This document shows positions 1-64,000 of a stretch of DNA of 64,000 nt, in pieces. Numbering within the stretch: position 1 is the stretch's first letter; the number at the start of each line of letters is the position of its first letter. The stretch is from contig NZ_JAOWKZ010000003.1 in NCBI RefSeq assembly GCF_025751495.1, positions 620,001 through 684,000 of the forward strand, in the 5' to 3' direction. The DNA is from Albidovulum litorale (GTDB lineage: Bacteria > Pseudomonadota > Alphaproteobacteria > Rhodobacterales > Rhodobacteraceae). Under the pieces are notes generated by a model that made no database searches, was not told where the DNA came from, and saw only the letters and a list, made by a program, of their open reading frames with translations. Both the position numbers and the translations under genes were made by a program.

Positions 1-1
1 C

Positions 2-1441
2 GGCTCAAACTCCGTCCGTCTCGTTGTTTTCGACGGTGCGGCCCGCAGCCCGGCCTATTTCTACAACGAAAAGATCATGGCGGGCCTCGGTCAGGGGCTG
101 GCCGAAACCGGACGGCTGAACCCGACCGGCCGCGCAAGGGCGCTTGCGGCGTTGAAGCGTTTCGCGGCGCTTGCGAAGGGCATGGACCTGCCGTCCCTGT
201 CCTGCGTCGCCACGGCGGCAGTGCGCGAAGCCGAGGACGGATCGGAATTTCAGGCCGAGGTGGAGCGCGAGACCGGGCTGAAGCTCTGGGTCATCGACGG
301 GCTGGAAGAAGCGCGGCTGTCGGCGCAGGGCGTTCTGCTCGGCTGGCCCGAGGCTGAAGGCATAGTCTGCGATATCGGCGGCAACTCGATGGAACTGGCG
401 GAGGTTTCCGGCGGCAAGGTCGGTCGCCGCGTCACCTCGCCCCTCGGCCCCTTCCGGCTGCAACAGATCAAGGGCGGTAAGAAGGGCCTACAGGCCTATA
501 TCAAGGAAACGGTGGAGAAACTCGCGGCCGAAATCGGCACGGGACACGAACGCATCTATCTGGTCGGCGGGTCATGGCGGGCGATCGCAAGGCTAGACAT
601 GGAGCACCGGGCCTATCCGATGACGGTTCTGCACGAATACCGGATGAAACCGCAGGCGCTCTTGCAGACGCTGCACTGGATCGGCGAAAGCGACATGAAC
701 GATCTGAGGGCGAAAACCGGCACATCGGCGGCCCGGATGGAGCTGGTGCCACTTGCCACACAGGTGCTGCGCCAGCTCGTGCTGACCTTCCGCCCAAAAG
801 AGATCGACGTGTCCTCTTATGGCATCCGTGAGGGGCTTCTCTACGAGCAGATGCCCGAGCGGCTGCGCATGCGCGATCCGCTGATCGAGGCCTGCCGCCA
901 CGCCGAACGCACGATGGCGCGGATGCCGGGGTTCGGCAAGAAACTCTACCAGTTCCTGCTGCCGCTTTACGCCAGCGAAAGCTTTCAGAAACTGCGCATG
1001 ATCCGAGCCGCCTGCCTTCTGCACGACACAACCTGGCGGGCGCATCCGGATTACCGGGCCGAGGTCTGCTTCGACAACGCCACCCGCGCCAATCTCGGCG
1101 GGCTCAGCCATCCGGAGCGGGTCTTCCTCGGCCTGTCGCTCCTGCACCGCTACAAGAACTCGCGGGCGGGATCGCGGATGGAACCGCTCTTTGGCCTGCT
1201 GAGCGAGGCGCAGATCAAGGAAGCGGAAGTGCTGGGCAAGGCAATGCGCTTTGGCGCGATGTTCGCCGTGAAGTCGCCCGAAGAGGCCGGCGAACTCGTC
1301 TGGCGGCCGAAGAAAAAGGTTTTGGAACTCAGGCTCAACGCCCATTCCGAGGCACTGTTCGGCGAGGTGGCACAGGCGCGGTTCGGATCCTTGGCCGATG
1401 CGCTGGGGGCAGAGGCCATCGTGACGAACGTCGCCATCTGA
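2..1441 (+). CDS. ppx: Ppx/GppA-family phosphatase (5' end outside window)
   Basis: Exopolyphosphatase / pppGpp phosphohydrolase family of the ASKHA fold, releasing phosphate from polyphosphate or converting pppGpp to ppGpp. The frame is open from base 2 and begins G-S-N-S-V-R, the glycine/serine phosphate-binding loop that follows the N-terminal Asp in this family, so only about 20-30 codons are missing. The second nucleotide-binding loop C-D-I-G-G-N-S-M-E-L lies near base 368. The C-terminal third carries L-L-H-D-T-T-W, an HD-like motif typical of the long Ppx proteins. The internal ATG at base 77 is not the true start because the conserved loop lies upstream of it. A polyphosphate kinase 2 gene is in the same window at 57-58 kb but is not linked. 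Confidence 0.88.
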   Translation, partial: GSNSVRLVVFDGAARSPAYFYNEKIMAGLGQGLAETGRLNPTGRARALAALKRFAALAKGMDLPSLSCVATAAVREAEDGSEFQAEVERETGLKLWVIDGLEEARLSAQGVLLGWPEAEGIVCDIGGNSMELAEVSGGKVGRRVTSPLGPFRLQQIKGGKKGLQAYIKETVEKLAAEIGTGHERIYLVGGSWRAIARLDMEHRAYPMTVLHEYRMKPQALLQTLHWIGESDMNDLRAKTGTSAARMELVPLATQVLRQLVLTFRPKEIDVSSYGIREGLLYEQMPERLRMRDPLIEACRHAERTMARMPGFGKKLYQFLLPLYASESFQKLRMIRAACLLHDTTWRAHPDYRAEVCFDNATRANLGGLSHPERVFLGLSLLHRYKNSRAGSRMEPLFGLLSEAQIKEAEVLGKAMRFGAMFAVKSPEEAGELVWRPKKKVLELRLNAHSEALFGEVAQARFGSLADALGAEAIVTNVAI

Positions 1442-1454
1442 TCTTCGGCGGGGT

Positions 1455-1483
1455 GAAAAAGCGGCACGCCGCACCGCTTTTCC
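1455..1483. terminator. Bidirectional hairpin between ppx and the RTX gene
   Basis: An A-rich/T-rich stem, AAAAGCGG pairing with CCGCTTTT around a short GC loop, lies between the convergent ends of the phosphatase and the RTX protein gene. It has U-tracts in both orientations and probably ends both transcripts. Confidence 0.6.
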
Positions 1484-1511
1484 CTGTCGCAAACTGCGGC
1501 GCTTTGCGCCG

Positions 1512-3035
1512 TCAGCCGAACACGACATCGCTTGCGTCGATCAGCGAGGCATCGACGCCGGTCAGCACCACCGTGACATTGGCGAAGTGCAATACCGTAT
1601 CGCTGCCCTGCCCCGCCACCGTGATTCCGGTGACGTCCAGCACCCCGGCGGTGATCCGGATCAGGTCGGTGCCATCCTCGAAATCCGCAACAGTGTCATG
1701 GCCATCGCCGGTGGCAAAGACGAACTCATCCGCGCTGGCCCCACCGGTCAGCCAATCATTCCCGGCCCCGCCAGCAATTCTGTCCGCCCCGTCACCACCT
1801 GTGACCGTATCGTTGCCAGAGCCACCGTCGAGGATGTTCCCCGTGCCGCCGATCACGGTCAGGCTGTCATGCCCCGCGCCACCGTAAAGTTCAGAGAAAC
1901 CGCTGCTGCCCGCCTCGATCGTGGCGGTCATCTGGTCGTTGCCATTGCCGCCATCCAGAAGGTTATGGGCGACGGCACCGGCATAGGGATCGTCAAAGGC
2001 ATTGGCATCGGCATAGGCAGACATCACATCACTGCCGTGGCCGCCATGCAGGACGTTCTCGGCGCTAGCCCCGGGAAAGTAGGCCCCGGCAATCGTGCTT
2101 GCCGTCATCAGATCGTTGCCCGAACCGCCGTCGAGGGTGTTGGTCGCCGCAGCCACGCTCTGAGCCAAGGCGAGGATCGTGGAGGTCATGCTGTCATGCC
2201 CGGATCCGCCATCGAGGGTCGAGGTCATCGTCGTGCTGTCATTCTCGCCGTCAGATTCCTGATCCGCCGTCAGCACGTCATGGCCGCTGCCACCGGACAG
2301 GATGTTCTCGCCCGCCGGCGCGGCCGAATTGGAATCGAGATGGATGCTGGCCGAAAGGACATCGTTGCCCGAACCGCCATTCAGCACATTCCTGGCCAGA
2401 ATGCTGCTGTTGGAGAACACCGTGGCCACGGCCGTAATCGTATCATGACCCGAACCGCCGAAGATATCGTTGATCGCGGTGCTCTCGTTGCCAAAGAAAT
2501 TACCACCGACCGCCAACGCGGTGATGGTATCATGACCGCTGCCGCCAAAGACCCAGTTTGTCACCACGCTGTCGCCGAACGCGTCGGACACCGTGCTGAT
2601 CTCGATCACATCCGATCCGGACCCGCCGCTGACAGTCACATCGAATACTGCGTCGGAAATGTCGTTGTCCGTCCCCGTGAAATCGACCGTTATCGTATCG
2701 TCGCCCGATCCGCCACCGGCAACGGCGCTGACGGTCCAGACCTCTGCCGCCGGGTCATTGGCCAGATTGAGCGCGATCCCAATCGTATCGTCACCGGAAT
2801 TGCCAAAAAGTGCGGTGTGATTGAACGTGCTGGTCAGCGTATCGTCGCCCGCCAGACCGAAAACCAATTGCCCCGCGCCCGTTGCCGCGAGCGTATCGCT
2901 GCGCGATGTACCAACAACCGGCGAGAGAAGCGAAACGGGGCGTGATGCCCCTTCTGAAGATGACATCTCGGACATTCCGCCCTCCAAAAATAGTAAATCA
3001 AAAGCCGCGGCCGAAAATACCGCAGCGGAAAGCAT
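1512..3035 (-). CDS. RTX-type calcium-binding repeat protein
   Basis: Secreted protein of about 507 residues built from glycine/aspartate-rich nonapeptides of the G-G-S-G-H-D / G-G-S-G-N-D kind. These are hemolysin-type repeats that fold into a calcium-loaded parallel beta roll. Repeats are spread from about residue 60 to 450, spaced about 40 residues apart and then crowded near the end, where G-D-G-H-D-T-V-A-D-F-E-D-G-T-D marks a serralysin-like C-terminal module. Such proteins normally leave by a type I secretion system reading an uncleaved C-terminal signal; no T1SS genes are in the window. The start chosen is the ATG giving M-L-S-A-A-V-F, with a hydrophobic N-terminus common in Rhodobacterales RTX proteins; a GTG 16 codons upstream is also open. 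No enzymatic domain was seen, so adhesin or matrix protein is as likely as toxin. Confidence 0.85.
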   Translation of the reverse strand: MLSAAVFSAAAFDLLFLEGGMSEMSSSEGASRPVSLLSPVVGTSRSDTLAATGAGQLVFGLAGDDTLTSTFNHTALFGNSGDDTIGIALNLANDPAAEVWTVSAVAGGGSGDDTITVDFTGTDNDISDAVFDVTVSGGSGSDVIEISTVSDAFGDSVVTNWVFGGSGHDTITALAVGGNFFGNESTAINDIFGGSGHDTITAVATVFSNSSILARNVLNGGSGNDVLSASIHLDSNSAAPAGENILSGGSGHDVLTADQESDGENDSTTMTSTLDGGSGHDSMTSTILALAQSVAAATNTLDGGSGNDLMTASTIAGAYFPGASAENVLHGGHGSDVMSAYADANAFDDPYAGAVAHNLLDGGNGNDQMTATIEAGSSGFSELYGGAGHDSLTVIGGTGNILDGGSGNDTVTGGDGADRIAGGAGNDWLTGGASADEFVFATGDGHDTVADFEDGTDLIRITAGVLDVTGITVAGQGSDTVLHFANVTVVLTGVDASLIDASDVVFG

Positions 3036-3148
3036 GCCAATGCGACCCCGAATCCACAACGTGAAATTTGGCTCGCGCCGCACGAAAACGCGCTGATTGC
3101 GAAAAGTTCCGGGGCACCCGCGTCAGCCGGTCAGCGGTGGAAACTAGG

Positions 3149-3502
3149 TCAGATGTCTATTTCCTCGCCCGGTTCGGGCATCGCCAGTTCTTCGGGCGAT
3201 TTTCGGCGGATGATGATGTCACCATTCGGCAGCACCTCGGGCGCATGGTAATTCTTGATGTCACCGATCATCGCCGAGAGATCGCGCAGCATCGGCTCCA
3301 TTTCGCCCCATGCCTCGCCAAGCTGGAATTGCAGGTCTTTCAGCGTCGGCTCGACCTCATCGAGCATGGAGCGCATAATGATCTTCGCCCCCTCTTCCAG
3401 CAGGCTGAAGCCCTCATCGACGCTTTCGTCACCGGCCTCCTGCGCCATCAGTGGCGCGGTGCTCAGCATCAGGGCAGTCAGGGTGATCGCGATGCGGTTC
3501 AT
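3149..3502 (-). CDS. Small secreted acidic protein of unknown function
   Basis: About 117 residues. An N-terminal signal peptide (M-N-R-I-A-I-T followed by a hydrophobic stretch ending A-P-L-M-A-Q) implies export to the periplasm. The mature part is acidic and helical, with a conserved-looking tail (N-Y-H-A-P-E-V-L-P-N-G-D-I-I-I-R-R) seen in many Rhodobacterales proteins sometimes misannotated as AAA+ ATPase; no nucleotide-binding motif is present. An in-frame ATG six codons upstream is possible but would only lengthen the signal. It lies downstream of the RTX gene's promoter region on the same strand. Function unknown. Confidence 0.7.
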   Translation of the reverse strand: MNRIAITLTALMLSTAPLMAQEAGDESVDEGFSLLEEGAKIIMRSMLDEVEPTLKDLQFQLGEAWGEMEPMLRDLSAMIGDIKNYHAPEVLPNGDIIIRRKSPEELAMPEPGEEIDI

Positions 3503-3546
3503 GGCCTCAATATAAGGCATGCGCCGCCCGAAAAACAGGAGCGACG

Positions 3547-4578
3547 TCAGAATGTGATGTCGACCGAGACCGGGAAATGATCGGACGCGGTCAGGAGCGC
3601 CTCGCGCAGTTCCGGCACCGCATAGATCTTCGGGTCATCGAACGGATGCCAGATCCGCCATTTCGGCGCCCTGGCGCGCAGATCGGGCGAGACCATGATG
3701 TAGTCGAGCAAGGCCGAGAAGTAGCAACCCTTGTCGTCAAGATAGAACCGCGCCGTCGTCGGCATCAGCGCGACCTTCTTGCCGAAGGCCACCCGCGCAT
3801 GGGGATCGAAAAGCCGCGTCTCATGCGGTTCGTCCCAGCCCATGACGATCTCCACCCCGGACCGGCCGAAGAGTTTTTCGTATTCGTCCAGCCCCGGCCC
3901 GTCGTTGAAATCGCCCATCACCATCAGGCTGTCGCCCGCCGCCAGATGTTCCAGCACCCGTTCGCGCAGCCAGATGCTCTGGGCAAGCTGCTTGCGGCGG
4001 TTCTCGATGGCGAGCCGTTTGGCCTGCGCCGTGCTCCGCGCCCCGTGCGGGGCTTTCGATTTCACATGCACCCCGATCATGCGGAATTCGGCGCCTTCTG
4101 GGGTTGTCGCGGCGATTTCCAGGGGAGGTTTCGAAAACCGCACGACATCCATCTTTGCGTCGATATTCAGATCGATCCGATAACTCGAATCGAACCGCGG
4201 CGCGGCGGTGCCCTCGATCGGTTGGTCGGGCAGACCAAGCGGGTCGTGGCGCACACTCAGCTTGTCGGGATCATAGAGCAGCGCGATTTCCTGCTGCGTA
4301 TCGTTCTCGTAGCCGATCAACGCCCTGCGGGTGCGCAGATCGTAGCGCGCGGCAAAAGCTTCCAGCATGTCGACCGACTTGTGGCGCCGGTTGTTGTCAG
4401 GGGCCTCGATGATCATCACCGCATCGGCATCCATCGCGGTAAAGACGATGCCCAAGGCGGCCAGCTGATCGGCGCGGGTGACGTTGTAGCGCGACGACCA
4501 GCCGCCATCCTCCAAAAGTTGCCCGTCGCGGTCGAAGAGGTTGGTGAACCACTCGACATTGTAAGTGGCGATGCGCAT
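3547..4578 (-). CDS. Endonuclease/exonuclease/phosphatase family protein
   Basis: A 343-residue DNase I-like metal-dependent phosphoesterase domain. The family signature is visible in order: M-R-I-A-T-Y-N-V-E-W (catalytic Asn) at the N-terminus, I-I-E-A-P-D-N-N (metal Glu) near 55, V-M-G-D-F-N-D-G-P-G (catalytic Asp/Asn) near 220, and S-D-H-F-P-V-S-V-D (Asp-His pair) at the C-terminus. There is no signal peptide, so it is probably cytoplasmic; the substrate (nucleic acid, phosphoinositide or other phosphodiester) cannot be told. It follows the TerB-DnaJ gene by 4 bases on the same strand and is likely cotranscribed with it. Confidence 0.88.
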   Translation of the reverse strand: MRIATYNVEWFTNLFDRDGQLLEDGGWSSRYNVTRADQLAALGIVFTAMDADAVMIIEAPDNNRRHKSVDMLEAFAARYDLRTRRALIGYENDTQQEIALLYDPDKLSVRHDPLGLPDQPIEGTAAPRFDSSYRIDLNIDAKMDVVRFSKPPLEIAATTPEGAEFRMIGVHVKSKAPHGARSTAQAKRLAIENRRKQLAQSIWLRERVLEHLAAGDSLMVMGDFNDGPGLDEYEKLFGRSGVEIVMGWDEPHETRLFDPHARVAFGKKVALMPTTARFYLDDKGCYFSALLDYIMVSPDLRARAPKWRIWHPFDDPKIYAVPELREALLTASDHFPVSVDITF

Positions 4579-4582
4579 CGGC

Positions 4583-5266
4583 TCAGGCCGCCTTCTTGCC
4601 GGTGATTTCCTCCCAGGCGCGGTTCACCGCGACCAGCCGCTGTTCGGCCAGCTTCAGCGCCTCTTCCGGCAGGCCGCGGGCGCGCATCCGGTCGGGATGG
4701 CAGTCCTTGACCGCCTGCCGCCAGGCCGCGCGGATGTCGTCCATGGGCGCGTCATGCGACACCCGCAGGACGTAATAGGGATCGGGCGCGGCGTCGGGCA
4801 CGAACCGGGTCAGAAGCGAGCGGAAGCAGCGGTCATCGACGCCGAAGATGCGGGCGACCTCACGCAGGAACGCGTCCTCATGCGGATGATACTCGCCATC
4901 GGCCATTGCGATGTGAAAGAGGCCCTCCATCAGATCGACCAGAACCGGATCACCCGGTCCGAGCATCGCGGCAATCTTGCTGGCATAAAGCTCGAACCCC
5001 GCCACGTCCTGCCGGGCAAGGTTGAAGACGCGGGCGGCATTGTCCTCTTCCTCGCGGGCAATCGCAAAAACCTCGCGGAAGGCCGTGACCTCATCCCGCG
5101 TCACCTGCCCGTCGGCCTTGGCCATCTTGGCGCCCAGAGCGATGACGGCGATGGTAAAGCCGATGGAGCGTTCGGGCGGTGTCTTCAGCCGGTCGAAGAC
5201 AGCCGACAGCCCCTCGCCCTTGGCAAGGGCGGCTAGGGCCTCGGATATTCGGGTCCAGATCGACAT
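4583..5266 (-). CDS. TerB-like/DnaJ-domain co-chaperone (DjlA-like)
   Basis: 227 residues. An N-terminal helical TerB/DUF533-type domain (about residues 20-140, with K-A-D-G-Q-V-T-R-D-E and M-A-D-G-E-Y-H-P-H-E acidic helices that resemble metal-binding TerB repeats) is followed by a C-terminal J domain (about 155-225). The J domain keeps the essential H-P-D tripeptide in D-C-H-P-D-R-M, so it should stimulate the ATPase of a DnaK-type Hsp70. Architecture matches DjlA, but the N-terminal transmembrane helix of enterobacterial DjlA is not evident. It is first in a two-gene unit with the phosphoesterase. Confidence 0.85.
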   Translation of the reverse strand: MSIWTRISEALAALAKGEGLSAVFDRLKTPPERSIGFTIAVIALGAKMAKADGQVTRDEVTAFREVFAIAREEEDNAARVFNLARQDVAGFELYASKIAAMLGPGDPVLVDLMEGLFHIAMADGEYHPHEDAFLREVARIFGVDDRCFRSLLTRFVPDAAPDPYYVLRVSHDAPMDDIRAAWRQAVKDCHPDRMRARGLPEEALKLAEQRLVAVNRAWEEITGKKAA

Positions 5267-5344
5267 GGGCAGACCATAACTGCGTAAGTCAGGATTGTCA
5301 GTGCGTCACTTGATCTGATCTTTCAATAGCCTCTGCGGCCTTTG

Positions 5345-5962
5345 TCAGAGCAGTTTCGCATCCTTCGCATGGCGCAATGCCTCATCCGGGGTCCGCGCCA
5401 GAAGCGCACCACAGAGCGCATCGATCCGCGCCCTCCCGTCGGCCTCGGTCACGCCCAACGCCCGTGCAACGGCGGCCCCAGTCGCGCCTTTTGCGACCTC
5501 GCCGAGAATTGTGCGGTCCTCCGTCGAAAGGGTCTCAGGCAGTTTTGCCGCATCGTGAAGGGCGAAGACGATGGTCTTTGCCGCCGCGATCTCGTCATCG
5601 GTGAACTCGCGGTCAGCGCGGCCCATCGAACAGATGGTCAGCGAATTCAGCGGCCCGCAGGCGACCGAAGCGCCATAGACCAGCCCGTGTTTCTTGGCCT
5701 TGCGGAAGATGCCGAACGGGTCGGGCAGGAAGGCCGAACTCCAGCGGATCGTACCGCCGACGGTCATTGCCCAGGTCAGAAGCGGATCGCGCAGCATATA
5801 ACCGTTCTGGGTATATTCGTCGGTCCAGGCCTTCGGATACGTATTGTAGGTCTGAAGCGGCGAGGTGCCGCGGATCCTGAGCGCCAGAAGATATCCGCCA
5901 GGGGCGATATCCGCGATCTTGCCGGCCTCATTGTCCAGCCGGCTGAGCAGGGTGTCGGTCAT
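5345..5962 (-). CDS. LuxR-type autoinducer-binding domain regulator
   Basis: About 205 residues. The first 150 match the autoinducer-binding fold of LuxR proteins (Y-N-T-Y-P-K-A-W-T-D-E-Y near 40; D-P-L-L-T-W-A; a W-S-S-A-F region; Y-G-A-S-V-A-C-G-P). The C-terminal 55 residues align in spacing with a GerE helix-turn-helix but have lost several usual residues, so DNA binding is uncertain. No luxI synthase is adjacent, making it a solo. The ATG at 5962 is chosen over a GTG four codons upstream because GGAG sits 6 bases before it. It could respond to endogenous or foreign acyl-homoserine lactones, or have lost ligand specificity. Confidence 0.72.
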   Translation of the reverse strand: MTDTLLSRLDNEAGKIADIAPGGYLLALRIRGTSPLQTYNTYPKAWTDEYTQNGYMLRDPLLTWAMTVGGTIRWSSAFLPDPFGIFRKAKKHGLVYGASVACGPLNSLTICSMGRADREFTDDEIAAAKTIVFALHDAAKLPETLSTEDRTILGEVAKGATGAAVARALGVTEADGRARIDALCGALLARTPDEALRHAKDAKLL

Positions 5963-6000
5963 TTCCGCTCCCACCCGGACTGCAATGCGGTTCGGGCAAA

Positions 6001-6026
6001 GTAAGGTGGGTTTGAACCCACCTTAC
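6001..6026. repeat. REP-like palindrome downstream of degP
   Basis: A near-perfect palindrome with 12-base arms starting GTAAGGTGGG, and a 2-base centre, lies 22 bases after the degP stop and upstream of the LuxR-type gene. It has the GTA(A/G)GG foot of the two REP families seen elsewhere in this window but a different stem. It may also act as a terminator for degP, though the T tract on that strand is weak. Confidence 0.55.
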
Positions 6027-6047
6027 CAAACACTTCCGTCCTCGGGA

Positions 6048-7514
6048 TCACTCGACCGACAGCGCCACGAACCTGGGATCGCCGTCGCGGCGGATGAGCA
6101 ACAGAAGCGACTTGCGTCCGGCCTCCTTGGCCTCGTCGATCCGAGCCTCGAAATCAGCGATGGAGGCGATTTTCTGCTGCCCGGCCTCGGTGATCAGATC
6201 ACCTGCGCGCAACCCCTTGCCAAAGGCCTCGCTCGTCTCGTCGATTTCCGAGATCAGAAGCCCCTCGCTGTCCGCGGGCAGGTTCATCTGGCTGCGGATA
6301 TCGTCAGTCAGGACGCCCAGCGTCATGCCCAGCACGTCCTGCTCAACCGGCTCGGTCGATTCCACCGAGGCCGGAACAGGCTCACCTTCCGCCAGTTCGC
6401 GGCGGCCAAGCGTCACCAGCAGCGTTTGGCTCTTGCCGTCACGCAGCACGATCACCCTGACCGCCTTGCCGACATCGGCGTCGCCCACGCGGCGCACCAG
6501 TTCACGGGTATCGGCGACCTCGGCCCCGTCAAACGACGTGATGACATCGCCCGAGAGCATGCCGCCGTCCTTGGCAGGCCCGTCCGGCACATCGGTCACA
6601 AGGGCACCCTTGGCATCGGCCAGACCCATCGCCTCGGCCACGTCCGGCGTCACGTCCTGAATGCGCACGCCCAGCCAGCCGCGCCGGGTTTCACCGAATT
6701 CCTTGAGTTGGCCAACGACCTTGGAAACGACGTTCGACGCCATGGAAAAGCCGATACCGATGGAGCCGCCATTGGGGCTGAGGATCGCGGTGTTCACCCC
6801 GATCACCTCGCCGTCCATGTTGAACAAGGGTCCGCCCGAGTTGCCACGGTTGATCGCGGCATCGGTCTGGATGAAGTCATCATAGGTGCCGGAAAGCTCG
6901 CGGTTGCGGGCCGAGACGATCCCGGCCGAGACCGAGAAGCCCTGACCAAGCGGGTTGCCCATCGCCATGACCCAGTCGCCCACCCGCATCACATCGGAAT
7001 TGCCGAAATTGACGAAAGGCAGCGGCGTTTCGCTTTCCACTTTCAGAAGCGCGATATCGGTCTTGGGGTCGGTGCCAACCAGTTCGGCGTCGAGTGTTGC
7101 ACCCGAGAAGAACTCGATGGAGATCTCGTCGGCGCCTTCGATGACATGGTTGTTCGTCACGATGTAGCCGTCTTCCGAGATCACGAAGCCCGAGCCCAGC
7201 GCATTGGAACGGCGGGGGCCCCGCGGCGCGTTCGGGTTTCCGAATTCGCGGAAGAAATCCTCGAAGGGCGAGCCTTCGGGCACGATCGGCCCGCCATCCA
7301 CAGGCGCCGCGACCGTCGTCGTTGTCGTGATATTGACGACCGAGGGGCTGATCCGATCGGCAAGATCGGCGAAGCTTTCAGGCGCTGCGCGGGCCTCCAC
7401 GGGGACTGCCTGTCCAATCGCCAGCGCCAATCCCAGCGCCATCGCCCAGACCGTTCCGGCCACGGCACCGGGCCGCAGGGCGGGTTTATGAAGAGTCATC
7501 ACCTGAGATTTCAC
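6048..7514 (-). CDS. degP: DegP/HtrA-family periplasmic serine protease (Do)
   Basis: About 488 residues. It degrades or chaperones misfolded envelope proteins. After a signal peptide ending near E-A-R-A, the trypsin-like domain shows the catalytic triad: T-N-N-H-V-I-E (His), T-D-I-A-L-L-K (Asp) and G-N-S-G-G-P-L-F (Ser). Two PDZ domains follow (about 280-370, with G-W-L-G-V-R-I, and 390-480, ending in a conserved L-L-I-R-R-D-G). The start used is the GTG at 7514, preceded by AAGGGAG at 6 bases; an ATG five codons further in is an alternative. It lies downstream of hflK-hflC-DUF2065 on the same strand, an arrangement conserved in Rhodobacterales that joins two envelope proteolysis systems. 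Confidence 0.93.
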   Translation of the reverse strand: MKSQVMTLHKPALRPGAVAGTVWAMALGLALAIGQAVPVEARAAPESFADLADRISPSVVNITTTTTVAAPVDGGPIVPEGSPFEDFFREFGNPNAPRGPRRSNALGSGFVISEDGYIVTNNHVIEGADEISIEFFSGATLDAELVGTDPKTDIALLKVESETPLPFVNFGNSDVMRVGDWVMAMGNPLGQGFSVSAGIVSARNRELSGTYDDFIQTDAAINRGNSGGPLFNMDGEVIGVNTAILSPNGGSIGIGFSMASNVVSKVVGQLKEFGETRRGWLGVRIQDVTPDVAEAMGLADAKGALVTDVPDGPAKDGGMLSGDVITSFDGAEVADTRELVRRVGDADVGKAVRVIVLRDGKSQTLLVTLGRRELAEGEPVPASVESTEPVEQDVLGMTLGVLTDDIRSQMNLPADSEGLLISEIDETSEAFGKGLRAGDLITEAGQQKIASIADFEARIDEAKEAGRKSLLLLIRRDGDPRFVALSVE

Positions 7515-7675
7515 TCCGAACTCCCTTGTTCTTCGTTCTGCGGCGGGAACGGCCGTTCCGCCCCCGGGCCGCCGTAAAAGCAGCATTGAGTTAAGCACTC
7601 CGCAGCACAAATCAAAGCCAGTCGCGCCTGCTCAACAGGATGTGATCACCCCTTGCGCCTTTTGACGCGATTGTT

Positions 7676-7879
7676 TCAGCCCGCGAGCCCCTGGGCAAGC
7701 CAAATGAGCGCAACACCAAGCGCCACCGCCCCGAGCCCCAGATTGCGCCGCATCTCGACCGGCATCTGCCGGATCAGTTCCAGAAGCTCGTCGATACGCG
7801 AAGGGGCCAGTGCAAGCACCAGCCCCTCCAGCGTCAGTACCAGCCCGATGGCCAGCAGAAGGAGTGCGAACGCCCCCAT
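7676..7879 (-). CDS. DUF2065 small membrane protein
   Basis: 67 residues with two transmembrane helices (residues 3-22 and 47-65) separated by a short amphipathic segment (P-S-R-I-D-E-L-L-E). This is the DUF2065 family (YjeT-like), usually encoded beside hflC. It begins 2 bases after the hflC stop codon and is surely cotranscribed. Its biochemical role is unknown; the constant context suggests a minor partner of the HflKC/FtsH complex in the inner membrane. Confidence 0.85.
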   Translation of the reverse strand: MGAFALLLLAIGLVLTLEGLVLALAPSRIDELLELIRQMPVEMRRNLGLGAVALGVALIWLAQGLAG

Positions 7880-7881
7880 CG

Positions 7882-8751
7882 CTACCGCTTTTCAGGCGAT
7901 TTCAGATAATCGAAGAATTCGCTGTTCGGCGCCATGACCATCGTCGAGTTGCCTCCCAGAATACCCGCGCGGTAAGCCGCGAGCGAGCGGTAGAAGTCGA
8001 AGAACTCCGGATCGGCGCCGTAGGCTTCGGCAAAGACCGCGTTGCGGCGGGCATCGGCCTCACCGCGGATGATCTCGGCCTGACGCTGGGCATCCGACAC
8101 CAGTTCGACCTTTGTCCGGTCGGCCTGCGCGCGAACGCGCTGTGCCGCTTCGTTACCGCGTGCAACCTCGTCGGCCGCCTCGCGTTCGCGTTCCGCCCGC
8201 ATCCGGGCGAAGGTCGCGTCAAGGTTCTGTTCCGGCAGATCGGTGCGCTTCAGCCGCACGTCGATGATCTCGACCCCGAGTGAATTGGCCTCGTTCCGTG
8301 ACGCATCGCGGATCTGAGTGGCAAGTGCCGCGCGGTCCTCTGAGAGGATCTCGGACGACGTGACCGAACCCAGAACCTCGCGTGTCTGGGCGCGCAGGAT
8401 CGTGTCGATGCGGTTTTCGGCAAGCGCCACGCCCGAGGCGCCGACGGCCTGCCGGAACCGTTGCAGGTCGGCAATCCGGTAACGGGCGAAGGCGTCCACC
8501 ACCAGACGGCGGTCATCGAGCGGGGTGACTTCCAGAGGTTCGACGTCCAGCCCCAGGATGCGGTCGTCATAGCGCACAACCTCCTGAATGAGCGGGAGCT
8601 TGAAATACAGCCCCGGCTCCTCGCGAATGGCCTTGATCTGACCAAATTGCAGGACCAGCGCCTTTTCGCGCTCATCGACGATGAAGATCGCCGAAAGAGC
8701 CGCTGCAAGGGCGAGAACGACGACGGGAAGAAGTAGCGTTGCGCGGTTCAT
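7882..8751 (-). CDS. hflC: HflC, FtsH protease modulator
   Basis: 289 residues. Membrane-anchored SPFH/Band-7 protein that with HflK forms the large periplasmic cage around the FtsH protease and tunes its degradation of membrane proteins. One N-terminal transmembrane helix (about 7-24) is followed by the Band-7 domain (F-I-V-D-E-R-E-K-A-L-V-L-Q-F-G), the I-D-V-R-L-K-R-T-D-L-P signature near 170 and a long charged coiled coil (R-A-E-R-E-R-E-A). Its start codon overlaps the hflK stop (TGATG), indicating translational coupling. Confidence 0.95.
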   Translation of the reverse strand: MNRATLLLPVVVLALAAALSAIFIVDEREKALVLQFGQIKAIREEPGLYFKLPLIQEVVRYDDRILGLDVEPLEVTPLDDRRLVVDAFARYRIADLQRFRQAVGASGVALAENRIDTILRAQTREVLGSVTSSEILSEDRAALATQIRDASRNEANSLGVEIIDVRLKRTDLPEQNLDATFARMRAEREREAADEVARGNEAAQRVRAQADRTKVELVSDAQRQAEIIRGEADARRNAVFAEAYGADPEFFDFYRSLAAYRAGILGGNSTMVMAPNSEFFDYLKSPEKR

Positions 8752-9890
8752 CAGTTGGTCCCCCCGGTCGATGCGGGTTTCTTGCCCAGTTCGTTCAGCG
8801 GCAGATAGGGAACGACCCCCTGCCCGCCCTGATTTTCGTCGATGATCACCTTGTCTACGCGACCCATGACCTCTTCCATCGTCTCAAGGTATAGACGCTT
8901 GCGGGTCACTTCCGGCGCCTTGGCATACTCGGCCAGAACCGCCGTGAAACGGCTCGCCTCACCTTCGGCCTGGTTCACGACCTGGGCGCGGTAGCCCTCG
9001 GCCTCTTCCAGAAGCTGGGCGGCCTGACCGCGCGCACCGGCCAGAACCGTGTTGGCATAGGCGTCGGCCTCTTTCTGCAACCGGTCGCGCTGCTGTTCGG
9101 CCGACTGCACGTTCTTGAACGCGTCAATGACCTCACGCGGCGGGTCGGCGCGGTCGAAGTTCACCCGCACGATGTTCAGACCGGAATCATAGCTGTCGAG
9201 CGTGGTCTGGATCAGGTCCTTCAGCCGCTCGGCAATGATGCCGCGATCGCGGTTCAGGATCGGCGCAAGCTGCGACTGGGCGATGATCTCACGCATCGAG
9301 GCCTCGGCCACCGCGTTGATCGTCAGTTCCGGGTCGCGCAGGTTGAAGAGGTATTCAGTCGGGTCGTTGATGTTCCAAACGACCTGGAAATCGATATCGA
9401 CGATGTTCTCGTCGCCGGTCAGCATCAGCCCGCTATCCGATCCGCCACGGCCGACGCCGATATCCTCGGTCCGTTCCGGCGTGACCGGCACCACATTCGC
9501 GGTGACAAAGGGCCAGGGCGCGAAGTTCAGGCCCGGCTGGCCGATGGAGGAGAACTTGCCGAGGAAAAGCTCCACCGACTGTTCTTCCGGCTTTACCGTG
9601 TAGAAGCTGGCAAACGCCCAAAGGCCGGCGGCTGCAAGCGCGGCCAGCCCCAGCGTGCCGCCGGTCAGCTTCGGTCCCTGTGGACGTCCGCCACCATTGA
9701 CCGGCCCGCGCGGCCCGCCGCCACGTCCGCCCATCAGCACTTTGAGCTGTTCGGCGCCCTTCTTCATGATCTCGTCGATCTCGGGGATCTGTCCGCCCTC
9801 GCCCGGCCGACGTCCGCCACGACCGCCCTTGCGGTCGTCATCGTCGCCGCCAGACCCGCCGCCGCCCCAGGGGCCTCCGCTTCCAGCCAT
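8751..9890 (-). CDS. hflK: HflK, FtsH protease modulator
   Basis: 379 residues. Partner of HflC. The cytoplasmic N-terminal 90 residues are glycine-rich (W-G-G-G-G-S-G-G-D-D-D), as usual for HflK; a transmembrane helix at about 80-98 leads into the Band-7 domain (V-K-P-E-E-Q-S-V-E-L-F-L-G-K-F) and a coiled coil (about 255-320). First gene of the hflK-hflC-DUF2065-degP unit. It starts 65 bases downstream of gor, so it may have its own promoter or be read through from rpiA-gor. Confidence 0.95.
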   Translation of the reverse strand: MAGSGGPWGGGGSGGDDDDRKGGRGGRRPGEGGQIPEIDEIMKKGAEQLKVLMGGRGGGPRGPVNGGGRPQGPKLTGGTLGLAALAAAGLWAFASFYTVKPEEQSVELFLGKFSSIGQPGLNFAPWPFVTANVVPVTPERTEDIGVGRGGSDSGLMLTGDENIVDIDFQVVWNINDPTEYLFNLRDPELTINAVAEASMREIIAQSQLAPILNRDRGIIAERLKDLIQTTLDSYDSGLNIVRVNFDRADPPREVIDAFKNVQSAEQQRDRLQKEADAYANTVLAGARGQAAQLLEEAEGYRAQVVNQAEGEASRFTAVLAEYAKAPEVTRKRLYLETMEEVMGRVDKVIIDENQGGQGVVPYLPLNELGKKPASTGGTN

Positions 9891-9955
9891 CAGGTCATTT
9901 CCCTCTTGTTGTTCTTCACAAATTCACATCCGAACTGGGCATCCGGGGCGGAAAG

Positions 9956-11314
9956 TCAAGCTGTCCGCACCGGTTTGCGCAATGTCACCAGTTCTTCGGC
10001 CATTACGGGGTGAACCGCAACCGTTCTGTCGAAATCTTCCTTGGTCGCGCCCATCTTGATCGCGATGGCGGCCAGCTGGATCATCTCGCCCGCACCCGGC
10101 GCGACGATATGGCAGCCGAGCACCTTGCGCGTCTCGGCGCAGACGATGAGCTTCATCATCACCCGGTCCGGCCGCCCGGCAAAAGCCGACTGCATGGGCC
10201 GGAACGAGGTCGCATAGACCTCGATCGGCCGTTCGTCCCGCGCGGCTTCCTCGGTCATGCCGACCGTGCCGAATTCCGGCTGGGTAAAGACCGCGCTGGC
10301 CACAAGCTCATGGTCGGGCTTCGTGGGCTTCGCGCCGAAGATCGTATCGGCGAAGGCATGGCCCTCGCGGATCGCGACCGGCGTCAGGTTGATCCGGTCG
10401 GTCACATCGCCCACGGCAAAGATCGACGGCACGGCGCTCTGCGACCATTCGTCCACCACAACCTCACCCTTGCGACCTAACTTCACGCCGAGCGTGTCGA
10501 GGCCAAGCCCGTCGGTATTCGGCACCCGGCCGGTCGCATAGACGACCTTCTCATAGACCGCCTCGCGCCCGTCCGTGGACTTGACCCAGGTCCCGCCGTC
10601 CACCGGTTTCATTTCAATTACATCGGTGCCGACATGCAGGTTGATACCCGCATCCCGCATGTGTTCGGCGATATGGCCGCGCGCCTCGCCATCGAAGCCG
10701 CGCAGGATCTGTTCGCCCCGGTAGAATTGTGTAACGTCGACGCCCATCCCATTGAGGATGCAGGCAAACTCGCAGGCAATGAAACCGCCGCCGACGATCA
10801 GGATCGACTTCGGCAGGGCATCGAGCTTGAAGATGTCATTCGACGTCATCGCCCCCGCCTCTGCCGCCATGTCCGGCACGAAGGGCCGGCCGCCCGTGGC
10901 GATCAGGATGTGTTTCGCGGTGAAGGTTTCACCGGTCGCAAGCCGCACCGTATGCGCATCCTCGACAGTCGCGCGGCAATCGTGGATGGTCACCTTCGCA
11001 CCCGTCAGCCCGGCGCGATAGACGCCTTCCAGCCGGTCAAGCTCGGCGTCCAGCTTCGCCCGGAACGCCGTCCAGTCGAAGCCACCCACGGTCACATCCC
11101 AGCCATAGGCCCGGGCATCCTCGAAAGCGGGTGCGTAGGACGAGGCAAAGACCATCAGTTTCTTCGGCACGCAACCCCGGATGACGCAGGTCCCGCCCAT
11201 CCGGTATTCCTCGGCGATGCCGACCTTCGCCCCGTATTCGCCGGACGCAATCCGCGCCGCACGCACGCCGCCAGACCCGCCACCAATGACGAAAAGATCG
11301 TAGTCGAACGCCAT
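9956..11314 (-). CDS. gor: Glutathione-disulfide reductase
   Basis: 452-residue FAD/NADPH flavoenzyme that reduces oxidised glutathione. The FAD Rossmann motif G-G-G-S-G-G-V-R-A-A-R is at the N-terminus, the redox-active disulfide in G-G-T-C-V-I-R-G-C-V-P-K-K near 42-47, the NADPH-binding G-G-G-F-I-A-C-E-F near 170, and the C-terminal dimerisation domain with the catalytic His-Glu pair (V-H-P-V-M-A-E-E). It is 18 bases downstream of rpiA; rpiA-gor is a plausible unit linking pentose-phosphate NADPH supply to glutathione. Two glutathione S-transferase-like genes and gloA in the window also depend on glutathione. Confidence 0.94.
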   Translation of the reverse strand: MAFDYDLFVIGGGSGGVRAARIASGEYGAKVGIAEEYRMGGTCVIRGCVPKKLMVFASSYAPAFEDARAYGWDVTVGGFDWTAFRAKLDAELDRLEGVYRAGLTGAKVTIHDCRATVEDAHTVRLATGETFTAKHILIATGGRPFVPDMAAEAGAMTSNDIFKLDALPKSILIVGGGFIACEFACILNGMGVDVTQFYRGEQILRGFDGEARGHIAEHMRDAGINLHVGTDVIEMKPVDGGTWVKSTDGREAVYEKVVYATGRVPNTDGLGLDTLGVKLGRKGEVVVDEWSQSAVPSIFAVGDVTDRINLTPVAIREGHAFADTIFGAKPTKPDHELVASAVFTQPEFGTVGMTEEAARDERPIEVYATSFRPMQSAFAGRPDRVMMKLIVCAETRKVLGCHIVAPGAGEMIQLAAIAIKMGATKEDFDRTVAVHPVMAEELVTLRKPVRTA

Positions 11315-11332
11315 GCCTGCCCTTCCCGGCCG

Positions 11333-12121
11333 TTAATCGCCGAGATCGGCGAAGATGTTTTCGGGTTCCCCAAATTCGACGGGATCGCCCTCCTGCGCCC
11401 CGCCGGACAGGCCGTGGATATCGACCCGCCCGTCGGGATGGCCGACGATCACCTGGTCACAGATATCCACGAAGAGGCCATTTTCAACCACGCCCGGCAC
11501 CTGATTGAGCACAAGCGCCATCTGCCGTGCATTGCCGATGCGGCCAAGATGCAGGTCAAGGACATAGTTACCCTCATCCGTGACAAAGGGTTTGTCGCCG
11601 TTCATCCGCAGCGTCACCTCGCGGCCGAGCACGTCGAGCGACACCAGCATCTCCTCGATCAGCGCGCGCGTTGCCGCGAGACCGAAGGCCAGAACCTCGA
11701 CCGGCAGCGGGAAGGCGCCAAGCTGCGCGACCTCCTTGCCGGGATCGGCGATCACCACCATCCGGTCGGAGGCCGTGGCCACGACCTTCTCGCGCAGATG
11801 CGCCCCGCCGCCACCCTTGATCAGGTTCAGTTCGGGATCGAACTCATCGGTGCCGTCAATGGTCAGGTCGAGCCACTTTGCCTCTTCCAGCGTGACAACT
11901 TCCAACCCCAGTTCGCGCGCAAGTTCCCCCGTCCGCTCCGAGGTCGGCACGCAGGTGATGGACAACCCCTCTTTTTTGACCCTCTCGGCAAGGCACCGCA
12001 CCATCCAGGCAGCAGTCGATCCGGTGCCGAGCCCCACCCGCATGCCATTTTCGACAAGGTCGACGGCGCGTTTGGATGCGGCGTATTTCGCCCTGTCGAT
12101 GGGTGAGAGTTCAGTGGCCAT
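11333..12121 (-). CDS. rpiA: Ribose-5-phosphate isomerase A
   Basis: About 262 residues. Interconverts ribose-5-phosphate and ribulose-5-phosphate in the non-oxidative pentose phosphate pathway. Motifs present: G-L-G-T-G-S-T-A phosphate loop near 28, D-G-T-D-E-F-D (catalytic Asp) near 90, and K-G-G-G-G-A-H-L-R-E-K near 102. The ATG at 12121 is chosen because GGAGG lies 5 bases upstream; a further ATG nine codons earlier lacks a ribosome site. Upstream neighbour of gor. Confidence 0.94.
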   Translation of the reverse strand: MATELSPIDRAKYAASKRAVDLVENGMRVGLGTGSTAAWMVRCLAERVKKEGLSITCVPTSERTGELARELGLEVVTLEEAKWLDLTIDGTDEFDPELNLIKGGGGAHLREKVVATASDRMVVIADPGKEVAQLGAFPLPVEVLAFGLAATRALIEEMLVSLDVLGREVTLRMNGDKPFVTDEGNYVLDLHLGRIGNARQMALVLNQVPGVVENGLFVDICDQVIVGHPDGRVDIHGLSGGAQEGDPVEFGEPENIFADLGD

Positions 12122-12250
12122 GGGATCCTCCGTCAGGGCAAGCGCCATGGTTATAGGGAAGATGCCAGCTAGGTTCGAGGGGCAAATCGCCCCTGCGGAT
12201 GCGTTGAAGCCCCGAATTTGCTAGGCTTGCCGGCAGGGGAAGGAGCCGCG

Positions 12251-13027
12251 ATGCTTGAATTTGACGCTGAAACCACCCGCATTCTCGATACGGCCTATCA
12301 GGGCGCCGATATCACCCTGCGCCGCCGCATGAGTTTTGATGCGCTCGACATACGGCCGGGCGAGCACGTTCTGGACCTCGGCTGCGGGCCCGGATTGATG
12401 ACCCAGGAGCTTGCGCGGGCGGTCGGTCCGGAGGGCAAGGTCACCGGCATTGACCCAAGCCCCGTCATGCGGGACACCGCGATGGAGCGCTGCGCCAATG
12501 AGCCCGCCGTCCAGATTCTCGACGGCACCGCGCAGTCGCTTCCGCTTGGCGACGGAAGCGTCGACAAGGCGGTCTCGCTCCAGGTTTTCGAATATCTCGA
12601 CGACCTTTCGGGCCCGATCGTCGAAATCCACCGCGTTCTGCGCCCGGGTGGGCGCGTGGTGATCTCCGACATGCATTGGGACAGCTGGGTCTGGAGCAGC
12701 GACGACCGCGACCGCATGCAGCGGATGATGACGGCATGGGACAGCCACCTTGCCGACCGGCTTGTGCCCGAAAAACTGCCGGAAGAGCTTGCGGCGGCCG
12801 GTTTCGGACACATCCGGACCATTCCGGTCACCTTCTGCGACACGGTGATGAAACCGGACGGTCTTGCGCGGATGATGCTGATCCTGATGGTCGGCTACGT
12901 ACAACAGAACAACCTGCTGCCTGAAGCCGAGGTGATGGCGTGGCAGTCCGAACAACTCGCCCGCGCGGCCGAGGGGCGGTTCTTCATGTCGCTGACGCAA
13001 TACGTCACCGTGGCCGACCGCGTCTGA
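12251..13027 (+). CDS. Class I SAM-dependent methyltransferase
   Basis: 258 residues. The Rossmann-like SAM site is clear: V-L-D-L-G-C-G-P-G (motif I) near 47, followed by the acidic T-G-I-D-P-S of motif II and A-V-S-L-Q-V-F-E-Y-L of motif IV. UbiE/Coq5-like in layout, but the substrate is unknown. The start at 12251 follows AAGGAG with 5-base spacing. It is divergent from rpiA. Confidence 0.85.
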   Translation: MLEFDAETTRILDTAYQGADITLRRRMSFDALDIRPGEHVLDLGCGPGLMTQELARAVGPEGKVTGIDPSPVMRDTAMERCANEPAVQILDGTAQSLPLGDGSVDKAVSLQVFEYLDDLSGPIVEIHRVLRPGGRVVISDMHWDSWVWSSDDRDRMQRMMTAWDSHLADRLVPEKLPEELAAAGFGHIRTIPVTFCDTVMKPDGLARMMLILMVGYVQQNNLLPEAEVMAWQSEQLARAAEGRFFMSLTQYVTVADRV

Positions 13028-13120
13028 CCCGCCCGCGACGACATTCACTACACGCGGTTTTTGCCCCGAAACGTCGCTTTCCACCGCTCGTTTGGGACCG
13101 CACAGGCGCATAAGGCGGCT

Positions 13121-13825
13121 ATGGAAACCGCGCCCTACATCCTGCACTACGCCCCGGACAATGCCTCGCTGATCGTGCGGCTGGTGCTGGAAGAATTGGG
13201 CCAGCCCTTCCGCACCGAACTCGTCGATCGCAAACTGCGGGTGCAGGACAGCGGCGAATACCGCCGCATCCACCCCAACGGCCTCATCCCGGCCCTCGAA
13301 ACCCCCGACGGCCCGATTTTCGAGACCGGCGCGATCCTGCTCTGGCTTTCCGAACGCCACGGCGCGCTTGCGCCGCTGCCGGGCGCGCCCGAGCGGGCGG
13401 CGTTTCTGAAATGGCTCTTTTTCACCTCGAACACGCTCCACGCCGACATACGTCTGCACTTCTACCCGGACCGCCATGCCGGCGCACCCGACTGCGTGCC
13501 CGCCTTCTCCGCCGCGACCCGCGACCGCATCATCCGGCATCTGGGACTGATGGAGGTTATGGCGACGGAACGGCCCCTCTGGTTCCGGCCCGAGACGCCC
13601 TCAATCCTGACCTATTATGTGTCCTGCCTCCTGCGCTGGCTCGCGCTTTACCCCGAGGGCGGCACCGGCTGGTTCGACCCTGCCAGCTGGCCGTCGCTCA
13701 ACGCCATAGCGGCGGCAATGGAACTCCGCCCCGCCGCCACAAAGGCCGCCCTTGCGGAAGGGCTGGGCCAGACGATATTTACCAAACCCTCCTATGCCTG
13801 CCCGCCCGAGGGCAGCGCCACCTGA
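13121..13825 (+). CDS. Glutathione S-transferase family protein
   Basis: About 234 residues. An N-terminal thioredoxin-like GST domain (Y-I-L-H-Y-A-P-D-N-A-S, then N-G-L-I-P-A-L with the cis-proline, then E-T-G-A-I-L-L-W-L-S that binds the glutathione gamma-glutamyl group) is followed by a helical C-terminal domain. The ATG at 13121 is chosen; a TTG 20 codons upstream would add residues not typical of the fold. The sdaA start follows 11 bases after the stop. Substrate unknown. Confidence 0.83.
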   Translation: METAPYILHYAPDNASLIVRLVLEELGQPFRTELVDRKLRVQDSGEYRRIHPNGLIPALETPDGPIFETGAILLWLSERHGALAPLPGAPERAAFLKWLFFTSNTLHADIRLHFYPDRHAGAPDCVPAFSAATRDRIIRHLGLMEVMATERPLWFRPETPSILTYYVSCLLRWLALYPEGGTGWFDPASWPSLNAIAAAMELRPAATKAALAEGLGQTIFTKPSYACPPEGSAT

Positions 13826-13836
13826 AAGGCTGCCGC

Positions 13837-15213
13837 ATGTTTCTTTCCGTCTTCGACATGTTCAAGGTGGGCGTCGGCCCGTCCTCGTCCCACACGATGG
13901 GACCGATGGTGGCCGGGGCCCGTTTCCTCGCGGCCTTGCGCGCCTCGCCCTTCCATGCCCACGGGCTGAAGGCCTCGCTGCACGGCTCCTTGGCCTTCAC
14001 CGGCAAGGGCCATGCGACGGACCGGGCGACGATCCTCGGCCTCGCCGGCTTCCTGCCCGACAGCTATGATCATGAGAAGGCCGAAGCCACGCTCAAGGCC
14101 ATCGCCGAGACCGGCACCGTCACGCCACCCGACCTGCCCACGCTGGCCTTCCAGCCCGAAACCGACCTGACCTTCGATTACGGCCCCTCGCTGCCCGGCC
14201 ATGCCAACGGCATGATCCTGATGGCGACCGACGCGCAGGGCGACGTGATCATGCAGGAGACCTACTATTCCATCGGCGGCGGTTTCGTGTTGACCGAGGC
14301 CGAACAGGCCAATGCCGGCAAGAAGGCGGCCGCACCGTCGGGCTGCCCCTACCCGTTCCAGTCGGCTGCCGAGATGCTGGAAATGGCCGCCGCCTCGGGC
14401 AAGTCCATCGCCGAGATGAAGCGTGCCAATGAGCTGCATTTCCGCTCCGCACGCGAGCTGGAGGACGGCATGGCCCGGCTCTGGCAGGTGATGAACGATT
14501 GCATCGAACGCGGGTTGGCCACCGACGGTATCCTGCCGGGGGGCCTGAAGGTGCGCCGCCGCGCGAAAGGCATCCATGAGGCGCTGAAGGCCGAATACGG
14601 TATGAACATCACCGCCCCCCATGTCATCAACGACTGGATGAGCGTCTATGCGATGGCGGTGAACGAGGAGAACGCGGCGGGCGGTCAGGTCGTGACCGCG
14701 CCCACCAATGGCGCGGCGGGGGTGCTGCCCGCGGTGATCCGCTACTGGCTGGACCACGTCCCGGGCGCGACCCAATCAAAGATCGGCGACTTCCTTCTGA
14801 CGGCTGCTGCGATTGGGGGGCTGTGCAAGCACAATGCCTCGATCTCGGGCGCGGAATGCGGCTGCCAGGCCGAGGTCGGCTCGGCCGCCGCAATGTCCGC
14901 CGCCGGGCTTTGCGCGGTGATGGGTGGCACACCGGAACAGGTTGAAAACGCGGCTGAAATCGCGCTGGAGCATCACCTTGGCATGACCTGCGACCCGGTC
15001 AAAGGTCTGGTGCAGGTGCCCTGTATCGAACGGAATGGCCTCGGCGCGATCAAGGCGGTTTCGGCCGCCTCGCTGGCGCTCAGGGGTGACGGCAAACATT
15101 TCGTCCCCCTCGATTCCGCCATCGAGACCATGCGCCAGACCGGGCATGACATGCACGAGAAATACAAGGAAACCTCGCTCGGCGGGCTCGCTGTCAACGT
15201 GCCGAACTGCTAA
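13837..15213 (+). CDS. sdaA: L-serine ammonia-lyase, iron-sulfur type
   Basis: 458 residues. Converts L-serine to pyruvate and ammonia using a catalytic [4Fe-4S] cluster. Single-chain form: an N-terminal beta domain beginning with the family signature V-G-P-S-S-S-H-T-M-G-P (about 11-21), then an alpha domain with the cysteine-rich cluster region G-L-C-K-H-N-A-S-I-S-G-A-E-C-G-C and a further Cys in G-M-T-C-D-P. Start ATG 13837 is preceded by AAGG. Likely cotranscribed with the GST gene just upstream. Confidence 0.95.
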   Translation: MFLSVFDMFKVGVGPSSSHTMGPMVAGARFLAALRASPFHAHGLKASLHGSLAFTGKGHATDRATILGLAGFLPDSYDHEKAEATLKAIAETGTVTPPDLPTLAFQPETDLTFDYGPSLPGHANGMILMATDAQGDVIMQETYYSIGGGFVLTEAEQANAGKKAAAPSGCPYPFQSAAEMLEMAAASGKSIAEMKRANELHFRSARELEDGMARLWQVMNDCIERGLATDGILPGGLKVRRRAKGIHEALKAEYGMNITAPHVINDWMSVYAMAVNEENAAGGQVVTAPTNGAAGVLPAVIRYWLDHVPGATQSKIGDFLLTAAAIGGLCKHNASISGAECGCQAEVGSAAAMSAAGLCAVMGGTPEQVENAAEIALEHHLGMTCDPVKGLVQVPCIERNGLGAIKAVSAASLALRGDGKHFVPLDSAIETMRQTGHDMHEKYKETSLGGLAVNVPNC

Positions 15214-15550
15214 GGCGCGGGGCAGTTGGTTTCGGCCGCGGCTTCGCCTCGGCCGATCCGGGGGGGCAGTGGGTTGGGCCCGCGGCTCCCCCCCGGCCGA
15301 TCCGCCGGGGAGGCGCGGCCTCCCCGGACCCCTCCGGAGTATTTTCTGACAGAAAGTGAAGGCGGCGACCCGCATTGCCACTTTCTGTCCGGCAGATAGT
15401 CCCACCGGAGGCGATCCGAATCGACCCGGCCGCGTTCGGGGCGACGCGACCTGTCATGGCCCGGAACGGGCCTCCACGTCGAAGTCGCCCGGACCGGGAG
15501 ATGTCGCTTTCCGGCTGGACGCGGCGGCGCGGCCGGGATAGCGGAAGGCC
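15214..15550. other. 337-base intergenic region with an inverted repeat
   Basis: No gene seen. It holds G-rich runs, then a CCGGAGTATTTTCTGACAG element (see the repeat at 15332). It ends just before the EamA transporter, whose GGAAGG ribosome site overlaps the last bases. Confidence 0.6.
15332..15390. repeat. GACAGAAAGTG inverted repeat, copy 1
   Basis: The arm GACAGAAAGTG (15348-15358) is repeated in inverse as CACTTTCTGTC (15379-15389) with a 20-base loop, preceded by CCGGAGTATTTTCT. The same sequence recurs at 34981 (single arm) and at 54971-55029 (paired arms), so this is a dispersed intergenic palindrome. Confidence 0.7.
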
Positions 15551-16486
15551 ATGAACCCGACCGACCGCATCCTGACCGGCGTCGCGCTGATGATCGGCTT
15601 TTGCATCTTCGCGCCGCTCATCGACGTAGCCTCGAAACTCGCCGCGCAAGAGGTGCCGGTGGGGGTCGTCACGCTAGGCCGCTTCGTCGTGCAGGGCGCG
15701 CTGATGGCGCCCGTGGTGGCGCTGATGGGACTGTCGTTCCGGCTGACGCCGCGTACCCTTGGACTGACGACGCTGCGCGCGGTCATGGCGATCGTATCGA
15801 CCTATTGCTTCGTCGCCGCCGTCAAGGTCATGCCCATCGCCGACGCGCTCGCCATCGTCTTCGTCGAACCCTTCATCATCCTCCTGATCGGCAAGCTCGT
15901 ATTGTCCGAACAGGTCGGTCCGCGCCGTCTCGCCGCCTCAGTCGTTGGTTTCGGCGGGTCGCTCCTCGTCATCCAGCCGTCCTTCGCCGCCTTCGGCGCG
16001 ATCGCGCTCTTCCCGCTCGGAACGGCGGTCAGCTTCGCCGTTTACATGCTGATCACCCGCCATCTCAGCCGCGAGATGCATCCCGTGCCGATGCAGTTTC
16101 ATACCGCGATTGTCGCCGGTCTCCTCTGCCTGCCGATCCTGACCCTCGGTCACAGCGTTGGCGAACCCTCGCTCAACTTCGTGGCGCCCGAGGGTATCTT
16201 CTGGCTCTGGTGTTTCTGCGTGGGCCTCGCCGCTACGGTCAGCCACATGGCCATGACTTATGCGCTGAAATTCGCGCCTTCCGCCACGCTTGCGCCGCTT
16301 CACTACCTTGAGATCGTGACAGCCACGCTCTTTGGCTATCTCTTCTTCAGCGACTTCCCAGACTTGCTCACCTGGGTCGGCGTCAGTGTGATCGTCGGCT
16401 CCGGCCTCTATGTCATCCACCGCGAGCGTCAGGTGGCCCGCGCCGCGCGCCTTACGCTCGATCCCCCGGCGCCAGAGCTGCGATAG
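15551..16486 (+). CDS. EamA-family (DMT superfamily) transporter
   Basis: 311 residues with about ten hydrophobic helices in two EamA repeats (about 10-145 and 155-290). This is the drug/metabolite exporter architecture; substrates range from amino acids to nucleosides and cannot be predicted. GGAAGG lies directly before the ATG. The 3' end overlaps the convergent thiamine pyrophosphokinase gene by about 35 bases. Confidence 0.87.
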   Translation: MNPTDRILTGVALMIGFCIFAPLIDVASKLAAQEVPVGVVTLGRFVVQGALMAPVVALMGLSFRLTPRTLGLTTLRAVMAIVSTYCFVAAVKVMPIADALAIVFVEPFIILLIGKLVLSEQVGPRRLAASVVGFGGSLLVIQPSFAAFGAIALFPLGTAVSFAVYMLITRHLSREMHPVPMQFHTAIVAGLLCLPILTLGHSVGEPSLNFVAPEGIFWLWCFCVGLAATVSHMAMTYALKFAPSATLAPLHYLEIVTATLFGYLFFSDFPDLLTWVGVSVIVGSGLYVIHRERQVARAARLTLDPPAPELR

Positions 16487-17123
16487 CCGCACCAAGGCAA
16501 TCACGCGGCAACATCACCAGCATCCTCGCCGCGTCGAACTCAAGCACCACCGGCCCCGTCGCCCGGTTCGACGTGCCGATGCGGCCATCCGGGGCAAAGC
16601 CGATACCGTCAATCGGCCAGAACAACCCCTCCGACCGCCCGCTGACCGCACCCATCGGAAAGAGCGACACCCGCGCGCCCTCCGACAGGTCGAGGTGAAG
16701 CCGCCGCGGCGACAGGAACACCACATCCTCCTGCCCCAGGATCAGGCAGCGCCGATCCGGATAGCGTGCCAGAGCCGTCCAGACCGCGGCGACGTGATCG
16801 AGCCGCCCACCCGCGAATCCGACGCCAAGGATCAGCGGCGCCGCGATCCGCGCGAGGCATTTCTCGAAATCCGTGCTATCCTGCTCGGCAATGTGCCACA
16901 GGCGGTCGCCGGGGATGGCCGAACGGGTGTCCGCGCTGATCGAATCCAAATCGCCGATCACGATCTCGGGAACATGGCCCGCCGTAACCGCCACATTCGC
17001 GCCACCATCGGCGGCTACAAGAAATGGTGCGTAAGCAAGGGCTTCGGCGAGACAGCCACCCGTTGAGTCGCCGGCACCGAGAAGCGTAACAGGTGATGTG
17101 GCCCGGAAGACTTGATCAGACAT
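16452..17123 (-). CDS. thiN: Thiamine pyrophosphokinase
   Basis: About 223 residues. Transfers pyrophosphate from ATP to thiamine to give thiamine diphosphate. Family motifs: A-D-G-G-A-N near 37, the metal-binding G-D-L-D-S-I near 56, and D-S-T-D-F-E-K near 80. The start M-S-D-Q-V-F is chosen by homology in length; an ATG 11 codons upstream is possible and neither has a strong Shine-Dalgarno. No TPP riboswitch was recognised upstream. Confidence 0.88.
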   Translation of the reverse strand: MSDQVFRATSPVTLLGAGDSTGGCLAEALAYAPFLVAADGGANVAVTAGHVPEIVIGDLDSISADTRSAIPGDRLWHIAEQDSTDFEKCLARIAAPLILGVGFAGGRLDHVAAVWTALARYPDRRCLILGQEDVVFLSPRRLHLDLSEGARVSLFPMGAVSGRSEGLFWPIDGIGFAPDGRIGTSNRATGPVVLEFDAARMLVMLPRDCLGAAIAALAPGDRA

Positions 17124-17259
17124 GGCGCATTGATGACGATTTTGAAGAAATGACACAATATGGGCCGAAAATTATCCTTCAATTAACCTCTTTTTATCCA
17201 CGTATTGCAGCATGGTCGGACTGATCACATTGGCAGGCAAGGCAGAAGGCGGGTAATCC

Positions 17260-19422
17260 ATGGTCGGTGCAAGCAAGATCCTCACGGTCTCGTACGGCAC
17301 GTTTTCCTGTACGCTGGAAGGGTTTGACGATCCTTTCACCACGATGAAGGCGATTGCGGAGTATTTCCGCGAACTGGCCGCCGATGACCGGTTCTTCGGC
17401 GCCGAACCGCCGACTCCGGATGCCAACATGCTGCACCGCATTGCCGAGCGCGAGATTCAGCGCCGGGTGGAGGCAAAGGTCAGCGACAAGGGCGTCGTCC
17501 TGCGTGCCGAACGTGCGCCGGATGTGACTGCCGCTCAGGCCGAACCGGCCGCCGCCGCGCCGCGTCCCGCCATGGACCTCGCCGCGGCCCTTGCCGCCCG
17601 CGCCCGGTCTGTCGCTCCGTCAGCCGCGCGCGCATCCGCAGCGGATGCCGATGCCGACAGCATTGCCGCCAAGCTCAACCGCATCCGCGCGGTGGTGAAT
17701 ACCGCGCAGGACTCCACCGACAGCGCGTTCGAGGATGACGACCAGACCGGCGATCTTGCCGTGGCCGAGCCGGAACCGGTCGGCGACTTCGATTTCGAGA
17801 TCGATCTCGGTGATACCGTCGCGCTCGATGCGGCTCCGGCTGTGGATGAACCGGTGGCGGCGGACGATGCCCCGGCTGTCGAGGCCGAGGAACAGCATTT
17901 CGCGGTCGAGGAACCTGCTGACCTGGCGGAGCTCGACGCGCCCGAAGCAGCCGCCCTCCTCGCTGAAGGCGAAGTAATGCAAGCTGAAGACGATGGCATC
18001 GTCTCGGAATTCGACGACATGGCGGATGGTGCCGAAGCCGTCGAGGAAATCGCCGAAGCCGAAGCTGCCGCCGCGGTCGAAGTCGCGCCTGTTGCTGAAA
18101 GTGCCGAACCAGTCCAGGCGGAGGACATCTTCGCCGAGGACGAGGCTGTCGAGGAAGAATTCGTCGCGGAAGTTGGTGCCGTGGACGAAACGGCAAGCAC
18201 CGAAGGCGTTCTCGACCTCAGCGCATGGCGGACGGATGACGACGCGCCCGACATGAGCGGCGCAGCCCCGGAAGCGCCCGCCGTCGATGAAACGCCCGCC
18301 CCGCAGGGCCGCGTCTACAAGATCGAGCGCGCCGATACGGCACCGGCTGCCGAAGCCGCGGAAGACACGTCTCCCGCCGTCGAAGCCGCCAGCGCCGAAC
18401 CGGAAAGCCGCACGGCTATCTTCGCCGCCCTCGCCGACGATATCGACGGCGAGGAAGAACAGACGGACGAACCGCAGAACGAAGAGCTGGAGACGGCTGA
18501 AGACAATGACGACGCGTTGCTGGCCGGTATCGGCGCGGCGATCGGCGACAGCGGGCTGGAGCCTGATGCCGAGGATGAATTGCTGCGCGAACTGGCCGCG
18601 GTTGCGCGCGAGGCCCGCCGCGACGCCCATGAGGGCCGCGCCATTCTCGAAAGCACATCCCGCGATGACGGCGCGTCCGTTGAACGGCTCATGGAAGAGG
18701 CGAAGTCCAAGCTTGAAGGCGACGAAAACCGCCGCCGCTTCACGGCCATCTCGCATCTAAAGGCCGCCGTGGCCGCAACCGTCGCCGACAGGCAGATGAA
18801 GTCGCAGGACGACATGCCGCGCGACGACCGGACCGACCTCGACCGCTACCGCGACGACCTGTCGAAGGCCGTCCGTCCGCGTCGGCCCGAGACAGAGCAG
18901 GCCCCGGCCGCCGAGCAGGCTCCAGTAGCGGAACAGGCCGCACCGGAAGCCCGTCCGGCGCCTCTGGTTCTGGTCTCGGAACAGCGCATCGATACACCGC
19001 AAGGCGACAATACGAGCGGTGCCGTGCGCCCGAGCCGCGTCGAGACAGCCAAATTCATGCGCGACGATGAAGCCGATCTCGACGACATCGCGATGGCGCG
19101 CGCCGAAAGCGCCATCTCGCCGGGCGACGCCAAGAATTTCGCGGAATTCGCCGAACGACTGGGCGCGACAAGCCTGCCCGAACTGCTTGAAGCCGCCGCC
19201 GCCTATACTGCGACGGTCGAAGGCCAGCCGCATTTCTCGCGCCCGCAGATCCTGCGCAAGGTGGCGCATGTCTCGGAAGATGCCGATTACAGCCGCGAAG
19301 ACGGGCTGCGCTCTTTCGGGATGCTCCTCAGGGAAGGCAAGATCCAGAAGATCAGCCGTGGTCAGTTCATGATCACGGAAGGCTCGAAATTCCTGTCGGA
19401 AGACCGGACAGCTTCCCGTTAG
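17260..19422 (+). CDS. Large acidic protein with conserved ends, unknown function
   Basis: 720 residues. The N-terminal 80 (S-Y-G-T-F-S-C-T-L-E-G-F-D and A-E-Y-F-R-E-L-A) form a compact module that I recognise as conserved in Rhodobacterales. Residues about 90-440 are a low-complexity linker extremely rich in Ala, Glu, Asp and Pro. The last 110 residues (F-A-E-R-L-G-A, then R-P-Q-I-L-R-K-V-A, ending R-G-Q-F-M-I-T) look like a second folded, possibly winged-helix-like, module. There is no signal peptide or membrane helix, so it is cytoplasmic and strongly negatively charged. Homologs are sometimes labelled CheA or lipoprotein without visible basis. A strong terminator follows. Function unknown. 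Confidence 0.85.
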   Translation: MVGASKILTVSYGTFSCTLEGFDDPFTTMKAIAEYFRELAADDRFFGAEPPTPDANMLHRIAEREIQRRVEAKVSDKGVVLRAERAPDVTAAQAEPAAAAPRPAMDLAAALAARARSVAPSAARASAADADADSIAAKLNRIRAVVNTAQDSTDSAFEDDDQTGDLAVAEPEPVGDFDFEIDLGDTVALDAAPAVDEPVAADDAPAVEAEEQHFAVEEPADLAELDAPEAAALLAEGEVMQAEDDGIVSEFDDMADGAEAVEEIAEAEAAAAVEVAPVAESAEPVQAEDIFAEDEAVEEEFVAEVGAVDETASTEGVLDLSAWRTDDDAPDMSGAAPEAPAVDETPAPQGRVYKIERADTAPAAEAAEDTSPAVEAASAEPESRTAIFAALADDIDGEEEQTDEPQNEELETAEDNDDALLAGIGAAIGDSGLEPDAEDELLRELAAVAREARRDAHEGRAILESTSRDDGASVERLMEEAKSKLEGDENRRRFTAISHLKAAVAATVADRQMKSQDDMPRDDRTDLDRYRDDLSKAVRPRRPETEQAPAAEQAPVAEQAAPEARPAPLVLVSEQRIDTPQGDNTSGAVRPSRVETAKFMRDDEADLDDIAMARAESAISPGDAKNFAEFAERLGATSLPELLEAAAAYTATVEGQPHFSRPQILRKVAHVSEDADYSREDGLRSFGMLLREGKIQKISRGQFMITEGSKFLSEDRTASR

Positions 19423-19449
19423 CATCGCCCGCTAATTGAGAAGTGACAG

Positions 19450-19482
19450 CGGAGCGGCCCTAGGACCGCTCCGTTTTCTTTT
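19450..19482 (+). terminator. Rho-independent terminator after the acidic protein gene
   Basis: Stem CGGAGCGG pairs with CCGCTCCG across an 8-base loop and is followed by TTTTCTTTT. It sits 28 bases after the stop codon and overlaps the last codons of the convergent DUF2842 gene. Confidence 0.85.
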
Positions 19483-19704
19483 CGGAATCCGGATCGGGCT
19501 TGCCGATGCCGCGGAACACCGCCCGGAAAGGCAGAATCCAGAGAAAACCGAGAACGAGGTAGATCAGCACCTCGGCCCAGATCGGCTGCCGCCCCCAGGT
19601 CGCATCCATCCAGTTCACCGCCGTGATCGCGACGACCAGATAGGCGGGCAGCCCGACCAGCAGGATCAGCAGCGCGAGGCGGCGGCGGGCGCGGTAGCTC
19701 AGCA

Positions 19705-19705
<1 letters not shown>
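19460..19705 (-). CDS. DUF2842 small membrane protein
   Basis: 81 residues with two transmembrane helices (about 9-29 and 43-62) and a charged C-terminal tail (P-D-S-E-K-K-T-E). Recognised as the DUF2842 family of alphaproteobacteria, function unknown. Its ATG overlaps the purA stop as TGATG, so translation is coupled to purA. Its last codons lie inside the terminator of the convergent acidic-protein gene. Confidence 0.82.
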
Positions 19706-20997
<1,292 letters not shown>

Positions 20998-21097
20998 CCG
21001 TCACGCTCCCTCAAAGGCAAACCCGGCACCGTATAGCGGGCCGCGCGGCCGGACGAAACCGGATTCTTGCCCAGCGCGCGGAACGGCCGGGCAAAGA

Positions 21098-21142
21098 AAG
21101 ACTTTTCAAAAAGTCTTCCGACGGAAAATCATTTTCCGTCGG
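21098..21142. repeat. Tandem double-hairpin element, copy 1
   Basis: Two adjacent perfect hairpins with no spacer: arms of 9 bases (AAGACTTTT/AAAAGTCTT, 2-base loop) at 21098-21117 and of 11 bases (CCGACGGAAAA/TTTTCCGTCGG, 3-base loop) at 21118-21142. It lies between the divergent purA and DUF6524 genes, so it is not a simple terminator. A structurally equivalent pair with different sequence is at 59648-59696. Confidence 0.75.
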
Positions 21143-21197
21143 CCCGCTGGACAGGCCGGATGCAAGGCGATAGCCCAAGGGAAAAGGGAGGCCGATC

Positions 21198-21593
21198 ATG
21201 GGATTTCTGTTGCGCTGGCTCGCCGCATTCGGGCTTCTGTCGGCCACCTATAACCCAACGGGCTGGAGCTTCAGCCACTGGGCGACAGAGTCCTTTTCCA
21301 GCCAGATGCCGATGATCGTGCTTGCGGGGCTTCTGCTCGTCGTAGGCTACGTCATCTATCTGCGGGCCACGATCCGCTCCATCGGCGCGTTCGGCATGCT
21401 TCTGGTCGCGGCCCTTGTGGCGGCCCTTGCCTGGGTGCTAATCGACCGTGGCCTCCTCAGCCTCGACAATCCCTCGCTCAACGCCTGGCTTGGCATTCTC
21501 GCGCTGTCGGTCGTTCTCGGCACCGGCCTGAGCTGGAGCCATGTGCGCCGCCGCCTCGCGGGCCAGGCCGACATGGACGATCTCGGCGACTGA
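21198..21593 (+). CDS. DUF6524-type membrane protein
   Basis: 131 residues with four hydrophobic segments (about 2-18, 36-55, 62-85, 95-113) and the family-typical opening in which a short helix leads to a T-Y-N-P-T-G-W-S motif. Inner-membrane protein of unknown function. An AAAAGGGAGG ribosome site precedes the ATG. It stands alone, divergent from purA. Confidence 0.75.
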   Translation: MGFLLRWLAAFGLLSATYNPTGWSFSHWATESFSSQMPMIVLAGLLLVVGYVIYLRATIRSIGAFGMLLVAALVAALAWVLIDRGLLSLDNPSLNAWLGILALSVVLGTGLSWSHVRRRLAGQADMDDLGD

Positions 21594-21661
21594 GGGGTTG
21601 CGGTGCCGGCAGGTTGCGCCTAGATAGGCGCGTCACGACGATACTTTGATACCGGGCCCAG

Positions 21662-22018
21662 ATGGAAAACGTTCTCCTCACCGTTCTGCTGATCCTCGCG
21701 CTGCTCCTGATCGGGGTCGTGCTCCTGCAGCGGTCAGAAGGCGGCGGTCTTCTCTCGGGCGGCGGCTCAATGTCGGCGCGTGGCGCTGCCAATGCGCTGA
21801 CCAAGCTGACCTGGCTCTTCGGTGTTGGCTTCATGGCGACCTCGCTCGCCCTGACGATCATCGCGTCGCAGAACAGCGGAAGCGGGTCGATCCTCGACAC
21901 CGTCGGCGACGCCCCGGCCGAAAGCAGCGACGCGCCTGCGCTCCCGGCCCTGCCCGAGGGCGATCTTCTGCCGCCCACCACCGGTGACGCCCCGGCCTCT
22001 CCGCCCCCGGCTGAATAG
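21662..22018 (+). CDS. secG: Preprotein translocase subunit SecG
   Basis: 118 residues. Two transmembrane helices (about 2-22 and 55-75) with the conserved L-L-Q-R-S-E-G-G-G-L between them, followed by a Pro/Ala/Ser-rich acidic tail as in other alphaproteobacterial SecG. Auxiliary subunit of the SecYEG channel at the inner membrane. pyrG follows 165 bases later on the same strand. Confidence 0.92.
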   Translation: MENVLLTVLLILALLLIGVVLLQRSEGGGLLSGGGSMSARGAANALTKLTWLFGVGFMATSLALTIIASQNSGSGSILDTVGDAPAESSDAPALPALPEGDLLPPTTGDAPASPPPAE

Positions 22019-22032
22019 TCCGACCACCACGA

Positions 22033-22050
22033 TTTGACCCTACGGTCAAA
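22033..22050. promoter_or_regulatory. Palindrome between secG and pyrG
   Basis: TTTGACC and GGTCAAA arms separated by 4 bases, 15 bases after the secG stop and 133 bases before pyrG. Could be an operator or a short transcript-end hairpin; there is no T tract. Confidence 0.35.
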
Positions 22051-22183
22051 GACCACCACAACACCTTGCGGTCTGGTTGCGGGCAGCTCGCGAATCTGTT
22101 ACTGCTTAAATCCCGTGATGCAGCGTCGCGAAAAGACGCCGCAAACCCAAGAAACTTGAGGCAATCACGGGGAGCTTTCACCA

Positions 22184-23827
22184 ATGGCGCGTTACGTATT
22201 CATCACCGGCGGTGTGGTCTCCTCGCTTGGCAAGGGCCTCGCCTCGGCGGCCCTCGGGGCGCTCCTGCAGGCACGCGGCTATTCGGTGCGGCTGCGCAAG
22301 CTCGACCCCTATCTGAACGTCGATCCCGGCACGATGTCGCCCTTCGAACATGGCGAGGTCTTCGTCACCGATGACGGGGCCGAAACCGACCTCGACCTCG
22401 GCCATTACGAACGCTTCACCGGCGTCCATGCCCGCAAGACCGATTCCATCTCCTCAGGCCGCATCTATTCCAACGTGCTGGAGAAGGAACGCCGCGGCGA
22501 CTACCTCGGCAAGACCATCCAGGTCATTCCGCACGTCACCAACGAAATCAAGGAATTCCTCAGGATCGGCGACAACGAGGTCGATTTCATGCTCTGTGAG
22601 ATCGGCGGCACGGTCGGCGATATCGAGGGGCTCCCGTTCTTCGAAGCCATCCGCCAGTTCATCCACGAACGCCCGCGCGGCCAGTCGATCCTGATGCACC
22701 TCACGCTGCTCCCCTACCTCGCAGCGTCGGGCGAACTGAAAACCAAGCCCACCCAGCACAGCGTCAAGGAGCTTCAGTCGATCGGTCTCGCCCCCGACGT
22801 GCTCGTCTGCCGGTCTGAACATCCGATCCCGGAAAAGGAACGCGCCAAGATCGCGCTTTTCTGCAATGTCCGGGAAGAGGCGGTCATCCCCGCCTATGAC
22901 CTGAAGACGATCTATGAGGCGCCCCTCGCCTATCACAAAGAAGGGCTGGATCAGGCGGTCCTTGACGCCTTCGGCATCGCCCCCGCGCCCAAGCCCAACA
23001 TGGACCGCTGGGAAGACGTGATGGACCGGCTGACCAATGCCGAGGGCGAGGTCCGCGTCGCCATCGTCGGCAAGTACACCCAGCTTGAGGACGCCTACAA
23101 GTCGATCGCCGAGGCGCTGACCCATGGCGGCATGGCCAACCGCGTGCGCGTCAAATCCGAGTGGATCGACGCCGAAATCTTCGAACGCGAAGACCCCGCC
23201 CCCTATCTCGAACGCTTCCACGCGATCCTCGTCCCCGGCGGCTTCGGTGAACGCGGCACCGAAGGCAAGATCAAGGCCGCCCAGTTCGCGCGGGAAAAGA
23301 ACATCCCCTATCTCGGCATCTGCCTCGGCATGCAAATGGCGGTAATCGAGGCCGCGCGCAACAAGGCCGGTGTCACCAAGGCGGGGTCAGAGGAGTTCGA
23401 CCACGAAAAGGGCGCGAAACGGTTCGAGCCGGTCGTCTATCACCTGAAGGAATGGGTGCAGGGCAACCAGATGGTCCAACGCAAGGCCGATGACGACAAG
23501 GGTGGGACGATGCGGCTCGGCGCCTATACCGCGCATCTGAAAGAGGGCTCCAAGGTCGCCCATGTCTATGGCGACACGGTGATCGAGGAACGCCACCGCC
23601 ACCGTTATGAGGTGGATATCAAGTACCGGGAAAAGCTGGAAAAATGCGGACTGATCTTTTCGGGGATGAGCCCCGACGGACGGCTGCCCGAGATCGTCGA
23701 ATGGAAGGACCACCCGTGGTTCATCGGCGTCCAGTTCCACCCCGAGCTAAAGTCCAAACCCTTCGCGCCGCATCCGCTCTTTGCAGATTTCGTCCGGGCG
23801 GCGAAGGAGGTGGAGCGGTTGGTGTGA
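22184..23827 (+). CDS. pyrG: CTP synthase
   Basis: 547 residues, full length. Aminates UTP to CTP using glutamine-derived ammonia. The synthase domain starts with the ATP loop [11 protein letters not shown]; the GATase domain (about 290-545) has the nucleophile in G-I-C-L-G-M-Q and the His-Glu pair in F-H-P-E-L-K. GGGGAGC precedes the ATG. The stop overlaps the GTG start of the next gene by 4 bases. Confidence 0.97.
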
Positions 23828-24477
23828 GCCTACGGCGGCAATGTCTAAAGCGAGCGCGGTTGTGGCTGACGCTCGGCGCGAGCTTTGCTGTATCGTGGCT
23901 CTGTATCACATCAGATGGGGCCGCCGCTCAGGATGCGGCAACACTGTTCGACGAATACTACCTTAAGATTGTCGCCGAACCGGCCGTCACCGGAAAGAAA
24001 CCGGATCTTCGCGGTTTTGTCCGTACGGGTCGCGATGACTACGACCTGCCTGATAGTTCATTTGCATTGTCGTACTTTGAACCATCTGAGGACGCTTTCG
24101 CCGCCTCCGCGTTCGGCAGTTACACGATAGAAGATGGCGATGTTTGGACCGAAGAAGAGATGCCGTTCGGTGGTTGGAGGATTACCGATGAGAGCGAGGT
24201 CGCCGACATCATCAAGCGTTTTGAATCTTGGATCTCAGAGCATCCCAACCTGAATGACGCCCAACCCTGCGCCGGTGAAAAGCCGACAGATGACGCCACA
24301 TCAGCGCTCTATAGACGTGCCGTGTCATTCGTCACTTCCGACAAGAGTGTCGGTATCGTGAGCCTCTCAATCGACAAGCGGATAAGCTATTATCTCGAAC
24401 CGGAACGCGGTCACACTATCTATGTCCATGCCTGGACCTTTTCAGGTCCTTCGGCTGCTTGCTTGACGGGCTACTGA
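23824..24477 (+). CDS. Secreted protein of unknown function
   Basis: About 217 residues, starting at a GTG that overlaps the pyrG stop (GTGA). This start gives a good signal peptide: Arg-rich N-terminus, hydrophobic core, cleavage after D-G-A-A-A-Q. The mature protein has no motif I recognise; it ends [10 protein letters not shown] with a Cys that could pair with the one in A-Q-P-C-A-G. Base composition is visibly less GC-rich than pyrG, suggesting an acquired gene that now uses translational coupling to pyrG. No homolog recalled. Confidence 0.62.
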
Positions 24478-24491
24478 CGACTCAGAAACCT

Positions 24492-24513
24492 GTAGGTCGG
24501 GGTTCACCCCGAC
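24492..24513. repeat. REP element, family 1
   Basis: GTAG foot followed by the hairpin GTCGGGG-TTCA-CCCCGAC. The 22 bases are identical to the inverse of the copy at 47776-47797 and differ at one base from the copy at 47711-47732, both inside the RAYT gene 23 kb away. Confidence 0.8.
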
Positions 24514-24598
24514 GCGCCACTCAACGCGGTCATGACCTGCAATTATTGCGGGGTACCCCCCCTATCCGGCCCCGGAGGCGCGAAGCCGGTCACGCCGC

Positions 24599-24623
24599 GT
24601 AGGGTGCGCATTCATTGCGCACC
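24599..24623. repeat. REP element, family 2
   Basis: GTAG foot followed by a GGTGCGCA/TGCGCACC hairpin with a 5-base loop. The 25 bases are identical to the copy at 47973-47997 and, inverted, to 48068-48092, both beside the RAYT gene. Confidence 0.8.
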
Positions 24624-24752
24624 GCCATTGCCCCCACGCGCTCAGCAGAATCCGTCCAAAGACCGCACGCCGTCATCCGGGCGGCCCATCCCGGCCCCAT
24701 TCCCGCCTCTATTCAACAATAGGTTTCCCTTACGGAAACTAAGGAGATCGGC

Positions 24753-24992
24753 ATGAGATATATTCAAGCCCCCATTGCGCTCGGCCTTTTCGGCTGGCTG
24801 TCCTGATCGGTCGCGACCGGCTCCTTTCCCGGCGGGGATGGCGGGTCGTCGAAGACACGGGCGCTGAAGTCCATGGTCGGCTCGGCCACGGACAGTTTCG
24901 GCGTGATGCCCACCGCAGCTGGCCTTGCCGTCATCGGCATCGGGCTGGCGCTCTTCTTCCTTCTCCGTCGCGGAGAGGAAGCAGAGGCCTGA
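24753..24992 (+). pseudogene. Small membrane-protein gene with in-frame TGA
   Basis: A strong AAGGAG (6-base spacing) precedes an ATG that reads M-R-Y-I-Q-A-P-I-A-L-G-L-F-G-W-L-S and then meets TGA at 24804. The same frame continues open for 61 more codons: S-V-A-T-G-S-F-P-G-G, a glycine-rich loop, then T-A-A-G-L-A-V-I-G-I-G-L-A-L-F-F-L-L-R-R and an acidic tail to a final TGA. Read through, it would be a coherent two-helix inner-membrane protein of about 79 residues. A TGG-to-TGA nonsense change in the first helix is the simplest explanation; a 17-residue peptide or a sequencing error are alternatives. No selenocysteine signal was recognised. Confidence 0.55.
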
Positions 24993-25159
24993 GGCCCGAC
25001 CCCGGGCGGGTCCGTCTGGCCGACATGGACCCGCCCGCACTTCCCGCAGCCGTTCATCCGCAATTCACATATTTTCCCGACCTCGCCCCGGCTCTTCCCA
25101 AATCCCGCCACATTGCAGGCGCCCAATACATGTCAGGGGATAGGACGAAAGGGGCCGAC

Positions 25160-25360
25160 ATGGTCATCGGGGCCGTCATCGCAGGAACAATCGCCGGCAT
25201 CGCCGCCGCCATCGTCGCCGTGATGGGCTTCGGCCTTCCAGTCTGGGCGGGAATTCTGATCTGGTCCGGCTTCGGATCACTTGTCACGCTCCTGCCGCTC
25301 ATCGCGCTCGCGCTTCTGCCCGAGGACGACGTTCCCGACGAGGCGCTCGCCACCGCCTGA
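25160..25360 (+). CDS. Small two-helix membrane protein, unknown
   Basis: 66 residues: two transmembrane helices (about 2-25 and 30-52) and an acidic tail (P-E-D-D-V-P-D-E). AAGGGG with 5-base spacing supports the ATG at 25160. It lies downstream of the broken small membrane gene on the same strand. Function unknown. Confidence 0.65.
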   Translation: MVIGAVIAGTIAGIAAAIVAVMGFGLPVWAGILIWSGFGSLVTLLPLIALALLPEDDVPDEALATA

Positions 25361-25436
25361 CCCGCAGGTCCGACGCTTGCCATACGTTTTGCCGACATTT
25401 CGCATACGCTTTGCAGACCTCTGAAAAGCAGCCTAT

Positions 25437-25889
25437 ATGGCGGGCATGTTCGGACGTCTCCTCACCCAGTTACTCACCCCGGAACCCACCCCCCTGCCCG
25501 CACCCGAGGCGCGGCTGGCGCTGGCGGCTTTGCTCGTCCGCCTCGCCCGCGCTGACGAGCACTACACCGATCCCGAACGCGCCCGGATCGACCGGGTGCT
25601 GGCCAGCCGCTACGGGGTCTCCCCGTTCGAGGCCGCGAAGATCCGCACCGAGGCCGAGGTGCTGGAGGCCGAGGCCCCCGACACGGTCCGCTTCACCCGC
25701 GCGCTGAAGGACGCCGTGCCGCATGAGGACCGGATGAGCCTGATGGAGGCCCTGTGGTCCGTGGCGCTGATCGACAATGACCGCGACCCGCGCGAGGATG
25801 CGATGATCCGCCAGGCGGCCGACCTTCTCGGCGTCTCCGACAAGGACCGCGCCATCGCCCGTCAAACGATTGAGAAAAAACAGAAATGA
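25437..25889 (+). CDS. TerB-family protein
   Basis: 150 residues. Helical TerB-like (tellurite resistance B / DUF533) fold with the duplicated acidic helix pattern: R-A-D-E-H-Y-T-D-P-E-R near 37 and L-I-D-N-D-R-D-P-R-E-D near 112, which in TerB bind divalent metal. Soluble, no signal peptide. A second in-frame ATG three codons in is possible. Its end overlaps the next gene by ATGA, so the two are translationally coupled. No ter operon is present, so tellurite resistance should not be assumed. Confidence 0.82.
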   Translation: MAGMFGRLLTQLLTPEPTPLPAPEARLALAALLVRLARADEHYTDPERARIDRVLASRYGVSPFEAAKIRTEAEVLEAEAPDTVRFTRALKDAVPHEDRMSLMEALWSVALIDNDRDPREDAMIRQAADLLGVSDKDRAIARQTIEKKQK

Positions 25890-26647
25890 TCGCCAGCCTC
25901 GCGATGTATGACTGGCCGCAGGTCGCGGCCGAACATGACCGCCTGTGGTCGCTGATCCGCGATGCCCTCGCCGATGAGGGGATCGACGCGCCCGAGGCGC
26001 TGACCCGCAACGGCAGCCTGTGGGATATCTGGGAAAGCCCGGACCTGCTGCTCGGCCAGACCTGCGGCATGCCCTACCGCACCCGGCTGCATGGCAATGT
26101 GACGCTGGTCGGAACGCTCGATTACGCCCTGCCCGACGCACCTCCGGGTTACTACTATTCGCAGTTCATCACCCGCGCCGATGAGCCGGGTGAGGTTCTG
26201 GATTTCATCGACCGGACGCTCGCCTTCAACGGTCAGGACAGCCAGTCGGGCTGGGCCGCACCGCAGAATCACGTGACCCCCCTGACCTTCAAACACACCC
26301 GCCACACCGGCGCCCACCGCGACAGCGCCCATGCCGTCGCGACAGGACGTGCCGACATCGCCGCCATCGACGCGGTGACCTGGCGCCTGATCGTGACCCA
26401 TATGCCGGAGCTTGCCGCGAAGCTGCGCATCATTGGCCACACCGACCCCACGCCGGGCCTTCCGCTGATCACCGCCGCTCACCGCGACCCTGCGCCGCTC
26501 GCCCGCGCGGTGACGAATGCCGTTACGTCACTTTCGCCCTCGGATCGCGACGCGCTTGGCCTTTGCGGCCTCGCCACGATCGCCGCAAAGGCCTATGTTT
26601 CCGTGCCAACCCCACCGCCGCCATCGCAAGATGTGCCGTTGAACTGA
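25886..26647 (+). CDS. PhnD-like periplasmic-binding fold protein without signal peptide
   Basis: 253 residues resembling phosphate/phosphonate/phosphite substrate-binding proteins of the PhnD type (opening M-Y-D-W-P; Q-T-C-G-M-P-Y near 56; a H-T-G-A-H-R-D-S turn near 143; G-R-A-D-I-A-A-I-D-A-V-T near 156, the usual second-lobe ligand motif). Unlike transport SBPs it has no signal peptide and no adjacent permease or ATPase of that family; the ABC genes downstream are a separate polar amino-acid system. It is coupled to the TerB gene (ATGA overlap). It may be a cytoplasmic binding or sensing protein. Confidence 0.75.
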   Translation: MIASLAMYDWPQVAAEHDRLWSLIRDALADEGIDAPEALTRNGSLWDIWESPDLLLGQTCGMPYRTRLHGNVTLVGTLDYALPDAPPGYYYSQFITRADEPGEVLDFIDRTLAFNGQDSQSGWAAPQNHVTPLTFKHTRHTGAHRDSAHAVATGRADIAAIDAVTWRLIVTHMPELAAKLRIIGHTDPTPGLPLITAAHRDPAPLARAVTNAVTSLSPSDRDALGLCGLATIAAKAYVSVPTPPPPSQDVPLN

Positions 26648-26740
26648 GCGGATTGCCGGTATTTTCTGGCAAGACCGATCAAAAAGCGCGTTGTAAACCG
26701 GCAAAATTTCCGCACTACTCACCGCCGGGGAGTACAGAAC

Positions 26741-27520
26741 GTGACAGAACAAGAAATACCGGTCATCGAAATCCGGGATCTGCACAAGGCTTATGGCAAT
26801 CTTGAGGTCATCAAGGGGGTCTCGCTCGCCGCACATCGCGGCAAGGTGATCTCGCTCATCGGCTCGTCCGGGTCCGGCAAATCGACCATCCTGCGCTGCT
26901 GCAATCTTCTGGAGGACAGCCAGCAGGGTGACGTCATCTTCAAGGGGGAGAAGGTCAAGTGGAAGGGCGAGGGGCTGGGACGCCATCCCGCCGACCGCGA
27001 CCAGATGATCCGCATCCGCACGAACCTTTCGATGGTCTTCCAGCAGTTCAATCTCTGGTCCCACATGACGATCCTGCAAAACGTCATGGAAGCGCCTCTG
27101 ACCGTCCTGAAGCGTGATCGGGCAGAGGTTGAGGCGGCGGCGCGCAAATATCTCGACAAGGTCGGCATCGGTGACAAATGCGATGTCTATCCCGCGCAGC
27201 TTTCCGGCGGCCAGCAGCAGCGTGCCGCGATTGCCCGGGCGCTTTGCATGGAGCCGACGGCGCTTCTGTTCGATGAGCCGACCTCGGCGCTCGATCCCGA
27301 ATTGCAGCAGGAGGTGGTAAAGGTGATCAAGGCCTTGGCCGAGGAACACCGCACCATGATCATCGTGACCCATGACATGCGGCTTGCGGCCGATGTCTCG
27401 GACCACGTCGTCTTTCTGCATCAGGGCCGGATCGAGGAAGAAGGCCCCCCTGCCGAGCTTTTCGGCAACCCCAAAACCGAACGCCTGCAAGGGTTCCTGA
27501 GCGCGACCGTTGCGGCCTGA
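26741..27520 (+). CDS. Polar amino-acid ABC transporter, ATP-binding protein
   Basis: 259 residues. HisP/GlnQ-type ATPase: Walker A G-S-S-G-S-G-K-S-T near 43, Q-loop in V-F-Q-Q-F-N-L-W near 93, signature L-S-G-G-Q-Q-Q-R near 150, Walker B L-L-F-D-E-P-T-S-A-L-D, and the switch His in V-T-H-D-M. First gene of an ATPase-SBP-permease-permease operon. The specific ligand (basic or other amino acid, opine, or a polyamine-like amine) is not determined by this subunit. Confidence 0.92.
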   Translation: MTEQEIPVIEIRDLHKAYGNLEVIKGVSLAAHRGKVISLIGSSGSGKSTILRCCNLLEDSQQGDVIFKGEKVKWKGEGLGRHPADRDQMIRIRTNLSMVFQQFNLWSHMTILQNVMEAPLTVLKRDRAEVEAAARKYLDKVGIGDKCDVYPAQLSGGQQQRAAIARALCMEPTALLFDEPTSALDPELQQEVVKVIKALAEEHRTMIIVTHDMRLAADVSDHVVFLHQGRIEEEGPPAELFGNPKTERLQGFLSATVAA

Positions 27521-27558
27521 CCAATCAAAGCAGCTCAAAAGAAACTGGGAGTAACCTA

Positions 27559-28278
27559 ATGAACAAGTTGATCCTTTCCGCCGCCGTGCTGGCACTGTCC
27601 GCCGGGCTTGCCTCGGCCCAGACCGTGCGCATGGGCACCGAGGGCGCCTATCCTCCGTACAACTTCATCAACGACGCCGGCGAAGTGGACGGGTTTGAGC
27701 GGGAACTCGGCGACGAGCTTTGCGCCCGCGCCGAACTGACCTGCGAATGGGTGACCAACGACTGGGATTCGATCATTCCGAACCTCGTCTCGGGCAACTA
27801 CGATACGATCATCGCCGGCATGTCGATCACCGACGAGCGCGACGAAGTCATCGATTTCACGCAGAACTACACACCGCCGGCAGCTTCGGCCTATGTCGGC
27901 CTTTCCGCCGATGTCGACCTGTCGGGCGTAATTGCCGCGCAGGCCGCGACCATCCAGGCCGGTCATGTCGCCGAAACCGGCGCCACTCTGCTTGAATTCC
28001 CGACCCCGGACGAAACCATCGCCGCCGTCCGTAATGGCGAGGCTGATGCGGTTCTGGCCGACAAGGACTTCCTCGTCCCGATCGTGGCTGAATCGAACGG
28101 CGAACTGACCTTCGTCGGCGACGACGTGCCGCTCGGCGGCGGCATCGGCATGGGCGTGCGGGAATCGGACGCCGAGCTCAAGGGCAAGTTCGACGCCGCG
28201 ATCCAGTCGATGAAAGATGACGGCACGCTGAACGCCATGATCAAGAAGTGGTTCGGCGAAGAAGCACTCGTCTTCTGA
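27559..28278 (+). CDS. Polar amino-acid ABC transporter, substrate-binding protein
   Basis: 239 residues, family 3 solute-binding protein. A signal peptide (about 1-20, ending S-A-Q) precedes G-T-E-G-A-Y-P-P-Y-N-F, the family's first ligand loop, then G-F-E-R-E-L, I-I-A-G-M-S-I-T-D-E-R (alpha-carboxylate binding) and a C-terminal W-F-G motif. The Arg in T-D-E-R that grips the amino-acid carboxylate is kept, so the ligand probably is an amino acid or amino-acid-like amine. A GC hairpin follows immediately. Confidence 0.9.
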   Translation: MNKLILSAAVLALSAGLASAQTVRMGTEGAYPPYNFINDAGEVDGFERELGDELCARAELTCEWVTNDWDSIIPNLVSGNYDTIIAGMSITDERDEVIDFTQNYTPPAASAYVGLSADVDLSGVIAAQAATIQAGHVAETGATLLEFPTPDETIAAVRNGEADAVLADKDFLVPIVAESNGELTFVGDDVPLGGGIGMGVRESDAELKGKFDAAIQSMKDDGTLNAMIKKWFGEEALVF

Positions 28279-28285
28279 GGATGAA

Positions 28286-28310
28286 GGGCGGGGCCCATCA
28301 GGCCCCGCCC
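28286..28310 (+). terminator. Intercistronic hairpin after the binding-protein gene
   Basis: GGGCGGGGCC pairs with GGCCCCGCCC over a 5-base loop, 7 bases after the SBP stop and 10 bases before the permease ATG. With only a short T tract, it is more likely a partial attenuator or 3' mRNA stabiliser that keeps binding-protein levels above permease levels. Confidence 0.7.
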
Positions 28311-28320
28311 GATTTGACCC

Positions 28321-29205
28321 ATGTTCAGCTATTGCACCGATCCCGGCATGCTTGAGGGCCTGAGCTGGCTCAGCTGCTACCTGACCACAGGCAAGCACCA
28401 ATCGATCTATTGGGCCGTGGGAACGGTGCTGCTGCTGCTGGCGATCACCGCCCCCACAGCGCTTCTCTTCGGCTTTGGTGGCGCCTCGGCGGCCCGCAGC
28501 CGGTTCGCGCCGCTCAGCTGGTTCGGCAAGACCTATATCTCGGTCGTGCGCGGCGTGCCGGATATCGCCTTTTTCCTCTTCTTCGTCATCGCGCTTGATC
28601 AGGCGTTCGAATGGGTTCGCCACAAGGTGAAATGCCCCGACTGGGATCAGGAAGTCTGGCAGGGCAACGATTTCGTGGTCTGCGCCGAGGCCAAGCTGCC
28701 GCTCGGCACTGCAGCGCAATGGGTGCATGAAACCTATGGATTTTTCCTTGCCGTCCTGACCTTCGCCATCGTCTTCGGCGCGTTTGCGGCCAACGTGCTT
28801 TATGGCGCGATGCAGGCCGTGCCGCGCGCCCAGATCGAAACGGCCGAGGCTTACGGGATGAGCAATCGACAAGCCTTCTGGCGCATTCTCGTGCCGCAGA
28901 TGTGGGTCTATGCCCTGCCCGGCCTTTCCAACCTCTGGATGGTGCTGATCAAGGCGACGCCCCTTCTGTTCCTGCTCGGTGTCGAGGATATCGTCTATTG
29001 GGCGCGCGAACTTGGCGGGTCCAAGACCGCGCAGTTCACCGATTACCCGCATCCCGACTGGCGGATGTGGTACTTCGCGGCGCTTCTGATCTTCTATCTC
29101 GGCTTCACCCGTGTGTCAGAAATCGTTCTCGAAAAGATCATGCGGCGTCTGACCAAGGGGCAGGCGACCATGGCTGGCGAGGCACAGCGAAAGGCGGCGG
29201 CATGA
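28321..29205 (+). CDS. Polar amino-acid ABC transporter permease 1 (HisQ-like)
   Basis: 294 residues with an N-terminal extension and about five transmembrane helices. The permease-ATPase coupling motif E-A-Y-G-M-S-N-R-Q-A-F-W near 176 is the HisMQ/EAA loop. Residues about 95-140 are an unusual extra loop containing two cysteines (K-C-P-D-W, V-V-C-A-E-A-K). It overlaps the second permease by ATGA. Confidence 0.9.
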   Translation: MFSYCTDPGMLEGLSWLSCYLTTGKHQSIYWAVGTVLLLLAITAPTALLFGFGGASAARSRFAPLSWFGKTYISVVRGVPDIAFFLFFVIALDQAFEWVRHKVKCPDWDQEVWQGNDFVVCAEAKLPLGTAAQWVHETYGFFLAVLTFAIVFGAFAANVLYGAMQAVPRAQIETAEAYGMSNRQAFWRILVPQMWVYALPGLSNLWMVLIKATPLLFLLGVEDIVYWARELGGSKTAQFTDYPHPDWRMWYFAALLIFYLGFTRVSEIVLEKIMRRLTKGQATMAGEAQRKAAA

Positions 29206-30008
29206 GTTGCTGGGAAACCATCGCAGATTACGGGCTACGCAGCCTTGGCCATGGCGAACGGCTGTTGCCACGATCCGATTTCACGCTCTGCCAGCAGTTC
29301 ACGCTGATCGGCTCGGGCATGATCTGGAATATCTATTTCGGCACGCTGGCGCTGGTCTCCGGCTTCGTGCTGGCCACCGCCGTCGCAATGGGCAAGGCCG
29401 CGCGCAATCCCTGGCTGCGCAAGCCCGCCGAGTGGTTCGTCTTCGTCTTCCGGGGCTCGCCGCTCTTCATCCAGTTCTTCTTCGCCTATTTCCTGTTCCT
29501 GAGCCTGAAGACCTCGTATGCGGCCTTTGCCCCACTCACGGCGGCGGCACTCGGGGCGCTGATCGTACTTTTTCTCAATACCGCCGCCTATTCGGCCGAG
29601 ATCTTCTACGGCGCACTGCAATCCATTCCGAAGGGCGATATCGAGGCCGCCGATGCCTATGGCATGTCGGGCTGGAGCCGTTTCCGCCGGATCATCTGGC
29701 CGACCATGCTGCGCCTTGGCTGGCCCGCCTACACGAACGAGGCAATCTTTCTTTTCCATGCCACGACGCTGGTCTTCTTCTCGGGCTTCCCGACGATCAA
29801 GCAGAAAGGCGACGCGCTGTATTACGCCCAGTATTTCGCCGACAAGACCTTCAACCCCTTTATCCCCTACCCGATCCTCGCCTTTTACTTCATCCTGCTG
29901 ACGCTAACCGTCATATTTCTCTTCGGTCGGGTGAATGCGCGGCTCAACCGGCACCTGCCGCAAGACACCCGCAGCAAAATTCGCTTGCGTCCACAGCTGA
30001 TCCGGTAG
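29202..30008 (+). CDS. Polar amino-acid ABC transporter permease 2 (HisM-like)
   Basis: 268 residues. Five transmembrane helices with the EAA-loop equivalent A-D-A-Y-G-M-S-G-W-S-R-F near 150 and the R-G-S-P-L-F-I-Q motif of this family near 85. Overlaps the preceding gene by four bases (ATGA). The two permeases should form the heterodimeric inner-membrane channel. Downstream lie two TTTGATCA palindromes and the glutamine-synthetase-like gene. Confidence 0.9.
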   Translation: MSCWETIADYGLRSLGHGERLLPRSDFTLCQQFTLIGSGMIWNIYFGTLALVSGFVLATAVAMGKAARNPWLRKPAEWFVFVFRGSPLFIQFFFAYFLFLSLKTSYAAFAPLTAAALGALIVLFLNTAAYSAEIFYGALQSIPKGDIEAADAYGMSGWSRFRRIIWPTMLRLGWPAYTNEAIFLFHATTLVFFSGFPTIKQKGDALYYAQYFADKTFNPFIPYPILAFYFILLTLTVIFLFGRVNARLNRHLPQDTRSKIRLRPQLIR

Positions 30009-30016
30009 TATCTATG

Positions 30017-30103
30017 ATTTGATCAAATTGTGGATGCAAGTGACGGCCCGTTTTTCCGACACTTGGCGGCGCACCAAGCCCCCGACCCGTAATTTGATCA
30101 TAA
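30017..30103. promoter_or_regulatory. Paired TTTGATCA palindromes upstream of the ligase operon
   Basis: A perfect 12-base palindrome ATTTGATCAAAT at 30017-30028 and a partial copy ATTTGATCAT at about 30092-30101, 75 bases apart, lie in the 197-base gap before the first glutamine-synthetase-like gene. This looks like a two-site operator for a dimeric regulator; none is encoded nearby. Confidence 0.5.
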
Positions 30104-30205
30104 ACAGCTAAGGCCCAAGGGCATGGGCCGATGCTGCCGGGCGGACTGATACGTCCCAACCAAGGCGGTTTCGGAACCACGGCTCGGACCCGTTCAGGTG
30201 AGACG

Positions 30206-31543
30206 ATGAAGAACTGGCTCAGAAAACACCCCGAGGTGCGCACGATCCGTGTGGCCGCCGCGGACCTCAATGGACAGCCGCGCGGCAAGCGCGTGCCCGT
30301 CCGCTTCGCCGATGCCGTCGTGGAAAACGGTACCCGCTTCCCGATGTCGGTCTTGAACCTCGACATCTGGGGCGAGGATATTGACGACAGCCCGCTTGTT
30401 TTCGAAAGCGGCGACAAGGACGGTATCCTAAAGCCCACCGAACGCGGCTTCATGCCGATGCCGTGGCTCGACAGCCCCTCGGCCCTTCTGCCGATCTGGA
30501 TGTATCGCGAAAACGGCAAGCCTTATGAAGGTGACCCCCGTCATGCGTTGTCCAGCGTTGTCGCACGCTACAAGAAGCGCGGCCTGACGCCGGTCTGCGC
30601 GATGGAGCTGGAGTTTTTCCTGATCGACGATTCGGGCAAGAACCTGCAGGTTCCGCTCTCGCCCCGTTCGGGCAAGCGCCGCAAGGCGGCCGAGATCATG
30701 TCGATCCGCGCGCTGGACAGTTTCGACACGTTCTTCACCGACCTCTATGATGCCTGTGAAGAGATGGATATCCCGGCCGATACCGCAATTTCGGAATCGG
30801 GGCTGGGCCAGTTCGAGATCAACCTGATGCATTGCGACGACGCCTTGCGCGCGGCAGACGATGCCTGGCTGTTCAAGATGCTTCTGAAGGGCATGGCCCG
30901 CCATCACGGCTTCGCCGCCAGTTTCATGGCCAAGCCCTATCCGGAATATTCCGGCAACGGTCTTCACACCCATTTTTCGGTCATCGACAAGGACGGCGAC
31001 AACGTCTTTTCCAATGACGGGCCGGAAGGGTCGGACATGCTGCGCCACGCCGTCGCGGGCTGCCTTGCCGCGATGCGCGACTGCACGCTTCTCTTCGCAC
31101 CGCATGCCAACTCCTATGACCGCCTGATCCCGGAATCGCATGCGCCGAACGCCATCTGCTGGGCTTACGAGAACCGCACCTCGGCGATCCGCATCCCATC
31201 GGGCAATCCGGCCGCGCGGCGCATCGAACACCGTGTCGCGGGGGGCGATGTGAACCCCTATCTGATGCTCGCCGGTATCCTCGGCGCGGCCCTGATCGGG
31301 ATCGAGGATCAGATGGAGCCGCCAAAGCCCATCACCGGCAACGCCTATGCGATCGAGGATCTGCCGCTTCTGTGCGAAACTTGGGAAGAGGCCATCGACG
31401 CCTTCGAGAACAGCGAAATGGTCGCGCGTATCTTCCCCAAGGAACTGATCCGCAACCTCGTCATGACCAAGCGTCAGGAAGTGCATTACATGGCGGAACT
31501 GTCACCCGAGGAGAAGACCGAGATCTATCTCGACACCGTCTGA
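30206..31543 (+). CDS. Glutamine-synthetase-like ligase 1 (gamma-glutamylamine synthetase type)
   Basis: 445 residues. A glutamine-synthetase fold of the PuuA/gamma-glutamylamide group, which joins glutamate to an amine using ATP. Metal and nucleotide motifs are visible: A-M-E-L-E-F-F near 133, E-S-G-L-G-Q-F-E-I-N near 218, G-N-G-L-H-T-H-F-S near 250, and N-R-T-S-A-I-R-I-P near 330. It lacks the adenylylation-loop Tyr of GlnA. The start M-K-N-W-L-R follows AGGTGAG. It heads a four-gene group (ligase, amidotransferase, ligase, aminotransferase), suggesting an amine or amino-acid utilisation route with gamma-glutamyl intermediates. Confidence 0.87.
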   Translation: MKNWLRKHPEVRTIRVAAADLNGQPRGKRVPVRFADAVVENGTRFPMSVLNLDIWGEDIDDSPLVFESGDKDGILKPTERGFMPMPWLDSPSALLPIWMYRENGKPYEGDPRHALSSVVARYKKRGLTPVCAMELEFFLIDDSGKNLQVPLSPRSGKRRKAAEIMSIRALDSFDTFFTDLYDACEEMDIPADTAISESGLGQFEINLMHCDDALRAADDAWLFKMLLKGMARHHGFAASFMAKPYPEYSGNGLHTHFSVIDKDGDNVFSNDGPEGSDMLRHAVAGCLAAMRDCTLLFAPHANSYDRLIPESHAPNAICWAYENRTSAIRIPSGNPAARRIEHRVAGGDVNPYLMLAGILGAALIGIEDQMEPPKPITGNAYAIEDLPLLCETWEEAIDAFENSEMVARIFPKELIRNLVMTKRQEVHYMAELSPEEKTEIYLDTV

Positions 31544-31615
31544 CCGCAAAGGGCCGCTTGCAAAGCCTTGCGGCCCGGCGCACCCTTTCTGCAAACCGCG
31601 AACCAAGAGATCAAA

Positions 31616-32296
31616 ATGCGTATCGGCATCCTTCAGACCGGCCAGGCCCCCGACGTCCTTCGCGACAAGATGGGCGACTACCCGGACATGTTCGCCCGGC
31701 TGCTGGCGGGGCGCGGGCTCGACTTCACGTCCTACCATGTGGAGGGGATGGAGTTTCCCGAAAGCGTCCATGACTGCGACGGCTGGCTGATCACCGGCTC
31801 GCGCCATGGCGCCTATGAGGATCATCCCTTTATCAAGCCGCTGGAGGAGTTCATCCGCAAGGCCTATGCCGAAAAGGTGCCGATGGTCGGCATCTGCTTT
31901 GGCCACCAGATCATCGCGCAGGCATTGGGCGGCAAGGTGGAGAAGTTCAAGGGTGGCTGGGCCGTTGGCCCGCAGGACTATCAGTTCAACGGCGAGACCG
32001 TGAACCTCAACGCCTGGCATCAGGATCAGGTCGTCGAAAAACCCGCCGTCGCCGAAACCGTCGGCACCAATGCCTTCTGCGAACATGCAGCACTGCTTTA
32101 CGACGACCGCGCCTACACTGTTCAAGCCCATCCCGAATACGGCAACGACTTTATCGACGGGCTGATGACGACGCGCGGCAAGGGCCTTGTCCCCGACGAG
32201 ATCATGGACGCCGCTCGCGCCCGTTTTGCGCCCACCAATTCCTCGACCGCGATTGCCGATCAGATCGCGAATTTCTTCAAGCAAACCCGAAACTGA
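31616..32296 (+). CDS. Class I glutamine amidotransferase-like hydrolase
   Basis: 226 residues. Flavodoxin-like GATase1 domain: nucleophile Cys in G-I-C-F-G-H-Q-I near 100, His-Glu of the triad in A-H-P-E-Y-G near 180, and W-H-Q-D-Q-V near 150, as in GMP-synthase-like free GATases. Between two ligase genes it could release glutamate from a gamma-glutamyl intermediate, the job PuuD does in putrescine catabolism, although it belongs to a different GATase branch from PuuD (inference). It starts 72 bases after ligase 1 and ends 14 bases before ligase 2. Confidence 0.85.
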   Translation: MRIGILQTGQAPDVLRDKMGDYPDMFARLLAGRGLDFTSYHVEGMEFPESVHDCDGWLITGSRHGAYEDHPFIKPLEEFIRKAYAEKVPMVGICFGHQIIAQALGGKVEKFKGGWAVGPQDYQFNGETVNLNAWHQDQVVEKPAVAETVGTNAFCEHAALLYDDRAYTVQAHPEYGNDFIDGLMTTRGKGLVPDEIMDAARARFAPTNSSTAIADQIANFFKQTRN

Positions 32297-32310
32297 AAGC
32301 AGTGTGACTC

Positions 32311-33669
32311 ATGTCCGACTGGACCCAGAAACTGCCCGAAGCCGCCCAGGAATATATCGCCGGACGCCGTCTGGACGAGGTGGAATGCCTCGTCTCGGAC
32401 CTTGCCGGCGTGGCCAAGGGCAAGGCGATGCCCGCCTCCAAATTCGGCAAGCAGAAATTTTTCCATCTGCCCAACTCGATCTTCGCCCAGACGATCACGG
32501 GCGACTACGCCGACATGCCGGATGAAAGCGAATTCACCGAGCCCGACATGGTGCTGGTGCCCGATTTCTCGACCGCGACGGCAGTGCCGTGGACGGCGGA
32601 CTGGACCTTGCAGGTCATCCATGACGTGCTGGACCAGAAGGGCGAGCCTGTACCGATGGCGCCGCGCAACGTCCTGAAGCATCTGGTTAAGCTCTATGCC
32701 GATCAGGGCTGGCGCCCGATCGTCGCGCCCGAGATGGAGTTCTACATCGTCGCCCGCAACATCGACCCCAACCAGCCGGTCATTCCTCCGGTTGGCCGGT
32801 CCGGCCGCCGGGTGATGGCCAATCAGGCCTATTCGATGTCCGCCGTCGACGAATACGGCAAGGTCATTGACGATATCTACGACTTTGCCGAGGCGCAGGG
32901 GCTGGAGATCGACGGTATCGTGCAGGAAGGCGGCGCGGGTCAGGTGGAACTGAATCTCAGCCACGGCGATCCGGTCGTGCTGGCGGACGAGGTCTTCTAC
33001 TTCAAGCGCCTGATCCGCGAGGCGGCCCTCCGCCACGACAGTTTCGCCACCTTCATGGCCAAGCCGATCGAGGGCGAACCGGGCAGCGCGATGCACATCC
33101 ACCAGTCGGTCGTCGACATCAAGACCGGCAAGAACATCTTTGCCGATGCGAAGGGCAACGAAACCGACGCCTTCATGCATTTCATCGCCGGCATGCAGAA
33201 CTACCTGCCCGCCGTGGTGGCCCTGATGGCGCCCTACGTGAACTCTTATCGCCGCTATGTCCCGGACTTCGCCGCGCCCATCAACCTTGAATGGGGCCGC
33301 GACAACCGGACAACGGGCCTGCGCGTTCCGATCTCGGAGCCTGCCGCCCGGCGTCTGGAAAACCGCCTGCCGGGGATGGATTGCAACCCCTATCTCGGCA
33401 TGGTCGCAACCATGGTCTGTGGCTATCTCGGCCTGATGGAAAAGAAGATGCCGCGGCCCGAGAAGGTCGGGAACGCCTATATCGACAGCGACGAGTTGCC
33501 GACGACACTCGGCGATGCACTCGACCTCTTCTCAGAATGTCAGCCGGTGCGCGATGTGCTGGGGAGCGAATTCTGCGACATCTACGAGGCGGTGAAGCGG
33601 AACGAGTACAAGGAGTTCCTGCAGGTCATCAGCCCGTGGGAACGCGAGCATCTGCTCCTGAACGTCTAA
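32311..33669 (+). CDS. Glutamine-synthetase-like ligase 2
   Basis: 452 residues. Second member of the gamma-glutamylamine-synthetase group in this operon, clearly diverged from the first. Motifs: S-D-L-A-G-V-A-K-G-K near 30 (family N-terminal), A-P-E-M-E-F-Y near 142, G-G-A-G-Q-V-E-L-N near 210, and the nucleotide loop N-R-T-T-G-L-R-V-P near 332. Two different ligases imply two different amine acceptors, or a hetero-oligomer. Confidence 0.87.
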   Translation: MSDWTQKLPEAAQEYIAGRRLDEVECLVSDLAGVAKGKAMPASKFGKQKFFHLPNSIFAQTITGDYADMPDESEFTEPDMVLVPDFSTATAVPWTADWTLQVIHDVLDQKGEPVPMAPRNVLKHLVKLYADQGWRPIVAPEMEFYIVARNIDPNQPVIPPVGRSGRRVMANQAYSMSAVDEYGKVIDDIYDFAEAQGLEIDGIVQEGGAGQVELNLSHGDPVVLADEVFYFKRLIREAALRHDSFATFMAKPIEGEPGSAMHIHQSVVDIKTGKNIFADAKGNETDAFMHFIAGMQNYLPAVVALMAPYVNSYRRYVPDFAAPINLEWGRDNRTTGLRVPISEPAARRLENRLPGMDCNPYLGMVATMVCGYLGLMEKKMPRPEKVGNAYIDSDELPTTLGDALDLFSECQPVRDVLGSEFCDIYEAVKRNEYKEFLQVISPWEREHLLLNV

Positions 33670-33687
33670 GCGCAACTTTCCGCTGAT

Positions 33688-33716
33688 TTTCACAGGCCGC
33701 CTTCGGGCGGCCTGTG
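33688..33716 (+). terminator. UUCG-capped hairpin after ligase 2
   Basis: An 11-base stem (CACAGGCCGCC/GGCGGCCTGTG) closed by TTCG starts 21 bases after the stop. The T tract is weak, so termination may be partial. Confidence 0.55.
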
Positions 33717-33747
33717 GCGTTTGGCGAAAGCCTGAGGTAAGGAATAG

Positions 33748-33764
33748 TGAAATCTGAGATTTCA
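33748..33764. promoter_or_regulatory. 17-base palindrome just before the aminotransferase start
   Basis: TGAAATCTGAGATTTCA, 8-base arms around one base, ends 12 bases before the ATG and abuts the AAAAAGG ribosome site. Its position suggests a repressor operator or a translational hairpin. Confidence 0.45.
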
Positions 33765-33776
33765 AAAAGGTGAAAT

Positions 33777-34973
33777 ATGGCTGGTGTCGCCCTCGCCCAA
33801 GCGAAAGCCCCCGATCCCTATCAGGCAGAGCCTATCCCAGAGGCAGCGCGGGCCGAGATTGACCGGCTGCTGAGCACCGGCGACCTCTTCCGCTATACCG
33901 CGCCCGAAGGCGCGCCGGTGGCGCTCTTGGAGGCGGAATTCGCCGCCTTCATGGGCACGCGCTATGCGCTCGCCGTATCGTCCTGTTCGGCGGCACTTTT
34001 CCTTGCACTGAAGGCGCTGGACCTGCCGCGCGGCGCGCGGGTCCTGATCCCGGCCTTTACTTTCGCCGCCGTGCCCTCGGCGGTCGTCCATGCCGATTGC
34101 ACGCCGGTTCTGGTCGAGGTCGGGCCGAACTTCCGCATCGACCTTGACGATTTCCGCGCAAAGCTCGACGGGGCGGATGCCGTCCTGATCAGCCATATGC
34201 GCGGCCATACCTCTGACATGGACGCGATCATGGCGGAATGCGATGCGCGCGGTCTGCCGGTCATCGAGGACGCCGCCCATTCACTTGGCACGCTCTGGTC
34301 GGGGCGCAAGATCGGCACGATCGGCAAGATCGGCTGCTTTTCCTTCCAATCCTACAAGCTGGTGAATGCGGGCGAAGGCGGCATGTTCGTCACCGACGAC
34401 CCCGAACTTGCCGCCCGTGCAGTGATCATGTCGGGCGCCTATGAGCATAACTGGAAGAAACATCCCGGCCTGCAGAACAGCTTCCTGAACTGGCAGAACA
34501 GGCTGCCGCTTTACAACATGCGTATGCAGAACCTGTCCGCAGCCGTGATCCGGTCGCAGATCGGCGAGATCGAGCCCCGTGTCGTCGCCGGGCGGCGCAA
34601 TCATGACTACGTCGCAGAACGGTTGAACACCTCCGCGTGGATCGACGTGCCCCCTGCCCTGAAACAGGAAAAGCGCGCGCCGGATTCGCTCCAGTTCAAC
34701 CTGACGGGTTTTGAGACCGACGATGAGGCCCGCGCCTTTCAGGACGCGGCCAAGGCACGTGGCGTCAGCGTGCAGGTCTTCGGCCTTTCGGCCGACAATG
34801 CCCGCGCTTACTGGAACTGGCAGTTCCTCGGCGACCTGCCTGACCTGCCCAAGACCCGCGCGATGCTGATGCGCGCCTGCGATCTGCGCCTGCCTGCACG
34901 CCTGACGAGGCCTGAGCTTGACATCATCGCGGATGCGCTGGTCGCAGCCGCTGACGACATCAAGGGAACCTAA
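33777..34973 (+). CDS. DegT/DnrJ/EryC1/StrS-family aminotransferase
   Basis: 398 residues. PLP-dependent fold type I enzyme of the DegT (sugar aminotransferase-like) family. The N-terminal S-S-C-S-A-A-L-F-L-A substrate loop, the D-A-A-H-S-L-G motif near 162 and the PLP lysine in S-F-Q-S-Y-K-L-V-N-A-G-E-G-G near 195 are all present. Members usually aminate keto-sugars, but there are no sugar-nucleotide genes here; next to the gamma-glutamyl ligases it may transaminate an amine- or aldehyde-derived intermediate (inference). It has its own upstream palindrome. Confidence 0.87.
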   Translation: MAGVALAQAKAPDPYQAEPIPEAARAEIDRLLSTGDLFRYTAPEGAPVALLEAEFAAFMGTRYALAVSSCSAALFLALKALDLPRGARVLIPAFTFAAVPSAVVHADCTPVLVEVGPNFRIDLDDFRAKLDGADAVLISHMRGHTSDMDAIMAECDARGLPVIEDAAHSLGTLWSGRKIGTIGKIGCFSFQSYKLVNAGEGGMFVTDDPELAARAVIMSGAYEHNWKKHPGLQNSFLNWQNRLPLYNMRMQNLSAAVIRSQIGEIEPRVVAGRRNHDYVAERLNTSAWIDVPPALKQEKRAPDSLQFNLTGFETDDEARAFQDAAKARGVSVQVFGLSADNARAYWNWQFLGDLPDLPKTRAMLMRACDLRLPARLTRPELDIIADALVAAADDIKGT

Positions 34974-34980
34974 CCCGCAA

Positions 34981-35012
34981 CACTTTCTGTCCGAAAATAC
35001 TCCCGCCGGAGG
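34981..35012. repeat. CACTTTCTGTC repeat, copy 2 (single arm)
   Basis: CACTTTCTGTCCGAAAATAC followed by TCCCGCCGGAGG, in the 66-base gap between the aminotransferase and phaR stops. The same core appears inverted at 15332 and paired at 54971. Confidence 0.65.
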
Positions 35013-35039
35013 CCCCTGACCGGGCCACCGGCGACACCG

Positions 35040-35612
35040 TCAGAGCTTCGACAGCTTAGACTGCAACTCTGCCAACTGCTTCTTTATCGCTTCCAGATCC
35101 TCGCCGCTCTTGGCTTTCGCCTTCGGTTTCGGCGCCGGTTCCTCTTCCTCCGGTTCGGGACCGGACGATCCCGAGAACCCGCCCATGATCGACTTCAGGA
35201 AAGCCTGCTGCTGGCGCTGAAGCGCATCAAAGCCCGGCATCGAAGCCATGGGATTGGGGAAGGTCGAAAGGTTTTCCAGCATCTTCGACTGACCCTCGCG
35301 CAGCATTTCAAAGCTCGCGGCCAGAAACTGCGGCACCACGCTTTGCGCATTCGTCGTATAGCTGCGCACCAGATCGGTCAGCACGTCGATGGGCAACACG
35401 CTTTCGCCCCGGCTTTCGTGCTCGGCAATAATCTGCAGCAAATACTGCCGGGTCAGGTCGTCGCCGGATTTCAGATCGACGATCTGCACCTCGCGTCCGT
35501 CGCGGATGAAGGCGGCGATATCCTCCAGCGTCACATAGTCGCTGGTTTCCGTGTTGTAGAGCCGCCGGCTCGCATAGCGTTTAATCAGCAGCGGCTTGGC
35601 GTCGTCGGCCAT
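35040..35612 (-). CDS. phaR: PHA synthesis repressor PhaR
   Basis: 190 residues. Represses phasin and PHA genes until granules form, when it is titrated onto polymer. The N-terminal DNA-binding domain begins I-K-R-Y-A-S-R-R-L-Y-N-T and contains D-Y-V-T-L-E-D-I-A (PHB_acc_N), followed by the granule-binding PHB_acc domain (Y-L-L-Q-I-I-A-E-H-E). The C-terminus is an acidic, Pro/Lys-rich linker plus a short coiled coil (L-A-E-L-Q-S-K-L). Part of phaR-phaP-phaC with phaZ divergent. A near-consensus PhaR box lies upstream of its own start. Confidence 0.94.
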   Translation of the reverse strand: MADDAKPLLIKRYASRRLYNTETSDYVTLEDIAAFIRDGREVQIVDLKSGDDLTRQYLLQIIAEHESRGESVLPIDVLTDLVRSYTTNAQSVVPQFLAASFEMLREGQSKMLENLSTFPNPMASMPGFDALQRQQQAFLKSIMGGFSGSSGPEPEEEEPAPKPKAKAKSGEDLEAIKKQLAELQSKLSKL

Positions 35613-35638
35613 CAGCCATCCTCCCCAGGATCATTCTT

Positions 35639-35649
35639 TTGCGTTGCAG
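35639..35649. promoter_or_regulatory. Candidate PhaR box upstream of phaR
   Basis: TTGCGTTGCAG, one mismatch from the CTGC-N3-GCAG consensus of PhaR. It lies 27-37 bases before the phaR start and fits autoregulation. Confidence 0.5.
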
Positions 35650-35679
35650 CGAGATTAAGCCGCGCGGCAGAAAACACAA

Positions 35680-35711
35680 CCAAAAGAAAAGGCGGGCACA
35701 ACGTGCCCGCC
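35680..35711 (-). terminator. Terminator of phaP
   Basis: On the minus strand a GGCGGGCAC/GTGCCCGCC stem with a 3-base loop is followed by TTTTCTTTT. It lies 70 bases after the phaP stop and upstream of phaR, separating the two transcripts. Confidence 0.8.
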
Positions 35712-35780
35712 TGAGTGCGGTCTCACCGACAGGGAGGAGTTAGGAGACCGTAAAACCGTTACTCGTTACCGAATTCGAAC

Positions 35781-36230
35781 TTACTTCACCGAAGCGGTGG
35801 CTTTCTTCGCGGCAGCGGTCACTTCGGCCTGGGCCTTCTTGACAGCGGCGGTCGCGTCTTCCGAGAAGTCCTTGCCAGCGGCAAGCATCAGTTCGACGGT
35901 TTCCATCTGGGCTTTCTTCGCGACTTCCGCGAAAGCGGCGAGGTTCGCGGCGGCCAGTTCGGCAGCGGACGAAGCGAAGTCCGAAACGGCCTTCGAATAG
36001 TCAGCCGGCTCGTCCTTGACGGCGGTCAGCGCGCCAACCTTGCCGAGCGTTTCTTTCGTCCACTTGGACGAGATCTCGTTCGACTTTTCGGCAGCTTCGA
36101 GAGCAACCTTGGCGACCTTCTCGCCGAGAACGGCGGAGGTCTTGAACGTGTCCTGAAGAGCTTTCGCGTCGAACGGGAAAGCGGCAGCCATGTCATTCAT
36201 GACTTTGGTGAAGTCCTGGGTCTTCTGCAT
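35781..36230 (-). CDS. phaP: Phasin
   Basis: 149 residues, Ala/Lys/Glu-rich, entirely helical, no Cys, ending in repeated A-A-K-K-A motifs. It coats PHA granules in the cytoplasm. The start M-Q-K-T-Q-D-F follows AGGAG with 8-base spacing. Two exact PhaR boxes lie 59-69 and 87-97 bases upstream of the ATG, matching the arrangement I recall for Rhodobacter phaP. Confidence 0.9.
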   Translation of the reverse strand: MQKTQDFTKVMNDMAAAFPFDAKALQDTFKTSAVLGEKVAKVALEAAEKSNEISSKWTKETLGKVGALTAVKDEPADYSKAVSDFASSAAELAAANLAAFAEVAKKAQMETVELMLAAGKDFSEDATAAVKKAQAEVTAAAKKATASVK

Positions 36231-36285
36231 CTGTCTATCTCCTGAGCATGGGCGATTGCCCTTTCTGCGTCTGCAATGAAGATAG

Positions 36286-36327
36286 ATGCTGCGACGCAGC
36301 ATTTCAAGTGTTTTTGCTGCGGTGCAG
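36286..36327. promoter_or_regulatory. Two consensus PhaR operators upstream of phaP
   Basis: CTGCGACGCAG at 36289-36299, inside the longer palindrome ATGCTGCGACGCAGCAT, and CTGCGGTGCAG at 36317-36327. Both fit CTGC-N3-GCAG exactly; centres are 28 bases apart, on about the same DNA face. Confidence 0.8.
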
Positions 36328-36350
36328 AAAAAAGTTTTTCGGCTTATTTT

Positions 36351-38144
36351 TCAGATGATTGGCGTCTCGGTAACGTAGGTTCCGGGCGCTGGCGCCAGAA
36401 CCGGGTGCTTCGAATCGCCCAGTTCACGCGCCTCAACCATCTTGCCCGCGCGTGGTTTCACCCATGCTTCCCAGCGTGGCCACCAGCTGCCTTCATGGAA
36501 GGTCGCTGTGGCCAGCCAGTCATCGGCCTCGCCCATCTCGGCGTCATTGGTGTAATGACCGTACTTGTTCTTCGTGGGCGGATTGATGATCCCCGCGATA
36601 TGGCCGGATTGCGAAACGACAAAGGTCTTGTCCTTCGAGCCATATTGCCGGATGCCGTTGAACGACCCTTTCCACGGCGCGATGTGATCTGCCTCGCAGG
36701 CCACAGCGAACAACGGAATCTTCACGTCCTTCAGCCCGATCGTCTCGCCGCAGATCTCGATCGTGCCATCGGCCAGCCGGTTCGCCTGACAGATCCAGCG
36801 CAGGTATTCGACCGCCATCTTCGCGGGCAGGTTGGTCCCGTCACCGTTCCAGTAGAGAAGATCGAAGGCCGGCGGCTTGTCGCCCAGCATGTAGTTGCGG
36901 ATCGCGGGCGCATAGACGAGGTCATTCGAGCGCAGGAAGGAGAAGGTCCGCGCCATGAAATACTTATCGAGATAGCCGTCGCGCCCGACCTGTTCCTCAA
37001 TCCCGTCAATGAAATCGTCGTCGAGGAAGACCGACACTTCGCCGGGATCAGAGAAATCCGTGAGCGTGGTGAAGAAGGTGGCCGATTTGACCGACTTGTC
37101 GCCACGCTTGGCCAGAACCGCCTGCGTCAGGGTCAGGGTCGTTCCGGCAATGCAGTAGCCGACGGCATTGACTTGCTTTTCACCGGTGATCTTCTTGGCC
37201 TCTTCGATGGCCGCGATGAACCCTTCCTCGACATATTCGTCGAGGCCGACATCGGCATAGCTCTTGTCGGGATTCTTCCAGCTGACAACAAACAGAGTAT
37301 AGCCCTGATCGACGATCCACTTGATCAGCGAATTCGAGGGCTTGAGGTCCATGATGTAGAACTTGTTAATCCAGGGCGGGAAAATCACGATCGGCGTCGC
37401 ATGCACCTTCTCGGTCGTCGCCTTGTACTGGATCAGCTCGATCATCCGGTTGCGATAGACAACCGCACCTTCGGTCGCGCCGATATTGTCGCCGAGAGCA
37501 AAGGCATCGGGATCGGCCAGCCGCACGAGGAAATCGCCGTGGTTGCTCTCGATGTCGTGGACGAGGTTTTCCAGCCCCTTCACCAGGCTTTCGCCATCGG
37601 TCTCAACCGCGCGTTCCAGTGCGTCGGGATTGGTGGCGAGGAAATTCGTCGGCGCGAGCATGTCCATCAGCTGATGGGCGAAATGTTCCACCCGCTTGCG
37701 CTCATGCGGTTCCAGATCGTCGATATCCGACAGCGCCATCTCCATCGCTTCGACATTGCGGAAATACTGCTGCTTGACGAAGTTGAAATAGGGATGGGTT
37801 TTCCATAGCGGGTTTGAAAACCGCCGGTCGGTCGGCGTGTCGTCCTCGGGCGCGGTGAACTTGCCCGAGGCAAGCGCGTGCTGCGCGTCGATATAGTGCT
37901 TCAGCGTCTTGCCCCAGAGCGTGGCCTGCTGTTCGATCAGCTTGCCGGGGTTCTCCATCGCCTCTTTCCAATAGGCAGTCACCGCATGGGTAAACAATCC
38001 CATCCCGGGCGCTTCCACCGCAGGATTCGGCGCGCGTTTCTGCGAAACCGCCTGAACCAGACGCTGAGTCAATTCCTCCAATCTGGTGAGATTTGACGTC
38101 AGTTTCTCAAGATTCTCGGTAGGGACGTTGAGATCGGTTGTCAT
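36351..38144 (-). CDS. phaC: Class I poly(3-hydroxyalkanoate) synthase
   Basis: 597 residues, normal for class I. Polymerises 3-hydroxyacyl-CoA on the granule surface. The lipase-like box with the catalytic Cys is G-Y-C-I-A-G near 330; the catalytic Asp and His lie in the C-terminal half (S-G-H-I-A-G near 513). The N-terminal 200 residues form the PhaC_N domain. Transcribed toward phaP and divergent from phaZ with PhaR-like boxes between. Confidence 0.96.
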   Translation of the reverse strand: MTTDLNVPTENLEKLTSNLTRLEELTQRLVQAVSQKRAPNPAVEAPGMGLFTHAVTAYWKEAMENPGKLIEQQATLWGKTLKHYIDAQHALASGKFTAPEDDTPTDRRFSNPLWKTHPYFNFVKQQYFRNVEAMEMALSDIDDLEPHERKRVEHFAHQLMDMLAPTNFLATNPDALERAVETDGESLVKGLENLVHDIESNHGDFLVRLADPDAFALGDNIGATEGAVVYRNRMIELIQYKATTEKVHATPIVIFPPWINKFYIMDLKPSNSLIKWIVDQGYTLFVVSWKNPDKSYADVGLDEYVEEGFIAAIEEAKKITGEKQVNAVGYCIAGTTLTLTQAVLAKRGDKSVKSATFFTTLTDFSDPGEVSVFLDDDFIDGIEEQVGRDGYLDKYFMARTFSFLRSNDLVYAPAIRNYMLGDKPPAFDLLYWNGDGTNLPAKMAVEYLRWICQANRLADGTIEICGETIGLKDVKIPLFAVACEADHIAPWKGSFNGIRQYGSKDKTFVVSQSGHIAGIINPPTKNKYGHYTNDAEMGEADDWLATATFHEGSWWPRWEAWVKPRAGKMVEARELGDSKHPVLAPAPGTYVTETPII

Positions 38145-38167
38145 ATTAACCTTTCCTTCCTACTCTG

Positions 38168-38200
38168 TTGCAGTGCAGCATAACGATGTTGCGACCGCAG
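38168..38200. promoter_or_regulatory. Candidate PhaR sites between phaC and phaZ
   Basis: TTGCAGTGCAG at 38168-38178 (one mismatch from CTGC-N3-GCAG) and TTGCGACCGCAG at 38189-38200 (same half-sites with a 4-base spacer) lie in the 101-base divergent promoter region. Confidence 0.5.
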
Positions 38201-38245
38201 GAAAAGCGACGATTCGGTAACGGTGCCGGCAAAGGAGACGCCATC

Positions 38246-39523
38246 ATGAAGAGTATGTTCTCTTACGACCTGATGGAGAGCGCCCGCAATACCAATGAAT
38301 GGCTGGGCGCTTCGGCCCGCGCCATGGCGTCCTATCCGGTCTGGGGACTGGTGCCGCATCCGATGTTCAAGGTGATGTCCGCCTGGGGCCGGGTGACCGA
38401 ACGCAGCTTTGCCCGCATGGTGATCAAGCCCGACTGGGGCATCCGCACCGTGGTGGGCGAGGATGACCGCGATCATCTGGTCGAGATCGAGACCCTTGTC
38501 GACCGCCCCTTCGGCAGCCTCATCCATTTCAAGGTCGTCGGCCGCGATCCGATGCCGCGCCGCGTTCTTCTGGTGGCGCCGATGTCGGGTCACTATTCCA
38601 CTTTGTTGCGCTCGACCGTCAAAAGCCTGCTGCCCGATTGCGACGTCTATGTCACCGACTGGCACAATGCCCGCGATATTCCGGTCAGCGCCGGAAAGTT
38701 CGATATCGAGGATTATGCCGCCTACCTCGTCGATTTCATGCGCCATCTCGGCCCTGACATCCATGTCGTCGCGGTCTGCCAGCCGGTTCCGATCACACTC
38801 GCCGCGACCGCCCTTCTGGCCGAAACCGATCCGGCCGCGCAGCCCCGGACGCTGACGCTGATCGGTGGCCCGGTTGATCCGGACGCGGCCCCGACCGAGG
38901 TGACCGATTTCGGCCGCCGTCTGACGATGGGTCAGCTTGAGCACCTCGCGATCCAGCGCGTCGGCTTCAAATATGCCGGTGCCGGGCGGCTGGTCTATCC
39001 GGGCCTGTTGCAACTCGCCTCCTTCATCTCGATGAACATGGACCGCCACGCCCAGGCTTTTTCCGACAAGATCACCGCCGCAGCGAAGGGCGAGGATGGC
39101 GAACGCGACGCCCATAACCGTTTCTATGACGAATATCTCTCGGTCATGGATATGACGGCGGAGTTTTACCTCTCGACGGTCGAACGGATCTTCAAGAACC
39201 GCGAGATCGCGCAGAACACTTTCTCGGTCGCCGGTCATCAGGTCGATATCGGCAAGATCACCGATGTGGCGGTGCATGTCATCGAGGGTGAGAAAGATGA
39301 CATCTCGGCCCCCGGCCAGTGTCTTGCAGCACTTGGTCTCTGCACCGGCCTGCCTGAGTCGAAAAAGGCGAGCCACGTAGAACCCGGCGCAGGCCATTAC
39401 GGCATCTTCGCGGGCAAGTCCTGGCGCAATAATATCCGGCCGCTGGTGCTGGATTTCTTCGACGCCAATTCCAGCGCTCCGCGCCGCCGCTCAGCCGCAA
39501 AAACTGCCATTCGCGCCGTCTGA
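38246..39523 (+). CDS. phaZ: Intracellular PHA depolymerase
   Basis: About 425 residues. Alpha/beta-hydrolase-like enzyme that degrades native PHA granules. The nucleophile region is V-A-V-C-Q-P-V-P near 180, i.e. a Cys where secreted depolymerases have Ser, as in the PhaZ1-type intracellular enzymes. Other marks are D-W-H-N-A-R near 140 and a C-terminal G-A-G-H-Y-G-I-F (His). The start follows AAAGGAG at 8 bases. Divergent from phaC. Confidence 0.92.
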   Translation: MKSMFSYDLMESARNTNEWLGASARAMASYPVWGLVPHPMFKVMSAWGRVTERSFARMVIKPDWGIRTVVGEDDRDHLVEIETLVDRPFGSLIHFKVVGRDPMPRRVLLVAPMSGHYSTLLRSTVKSLLPDCDVYVTDWHNARDIPVSAGKFDIEDYAAYLVDFMRHLGPDIHVVAVCQPVPITLAATALLAETDPAAQPRTLTLIGGPVDPDAAPTEVTDFGRRLTMGQLEHLAIQRVGFKYAGAGRLVYPGLLQLASFISMNMDRHAQAFSDKITAAAKGEDGERDAHNRFYDEYLSVMDMTAEFYLSTVERIFKNREIAQNTFSVAGHQVDIGKITDVAVHVIEGEKDDISAPGQCLAALGLCTGLPESKKASHVEPGAGHYGIFAGKSWRNNIRPLVLDFFDANSSAPRRRSAAKTAIRAV

Positions 39524-39527
39524 GCAG

Positions 39528-40286
39528 TCAGGCCACCTCACCGATCCGCTGGATTACCTTCAGCACGCTGAGCTCGATCAGCTTCAAGCATTCGGGTGTG
39601 GAAAACCGGTGGTCGGCATCCTTGACCAGTGTTAGCCTGATATCCGGCCCCGTCGCATGTTCGATCAGCCGCACCGCGACCGAGACCGGCACATCGGCAT
39701 CGGCCGTTCCCTGCAGCATCCTGACCGGCATCGGCAGGTTGAGGGGGGTGCGCAGCACCAGACGCCCGCGCCCGTCCTCGATCAGCCGTTTCGTGATGAT
39801 ATAGGGCTCATCGGAATAATCCGACGGCAGGGCCACCTGCCCCGCCTCGATCAGCTCCTGCCGCTGGGTATCGGAAAACTCCGCCCACATCCCGTCCTCG
39901 GTAAAGTCCGGCGCGGCGGCAATCGTCACCAATCCCGCGACCTTTTCAGGGTATTCCCGCGCCATCAGCAGCGAAATCCAGCCCCCCATCGACGAACCGA
40001 CCAGAACCTGAGGCCCTTCGGTCAGTTCCAGAATCGCGGCCCGCGCATCCTCGAACCAGTCACCGATGCACCCGTCGAGAAAATCGCCCGAGGATTGCCC
40101 GTGCCCGGAATAGTCGAAGCGCAGGAAGGCGCGGCCATGGCGTTTCGCCCATGCCTCCAGTGCCAGCGCCTTGGTGCCTTCCTTGTCCGACCGGAACCCA
40201 CCCAAAAACACCACGCCAGGGCCGGCGCCATCGATGCGGTCATAGGCAATCTCGCGGCCGTCCTGCGTCTTCAGCATCTCACTCAT
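39528..40286 (-). CDS. Alpha/beta hydrolase
   Basis: About 252 residues. Serine nucleophile in V-G-S-S-M-G-G-W near 101, oxyanion-hole region F-L-G-G-F near 28 and catalytic His in D-A-D-H-R-F-S near 232; the acid is probably the Asp of G-T-A-D-A-D-V-P. It resembles the palmitoyl-protein thioesterase ABHD10-like group of short hydrolases, but the substrate is unknown. The start M-S-E-M-L-K has AGGGGGAC upstream. It converges on phaZ with a 4-base gap. Confidence 0.83.
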   Translation of the reverse strand: MSEMLKTQDGREIAYDRIDGAGPGVVFLGGFRSDKEGTKALALEAWAKRHGRAFLRFDYSGHGQSSGDFLDGCIGDWFEDARAAILELTEGPQVLVGSSMGGWISLLMAREYPEKVAGLVTIAAAPDFTEDGMWAEFSDTQRQELIEAGQVALPSDYSDEPYIITKRLIEDGRGRLVLRTPLNLPMPVRMLQGTADADVPVSVAVRLIEHATGPDIRLTLVKDADHRFSTPECLKLIELSVLKVIQRIGEVA

Positions 40287-40441
40287 CGGCGTCCCCCTGC
40301 TTCTTCTGTTCTCAAATACTCCCGGGGGTCCGGGGGTGGAACCCCCGGCCGTTGACTTCCCCCACGCGATCCACCAATAAAGCCGAAACATCACCCGCAA
40401 CCGGGCGTTCCGTGGGCGCCAAACCGACGAGGAGCTAGGCC

Positions 40442-42394
40442 ATGAGCCAGATTTCCCTGACATTCCCCGATGGCAATGCGCGCGACTACGACAAGGGCGT
40501 GACCGCCGCCGATGTGGCCGCCTCCATCGCACCGTCGCTCGCCAAGGCCGCAATCTCGGCCAGCATCGACGGCCAGCACTGGGACCTGCAATGGCCCATC
40601 GAGGCCGACGCGCAGATCGCCATCCACACGATGAAGGACGACGCCCAGGCGCTGGAACTCATCCGCCACGACTTCGCCCATGTCATGGCCCGCGCGGTCC
40701 AGAAGCTGTGGCCCGAGGTCAAGGTCACCATCGGCCCGGTGATCGAGAACGGCTGGTACTACGATTTCGACCGGGACGAGCCCTTCACGCCCGAAGACCT
40801 CGGCGCGATTGAGAAGGAAATGAAGGCGATCATCAATGAACGCGATCCGGTCCGGACCGAGGTCTGGGACCGGTCGCGCGCGATCAAGCACTATGTCGAG
40901 AAGAAAGAGCCCTTCAAGGTCGAGCTGATCGAGGCGATCCCGGGCGATGAGCCTCTACGCATGTACTGGCACGGCCATTGGCAGGACCTCTGCCGCGGCC
41001 CGCATCTTCAGCATACGGGCCAGCTTCCCGCCGACGCCTTCAAGCTGATGTCCGTCGCGGGTGCCTATTGGCGCGGCGATCACACGAAAAAGCAGCTTCA
41101 GCGCATCTACGGCGTCGCCTTCAAGAATCGCGATGATCTGAAGGCGCATCTGACCATGCTGGAAGAGGCCGCCAAACGCGACCACCGCAAGCTCGGCCGC
41201 GAGATGGAGCTTTTCCACCTTCAGGAAGAAGCCCCCGGCATGGTGTTCTGGCATCCGAACGGCTGGACGATTTACCGCGAGCTTGAGGACTACATGCGCC
41301 GCCGTCTGCGCACTGCGGGCTACAAGGAAATCAAGACTCCGCAGGTCGTCGATCGTGTCCTCTGGGAACGGTCGGGCCATTGGGAGGCCTACCGCGAAAA
41401 CATGTTCATCGTCGAGGTCGAGGAGGAACACGCCAAGGAAAAGCGCACCAACGCGCTGAAGCCGATGAACTGCCCCTGCCATGTGCAGGTCTACAATCAG
41501 GGCCTGAAGTCCTACCGCGATCTGCCGCTGCGGCTGGCCGAATTCGGCTCCTGCCACCGTTATGAATCCTCAGGCTCCATGCATGGTCTCATGCGGGTGC
41601 GCGGTTTCGTGCAGGACGACGCGCATATCTTCTGCACCGAGGATCAGATCGAACAGGAATGCGCGGGCTTCATCGGGCTTCTCTCGTCGATCTACAGCGA
41701 CCTTGGCTTCACCCAGTTCGACATCAAGCTTTCCACCCGTCCCGATGTGCGGGTGGGCAGCGACGAGATCTGGGACAAGGCCGAAACCGCGCTGGAAAGC
41801 GCGGTGCGGAAGGTCACGAATGATTATGAGGTCGATCCGGGTGAAGGCGCCTTCTACGGGCCGAAGCTCGATTTCAAGCTGACCGACGCCATCGGCCGCG
41901 AATGGCAATGCGGCACATTCCAGGCCGACTTCAACCTGCCGGTCCGGCTCGGCGCGGAATATGTGGGTGAGGACGGGGCCAAGCATCGCCCGGTCATGCT
42001 GCACCGCGCGATCCTCGGCTCGTTCGAGCGTTTCCTCGGGATTCTCATCGAGAACTATGCGGGCAAGCTGCCGTTCTGGCTCGCCCCCCGTCAGGTCGTC
42101 GTCGCCTCGATTGTCTCGGATGCCGACGACTACGTGGCCGAGGTGGTGGCCAAGCTGCGCGCCGCCGGTATCCGGGCCGAGGCCGATACGCGGAACGAGA
42201 AGATCAACTACAAGGTGCGCGAGCATTCGGTTGGTAAAGTCCCCGTGATCATGGCCATCGGCATGAAGGAGGTCGAGACCCGGACTGTTTCAGTCAGGCG
42301 GCTTGGCGAGAACCGGACCGAAACGTTGGACCTAGCCGCAGCACTTGAAACCTTCACCGCCGAGGCGACGCCGCCGGACCTGAAAAACAAATAA
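40442..42394 (+). CDS. thrS: Threonyl-tRNA synthetase
   Basis: 650 residues, full length. Class II synthetase: N-terminal TGS domain (about 1-62), editing domain with H-x-x-x-H-type zinc/substrate residues (R-H-D-F-A-H-V-M-A near 77), catalytic core with M-N-C-P-C-H (zinc Cys) near 342 and motif 2 R-Y-E-S-S-G, and C-terminal anticodon-binding domain (about 545-640). GAGGAGC precedes the ATG. Followed by a strong terminator. Confidence 0.97.
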
Positions 42395-42406
42395 TAACAA
42401 ACCATT

Positions 42407-42440
42407 ACGGGCGCCACGACAGAGGCGCCCGTTTTGTTTT
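42407..42440 (+). terminator. Rho-independent terminator after thrS
   Basis: ACGGGCGCC pairs with GGCGCCCGT over an 8-base loop and is followed by TTTGTTTT. It isolates thrS from the bufferin cluster. Confidence 0.9.
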
Positions 42441-42586
42441 GACGATCGGAAAACCATCCGAAAGTGTTTCAGGACTTCACGCGGTTGTGGCCCCACAGCT
42501 TCGTGAGTGGCCAGAGACCGGGCCCTGCCGCTAGGGTCCGAATTGTCGAAGATACGACGATCTGAACATTAACAAGGGAAGTACCC

Positions 42587-42883
42587 ATGTCTCACTCGAT
42601 GAAGACCCTCGCCGTTGCCGGTTCGCTCGCCGCCGCTCTCTCCGCGCATTTCGTGACGCCTGCCGCCGCACAGGACGACAAGGAAAAGTGCTTCGGCGTT
42701 GCGCTCGCCGGTAAGAACGACTGCGCCGCGGGCCCGGGCACGACCTGCGCCGGCACCTCGAAAGTGGACTACCAGGGCAACGCCTGGACGCTGGTCCCTG
42801 CCGGCACCTGCGAAACCATGGAACTGCCGGACGGCCGCATGGGTTCGCTCGAAGCCCTTGACCGCGACCTGCCGCAGGGCTGA
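42587..42883 (+). CDS. bufA: BufA-type bufferin precursor (DUF2282)
   Basis: 98 residues. DUF2282 family, now known as BufA1 precursors of bufferins: ribosomally made, post-translationally modified periplasmic copper-buffering peptides. A signal peptide (about 1-29, ending P-A-A-A-Q) is followed by a four-cysteine core: [20 protein letters not shown] and A-G-T-C-E-T-M. Family knowledge says the maturase pair converts Cys residues to thiooxazole-type heterocycles. AAGGGAAG precedes the ATG. An intercistronic hairpin separates it from bufB. Metal specificity cannot be read from the sequence. Confidence 0.88.
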
Positions 42884-42892
42884 GATTGATTG

Positions 42893-42921
42893 GGCACCTC
42901 CGGCATATGGCCGGGGGTGCC
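42893..42921 (+). promoter_or_regulatory. Intercistronic hairpin bufA-bufB
   Basis: GGCACCTCCGGC pairs with GCCGGGGGTGCC (one G-U pair) over a 5-base loop, 10 bases after the bufA stop, with no T tract. Likely a 3' stabiliser or partial attenuator giving more precursor than maturase. Confidence 0.6.
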
Positions 42922-42960
42922 GACCGCGACCGCTGACTACGGACGACCAAGGGGGACACC

Positions 42961-43815
42961 ATGCTCGACCAATCCGCCAAGCGTCAGCTGCCACCCCGGC
43001 CCGGCATCGGTTACAAGCCCCAGCACTTTTCGAACATTTTGCAGGATGCAGAACCGGTGAAATGGCTCGAGATCCATGCAGAAAACTACATGGGTGACGG
43101 TGGCCGCCCACTTGCACAGCTTCGTTACCTTGCCGAACGGTTCCCGATCTCGGTCCACGGCGTCGGCCTCTCCATCGGCGGAGAAGGCCCCCTGAACCGC
43201 GATCACCTTGCGCGCCTGAAACATCTCTGTGACTGGGTTGACCCGGCGAGCTTCTCGGAACATCTCGCCTGGTCTACCCATGGCGCGGAGTTCCTGAACG
43301 ATCTGTTGCCGCTACCCTACACAGACGCAACCCTTGAGCGCGTCGCAGACCACATCGCTGAGGTGCAGGATCATGTCGGCCGCCGGATGCTGCTCGAAAA
43401 CCCCTCAGTCTACGTGAACTTCACCGAGACCAATATGGGCGAGATCGAGTTCCTGACCGAGGTCGCCAGACGCACCGGCTGCGGGCTGCTACTCGACGTC
43501 AACAACGTCTTCGTTTCCTGCACAAACCGGCAGACCGATCCTTACGACTATATTGACCGCTTCCCGCATCAACTAGTGGGCGAGATTCATCTTGGCGGCC
43601 ATGACGAGGATACTGACGACATGGGGGCGCCCCTGCTGATCGACGCGCATGGCAGCGAAGTCGTCGATCCGGTCTGGCAGCTCTATGCCCATACGATCGC
43701 AATATCGGGCCCGAAACCCACGCTGATCGAATGGGACAACGACGTTCCCGATTGGCCCGTGCTGGCCGACGAGGCCAGCCGCGCCGCCCGCATTCTCGAC
43801 AAGGTCATCGCATGA
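42961..43815 (+). CDS. bufB: BufB, DUF692 multinuclear-iron maturase
   Basis: 284 residues. DUF692 TIM-barrel enzyme of the MbnB family, which uses a multi-iron centre and oxygen to modify cysteines in its RiPP precursor. Putative metal ligands are in family positions: E-I-H-A-E-N-Y near 40, S-V-H-G-V-G near 62, S-E-H-L-A near 99, L-E-N-P-S near 141, D-V-N-N-V near 179, E-I-H-L-G-G-H near 209 and D-A-H-G near 226. AAGGGGGAC supports the start. Overlaps bufC by ATGA. Confidence 0.92.
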
Positions 43816-44555
43816 GCCAGACTGAGTTTCGTGCGGCTTTGCTGAACCCGGAGCGTCCGGCCCCGGCAGGTCTGGCCGACCCGCAGGGCCGCCCCGCCGG
43901 GCGTCGGTTCGACGTCTACCGCAACAATGTCACGGTCTCGCTGACAGAAGCCCTGCGGCAGGCGTTCCCGGTGATCCGCAAACTGGTGGGGGAAGAGTTC
44001 TTCACGGCCATGGCGCGCGAGCATCTCCGCGCCCATCCGCCGACATCACCCCTGATGATGCATTACGGCCGCGACATGCCGGAATTTCTGGAAAATTTCC
44101 CGCCGGTTCAGCACCTTGGCTACCTGCCCGATATCGCCCGGCTGGAGCTTGCCCTGCGCGAAAGCTATCACGCGGCGGATGCCACATCCGTGTCCGCAGA
44201 GGCCCTGCAGGCATTATCCCCGGATACGCTCATGGCGTCGCGCCCCACGCTCGCCCCGTCGCTCCGCCTCATCCGCTCGCGCTGGCCGATCCACGCGATC
44301 TGGTCGGCAAACATGCGTGGCACCGAAGCGCCGAAATCCGCCGTGGCCGAGGACGTGCTGATCGCACGACCGGACTATGACCCCGAACCGCATCGCCTGC
44401 CCGACGGCGCCGCCCCCTTCATCGCCGCGCTGATGCAGGGCGCGGCCGTGGCCGAAGCGCTTGAGGCGGGACCGGAATTCGACCTGACCGCGACGCTGGG
44501 CCTATTGCTCGCGACCCGCGCCATCACCGCCGTCAACCCCGGAGACCAGACGTGA
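43812..44555 (+). CDS. bufC: BufC, DUF2063-type maturase partner
   Basis: 247 residues. N-terminal DUF2063 domain (F-R-A-A-L-L-N, then R-F-D-V-Y-R-N-N-V near 38, [10 protein letters not shown] near 55), followed by a C-terminal domain with P-D-Y-D-P and L-P-D-G-A-A. In methanobactin and bufferin clusters this protein complexes with the DUF692 enzyme and presents the precursor leader. Often annotated as DNA-binding, which is not supported by context here. Translationally coupled at both ends (ATGA with bufB, GTGA with doxX). Confidence 0.9.
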
Positions 44556-45091
44556 TCGCCCTTTATGACCGCTTTGCCAACGGCCTGTCGCGCCTCGCCC
44601 CCGTCACCCTGCCGACGCTCGCCCGGCTGACCTTTGCCGGCGTTCTCCTGATCTATTTCTGGAACTCCGCCCGCACCAAGTTCGGCGAGGGCTTTGCCGG
44701 GCTCTTCACCCCGTCCGACGGGGCCTATTACCAGATCTTCCCCAAGGCGATCGAAGCGGCGGGTTACGACTTCTCGCAGCTGACCACGTTCCATTGGGCC
44801 GTGGTGATGGCGGGAACCTGGGCCGAGGTTCTGCTGCCGCTCTGCATCATCATCGGGCTTTTCACCCGGTTTGCGGCTATCGGCATGATCGGCTTCGTCA
44901 TCGTGCAAAGCCTGACGGACGTCCATGGTCATGGTGTCGGCGGCGATGATCTCGGTCGCTGGTTCGACGCGGCGTCCGGGGCGCTCATCCTCGATCAGCG
45001 GGCGCTCTGGATCACGCTGCTCATGACCCTCGTGCTGATGGGAGCGGGCCCGCTGTCTGTGGACCGGATTCTGGCCGGCAGACGATCCTGA
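44552..45091 (+). CDS. DoxX-family membrane protein of the bufferin cluster
   Basis: 179 residues with four transmembrane helices (about 25-42, 74-95, 100-120, 145-168). DoxX proteins regularly close DUF2282-DUF692-DUF2063 operons; a role in electron transfer or respiratory-linked oxygen supply has been proposed but is unproven. A His-rich loop (T-D-V-H-G-H-G-V-G-G) could bind metal. Starts with GTG overlapping the bufC stop. Confidence 0.87.
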   Translation: MIALYDRFANGLSRLAPVTLPTLARLTFAGVLLIYFWNSARTKFGEGFAGLFTPSDGAYYQIFPKAIEAAGYDFSQLTTFHWAVVMAGTWAEVLLPLCIIIGLFTRFAAIGMIGFVIVQSLTDVHGHGVGGDDLGRWFDAASGALILDQRALWITLLMTLVLMGAGPLSVDRILAGRRS

Positions 45092-45265
45092 AACCCCTTT
45101 TCCGTCAACAATCTTGATTTTTTAAGGGAATCGCTCATCATTCGCCTCGCGTGAACGCAGACTTTCCTACCGCCTCCCTCTCTATGGGGCAGCCGGAAGA
45201 CCCGAAAGACCTGGCTGCACGGCCCCGGCAATGACGCTCGGGGAACTACGACGGAGGAGAAACGG

Positions 45266-45472
45266 ATGGCCACTGGCACCGTGAAATGGTTCAACACCAC
45301 CAAGGGCTTCGGCTTCATCGCGCCGGACGATGGCGGCAAGGATGTGTTTGTGCACATTTCCGCCGTCGAACGCGCCGGTCTGAAGACGCTCGCCGACAAT
45401 CAGAAAGTATCCTACGAGATGCAGTCGGGCCGCGATGGCCGGTCTTCGGCTGGCGATCTCAAACTGCTCTGA
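45266..45472 (+). CDS. cspA: Cold-shock domain protein (CspA family)
   Basis: 68 residues, single OB-fold with both RNA-binding motifs, K-G-F-G-F-I (RNP1) and V-F-V-H-I-S (RNP2). Cytoplasmic RNA chaperone. GGAGGAG precedes the ATG. The 174-base leader is long, as usual for csp genes with a structured 5' UTR. A strong bidirectional terminator follows. Confidence 0.95.
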
Positions 45473-45492
45473 GCCCTCGGGACCAGGACATC

Positions 45493-45520
45493 AAGGCCCG
45501 CGCCCGGCGCGGGCCTTTTT
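45493..45520. terminator. Terminator after cspA
   Basis: AAGGCCCGCGC pairs with GCGCGGGCCTT over a 3-base loop, followed by a T run; it stands between the convergent cspA and ArsC-like genes. Confidence 0.9.
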
Positions 45521-45846
45521 CATGCCAGAAACTCGGCCTGCACATCCTTGCCCCAGCCGAGGGTCAGGTGCCCGTCGTGGTCGATCACAGGTCGCTTCAT
45601 CAGCGCCGGGTGGGCGGCGAGCAAAGCCTCGGGCGGGCCTCCGCGTTCATACTCGGACAGCCCGCGCCAGGTGGTGGAGGCGCGGTTGATCAGGCGGTCT
45701 CCGAAGGCGGTGTGAAAGCCTGCGATTTCTGCCTGTGACAGCGGTTCGTCGCGGACATCGCGAAACGTCACCTCATGCCCCGCCGCCATGAGCGCTTTCT
45801 GCGCCTTGCGGCAGGTATCGCAGTTTTTCAGCCCGTACAGGATCAT
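45520..45846 (-). CDS. ArsC/Spx-family (YffB-like) thioredoxin-fold protein
   Basis: 108 residues. Thioredoxin-like arsenate-reductase superfamily: C-x-x-C in K-N-C-D-T-C-R-K-A near 8-13, then R-P-V-I near 83 with the cis-Pro loop. In length and C-x-x-C motif it resembles YffB and glutathione-linked ArsC; no ars operon is near, so arsenate reduction should not be assumed. Confidence 0.85.
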   Translation of the reverse strand: MILYGLKNCDTCRKAQKALMAAGHEVTFRDVRDEPLSQAEIAGFHTAFGDRLINRASTTWRGLSEYERGGPPEALLAAHPALMKRPVIDHDGHLTLGWGKDVQAEFLA

Positions 45847-46134
45847 CGCCAGCCCCCATCTCCCCAACCCGTAGACACCGAAACATTGCGTAACACAAGA
45901 ACTGGGCGGATCTTTGCCGGTGGGGATCTGATGGGCCACCGCGATCGGCGGAAATCCGACCACCGTCGGCAGCTTTTCGTCGTTTCCGCAATGTCAACAC
46001 TTCGTGCCATTGCGAAAATCTTCATGGCGTTTTAGCAACAGTGCAGGTGGGCAGTACGAGTCTCGTTTAGCAGCAACAAAGAACGGAATACGTTCCGCGG
46101 CCCTGCCCTCACGGGGTGCGCGGAAGGGGGCACA

Positions 46135-46416
46135 ATGACAGTATCAAATGACCTGATCGAGCGGTTGTCGACCGAGACCGGCCGCCGCATGATCGACCAG
46201 GCGCGGCAGGGGCGGCGCCGGGCCTTGGCGACGATTTCCCATATCTGCGTGACGGTTACGACCGACGGGCAGACCACGCACGATGAGTTGTTCGACGAAA
46301 CGCCGACGCTCGGCCAGATCGTCGACCGTGTCGGGCCCGAGGCCTATGTCGTCTCGATCCGGATGCAGCGCCGCTCGCTGCGCGACCGCATCCGGCTGGC
46401 GCTTCTGGCAGCCTGA
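46135..46416 (+). CDS. Small protein of unknown function
   Basis: 93 residues, basic, with no signal peptide or membrane helix. The middle (A-T-I-S-H-I-C-V-T-V) and end (Y-V-V-S-I-R-M-Q-R-R-S-L-R-D-R-I) suggest a small alpha/beta fold. No family recognised. It stands alone in a patch of small unknown genes. Confidence 0.6.
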   Translation: MTVSNDLIERLSTETGRRMIDQARQGRRRALATISHICVTVTTDGQTTHDELFDETPTLGQIVDRVGPEAYVVSIRMQRRSLRDRIRLALLAA

Positions 46417-46479
46417 TAACCGCGTCGGATCCGCGTCTGCAAAACGTATGGCAGGCGTATGGCATCCGTCCCGACAGCG

Positions 46480-46782
46480 TCAGGCGCCGGTTTCCGGCGG
46501 GTCGGTGCGGACGATCTCGATCTTCACCTTGGTGACGAAGGCGGCAAGCGCGCCGATCACTGCCAGAAGGGGTGCTGCCAGCACGACCGCGCCCCCGGCA
46601 AGCGCACCGATGGTCAGCGGCACTTCCAGAACCAGATCACCATCGGGTTCGGTGATGCGGATGCGCTTGACCTCCGCCTCGGCGGCAAGCTCCTTCACCC
46701 GCGCCACAAGCTGATCGCCCGCGACCTCGATCTCTTCGGTCCAGGTACGTTTCTTCGGGTCTTTGGGGTCGGTGTCGGTCAT
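46480..46782 (-). CDS. DUF4342 protein
   Basis: 100 residues. Recognised as DUF4342: N-terminal W-T-E-E-I-E-V-A-G-D-Q-L-V-A-R-V-K, a beta hairpin, then a hydrophobic helix (about 55-82) likely in the membrane. GGAGGG precedes the ATG at 46782. Function unknown. Confidence 0.78.
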   Translation of the reverse strand: MTDTDPKDPKKRTWTEEIEVAGDQLVARVKELAAEAEVKRIRITEPDGDLVLEVPLTIGALAGGAVVLAAPLLAVIGALAAFVTKVKIEIVRTDPPETGA

Positions 46783-46890
46783 CGCTTTGGCCCTCCATCT
46801 GATGGCTGCGCGGACCATGGGCCGAGTCGGCGCGGCTGTCGTTGACAGGGATCAAAAGGGGCGCGGACAGGCCGCACGTTCAGGTTGTTG

Positions 46891-46922
46891 CCGCCCCTCA
46901 TAATGCGCAAAGCGAGGGGCGG
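46891..46922. other. Hairpin in the gap before the 47068 gene
   Basis: CCGCCCCTC and GAGGGGCGG arms with a 14-base loop, followed by a CGGGTATACCCG palindrome. The 285-base gap 46783-47067 holds no gene that I can support. Confidence 0.4.
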
Positions 46923-47067
46923 GTATACCCGACTACGTGGCTCACGGCGATGCTGACATCATCGAAGGCTTAAAAAAACGTTCCGGAGAGCACCGGGCAT
47001 ATAACGGGGTCCAGTACGATTTTCTGTAGTGACCCAAGGACCCCACTTTTTCGGAAGGGGGACTATT

Positions 47068-47349
47068 GTGACCGATTTCATATTTGTTGCCGCGCTTTAC
47101 TACGCTTGCGATCAGGCCGCGATCCAGAACCGGCTCAGCGCCAGGGACATCCTGCGGTGTTCCCGGGTCTATGAGACGGTGAAGGTCCATTTCCTGAGCG
47201 ACGAGGAACGGCAGGCGCTGCCAACCCTCGCGCCCCGCGACCACGCGCTGACGATGCAGACGGCCTATCTGCGGTTCAAGGATTGGGAAAAGGACAATCC
47301 CGACCTCGTGGCGTCGCTGAAGGCAGAGGCCTTTGCGGCGGTCTATTGA
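47068..47349 (+). CDS. Small conserved-looking protein of unknown function
   Basis: About 93 residues from a GTG preceded by GGAAGGGGGAC. Helical, with D-F-I-F-V-A-A-L-Y-Y-A near the start and Y-L-R-F-K-D-W-E-K near the end; no membrane segment of full length. No family recognised. Upstream neighbour of the RAYT. Confidence 0.6.
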   Translation: MTDFIFVAALYYACDQAAIQNRLSARDILRCSRVYETVKVHFLSDEERQALPTLAPRDHALTMQTAYLRFKDWEKDNPDLVASLKAEAFAAVY

Positions 47350-47445
47350 GGGGGGTGAACGACCTCTGCCGCTGCCCCGTGGTTGAACCCGCCCGGGGGC
47401 GCCGCGGTTTACCCCGCTTTAACTGTGTCCCGCCGATCATCGGCC

Positions 47446-47976
47446 ATGTCCCGCTACCGCCGCCCGACCATCCCCGGCGCCACGGTCTTCTTTACCGTCG
47501 CGCTCGCCGACCGCCGCTCGGACCTTCTGGTCCGCGAGATCGGGGCGTTGCGCAACGCGGTACGGGCGACACGGGCGGAGCGGCCCATTGCGATCGATGC
47601 ATGGGTCGTGTTGCCCGACCACATGCATTGCGTCTGGACCCTGCCAGAGGGGGACGCGGATTTTTCGGTGCGCATGGCGGCGATCAAGGCCCGGTTCACG
47701 CGTGTCATCCGTAGGTCGGGGTTTACCCCGACTCCACCCGCCAATCCGTACGGCGCGCGGGCGGGACGGAAGAGAGTCGGGGTGAACCCCGACCTACCCA
47801 AGGATGAAGCGCCGGTATGGCAGAAACGATTTTGGGAACATCACATCCGCGACGAGGCGGATTATCAGGCGCATGTCCGGTATTGTTGGATCAACCCGGT
47901 AAAGCACGGGTTGGTCGAACGGCCCGAAGATTGGCCGTATTCGTCATTTCATCGGGATGGCGGCACGAACCCGTAG
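47446..47976 (+). CDS. REP-associated tyrosine transposase (RAYT) with internal REP pair
   Basis: 176 residues, Y1/HUH-type single-strand transposase of the IS200-like RAYT group. Core motifs: N-terminal R-R-P-T-I-P-G-A-T-V-F-F-T-V, the HUH-equivalent L-P-D-H-M-H-C-V-W near 50-58, F-W-E-H-H-I-R-D-E-A-D-Y near 128, and N-P-V-K-H-G-L-V near 150. Residues about 89-117 (R-S-G-F-T-P-T through V-G-V-N-P-D-L) are encoded by two REP copies in inverse orientation that sit in frame within the gene, and the TAG stop is part of a second REP family's GTAG foot. The fold core seems intact, so it may be active; the insert replaces the usual variable loop. Confidence 0.85.
   Translation: MSRYRRPTIPGATVFFTVALADRRSDLLVREIGALRNAVRATRAERPIAIDAWVVLPDHMHCVWTLPEGDADFSVRMAAIKARFTRVIRRSGFTPTPPANPYGARAGRKRVGVNPDLPKDEAPVWQKRFWEHHIRDEADYQAHVRYCWINPVKHGLVERPEDWPYSSFHRDGGTNP
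47711..47797. repeat. Inverted REP pair (family 1) inside the RAYT gene
   Basis: GTAG-footed hairpins at 47711-47732 and, inverted, 47776-47797, 43 bases apart. The second is identical to the isolated copy at 24492; the first differs by one loop base. A BIME-like unit that is translated. Confidence 0.85.
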
Positions 47977-48092
47977 GGTGCGCATTCATTGCGCACCCGG
48001 GTGGTGTGAAGAGGGGGCGGGGATGACGGAAAAAAGGGGTGAATTCGGAGGCGGTCTCGAAGGGTGTGGTGCGCAATGAATGCGCACCCTAC
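47973..48092. repeat. Inverted REP pair (family 2) after the RAYT gene
   Basis: Identical 25-base GTAG-footed hairpins at 47973-47997 and, inverted, 48068-48092, with 70 bases between. The first supplies the RAYT stop codon; the second ends 6 bases before the Abi-alpha stop. A third identical copy is at 24599. Confidence 0.85.
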
Positions 48093-48098
48093 GGCTTG

Positions 48099-48905
48099 CT
48101 AGAGAACTGCCCTCGCAAACCGCTTGCCAAACTCCGTAAGATCAATCGTGCCTTTTATAAATTTGATTTCCTCATCATCTTCCAAATTATTGAAAATATC
48201 TTTGTATTCTTGTCGAGCCTCCACCCAATCATATAGATTCTCGCCTGCGGCATGTCGATCATAACGCACCTCTACAAGCCCCAAGCGAATCCAATTATCT
48301 ATCATTGATGGGAATGCCGGAATTTTGGCCATTTCGCCCGTCTCTGAGTAGAACCAGTTATAAAGATGCCTATATTTTACCCGATACTGACCACCTGAAT
48401 CCTTGATACCAGCAGTAACCGTAGCAATTGTTCGATTTGCCTGCCCAGCAATAAAGCTATTGAGAAGGCCCGCCTCAAGAGGGTCCAACTGCCTAATAAT
48501 ATCTGAAAAAGATGGATGGACATCGTCCGTTTTTTGCCGAGTCATCGACGATCGGATGAGTCGGAGGTAAAGTTCCTTAAGGTTCGGTTCGTCACTCGAG
48601 AAAGCGAGACCTTGCAATGCAGGCGCAACTAGAGAAGCCTTAGGTTCAACAATATCCTCCTGCGGCACGTCCTTCATAACTTCTTCGAGATCGTGCTCAA
48701 ATTTTGACTCGAAATATTTCCGCCCCTTATCAAATGCGAAGGTCACCGCTGCAATTGGCAACAAACAAACGTTGATCGCTTTGGTCAGTGTTAGGGCACT
48801 CTTTGCAAGTTCAGAGCCAGCCTCGCGTAGCTCTGGTGTGTCCTTTGCTACCGACATTATAGTAGTAACGACTTCGACGGTTTGTTTTGCCTTGTCGATG
48901 CTCAT
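48099..48905 (-). CDS. Abi-alpha (DUF4393) protein, candidate phage defence
   Basis: 268 residues. Recognised as the DUF4393/Abi_alpha family, linked to abortive infection. The N-terminus has a hydrophobic segment (L-T-K-A-I-N-V-C-L-L-P-I-A-A-V) near 42-57, then P-Q-E-D-I-V-E-P and L-Q-G-L-A-F-S-S-D-E-P-N-L-K-E-L-Y near 96-113, and R-S-S-M near 118, the typical family core. It is much richer in A+T than its neighbours, indicating recent transfer. It starts 3 bases after the thyX stop on the same strand (a GTG just before the ATG is also possible) and ends against a REP copy. No partner defence gene or integrase is adjacent; activity is inference. Confidence 0.75.
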   Translation of the reverse strand: MSIDKAKQTVEVVTTIMSVAKDTPELREAGSELAKSALTLTKAINVCLLPIAAVTFAFDKGRKYFESKFEHDLEEVMKDVPQEDIVEPKASLVAPALQGLAFSSDEPNLKELYLRLIRSSMTRQKTDDVHPSFSDIIRQLDPLEAGLLNSFIAGQANRTIATVTAGIKDSGGQYRVKYRHLYNWFYSETGEMAKIPAFPSMIDNWIRLGLVEVRYDRHAAGENLYDWVEARQEYKDIFNNLEDDEEIKFIKGTIDLTEFGKRFARAVL

Positions 48906-48908
48906 CAC

Positions 48909-49814
48909 TCACCCCCAAACCCCCTCAAACTCCCGCCATTCGCCCTTCGACATGCCGGAGTTTTCCTGTGTCACCACCTCTCCGGCCAGCCGTCGCTTCA
49001 GCGCCTCGACCCCCTTGCCCGACAGGTTCACCCCGCCCATGCGGTAGTCCTCGAAAGCGCCGTAGGCCAGCGGCACCCAGTCGCGGACGATGTCGCACAT
49101 GACCTCGGCATAGGCGCGGATTTCGTATTGGGCGTGGGTGTCGGCGCGCAGGCGCAGGAAGTGGAAGAGGTTGTGCAGGTCCACCTTCCAGTACCATTGC
49201 GTATAGACATTGGCGGGCAGGTTCATGCGGGCGAGTTCGCGGGCGAGGCCCTTCTGGCCGTCCTGCGACAGCATATCCTCGTAATGGTCATAGGCCCGCG
49301 TGGCGTCGTCGCGCAGGATGTCGAGCACGCGCTGCGCCTCTTCGCCCTGCAACAACTCCCCCCTGCCCTGATTGTTCACCGTCGATTGCGCGGCGAGATG
49401 TTCCGGCGCGGGGATGTAGAATTCGCGGTCGAGGATCGAGTAGCGGGCGGAGTATTCGTTGACGTTGGCGGTGCGGTGGCGGATCCACTGGCGGGCGACG
49501 AAGACCGGCAGCTTGACGTGGAACTTGACCTCGCACATCTCGAACGGGGTCGAGTGCCAGTGGCGCATGAGGTAGCGGATGAGCCCTTCGTCATTCGTGA
49601 CATGCTTGGTGCCCTTGCCGTAGCTGACGCGCGCGGCCTGCGTGATGGCGTTGTCGTCGCCCATATAGTCGATGACGCGGACAAGGCCGTGGTCGAGCAC
49701 TTCGTGGGCCACGTAGAGGCGCTTTTCCATGCCCTCGGAGGTGACGCGCAGCGTCGGCCTGGTCTCGGCGCGGGCCTCTTGGATCTCGGCCTGCTGTTCG
49801 GGGGTGAGTGTCAT
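48909..49814 (-). CDS. thyX: FAD-dependent thymidylate synthase
   Basis: 301 residues. Makes dTMP from dUMP using reduced FAD and methylene-tetrahydrofolate. The ThyX signature [14 protein letters not shown] lies near 112-125. GGAGGAC precedes the ATG at 49814. The Abi-alpha gene is inserted directly downstream; divergent from gloA across 178 bases that hold two GATTTTCTGT direct repeats. Confidence 0.95.
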
Positions 49815-49897
49815 GGCGTCCTCCGGCTTCTCGAATCGTGATCCACTATATCTATGGGTTGGCCGGGCGGTAAACGCGATAGAGTGTATCAGGGGCA

Positions 49898-49925
49898 GAT
49901 TTTCTGTCCGGCCCCGATTTTCTGT
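49898..49925. promoter_or_regulatory. Direct repeats in the thyX-gloA divergent region
   Basis: GATTTTCTGT at 49898-49907 and again at 49916-49925, 18 bases apart, in the promoter region between thyX and gloA. Could be regulator half-sites; no consensus recognised. Confidence 0.3.
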
Positions 49926-49992
49926 GGATCGGGCCGCTTGGCGGCGGGGCGGCGGGGCTGCTAGGCTGCCGGAAAACATCAGGGAGCAAGAC

Positions 49993-50421
49993 ATGGGCCT
50001 GAAATATCTGCACACGATGGTGAGGGTGAAGGATCTGGACGCCTCGATGGCGTTTTACCGGCTTCTGGGGCTGGAAGAGACGCGGCGCTGGGACAATGAG
50101 GGGGGGCGGTTCACGCTCGTCTTCATGGCGCCGCCGGGGCAGCCGGACTGCCCGGTGGAACTGACCTACAACTGGGACGGGGATGAGGGGCTGCCCTCGG
50201 ACAGCCGCCATTTCGGGCATCTCGCCTATGAGGTCGACGATATCTACGCGACCTGCGCCCATCTCTTGGCCAATGGCGTGACGATCAACCGGCCGCCGCG
50301 CGACGGGCACATGGCCTTTGTCCGCTCGCCCGACAATGTCTCGATCGAGTTGCTGCAGGCAGGTGAGGCCAAGGCGCCCGCCGAGCCCTGGGCGAGCATG
50401 GGGAATACCGGGCATTGGTAA
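49993..50421 (+). CDS. gloA: Lactoylglutathione lyase (glyoxalase I)
   Basis: 142 residues, VOC superfamily. Isomerises the methylglyoxal-glutathione hemithioacetal. Metal ligands are in expected places: H-T-M-V-R-V near 7, E in C-P-V-E-L-T-Y-N-W near 57, H in F-G-H-L-A-Y near 76, E in S-I-E-L-L near 124. AGGGAGC precedes the ATG. The next gene's TTG start overlaps its end by 7 bases. Confidence 0.92.
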
Positions 50422-51107
50422 GAGCGGCGCTGACGCTGGCCTTTTGCCTCGCTGCGGCTCCGGCGGTGGCCGGGTGTCGGCTGGCCCTGCTGCTGGCGCT
50501 CGATGTCTCGGCCTCGGTCGACAGGGACGAGGACCTGTTGCAGCGGCAGGGGCTGGCGCGGGCATTGCTGGCCCCGGCGGTTGAGGAGGCGTTCCTAGCC
50601 TTCGGCGACGACCATGTGGCGCTCGCCGTCTATGAATGGAGCGGGCGGCATCAGCAGGACCTGCTTCTGGACTGGACGGTGATCACGGGGGCAGAGGATC
50701 TGGCGGTGGCGGCGGCGACGGTGGCCACGAGCGAGCGGGGGCATGACGACATGCCGACGGCGCTTGGATATGCGTTGGGTCATGCGGCGAGCCTGTTCGA
50801 ACGCGCGCCGGATTGTACGGCGCGGAAGCTCGACGTGTCGGGCGACGGGCGCAACAATGAAGGCTTCGGCCCGGATCTGGCGTATCGCGAGTTCCCTCTG
50901 GACGGTGTGACGATAAACGGCCTCGCCATTTCCGAAAGCGACCGCGAGATTGCCGATTATTACCGGCGCAAGCTGATCCGGGGACCGGGGGCCTTTGTCA
51001 TCGAGGTGACCCGGTTCGAGGATTACGAGGCGGCGATGGAGGAGAAGCTTCTTCGCGAGTTGGAAGGCCCGGTGGTCAGCATGCTGGCACCGCGCAGCCC
51101 GGGATGA
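50415..51107 (+). CDS. DUF1194 secreted vWA-like protein 1
   Basis: 230 residues from a TTG overlapping gloA. A signal peptide (ending V-A-G) precedes a von Willebrand A-like domain with a MIDAS-like D-V-S-A-S-V-D near 30 and D-V-S-G-D-G-R-N-N near 142. Periplasmic metal-ion-dependent adhesion or scaffold fold of unknown role. Immediately followed by a paralog (ATGA overlap). Confidence 0.85.
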   Translation: MVRAALTLAFCLAAAPAVAGCRLALLLALDVSASVDRDEDLLQRQGLARALLAPAVEEAFLAFGDDHVALAVYEWSGRHQQDLLLDWTVITGAEDLAVAAATVATSERGHDDMPTALGYALGHAASLFERAPDCTARKLDVSGDGRNNEGFGPDLAYREFPLDGVTINGLAISESDREIADYYRRKLIRGPGAFVIEVTRFEDYEAAMEEKLLRELEGPVVSMLAPRSPG

Positions 51108-51874
51108 TCCGGGCGGGGCTTGCAGCACTGCTGCTGGCCGCGGCACCGGCCCATGCCGCCTGCCGACAGGCTTTGGCCATTGGTCTCGATGTGTCGGGAT
51201 CCGTCGATCAACGGGAATTCGTCTTGCAAGTGCAGGGCCTTGCCGCTGCGCTGAGCTCTGACGCGGTGCGTGCGGTCCTTCTGGAAGCGCCGGGTTATCC
51301 GGTGGCTCTGGCGGTCTATGACTGGTCAGGGGCTGAACATCAGCGGCTGATCCTCGACTGGGTGGAGATCACCGACGAAGTGGTGCTTGAGCGGGTGGCG
51401 GGCGTGATCGCCACGGCGGTCAGGATCGAACGGTCGCCCGCCACGGGTGTCGGCGCGGCGATGCTTTATGGCGATGCGCTTCTCGCGCAGCGGACGGATT
51501 GCCCGCGCGCGGCGCTCGACCTGACGGGCGATGGGCTCAACAACTCCGGTCCGCAGCCGCGCGATATCGTGCTGCCGGGCCGCGTGCCCGACGTCACGGT
51601 CAATGCCCTTGTGATCGGAGTGAACCGGGATGAGGGATGGGATGGCGGCGATCCCGGCGTGGCGGAACTGACCGCCTGGTTCACGGCCGAGGTGATCCGG
51701 GGACCGGATGCCTTCGTCGAGGTCGCCCTGGGGTTTGAGGATTTCGCGGCGGCGATGGAACGAAAGCTTTTGCGCGAACTTGCCGAGCTGACGGTCAGCG
51801 CGCTCCCCGGGTCCGATGACAAGGTGGCCCTACAGTATGGAGATGCCGTACCGGGCGTATCTAGCGCAAGATGA
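51104..51874 (+). CDS. DUF1194 secreted vWA-like protein 2
   Basis: 256 residues, paralog of the preceding gene with the same order: signal peptide ending A-H-A, MIDAS-like D-V-S-G-S-V-D near 27, A-V-Y-D-W-S-G near 70, D-L-T-G-D-G-L-N-N-S near 140, and R-G-P-D-A-F-V near 203. Coupled to its neighbour by ATGA. A tandem duplication whose copies have diverged considerably, so both are probably kept by selection. Confidence 0.85.
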   Translation: MIRAGLAALLLAAAPAHAACRQALAIGLDVSGSVDQREFVLQVQGLAAALSSDAVRAVLLEAPGYPVALAVYDWSGAEHQRLILDWVEITDEVVLERVAGVIATAVRIERSPATGVGAAMLYGDALLAQRTDCPRAALDLTGDGLNNSGPQPRDIVLPGRVPDVTVNALVIGVNRDEGWDGGDPGVAELTAWFTAEVIRGPDAFVEVALGFEDFAAAMERKLLRELAELTVSALPGSDDKVALQYGDAVPGVSSAR

Positions 51875-51883
51875 ACGTAAGGC

Positions 51884-52381
<498 letters not shown>

Positions 52382-52459
52382 CTTTTTCTCCGCCGTTTTT
52401 TCTGCTGCTGGTCACAGCCTCGGCGGAAAGAGGAAAATTTCGGTTAAAAGCGAAAGAGT

Positions 52460-52735
52460 TCAGGACCGGGCGCGGTTCCGGTCCCGTGCGAACCCGGCGA
52501 TCTCTGCAATCAGGGTCGAGAAGCGTTCCGGCGCCGGCGCGGCGCCGGTCATCCACGGGTAAAGATCCTGATCGTTCTCACCCAGAAGCGCATCATAAAG
52601 CGCCAGACGGTCAGGCGGCATGGCTGCAAGATGGGCATCGGCATAGGGGCCGAGGATGAGGTCCATCTCTTTCGTGCCGCGCCGCCATGACCGCATGGCA
52701 AGACGTTTCAGCATCGCTTCGGCAGACTCGCTCAC
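52460..52735 (-). CDS. sdhE: Succinate dehydrogenase assembly factor 2 (SdhE)
   Basis: 91 residues. Flavinylation chaperone of the SdhA subunit. The diagnostic R-R-G-T-K-E-M-D motif is near 18-25 and the Y-x-W region (L-Y-P-W-M-T-G) near 58. Its start overlaps the upstream XRE gene's stop (ATGA), so both are expressed together. Confidence 0.92.
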   Translation of the reverse strand: MSESAEAMLKRLAMRSWRRGTKEMDLILGPYADAHLAAMPPDRLALYDALLGENDQDLYPWMTGAAPAPERFSTLIAEIAGFARDRNRARS

Positions 52736-53154
52736 GCGGCGCTCTGGTCCAGCCCCTGACGGAGCTTCTTTTCCAGCCGCCCAAGGCGCCCGGTCATCGC
52801 GGTCATTGCGGTACGCAATTCGCGAATCTCGGCAAGAACGCCCTTGACTTGCGCCGTTTCGGCCGCTGTCTCGTCCGGCATATCCACGCCGTCGCCCTCA
52901 CCGGTCAGAAGCCACATCAGCGACACGCCGAGCATGCCGGCCAGCATCTGCAGACGGTTGGCGCGCGGCTCTTTCGCGTCGGCTTCCCAATGTTCGATCA
53001 CCTTTGTCTTCACGCCAAGGCGTTGGGCAAGATCAGCTTGACTCAGACCGGCCGCCTCACGCGCGGCAGCCAGCCGGTCGCCGAAGGTCGCAGCATCATC
53101 GCTGAACCAATTTTCGGCGGTTTCCGCGGTCTTTTCGAGCGTATCGGTGGTCAT
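52732..53154 (-). CDS. XRE-family helix-turn-helix regulator
   Basis: 140 residues. A HTH_3 domain (about 25-85: G-L-S-Q-A-D-L-A-Q-R-L-G-V, then W-E-A-D-A-K-E-P-R-A-N) is followed by a linker and a C-terminal coiled coil (about 105-135). Cotranscribed with sdhE; divergent from aatA. It could be autoregulatory, target unknown. Confidence 0.87.
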   Translation of the reverse strand: MTTDTLEKTAETAENWFSDDAATFGDRLAAAREAAGLSQADLAQRLGVKTKVIEHWEADAKEPRANRLQMLAGMLGVSLMWLLTGEGDGVDMPDETAAETAQVKGVLAEIRELRTAMTAMTGRLGRLEKKLRQGLDQSAA

Positions 53155-53189
53155 TAGAATTCCTTCTTGAAGTCGCTTGCGGGGGATGA

Positions 53190-54443
<1,254 letters not shown>

Positions 54444-54452
54444 GGGGAAAGC

Positions 54453-54881
54453 ATGGCGGGCGATCTGCCGGATTACTACTTCCGCATCCGCGAAAATGGC
54501 GCTGCGGTCTTTCGGGTGGATACCGAAAACCGCCAGCGGCGGATCGAGATGGACCAGATCGCCGTCGTCAATGTGAAGAACGGCGAGATCAAGCCGCAGG
54601 GCGACCGCAAGCTCTCGGCTGGGGACATGGCGACGATCCGCGACTGGCTGGAGGCGCGGCGGGCATTGCTGGCGCGGCGGGATGTCGACGATATCCTCCG
54701 CGCGGTCGATCACCTCAACCTCACCACGCAATGGGCGCAGTCGAAGGCGACCGATGCGCAGCTGGAGGACGTGACCGACGCGCTCCTGCTTGCGATGCAT
54801 GACCTGCGGTCGGTGCTGGTGCGCAAGAAATCCGAGCGGGTCCTGGCGTCGCAGGGCGACAAAGCGGCCGGCGGATCCTGA
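54453..54881 (+). CDS. Conserved-looking cytoplasmic protein, unknown
   Basis: 142 residues with no signal or membrane helix. It starts Y-Y-F-R-I-R-E-N-G-A-A-V-F-R-V, a beta-rich head, followed by a helical part (W-L-E-A-R-R-A-L-L-A-R-R-D-V-D-D-I). Strong GGGGGAAAG ribosome site, 9 bases after aatA, so cotranscribed. Family unknown to me beyond Rhodobacterales occurrence. Confidence 0.68.
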   Translation: MAGDLPDYYFRIRENGAAVFRVDTENRQRRIEMDQIAVVNVKNGEIKPQGDRKLSAGDMATIRDWLEARRALLARRDVDDILRAVDHLNLTTQWAQSKATDAQLEDVTDALLLAMHDLRSVLVRKKSERVLASQGDKAAGGS

Positions 54882-54970
54882 TCCCACTGCTTTCAAATTG
54901 CGGCACCCGTTCCGGGCGCCAGGACATATCTCGCTCCCGCAAAAGCGGGGGCTCGGGCCTGCCTCCGGCG

Positions 54971-55029
54971 GGAGTGTTTTCCGACAGAAAGTGACGGGCC
55001 TTTATCCACTTTCTGTCGGAAAATACTCC
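54971..55029. repeat. GACAGAAAGTG inverted repeat, copy 3 (full hairpin)
   Basis: 23-base arms (54971-54993 and 55007-55029) pair at 22 of 23 positions with a 13-base loop; the cores are GACAGAAAGTG and CACTTTCTGTC. It lies between two convergent genes. The best-preserved member of the family at 15332 and 34981. Confidence 0.75.
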
Positions 55030-55110
55030 GGGGTTTGGGGCAGCGCCCCAACCGGCCGCGCCGATGCGCGGCCCCAGTAAAGGAATGACCCGGAACGGGC
55101 CGCCTTGGGA

Positions 55111-56472
55111 TCAGGCCAGTTCCACCTGCCCCCAACGCCCCCAGAAGCGCCACATCAGAAGGACCGCAGCAACGGCAAGTCCGATGGTCAGCCCAAGCCA
55201 GAGACCAGCGCCGCCGAAGCCCATGGGAAAGGCCAGAAGATAGCTCGCCGGGATGCCGATCACCCAATAGCTGATCACCGTGATCCAGAGCGGACCGGCC
55301 GTGTCCTGCACCCCGCGCAGAAGGCCGAGCGCCATGACCTGCGCGGCATCGAACATCTGGAAGAGCGCCGCGAGCGCCAGAAGCACGGTTCCGAAGGCGA
55401 CGATCGCACCTGCCTCCGGTTTCGCCTCGTCGAGGAAAAGCCCGATGATCGGCCCCGGCAGGATCAGGAAGACCGCCACGACGACAAGCCCGAAGAGAAG
55501 CGACATCGCAATCGCCGCGACGGCCCCGTCGCGGAGCCCGACAAAGTCGCCCCGCCCCTCGGCATGGCCGACCCGCACGGTCGCGGCATTGGAAAGCCCC
55601 AGATGCACCATGAAGGCTAAAGCCGCGACCTCGATCGCGATGCCATGGGCGGCCAGTTCCACCGTGCCGACCCAGCCCATCATCAGCGCCGAGGCGTTGA
55701 AAAGCCCGCCCTCGGCCAGCCCCGTCAGACCAACCGGCCAGCCGAGCCGCCAGACCCGGGCGAAGGCGGGCCAATCTGGCCGCCAGAACCGCTGGAACAG
55801 GTGGAACCGCCTGAGATCCGGTTGCCGTGCTGCGTAGAAGGCGAGCAAAAGCGCCGTGACGCTCTGCGTCACCAGCGTCGCCACCGCCGCGCCGCGCACG
55901 CCAAGCTCCGGCGCCCCCCAGTTGCCGAAGATCAGCATCCAGTTCAGCGCCACGTTGACACAGGCCCCCGCCATCGTGGCCCACAGCACCACCCCGGTCC
56001 GTTCCAGCGCCGACAGATAGCCACGAAAGGTATTGACGAGCAAAGCCGGGATCAGACCGAAGCCCGCGATCCTCAGGTAATCCTGCGCCAGCGCGGAAAG
56101 CTCCGGCTCCTGCCCGAGCGCGATGAGGATCGGCCCCGACCACCACATCACCGGCAGCACCGCCACGCCGAAGAGGATCGAATGCCACATCGTCATCCGT
56201 GTATCGCGGCGGACCTGCGTCTCGTCCCCCTTGCCGAGAGACGAGGCCACCATGCCCATCATCGCAATGGAATAGCCTGCCCCGAGGATGAAAAGGATGA
56301 AGAAGGTGGAGGCACCCAGTACGACCGAGGCCAGAGCCTCCACCCCATACCAGCCCAGCATCACCGTATCGGTGACATGCAGAACCATCTGCGCGAGGTT
56401 CGAGCCGATGAGCGGCAGCCCAAGCGCAAGAAGCGCCCGCATATGGGCGCCGTATGTAAGCCGTTCCGTCAT
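55111..56472 (-). CDS. MATE-family efflux transporter
   Basis: 453 residues with twelve transmembrane helices in two six-helix halves. N-terminal motif L-G-L-P-L-I-G-S-N-L-A-Q and G-W-Y-G-V-E-A-L-A, C-terminal repeat around 250-290, both typical of NorM-like sodium- or proton-coupled drug/metabolite antiporters. Substrate unknown. Confidence 0.92.
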   Translation of the reverse strand: MTERLTYGAHMRALLALGLPLIGSNLAQMVLHVTDTVMLGWYGVEALASVVLGASTFFILFILGAGYSIAMMGMVASSLGKGDETQVRRDTRMTMWHSILFGVAVLPVMWWSGPILIALGQEPELSALAQDYLRIAGFGLIPALLVNTFRGYLSALERTGVVLWATMAGACVNVALNWMLIFGNWGAPELGVRGAAVATLVTQSVTALLLAFYAARQPDLRRFHLFQRFWRPDWPAFARVWRLGWPVGLTGLAEGGLFNASALMMGWVGTVELAAHGIAIEVAALAFMVHLGLSNAATVRVGHAEGRGDFVGLRDGAVAAIAMSLLFGLVVVAVFLILPGPIIGLFLDEAKPEAGAIVAFGTVLLALAALFQMFDAAQVMALGLLRGVQDTAGPLWITVISYWVIGIPASYLLAFPMGFGGAGLWLGLTIGLAVAAVLLMWRFWGRWGQVELA

Positions 56473-56516
56473 CCCCGAGCCTTACGCCTGACCGGGGGTA
56501 AGGTCCAGAGGCTGTC

Positions 56517-56996
56517 TCAGGCGGCGATATGCGCCGTCACGACGGAAGGATCGCGTTCAGGCAGGCGGATGAAGCCCGCGCGGTCAGATATCCGCCGGAT
56601 CGCGGTATTGGTCCTGAGGAAATGGATCCAGATGTCACTAAGACCGCGCCGCCGCGCCTCGCTGACGGCAACGTCAAAGAGCGCGCCACCGATCCCGGCC
56701 CTTCGGGTGTCCTCATCGACCGACAGCGCGATTTCTGCCACCGGATCGCTGCCGTCGCCAACATGCAGTTCGGCAAGGCCGCACAATCGTCCATCAATCC
56801 GGGCACCGAGGACAAGCGCGGGCCGGGTGGCCGCCGCGTAGCGCATGATGGCGGCATCCGAGGACCAGACGAGGAACCGGTTCAGCCGCGAGTCCGGGCC
56901 GAGATGCAACAGATGCGCCTGCAGGACCGGGCGCCAGAACGGATCGTCCGGCCGCCAGGCATTAAAGTTCAACCGGGATATGACTGGATCGGACAT
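56517..56996 (-). CDS. GNAT-family N-acetyltransferase
   Basis: About 159 residues. Acetyl-CoA binding motif A is R-R-A-G-I-G-G-A-L near 102, preceded by the beta-4 strand E-I-A-L-S-V-D. Substrate unknown. The start at 56996 (M-S-D-P-V-I) has AGGGGCGGG upstream; earlier ATGs are unlikely. Confidence 0.85.
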   Translation of the reverse strand: MSDPVISRLNFNAWRPDDPFWRPVLQAHLLHLGPDSRLNRFLVWSSDAAIMRYAAATRPALVLGARIDGRLCGLAELHVGDGSDPVAEIALSVDEDTRRAGIGGALFDVAVSEARRRGLSDIWIHFLRTNTAIRRISDRAGFIRLPERDPSVVTAHIAA

Positions 56997-57130
56997 CGTG
57001 CCCGCCCCTGATTCTGCGCATGCATTGCCGCAATGCAGCATCAAGATGGGGCTTCGAAGGCGTCATGGGAATACCCAGTGACCGCAATTCCGATCTGCGG
57101 GGCAAGCAAGTCACGTGCCCCGCACCCGGT

Positions 57131-58225
57131 TCATGCCTTGCTTGTGGACGCAGTCCTCCGCCTCGGTGCCGGCTTAACGGCGGTTTCGGCCGCTGTCGGC
57201 TCTTTGCCGTTCTGACCGGGTTTGCGGCGCAGATCCGGATGCATCGACGCGCCGAGGATATGGTCTGAGCCATGGACGACATGGCTCGCCCGGCCGACGA
57301 TCAGGGGATCGGGCGCGCCGACAACCTCGGTGTCCTTGTCGGGATAGTCGAGCGAGGCGAGAAAATGGCGCATGCAGTTCAGCCGCGCCCGTTTCTTGTC
57401 GTTCGACTTGATGATCGTCCAAGGCGCGTCGGCCGTGTCGGTATAGAAGAACATCGCCTCTTTCGCCTCGGTATAGTCATCCCACTTGTCGAGCGACGCC
57501 TTGTCGATCGGCGACAGTTTCCAACGCTTCAGGGGGTCGGTTTCCCGCGACTTGAAGCGGCGGCGCTGTTCGGTCTGCGTGACGGAGAACCAGTATTTGT
57601 AAAGCCGGATGCCCGACCGGACGAGCATCCGCTCCACCTCGGGCGCCTGGCGCATGAATTCGAGGTAATCGGTGGGCGAGCAGAAGCCCATCACCCGCTC
57701 AACACCCGCGCGGTTGTACCAGCTCCGGTCATAGAAGACCATTTCGCCCGCGGTTGGCAGATGTTCGATATAGCGCTGGAAGAACCACTGGCCGCGTTCC
57801 TCGTCGGTCGGCTTGTTCAGCGCCACGACGCGGGCGAAGCGGGGGTTGAGATGCTCCATATACCGCTTGATCGTGCCGCCCTTGCCAGCAGCATCGCGGC
57901 CCTCGAAGAGGATGACGAATTTCTGCCCCGTCTCCAGTGCCCATTTCTGCACCTTGAGTAGCTCTGCCTGAAGACGGGCTTTCTCCGCCTCGTAATCGCG
58001 GCGGATCATCTTGCGGGAATAGGGATAGCGGCCGCTTTCAAAGGCATGGCGGATCGCGTCGGCGTCAACGACGGGGAAACTCTTCGGACCCTTTGGCGCC
58101 TCACCGTTAGGCACTAATTGATCCTCGACCGCATCCTCGCCTCTTGCTGACTGTGCGACGGGCGGCTCCGAGTCCATCGCCACCTCTGTCGCCTCACTGG
58201 CCGCTGATGTCACGTCATCTATCAT
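57131..58225 (-). CDS. ppk2: Polyphosphate kinase 2
   Basis: 364 residues. Uses polyphosphate to phosphorylate nucleoside diphosphates or monophosphates. Walker A G-R-D-A-A-G-K-G-G-T near 112, lid module with R-Y-I-E-H-L-P, Walker B region F-Y-D-R-S-W-Y-N-R-A-G near 166. The N-terminal 75 residues and the C-terminal basic tail (P-A-P-R-R-R-T) are extra. The start at 58225 follows GGAGGAG. Functionally opposed to the ppx at the left end of the window, though unlinked. Confidence 0.92.
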   Translation of the reverse strand: MIDDVTSAASEATEVAMDSEPPVAQSARGEDAVEDQLVPNGEAPKGPKSFPVVDADAIRHAFESGRYPYSRKMIRRDYEAEKARLQAELLKVQKWALETGQKFVILFEGRDAAGKGGTIKRYMEHLNPRFARVVALNKPTDEERGQWFFQRYIEHLPTAGEMVFYDRSWYNRAGVERVMGFCSPTDYLEFMRQAPEVERMLVRSGIRLYKYWFSVTQTEQRRRFKSRETDPLKRWKLSPIDKASLDKWDDYTEAKEAMFFYTDTADAPWTIIKSNDKKRARLNCMRHFLASLDYPDKDTEVVGAPDPLIVGRASHVVHGSDHILGASMHPDLRRKPGQNGKEPTAAETAVKPAPRRRTASTSKA

Positions 58226-58328
58226 CGCGCTCCTCCATTCCCGTGCGAACCCAGCCACGCTGGCACGTTTGGGCGCGGACAACCTTGATGCGGGTCAAAC
58301 TGCCGCAAAATTGTCAGAGACGTTGCAG

Positions 58329-58751
58329 CTATTGCTCCTGTATCGTCTGGAGATAGTAGACGACAGCGAGAATACGACCCTGCGTGACCGCCTTCGCGTC
58401 TCGCGGATTGGACGCCGGGTCTTCCATCTCCTCGGCGACGAAATACCGACCCCAAACCGGCATATTTGAATATCCGTGGCCCTTGATCTCCGTCGTCCCG
58501 TCAATCGACTTGTAGACAGCTTCGAAAGGGAAGAGCCCACCATTGTCCTTGGCAAGATGGGAGAGATTGCGCGGCTTGCGGTCGAAAAGTTCACCCACCA
58601 ATCCATCGCCAGCCCCAGTTTCACCATGACAAACCGAGCACCGCTCCTGGTAGATTTCCGCTCCAATTGCCGCGTCTTGCGCCGAGGCGAAGCCGGCACC
58701 CAGCAATCCGGTCAATAATGTGACGGACGCAGTCAACTTGAATACAGACAT
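58329..58751 (-). CDS. Secreted c-type cytochrome
   Basis: 140 residues. Signal peptide (about 1-24, ending A-S-A-Q), then the heme-attachment C-S-V-C-H near 38-42 and a likely axial Met in S-N-M-P-V-W-G near 95. Single-heme periplasmic electron carrier, class I type. GGAGGAG precedes the ATG at 58751. No oxidase or dehydrogenase is adjacent. Confidence 0.9.
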   Translation of the reverse strand: MSVFKLTASVTLLTGLLGAGFASAQDAAIGAEIYQERCSVCHGETGAGDGLVGELFDRKPRNLSHLAKDNGGLFPFEAVYKSIDGTTEIKGHGYSNMPVWGRYFVAEEMEDPASNPRDAKAVTQGRILAVVYYLQTIQEQ

Positions 58752-58928
58752 TTGCTCCTCCTTCTGCATCATAATCGGAGTATCCTTGCATGGGCGGATC
58801 GGAGGGAATTGATCTCCATCAATCGCCTCGCGTTGCGGGCCGACCGATCTGATCGGCACAGAGTGTAGGGACTACCGCTCTCTGTCGCTTCGCGCTAACG
58901 ATGGGCCCATCATGTCCGAGGAAAAACC

Positions 58929-59588
58929 ATGCTCACAATCTACGGCGTCTATCGCAGCCGCGCCTCGCGCAACTTCTGGCTGCTGGAGGAACTGGACATG
59001 GAGTTCGAGCATGTTCCGGTGATCCAGGGCTACCGCCTGCCCGATCCCGAGGCGGAGGACGCGCCCTTCAACACGCTCTCGCCCGGTTTCGTCGCGATCA
59101 GCCCGGCAGGTGCCGTCCCGGTCCTGAAGGATGGTGACTTCGTGCTGTCGGAATCGCTCGCGATGAACCTCTACATAGCGCGCAAGGCAGGCGGGCCGCT
59201 CGCCCCGGCGGACGAGAAGGAAAACGCGCTGATGGAGCAATGGGCGCTTTACGGCATGACCGCGATCGAGACCCATGCGCTCGCCATCATGTACGCCCAT
59301 GCCGAGGGACGGGCGAAGACACCGGCAGGAGAGGCCGAGATCGCGTCCGAGACCGCCCGGCTGCGCCGCCCGCTCAAGGTGCTCAATGCCCATCTGCGCG
59401 AAAACGGCCACATGGTCGGCGGGCGCTTCACCGTCGCCGACATCAACATGGCCGAGATCATCCGCTACGCCCAGGCCGAGCCCGGGCTGGTCGACCAGTT
59501 CCCCGCCATTGCGGGCTGGATATCGGCCTGCCACGAACGGCCCGCCTTCAAGGCGATGTGGGCGAAACGGCTGGCCGAGCCTGCGTAG
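58929..59588 (+). CDS. Glutathione S-transferase family protein
   Basis: 219 residues. Thioredoxin-like N-terminal domain (I-Y-G-V-Y-R-S-R-A-S-R-N with a Ser/Arg-type active site, then A-G-A-V-P-V-L with the cis-Pro and S-E-S-L-A-M-N) and an all-helix C-terminal domain with the N-capping box F-T-V-A-D-I-N near 162. GAGGAAAAAC precedes the ATG. Substrate unknown. Confidence 0.88.
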   Translation: MLTIYGVYRSRASRNFWLLEELDMEFEHVPVIQGYRLPDPEAEDAPFNTLSPGFVAISPAGAVPVLKDGDFVLSESLAMNLYIARKAGGPLAPADEKENALMEQWALYGMTAIETHALAIMYAHAEGRAKTPAGEAEIASETARLRRPLKVLNAHLRENGHMVGGRFTVADINMAEIIRYAQAEPGLVDQFPAIAGWISACHERPAFKAMWAKRLAEPA

Positions 59589-59647
59589 GTGCGGGGTCGT
59601 CGTCCGGGCTGAAAAACCTTTAAGAATGTAGTTCAGGGGTGCGGGAG

Positions 59648-59696
59648 GCGATTTCTTGAAAAGAAATCGCACCGGAAACTTTCAGAGTTTCCGGTG
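59648..59696. repeat. Tandem double-hairpin element, copy 2
   Basis: Two adjacent hairpins: GCGATTTCTT/AAGAAATCGC (3-base loop) at 59648-59670 and CACCGGAAACT/AGTTTCCGGTG (5-base loop) at 59670-59696. Same architecture and similar central bases as 21098-21142 but with paired substitutions in both arms. Here it lies between two convergent genes. Confidence 0.7.
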
Positions 59697-59744
59697 CCCG
59701 GTCTGTTTTCGTGAGCTTGCGCCCATGCAGCCGATCCGCCCGCT

Positions 59745-61229
59745 TTACCCCGCGATGGCCCGGATGCCGAGGAAGATGACCGCTGACATCAGCGCGGCAG
59801 CGGGAACGGTGATGACCCAGGCGGCTATGATCGTGGTGAAATGGGTCCGGCGCACCAGCTTGCGGCGGCCGCGTTCATCCGGGCCAATCTCAAGACCTTC
59901 AGGCATATCCATTCGCGCCTTGCGCATCCGCCGCCCGGTATCCCATTCGCGGAAGAACCCGACGCCAAAGACCGCGCCCACCGCGATATGGGTCGAACTG
60001 ACGGGCAGACCCAGCCAGCTTGCGACGATCACGGTAATTGCCGCCGACAGGGCCACACAATAGGCCCGCATCGGATTGAGCTTGGTGATCTGGCTGCCGA
60101 CCATCCGGATCAGTTTCGGACCGAAAAGGAACAGGCCGAACGAGATGCCCAGCGCCCCGATCACCATGACCCAGTGCGGGATGCTGACCGATTCCGAGAA
60201 ATCTCCGGTCTGCGAGGCGCTGACGATGGCCGCGAGCGGCCCGACCGCATTGGCGACATCGTTGGCGCCATGGGCAAAGCTCAGAAGTGCTGCCGAAACC
60301 ACCAGCGGAATGCCGAAAAGCACCTTCAGCGACTTGTTGCGGTTCTCCAGCCCCTTCGATTGCTTGCGGATCACCGGGATCATCGCGACCCAGACCGCGC
60401 CCCCCGCGACAAGGCCGATGAGAAGCGCCGAGCCGAGGGATATCTTCACCAGATGCTTCAACCCCTTCAGCGACAGGTAAGCCGCAAAGGCGCCTGCCAT
60501 AATACCCACAAGCATCGGCACCCAGCGCCGCGCGGCGGCAATCTTGTCATCCTGATAGATGATGCGCGCCTTGATGAACCACAAGAACCCGGCAGCAATG
60601 ACCCCGCCAAGAACGGGTGAGATCACCCAGCTTGCCGCGATCGTGGTCATCGTGCTCCAGTTGACCGCGCCGAACCCCGCGGCCGCAATCCCGGCACCCA
60701 TGACGCCGCCGACCACGGAATGCGTGGTGGAGACCGGTGCCCCGATCCATGTGGCAAGGTTGACCCAGAGCGCGGAGGACAGAAGTGCGGCCATCATCGC
60801 CCAGATGAAGATCGACCCGTCCGCCATGGTTTCGGGCGCAACGATGCCCTTGGAAATGGTCGAAACCACGTCGCCACCGGCAATCAGCGCGCCCGCGCTT
60901 TCGAAGATCGCGGCAATGACAATCGCGCCGGTCATGGTCAGGGCATTCGCCCCAACCGCCGGTCCCATATTGTTGGCGACGTCATTGGCGCCGATATTCA
61001 GCGCCATATAGGCCCCGAAGGCGGCGGCGATGACAACGATCAGCGTGTTGCTGGTCTGGCCGAAGAAGATCGCGGCGGCAAGGGCTGCGAGCATGATGAA
61101 GACAAAGGCAATCCCCGGCCCGACCAGCGGCCGGCCAATATAGGCCGTCGCGGTTTCCAGATTGGACAACCGCCCCAGATCGCGGTCCAGCGTCTCAAGG
61201 TGACGTGCTTCAAGATCGTTGTCGGCCAT
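59745..61229 (-). CDS. pit: PiT-family inorganic phosphate transporter
   Basis: 494 residues. Two PiT signature repeats, G-A-N-D-V-A-N-N-M-G near 103 and G-A-N-D-V-A-N-A-V-G near 320, each at a re-entrant loop among about ten to twelve transmembrane helices; the S-T-T-H-S-V-V-G and S-S-T-H-I-A-V-G motifs follow each. Low-affinity proton- or metal-phosphate symporter. An extended charged N-terminus (about 50 residues) precedes the first helix. Confidence 0.93.
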   Translation of the reverse strand: MADNDLEARHLETLDRDLGRLSNLETATAYIGRPLVGPGIAFVFIMLAALAAAIFFGQTSNTLIVVIAAAFGAYMALNIGANDVANNMGPAVGANALTMTGAIVIAAIFESAGALIAGGDVVSTISKGIVAPETMADGSIFIWAMMAALLSSALWVNLATWIGAPVSTTHSVVGGVMGAGIAAAGFGAVNWSTMTTIAASWVISPVLGGVIAAGFLWFIKARIIYQDDKIAAARRWVPMLVGIMAGAFAAYLSLKGLKHLVKISLGSALLIGLVAGGAVWVAMIPVIRKQSKGLENRNKSLKVLFGIPLVVSAALLSFAHGANDVANAVGPLAAIVSASQTGDFSESVSIPHWVMVIGALGISFGLFLFGPKLIRMVGSQITKLNPMRAYCVALSAAITVIVASWLGLPVSSTHIAVGAVFGVGFFREWDTGRRMRKARMDMPEGLEIGPDERGRRKLVRRTHFTTIIAAWVITVPAAALMSAVIFLGIRAIAG

Positions 61230-61337
61230 CTGCGCCCCCGGATTTTTGCGCCCGCTGGGTAGGGGGGAATCACCTTCAGATCAACAGCCGATACCTTCGC
61301 TCCCCCGGTTTTCCTGCGGCAGAGGCTTTTTCGTCCC

Positions 61338-62117
61338 TCAGCGCAGGCTGTCAGGGATTTCGCAGACCGGAATCGGCACCATCTTGTGCTGGTTTGCACG
61401 GTTCAGACGGCGATAGATCGCCATGACTTCGGCCTGCCGGCCGGTCAGGGCAGCATCATCGCCATCATAGGTCATCGCCCATTCCAGTTCCGGATAGCTA
61501 GCGCCGATCTGGTCCTCATCGGTGCGGCTGTCTCCCCAAAGGCCATCCGTCGGCGGCGCTCCAAGAATGGCATCGTTGACGCCAAGCGCCCGGCCGATCT
61601 CATAGACCTCGGACTTCATCAGATCGGCAATCGGGCTCAGGTCCACCCCGCCATCGCCGTATTTGGTGAAGAACCCGACGCCGAAATCCTCGACCTTGTT
61701 GCCAGTGCCGACAACCAGACGGCCATGCTGCCCGGCAAGGTAATAGAGCGTGGTCATGCGCAAACGGGCGCGGGTATTTACCAAAGCCATCTCGCGCGCT
61801 GCACCCTGCGGTTCCCCCGGTAGTGCGGTGACAAGACTATCAAAGACGTCGGTCAGTTCAACCTCGACACCGTCAACCGCCGCGTGCCGCGCCTTCAGCA
61901 TGGCGATATGGTCGCGCGCCCGGCTGACCTGATCCCTGCCCTGATGGATCGGCATCTCCACCACCAGGGTTGGCAGCCCGGTCCGCGCGGCAAGCGCCGA
62001 GGACACGGCGGAATCGATCCCGCCCGAGACGCCGACGACAAAACCCTTCGTTCCCGCCCGCGCGCAGTACTCCTCCAGCCAGCCGGTGATATGGTCGATG
62101 ACCGCTTCCGTCTTCAT
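61338..62117 (-). CDS. nadE: NAD(+) synthase, ammonia-dependent
   Basis: 259 residues. Converts deamido-NAD to NAD. The PP-loop ATP site is V-S-G-G-I-D-S-A-V near 30; G-T-G-N-K-V-E-D near 137 and the later P-T-D-G-L-W motif match NadE. There is no glutaminase domain, so it uses free ammonia. The start M-K-T-E-A-V is chosen over an upstream ATG with a poor leader. Confidence 0.93.
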   Translation of the reverse strand: MKTEAVIDHITGWLEEYCARAGTKGFVVGVSGGIDSAVSSALAARTGLPTLVVEMPIHQGRDQVSRARDHIAMLKARHAAVDGVEVELTDVFDSLVTALPGEPQGAAREMALVNTRARLRMTTLYYLAGQHGRLVVGTGNKVEDFGVGFFTKYGDGGVDLSPIADLMKSEVYEIGRALGVNDAILGAPPTDGLWGDSRTDEDQIGASYPELEWAMTYDGDDAALTGRQAEVMAIYRRLNRANQHKMVPIPVCEIPDSLR

Positions 62118-62280
62118 GATCCCTGATCCTTGCTGCGGCCCCACCCTCACTCCATGGTGGACCACTCCCGCTTCACCGCTATATTTCGCGCTCCCTCAGC
62201 GGATTGCAAGGGCAAGCCCGCTTGCCCCGCCGCCCCCCGCATGGTCTAATCCGCCACCAATCAAGAAGACGAGCAGCACC

Positions 62281-64000
62281 ATGGCGAACGACATCTTCTC
62301 CGGCCAGCCGGACGACTACAACGCCTCTTCCATCGAGGTGCTTGAGGGGCTGGAACCCGTCCGCAAGCGGCCGGGCATGTATATCGGCGGCACCGACGAA
62401 CGGGCGCTGCATCACATGGTGGCCGAGATTCTCGACAACTCCATGGACGAGGCGGTGGCGGGCCATGCCAACCGGATCGAGGTCGAGCTGCACGAAGACC
62501 ACGCCATCACCATCCGCGACAACGGCCGCGGCATCCCCATCGACCCGCATCCGAAATTCCCCGACAAGTCGGCTTTGGAGGTGATCCTCTGCACACTGCA
62601 CGCAGGCGGCAAGTTCTCCGGCAAGGCTTACCAGACTTCGGGCGGTCTGCACGGCGTCGGCGCCTCGGTCGTCAACGCGTTGTCCGATTCCATGGTCGTC
62701 GAGGTCGCCCGCAACAAGGAGCTTTACGAACAGCGCTTCTCGCGCGGCCTGCCGCTTGGCCCCGTGCAAAAGACCGGCGCCACCCAGAACCGGCGCGGCA
62801 CCACGATCACCTTCCACGCGGACGAAGAGATCTTCGGCCACCACCGCTTCAAGCCCGCGCGGCTCTTCAAGATGGTCCGGTCCAAGGCCTATCTCTTCTC
62901 GGGCGTCGAAATCCGCTGGAAAAGCGCCATTGATGACGGCGAAACGCCGACCGAGGCCACGTTCCACTTCCCCGGCGGCCTTGCCGATTACCTGAACGAA
63001 CAGCTCAACGGCTCCACCACCTATGCCGACCGCCCCTTCGCCGGAAAGGTCGGGTTTCAGGAGAAATACGGCGAACCCGGCTCCGTCGAATGGGCGATCA
63101 ACTGGACGCCCTCGCGCGACGGTTTCATCCAGTCCTATTGCAACACCGTCCCCACGCCCGAGGGCGGCACGCATGAGGCGGGCTTCTGGGCCGCGATCCT
63201 GAAGGGCATCCGCGCCTACGGCGAGTTGGTCAACAACAAGAAGGCGGCGCAGATCACCCGCGACGACCTTCTGACCGGGGGCTGCGCGCTCGTCTCCTGC
63301 TTCATCCGCGACCCGGCCTTTGTCGGGCAAACGAAGGACCGGCTTTCGACCGAGGTGGCGGCGAAGATGACCGAAGGCGCGGTGCGCGACCATTTCGACA
63401 ACTGGCTGGCCGCCGACACCAAATCGGCCGGGGCGATCCTCGATTTCCTCGTCCTCAGGGCCGAGGAACGCCTGCGCCGCCGGCAGGAAAAGGAAACCGC
63501 GCGCAAATCGGCCACCAAGAAACTGCGCCTGCCCGGCAAGCTCGTCGATTGCTCCGCGACCAGCCGCGAAGGCACCGAGCTTTTCATCGTCGAAGGCGAC
63601 TCGGCGGGCGGTTCGGCCAAGATGGCGCGGGACCGCAAGACGCAGGCCCTCTTGCCCCTGCGCGGCAAGATCCTCAACGTGCTTGGCGCCGCCTCATCGA
63701 AACTCGGCACCAATCAGGAGATCAGCGACCTGACCCAGGCGCTCGGCTGCGGGCTGGGCACACGGTTCAATATCGACGACCTGCGCTATGACAAGATCAT
63801 CATCATGACCGACGCCGATGTCGACGGCGCCCATATCGCGTCCCTCTTGATGACCTTCTTCTTCACCCAGATGCGGCCGATGATCGACAAGGGTCACCTC
63901 TACCTCGCCTGCCCGCCGCTCTACCGCCTGACTCAAGGCGCGAAACGCATCTATGTGGCCGACGATGCCGAGAAGGAACGCATGCTCGCCAAGGGCCTCG
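62281..64000 (+). CDS. parE: DNA topoisomerase IV subunit B (3' end outside window)
   Basis: The frame from ATG 62281 stays open to the window edge, 573 codons. The GHKL ATPase domain shows R-K-R-P-G-M-Y-I-G-G, E-I-L-D-N-S-M-D-E-A (catalytic Glu), D-N-G-R-G-I-P and Q-T-S-G-G-L-H-G-V-G-A; the Toprim domain shows I-V-E-G-D-S-A-G-G-S and T-D-A-D-V-D-G-A-H. The opening D-D-Y-N-A-S-S-I-E-V-L-E-G and the N-P-free L-L-P-L-R-G-K-I-L-N-V loop favour ParE over GyrB. Decatenates chromosomes with ParC. Weak ribosome site (AGACGAGCAG). Confidence 0.93.
   Translation, partial: MANDIFSGQPDDYNASSIEVLEGLEPVRKRPGMYIGGTDERALHHMVAEILDNSMDEAVAGHANRIEVELHEDHAITIRDNGRGIPIDPHPKFPDKSALEVILCTLHAGGKFSGKAYQTSGGLHGVGASVVNALSDSMVVEVARNKELYEQRFSRGLPLGPVQKTGATQNRRGTTITFHADEEIFGHHRFKPARLFKMVRSKAYLFSGVEIRWKSAIDDGETPTEATFHFPGGLADYLNEQLNGSTTYADRPFAGKVGFQEKYGEPGSVEWAINWTPSRDGFIQSYCNTVPTPEGGTHEAGFWAAILKGIRAYGELVNNKKAAQITRDDLLTGGCALVSCFIRDPAFVGQTKDRLSTEVAAKMTEGAVRDHFDNWLAADTKSAGAILDFLVLRAEERLRRRQEKETARKSATKKLRLPGKLVDCSATSREGTELFIVEGDSAGGSAKMARDRKTQALLPLRGKILNVLGAASSKLGTNQEISDLTQALGCGLGTRFNIDDLRYDKIIIMTDADVDGAHIASLLMTFFFTQMRPMIDKGHLYLACPPLYRLTQGAKRIYVADDAEKERMLAKGL

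Follow-up and report, generated by a model that had tools for sequence, protein, structure and literature searches.

Four open reading frames, confirmed in the ORF listing on the plus strand at positions 42587-45091 of the window (the whole analysed stretch of 64 kb), constitute a complete bufferin operon of the Buf1 type, one more member of a very large known family. The precursor gene bufA (42587-42883, 98 amino acids, DUF2282) is followed by bufB (42961-43815, 284 amino acids), encoding a multinuclear non-haem iron oxidative enzyme (MNIO), by bufC (43812-44555, 247 amino acids) for its type-1 partner and by doxX (44552-45091, 179 amino acids, GTG start) for a DoxX-family membrane protein. 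This is the gene order of Buf1 clusters, in which doxX is frequent. The preliminary description had already named a complete bufferin cluster with overlapping distal genes. Both statements are upheld, the former by Pfam and NCBIfam models, the loci of relatives and the fold of BufC, the latter by an ATGA at 43812-43815 (bufB/bufC) and a GTGA at 44552-44555 (bufC/doxX). The listed open frame of bufC begins upstream of the start at 43812. bufA and bufB do not overlap but are separated by 77 bases, which harbor a GC-rich 12-bp hairpin (42893..42921, plus strand) with no T run behind it. Hairpins of about 8-13 bp, some of them bulged, were predicted at this place in all 19 loci of the genus, with z < -2 in only 11 of them.

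The bufferin genes and their products

BufA scores 91.7 bits against PF10048 (DUF2282), far above the Pfam gathering cut-off of 22.4. Read by eye, its N-terminal residues up to A28 look like a Sec signal peptide of the typical kind, and the protein contains exactly four cysteines, at positions 35, 46, 54 and 75. All four had been noticed before, together with a proposed core C-F-G-V ... C-E-T-M. While the cysteines are indeed present, the residues expected to be modified are others, namely C46 (KNDCAAG) and C54 (GTTCAGT), because in Buf1 precursors, according to PMC12452194, the first and last cysteines form a disulfide and the central ones are modified. Conservation of the four residues is almost complete in the family (135 of 136 BufA with readable start, 125 by pattern and 10 by eye). 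The sole exception (L202) has lost only the two central cysteines, and no bufB, bufC or doxX match was found in the downstream DNA fetched for this locus.

For BufB, scores of 349.6 bits against PF05114 (cut-off 25) and 376.1 bits against the NCBIfam equivalog model MNIO_BufB (NF050167, cut-off 310) were obtained. The protein stays below the cut-offs of the models for the methanobactin-type enzyme MbnB (TIGR04159, 43.5 versus 325 bits) and for the HvfB type of oxazolin/HvfABC systems (NF003818, 237.9 versus 360 bits). The position of Asp249, the proposed catalytic base of FonB (PMC12668002), appears to be taken by D259, as judged by the motif in the 3bww alignment, to which FonB itself does not belong; D259 is invariant in eight out of eight BufB sequences. 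BufC matches PF09836 with 100.4 bits (cut-off 27.2). While a PDB search at the sequence level gave no relevant match, a Foldseek search with the AlphaFold2 model (pLDDT 95.9) did: the best matches were two partners of MNIO enzymes, TglI in the TglHI complex (8hci, 8hi7) and NGO1945 (3dee), with E values of 1e-5 to 5e-5 and query TM-scores of 0.55-0.59. BufC is thus classified as a type-1 partner in which DUF2063 is fused to a predicted RRE-like domain, the latter identified by modelled fold rather than by sequence. DoxX barely exceeds the cut-off for PF07681 (25.2 versus 23.6 bits) and remains below that of the HvfX family model (36.7 versus 80 bits).

Of 22 genomes of the genus, 19 encode a DUF2282 protein, as do 140 of 198 in the family. 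In 139 loci of relatives, bufA is accompanied by bufB and bufC matches in 136 cases and by doxX in 121, which places the clustering above chance. From a further set of 80 named loci, eight were dropped as their bufA was unreadable, and some loci of this set duplicate genomes of other sets. The same order of DUF2282, DUF692/MNIO, DUF2063 and DoxX genes is listed for CC3254-CC3257 of Caulobacter vibrioides/crescentus in Table 1 of PMC3511200. The kind of cluster is therefore known and common; what is new here is a prediction about its regulation.

Upstream region of bufA and a conserved box

The operon is set apart from the upstream gene by a terminator-like hairpin behind thrS (42407..42432, plus strand) found by pattern scan. 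Its location is the main argument, since the scan of the region returned five terminator-like sites against 3.4 expected. All further elements lie on the plus strand as well. The first conserved block is GTTTCA (42466..42471; GTT[T/A]CA in 15 of 17 aligned rows of the genus). It is followed by two boxes, TCACGCGGTTGTGG (42477..42490) and CCACAGCTTCGTGA (42493..42506), each with two mismatches to TCACG-N4-CGTGA. The second box ends one base ahead of the proposed promoter (42508..42537), which was deduced from the genus alignment and would consist of TGGCCA (42508-42513) and TAGGGT (42532-42537) with an 18-base spacer. A sigma-70 scan of the region reported no promoter, that one included. The presumed 5' leader carries a short inverted repeat, GTCG-N6-CGAC (42545..42558), that likewise emerged from the genus alignment and whose spacing differs among relatives. 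A sequence-only model of the upstream block built from 17 genus rows (R1) detected no further convincing site across the genome; the runner-up, at 17 bits, falls within a coding frame that we take to be tldD by its HEAVGHG motif. R1 omitted L019 and L003, the latter on account of a misplaced anchor; it afterwards scored 39.9 bits.

With at most one mismatch, TCACG-N4-CGTGA is present upstream of bufA in 83 of 136 family loci, compared with about one in shuffled sequences (five shuffles per set), a count made in the same upstream regions from which the pattern had been derived. Three of the 139 loci had been dropped for want of a readable start (L124, L193 and one thrS-linked locus). The box occurs in 60 of 86 thrS-linked loci, in 12 of 14 sigF-linked loci and in 11 of 36 others; L157, L192 and L197, in which sigF does not lie upstream of bufA in divergent orientation, were kept out of the sigF-linked class. 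At this stringency 53 of the 136 relatives lack the box, and 17 still do so when two mismatches are allowed. Control regions upstream of csp, thrS, arsC and bufB contained it in just 2 of 230 cases and those of nrsF in none of 13, while the 12 of 17 found upstream of sigF refer to bufA's own divergent region. The excess over shuffles is strong with the 4-base spacer only and modest with spacers of 2, 3 and 8 bases. In lineages that keep sigF, the box mostly stands 5-6 bases ahead of the sigmaF -35 element, so both inputs may converge on one promoter.

Within the genus, TCACG-N5-CGTGA is more frequent than the N4 form (177 versus 68 sites). The raw count is thus no argument, and the position relative to genes is what matters. 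Of 63 exact boxes, 31 precede a gene that a home-made rule scores as signal-peptide-like, compared with 12 of 342 offsets, as would suit an envelope regulon; 63 of the 68 N4 sites and 22 of the 177 N5 sites were read, and at least two of the 31 hits (L220 and L224, short-chain-dehydrogenase-like) look false.

CenR as the predicted regulator

CenKR is an envelope two-component system whose targets in Rhodobacter sphaeroides are mostly secreted or envelope proteins (PMC9275681). The published CenR sites comprise 15 bases, many have the form T[C/G]ACG-N4-YGTGA, and 28 of 31 directly precede a -35 element; that study had 59 candidate CenR units, of which 28 lacked a recognisable site. A matrix of the 31 sites reaches at least 9 bits in 97 of 136 bufA upstream regions versus 1 of 136 coding controls. 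In the window, the first box scores 10.5 bits (rank 12 over both strands) and the second 9.9 bits on the minus strand (rank 17) and 5.1 bits on the plus strand. With such ranks in 64 kb they would be invisible without the relatives, and with two mismatches in each box the case for CenR stands on conservation. Among 15 loci in the genome that encode PF00486 proteins, only one (L298) has boxes with a single mismatch. One of these matches the R. sphaeroides cenR site exactly over 14 bases; this gene, like R. sphaeroides cenR, would carry its own box. In its OmpR-type product, D11, D12, D51 and D56 coincide with the positions reported for RSP_0847; by sequence it is a CenR-like regulator. Table 1 of PMC9275681 names no bufferin gene, and DUF2282 is absent from the main text of that paper. 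Activation of the bufA operon by CenKR is what we predict, and we hold it to be moderately probable.

The known precedent is a different one. In Caulobacter, sigmaF mediates the response of bufferin operons to chromate and cadmium; it acts at promoters of the GTAACC-N16-CGAA type, and NrsF is its anti-sigma factor (PMC3511200). A sigmaF-type ECF factor encoded at another locus and working without NrsF could drive the operon here too. Its promoter pattern, GTAAC-N14-18-CGW, loosened after some loci had been viewed, precedes bufA in 13 of 14 sigF-linked family loci, and to this class belongs L093, the only other genus member in the BufB tree. Outside this class, however, the loose pattern occurs in just 6 of 86 thrS-linked and 2 of 36 other loci, equal to the shuffle maxima (6 and 2; means 1.5 and 0.5), and the tighter GTAAC[CG]-N15-17-CGA in 6 of 14, 1 of 86 and 2 of 36, respectively. 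There is no GTAAC within window positions 42400-42586. NrsF (PF06532) gave no match in the window's genome, which is 99.99% complete, although among 14 control genomes Caulobacter matched, and at an E value of 0.001 it is missing from 117 of 140 family genomes with bufferins. We therefore consider control by such a factor quite improbable. A scan of the window for GTAACC-N16-CGAA with up to three mismatches yielded 394 matches versus 378 expected and is uninformative; the comparison of locus classes is informative. The preliminary description had left the inducing metal open and so took metal induction itself for granted, an assumption to be set against a genome in which no NrsF was found and a promoter that bears CenR-like boxes; a metal may or may not induce the operon.

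More serious, if still unlikely, is the idea that the boxes serve a dedicated sensor of metals or thiols, encoded at another place, and merely resemble CenR sites. The chromate and cadmium response in Caulobacter would speak for it, as would the shape of the box, a near-perfect palindrome, whereas the CenR motif was described as a direct repeat, TGA-N8-TGA (PMC9275681); moreover, the sites tying the operon to CenR are predicted ones. Against such a sensor argue the identity of the one OmpR-type gene out of 15 with close boxes, the preference of exact genus boxes for signal-peptide-like genes, and the neighborhood of the 63 exact sites, where inspection by eye revealed no single regulator family but two LysR-like, one Lrp-like and one response-regulator-like gene. 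ChvI, with the motif TTGC-N3-GCAA given in PMC9731502, was considered and rejected. One box precedes a fasciclin-like gene adjoining an ECF-ChrR-like pair; a promoter of the RpoE-ChrR type, considered for this reason, was dropped because the -35 element of bufA is TGGCCA.

Doubt may also be directed at the product, which could bear another MNIO modification, for example an oxazolone-thioamide as in methanobactin, or serve another metal. MNIO enzymes catalyze several reactions, oxazolin was initially reported as an oxazolone-thioamide, and MerC-Buf fusions suggest further metals (PMC12452194, PMC12668002). We nonetheless give this little credence, since BufB exceeds the bufferin cut-off and falls far short of that for MbnB, and since all characterized pairs of an MNIO and a type-1 partner install 5-thiooxazoles (PMC12668002).

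Taken as a whole, a Buf1 bufferin operon with a predicted copper-binding product and proposed control by CenR is the best explanation and a likely one, the CenR part being less certain than the whole. BufA would be synthesized with its Sec signal peptide. By analogy with relatives, the cytoplasmic BufB-BufC pair would oxidize C46 and C54 to 5-thiooxazoles, Sec would export the peptide, which would fold with a C35-C75 disulfide, and the thiooxazoles would bind surplus copper in the periplasm. DoxX would act as a membrane accessory at some step, and the hairpin downstream of bufA may shift output towards precursor over the enzymes. The captophorins fontiphorin, oxazolin and gonophorin (PMC12668002) are likewise made by an MNIO and a type-1 partner with RRE from a cysteine-rich precursor, and those tested carry 5-thiooxazole; their precursors have EGKCG repeats, in contrast to BufA, which has none and belongs to the DUF2282 group. 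Expression may be switched on by phosphorylated CenR at the two tandem boxes beside the -35 element, placing the bufferin in an envelope-maintenance regulon rather than the sigmaF metal regulon.

For the family at large, the balance tips slightly towards most bufferin operons having lost, or never had, metal control by sigmaF-NrsF and being activated by CenKR through TCACG-N4-CGTGA, with the state of the envelope as the cue. Control of bufferins has so far been known from sigmaF in Caulobacter, and most family genomes with bufferins show no NrsF. If the prediction is true, the bufferin would be made in response to envelope state and not to metal as such, and would be a standing component of envelope maintenance, alongside exported proteins that include secreted EF-hand, AhpD-like and fasciclin-like ones. 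Periplasmic copper buffering would then be coupled to envelope upkeep, and envelope stress and growth would be worth measuring beyond metals alone.

Operon layout, gene identities and distribution

Four genes, bufA, bufB, bufC and doxX, follow one another on the forward strand at positions 42587-45091 of the window, and the preliminary description of a bufferin-type cluster of known kind holds: their products match, in gene order, the Pfam families DUF2282, MbnB_TglH_ChrH, DUF2063 and DoxX, each above the curated cut-off (for DoxX by a narrow margin), and the bufB product also passes the NCBI equivalog for BufB with 376.1 bits against a cut-off of 310. The HvfB model scored 237.9 bits on the same protein, below its cut-off of 360, and the ApyH, MbnB and ChrH models matched, each below its own cut-off. 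Sequence matches of BufB in the PDB comprise 3bww, the DUF692 chain of 8hci and MbnB entries. By motif, D259 of BufB appears to occupy the position of the catalytic base proposed for FonB (PMC12668002). The genome encodes one DUF2282 and one MNIO protein. bufA and bufB are separated by 77 bases, while the later junctions are the ATGA and GTGA overlaps described earlier. A GC-rich hairpin lacking a T run (42893-42921) is predicted between bufA and bufB, and likewise in 19 of 19 loci of the genus.

An AlphaFold2 model of BufC reached a mean pLDDT of 95.9; its input alignment combined the window's protein and 70 of 130 full-length relatives. With E < 0.001, its only PDB matches were TglI in the TglHI complex (8hci, 8hi7) and NGO1945 (3dee), and the query TM-scores were 0.55-0.59; both proteins are described as partner proteins of MNIO enzymes (PMC12452194).

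The precursor core had been placed at C-F-G-V ... C-E-T-M. This needs correction, as in the Buf1 scheme the outer two cysteines form a disulfide and the central ones are modified (PMC12452194, figure legend). Among 136 BufA proteins of the family, a single one has lost both central cysteines while keeping the outer pair. It is encoded by a solo DUF2282 gene of family genome G150 (positions 1929-2195 of the oriented locus L202), and bufB, bufC and doxX found no match in the downstream DNA fetched for this locus. At the sequence level, this fits the Buf1 scheme of modified central cysteines.

Of the 22 genus genomes, 19 contain DUF2282; in the family it is present in 140 of 198 (126 of the 174 good ones). 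Defluviimonas, Ruegeria, Roseovarius, Yoonia and Sulfitobacter are among the named relatives. Being so common in genus and family, the cluster is of an ordinary kind. A thrS match ending at most 700 bases upstream of bufA is present in 87 of the 139 family loci that were fetched. Downstream of doxX lie a cold-shock protein gene (45266-45472) and, on the opposite strand from 45520 onward, a gene that reads as ArsC/Spx-like; matches to both occur near bufABC-doxX in many of 41 loci, in varying order. In a plasmid collection, the MNIO relatives of BufB include, among 355 records, 73 under the label Escherichia, 18 under Klebsiella and 8 under Salmonella.

A tandem palindrome upstream of bufA

An upstream block is common to 18 of 19 genus loci (17 aligned rows plus locus L003). 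Its core consists of two TCACG-N4-CGTGA-like palindromes in tandem, followed by a promoter-like TGGNNN-N18-TAGGNT, a pair read from the alignment. Taken alone, the window's own boxes are weak, with two mismatches each and matrix ranks of 12 and 17 in 64 kb. Across 136 bufA upstream regions of the family, the palindrome was found in 83 at no more than one mismatch and in 119 at no more than two, against about 1 and 11 in shuffles. A set of 72 named loci carries it in 48 and 65 cases, respectively. Control upstream regions from the same loci (csp, thrS, arsC, bufB) contained the box in only 2 of 230 cases (p 8e-43). Spacers of 5, 6 and 7 bases were near chance in the bufA upstream regions; those of 2, 3 and 8 were modestly in excess, with no more than 6 of 86 regions at one mismatch and as many as 33 of 86 at two, which perhaps arises from the tandem arrangement.

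SigmaF-NrsF and CenR as candidate regulators

Some Buf1 clusters have been tied to sigmaF and its anti-sigma factor NrsF (PMC12452194, PMC3511200). A profile search that matched the Caulobacter control found no NrsF in the window's genome. In the family, 29 of 198 genomes gave an NrsF match at E 0.001, 28 of them above the cut-off, and the 140 bufferin genomes divide into 23 with and 117 without NrsF. The motif GTAAC-N14-18-CGW occurs at 13 of 14 loci with sigF divergent upstream of bufA, at 6 of 86 thrS-linked loci and at 2 of 36 others (shuffle means 0.1, 1.5 and 0.5; Fisher p 6e-12). In the sigF-linked class, 5 or 6 bases separate the end of the box from GTAA in 11 of 14 cases. Mapped on a tree of BufB proteins with 135 rows, linkage to sigF requires 6 changes versus 13.5 in shuffles. 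The sole other genus member in this tree, L093, carries nrsF and sigF between thrS and bufA, and L019, the same locus, lacks the genus upstream block. Many branches of the tree are weak, and sigF may have been either lost or gained.

Sites of the box form are on record for the envelope regulator CenR of R. sphaeroides, for example ACACGAGCGCGTGAG (cenR), TCACCTCCTCGTGAG and TGACGCGGGCGTGAA, while other sites of the same table fit the form poorly (PMC9275681, Table 1). According to this source, 28 of 31 CenR sites lie directly ahead of the -35 element and the targets are mostly envelope or secreted proteins. A matrix built from the 31 published sites (PMC9275681) reached at least 9 bits in 97 of the 136 bufA upstream regions (thrS-linked 68/86, other 17/36, sigF-linked 12/14); this score was attained by 1 of 136 coding controls and by 1-4% of shuffles. 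Among 15 PF00486 loci of the window's genome, one-mismatch boxes were present at L298 only, which has two; one of them has 14 bases in common with the R. sphaeroides cenR site, and D11, D12, D51 and D56 of the L298 protein agree with the published CenR positions (PMC9275681).

Genus-wide box sites

Exact TCACG-N4-CGTGA occurs 68 times in the 22 genus genomes versus 15 for the backward control, and the version with a five-base spacer 177 times versus 18. As the N5 count exceeds that of N4, raw counts are no proof; placement relative to genes is. Of 63 N4 sites, 31 have a gene start with a signal-peptide-like N-terminus 10-260 bases downstream; the same holds for 12 of 342 offsets (N4 versus offsets, p 2e-19) and for none of the 22 N5 sites. 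Recurrent targets (L207-L269) are secreted EF-hand, AhpD-like, 'SFFVTS' and secreted-repeat proteins; those met once include a protein resembling fasciclin and a lipoprotein of L,D-transpeptidase-like type, all named by reading the sequences rather than by family search. The exact box ahead of the fasciclin-like secreted gene, TCACGAATTCGTGA (L211, 1501-1514), has TGATCC behind it, and the gene sits directly downstream of a pair that reads as an ECF sigma factor and a ChrR-like protein. The genes downstream of exact boxes are candidates for a CenR-type regulon of the genus.

Among the matches listed, a literature search gave no earlier link of CenR or CenK to bufferin, DUF2282, DUF692 or MNIO. 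While the cluster itself is of a known kind, its putative control by CenR is a new and testable prediction.
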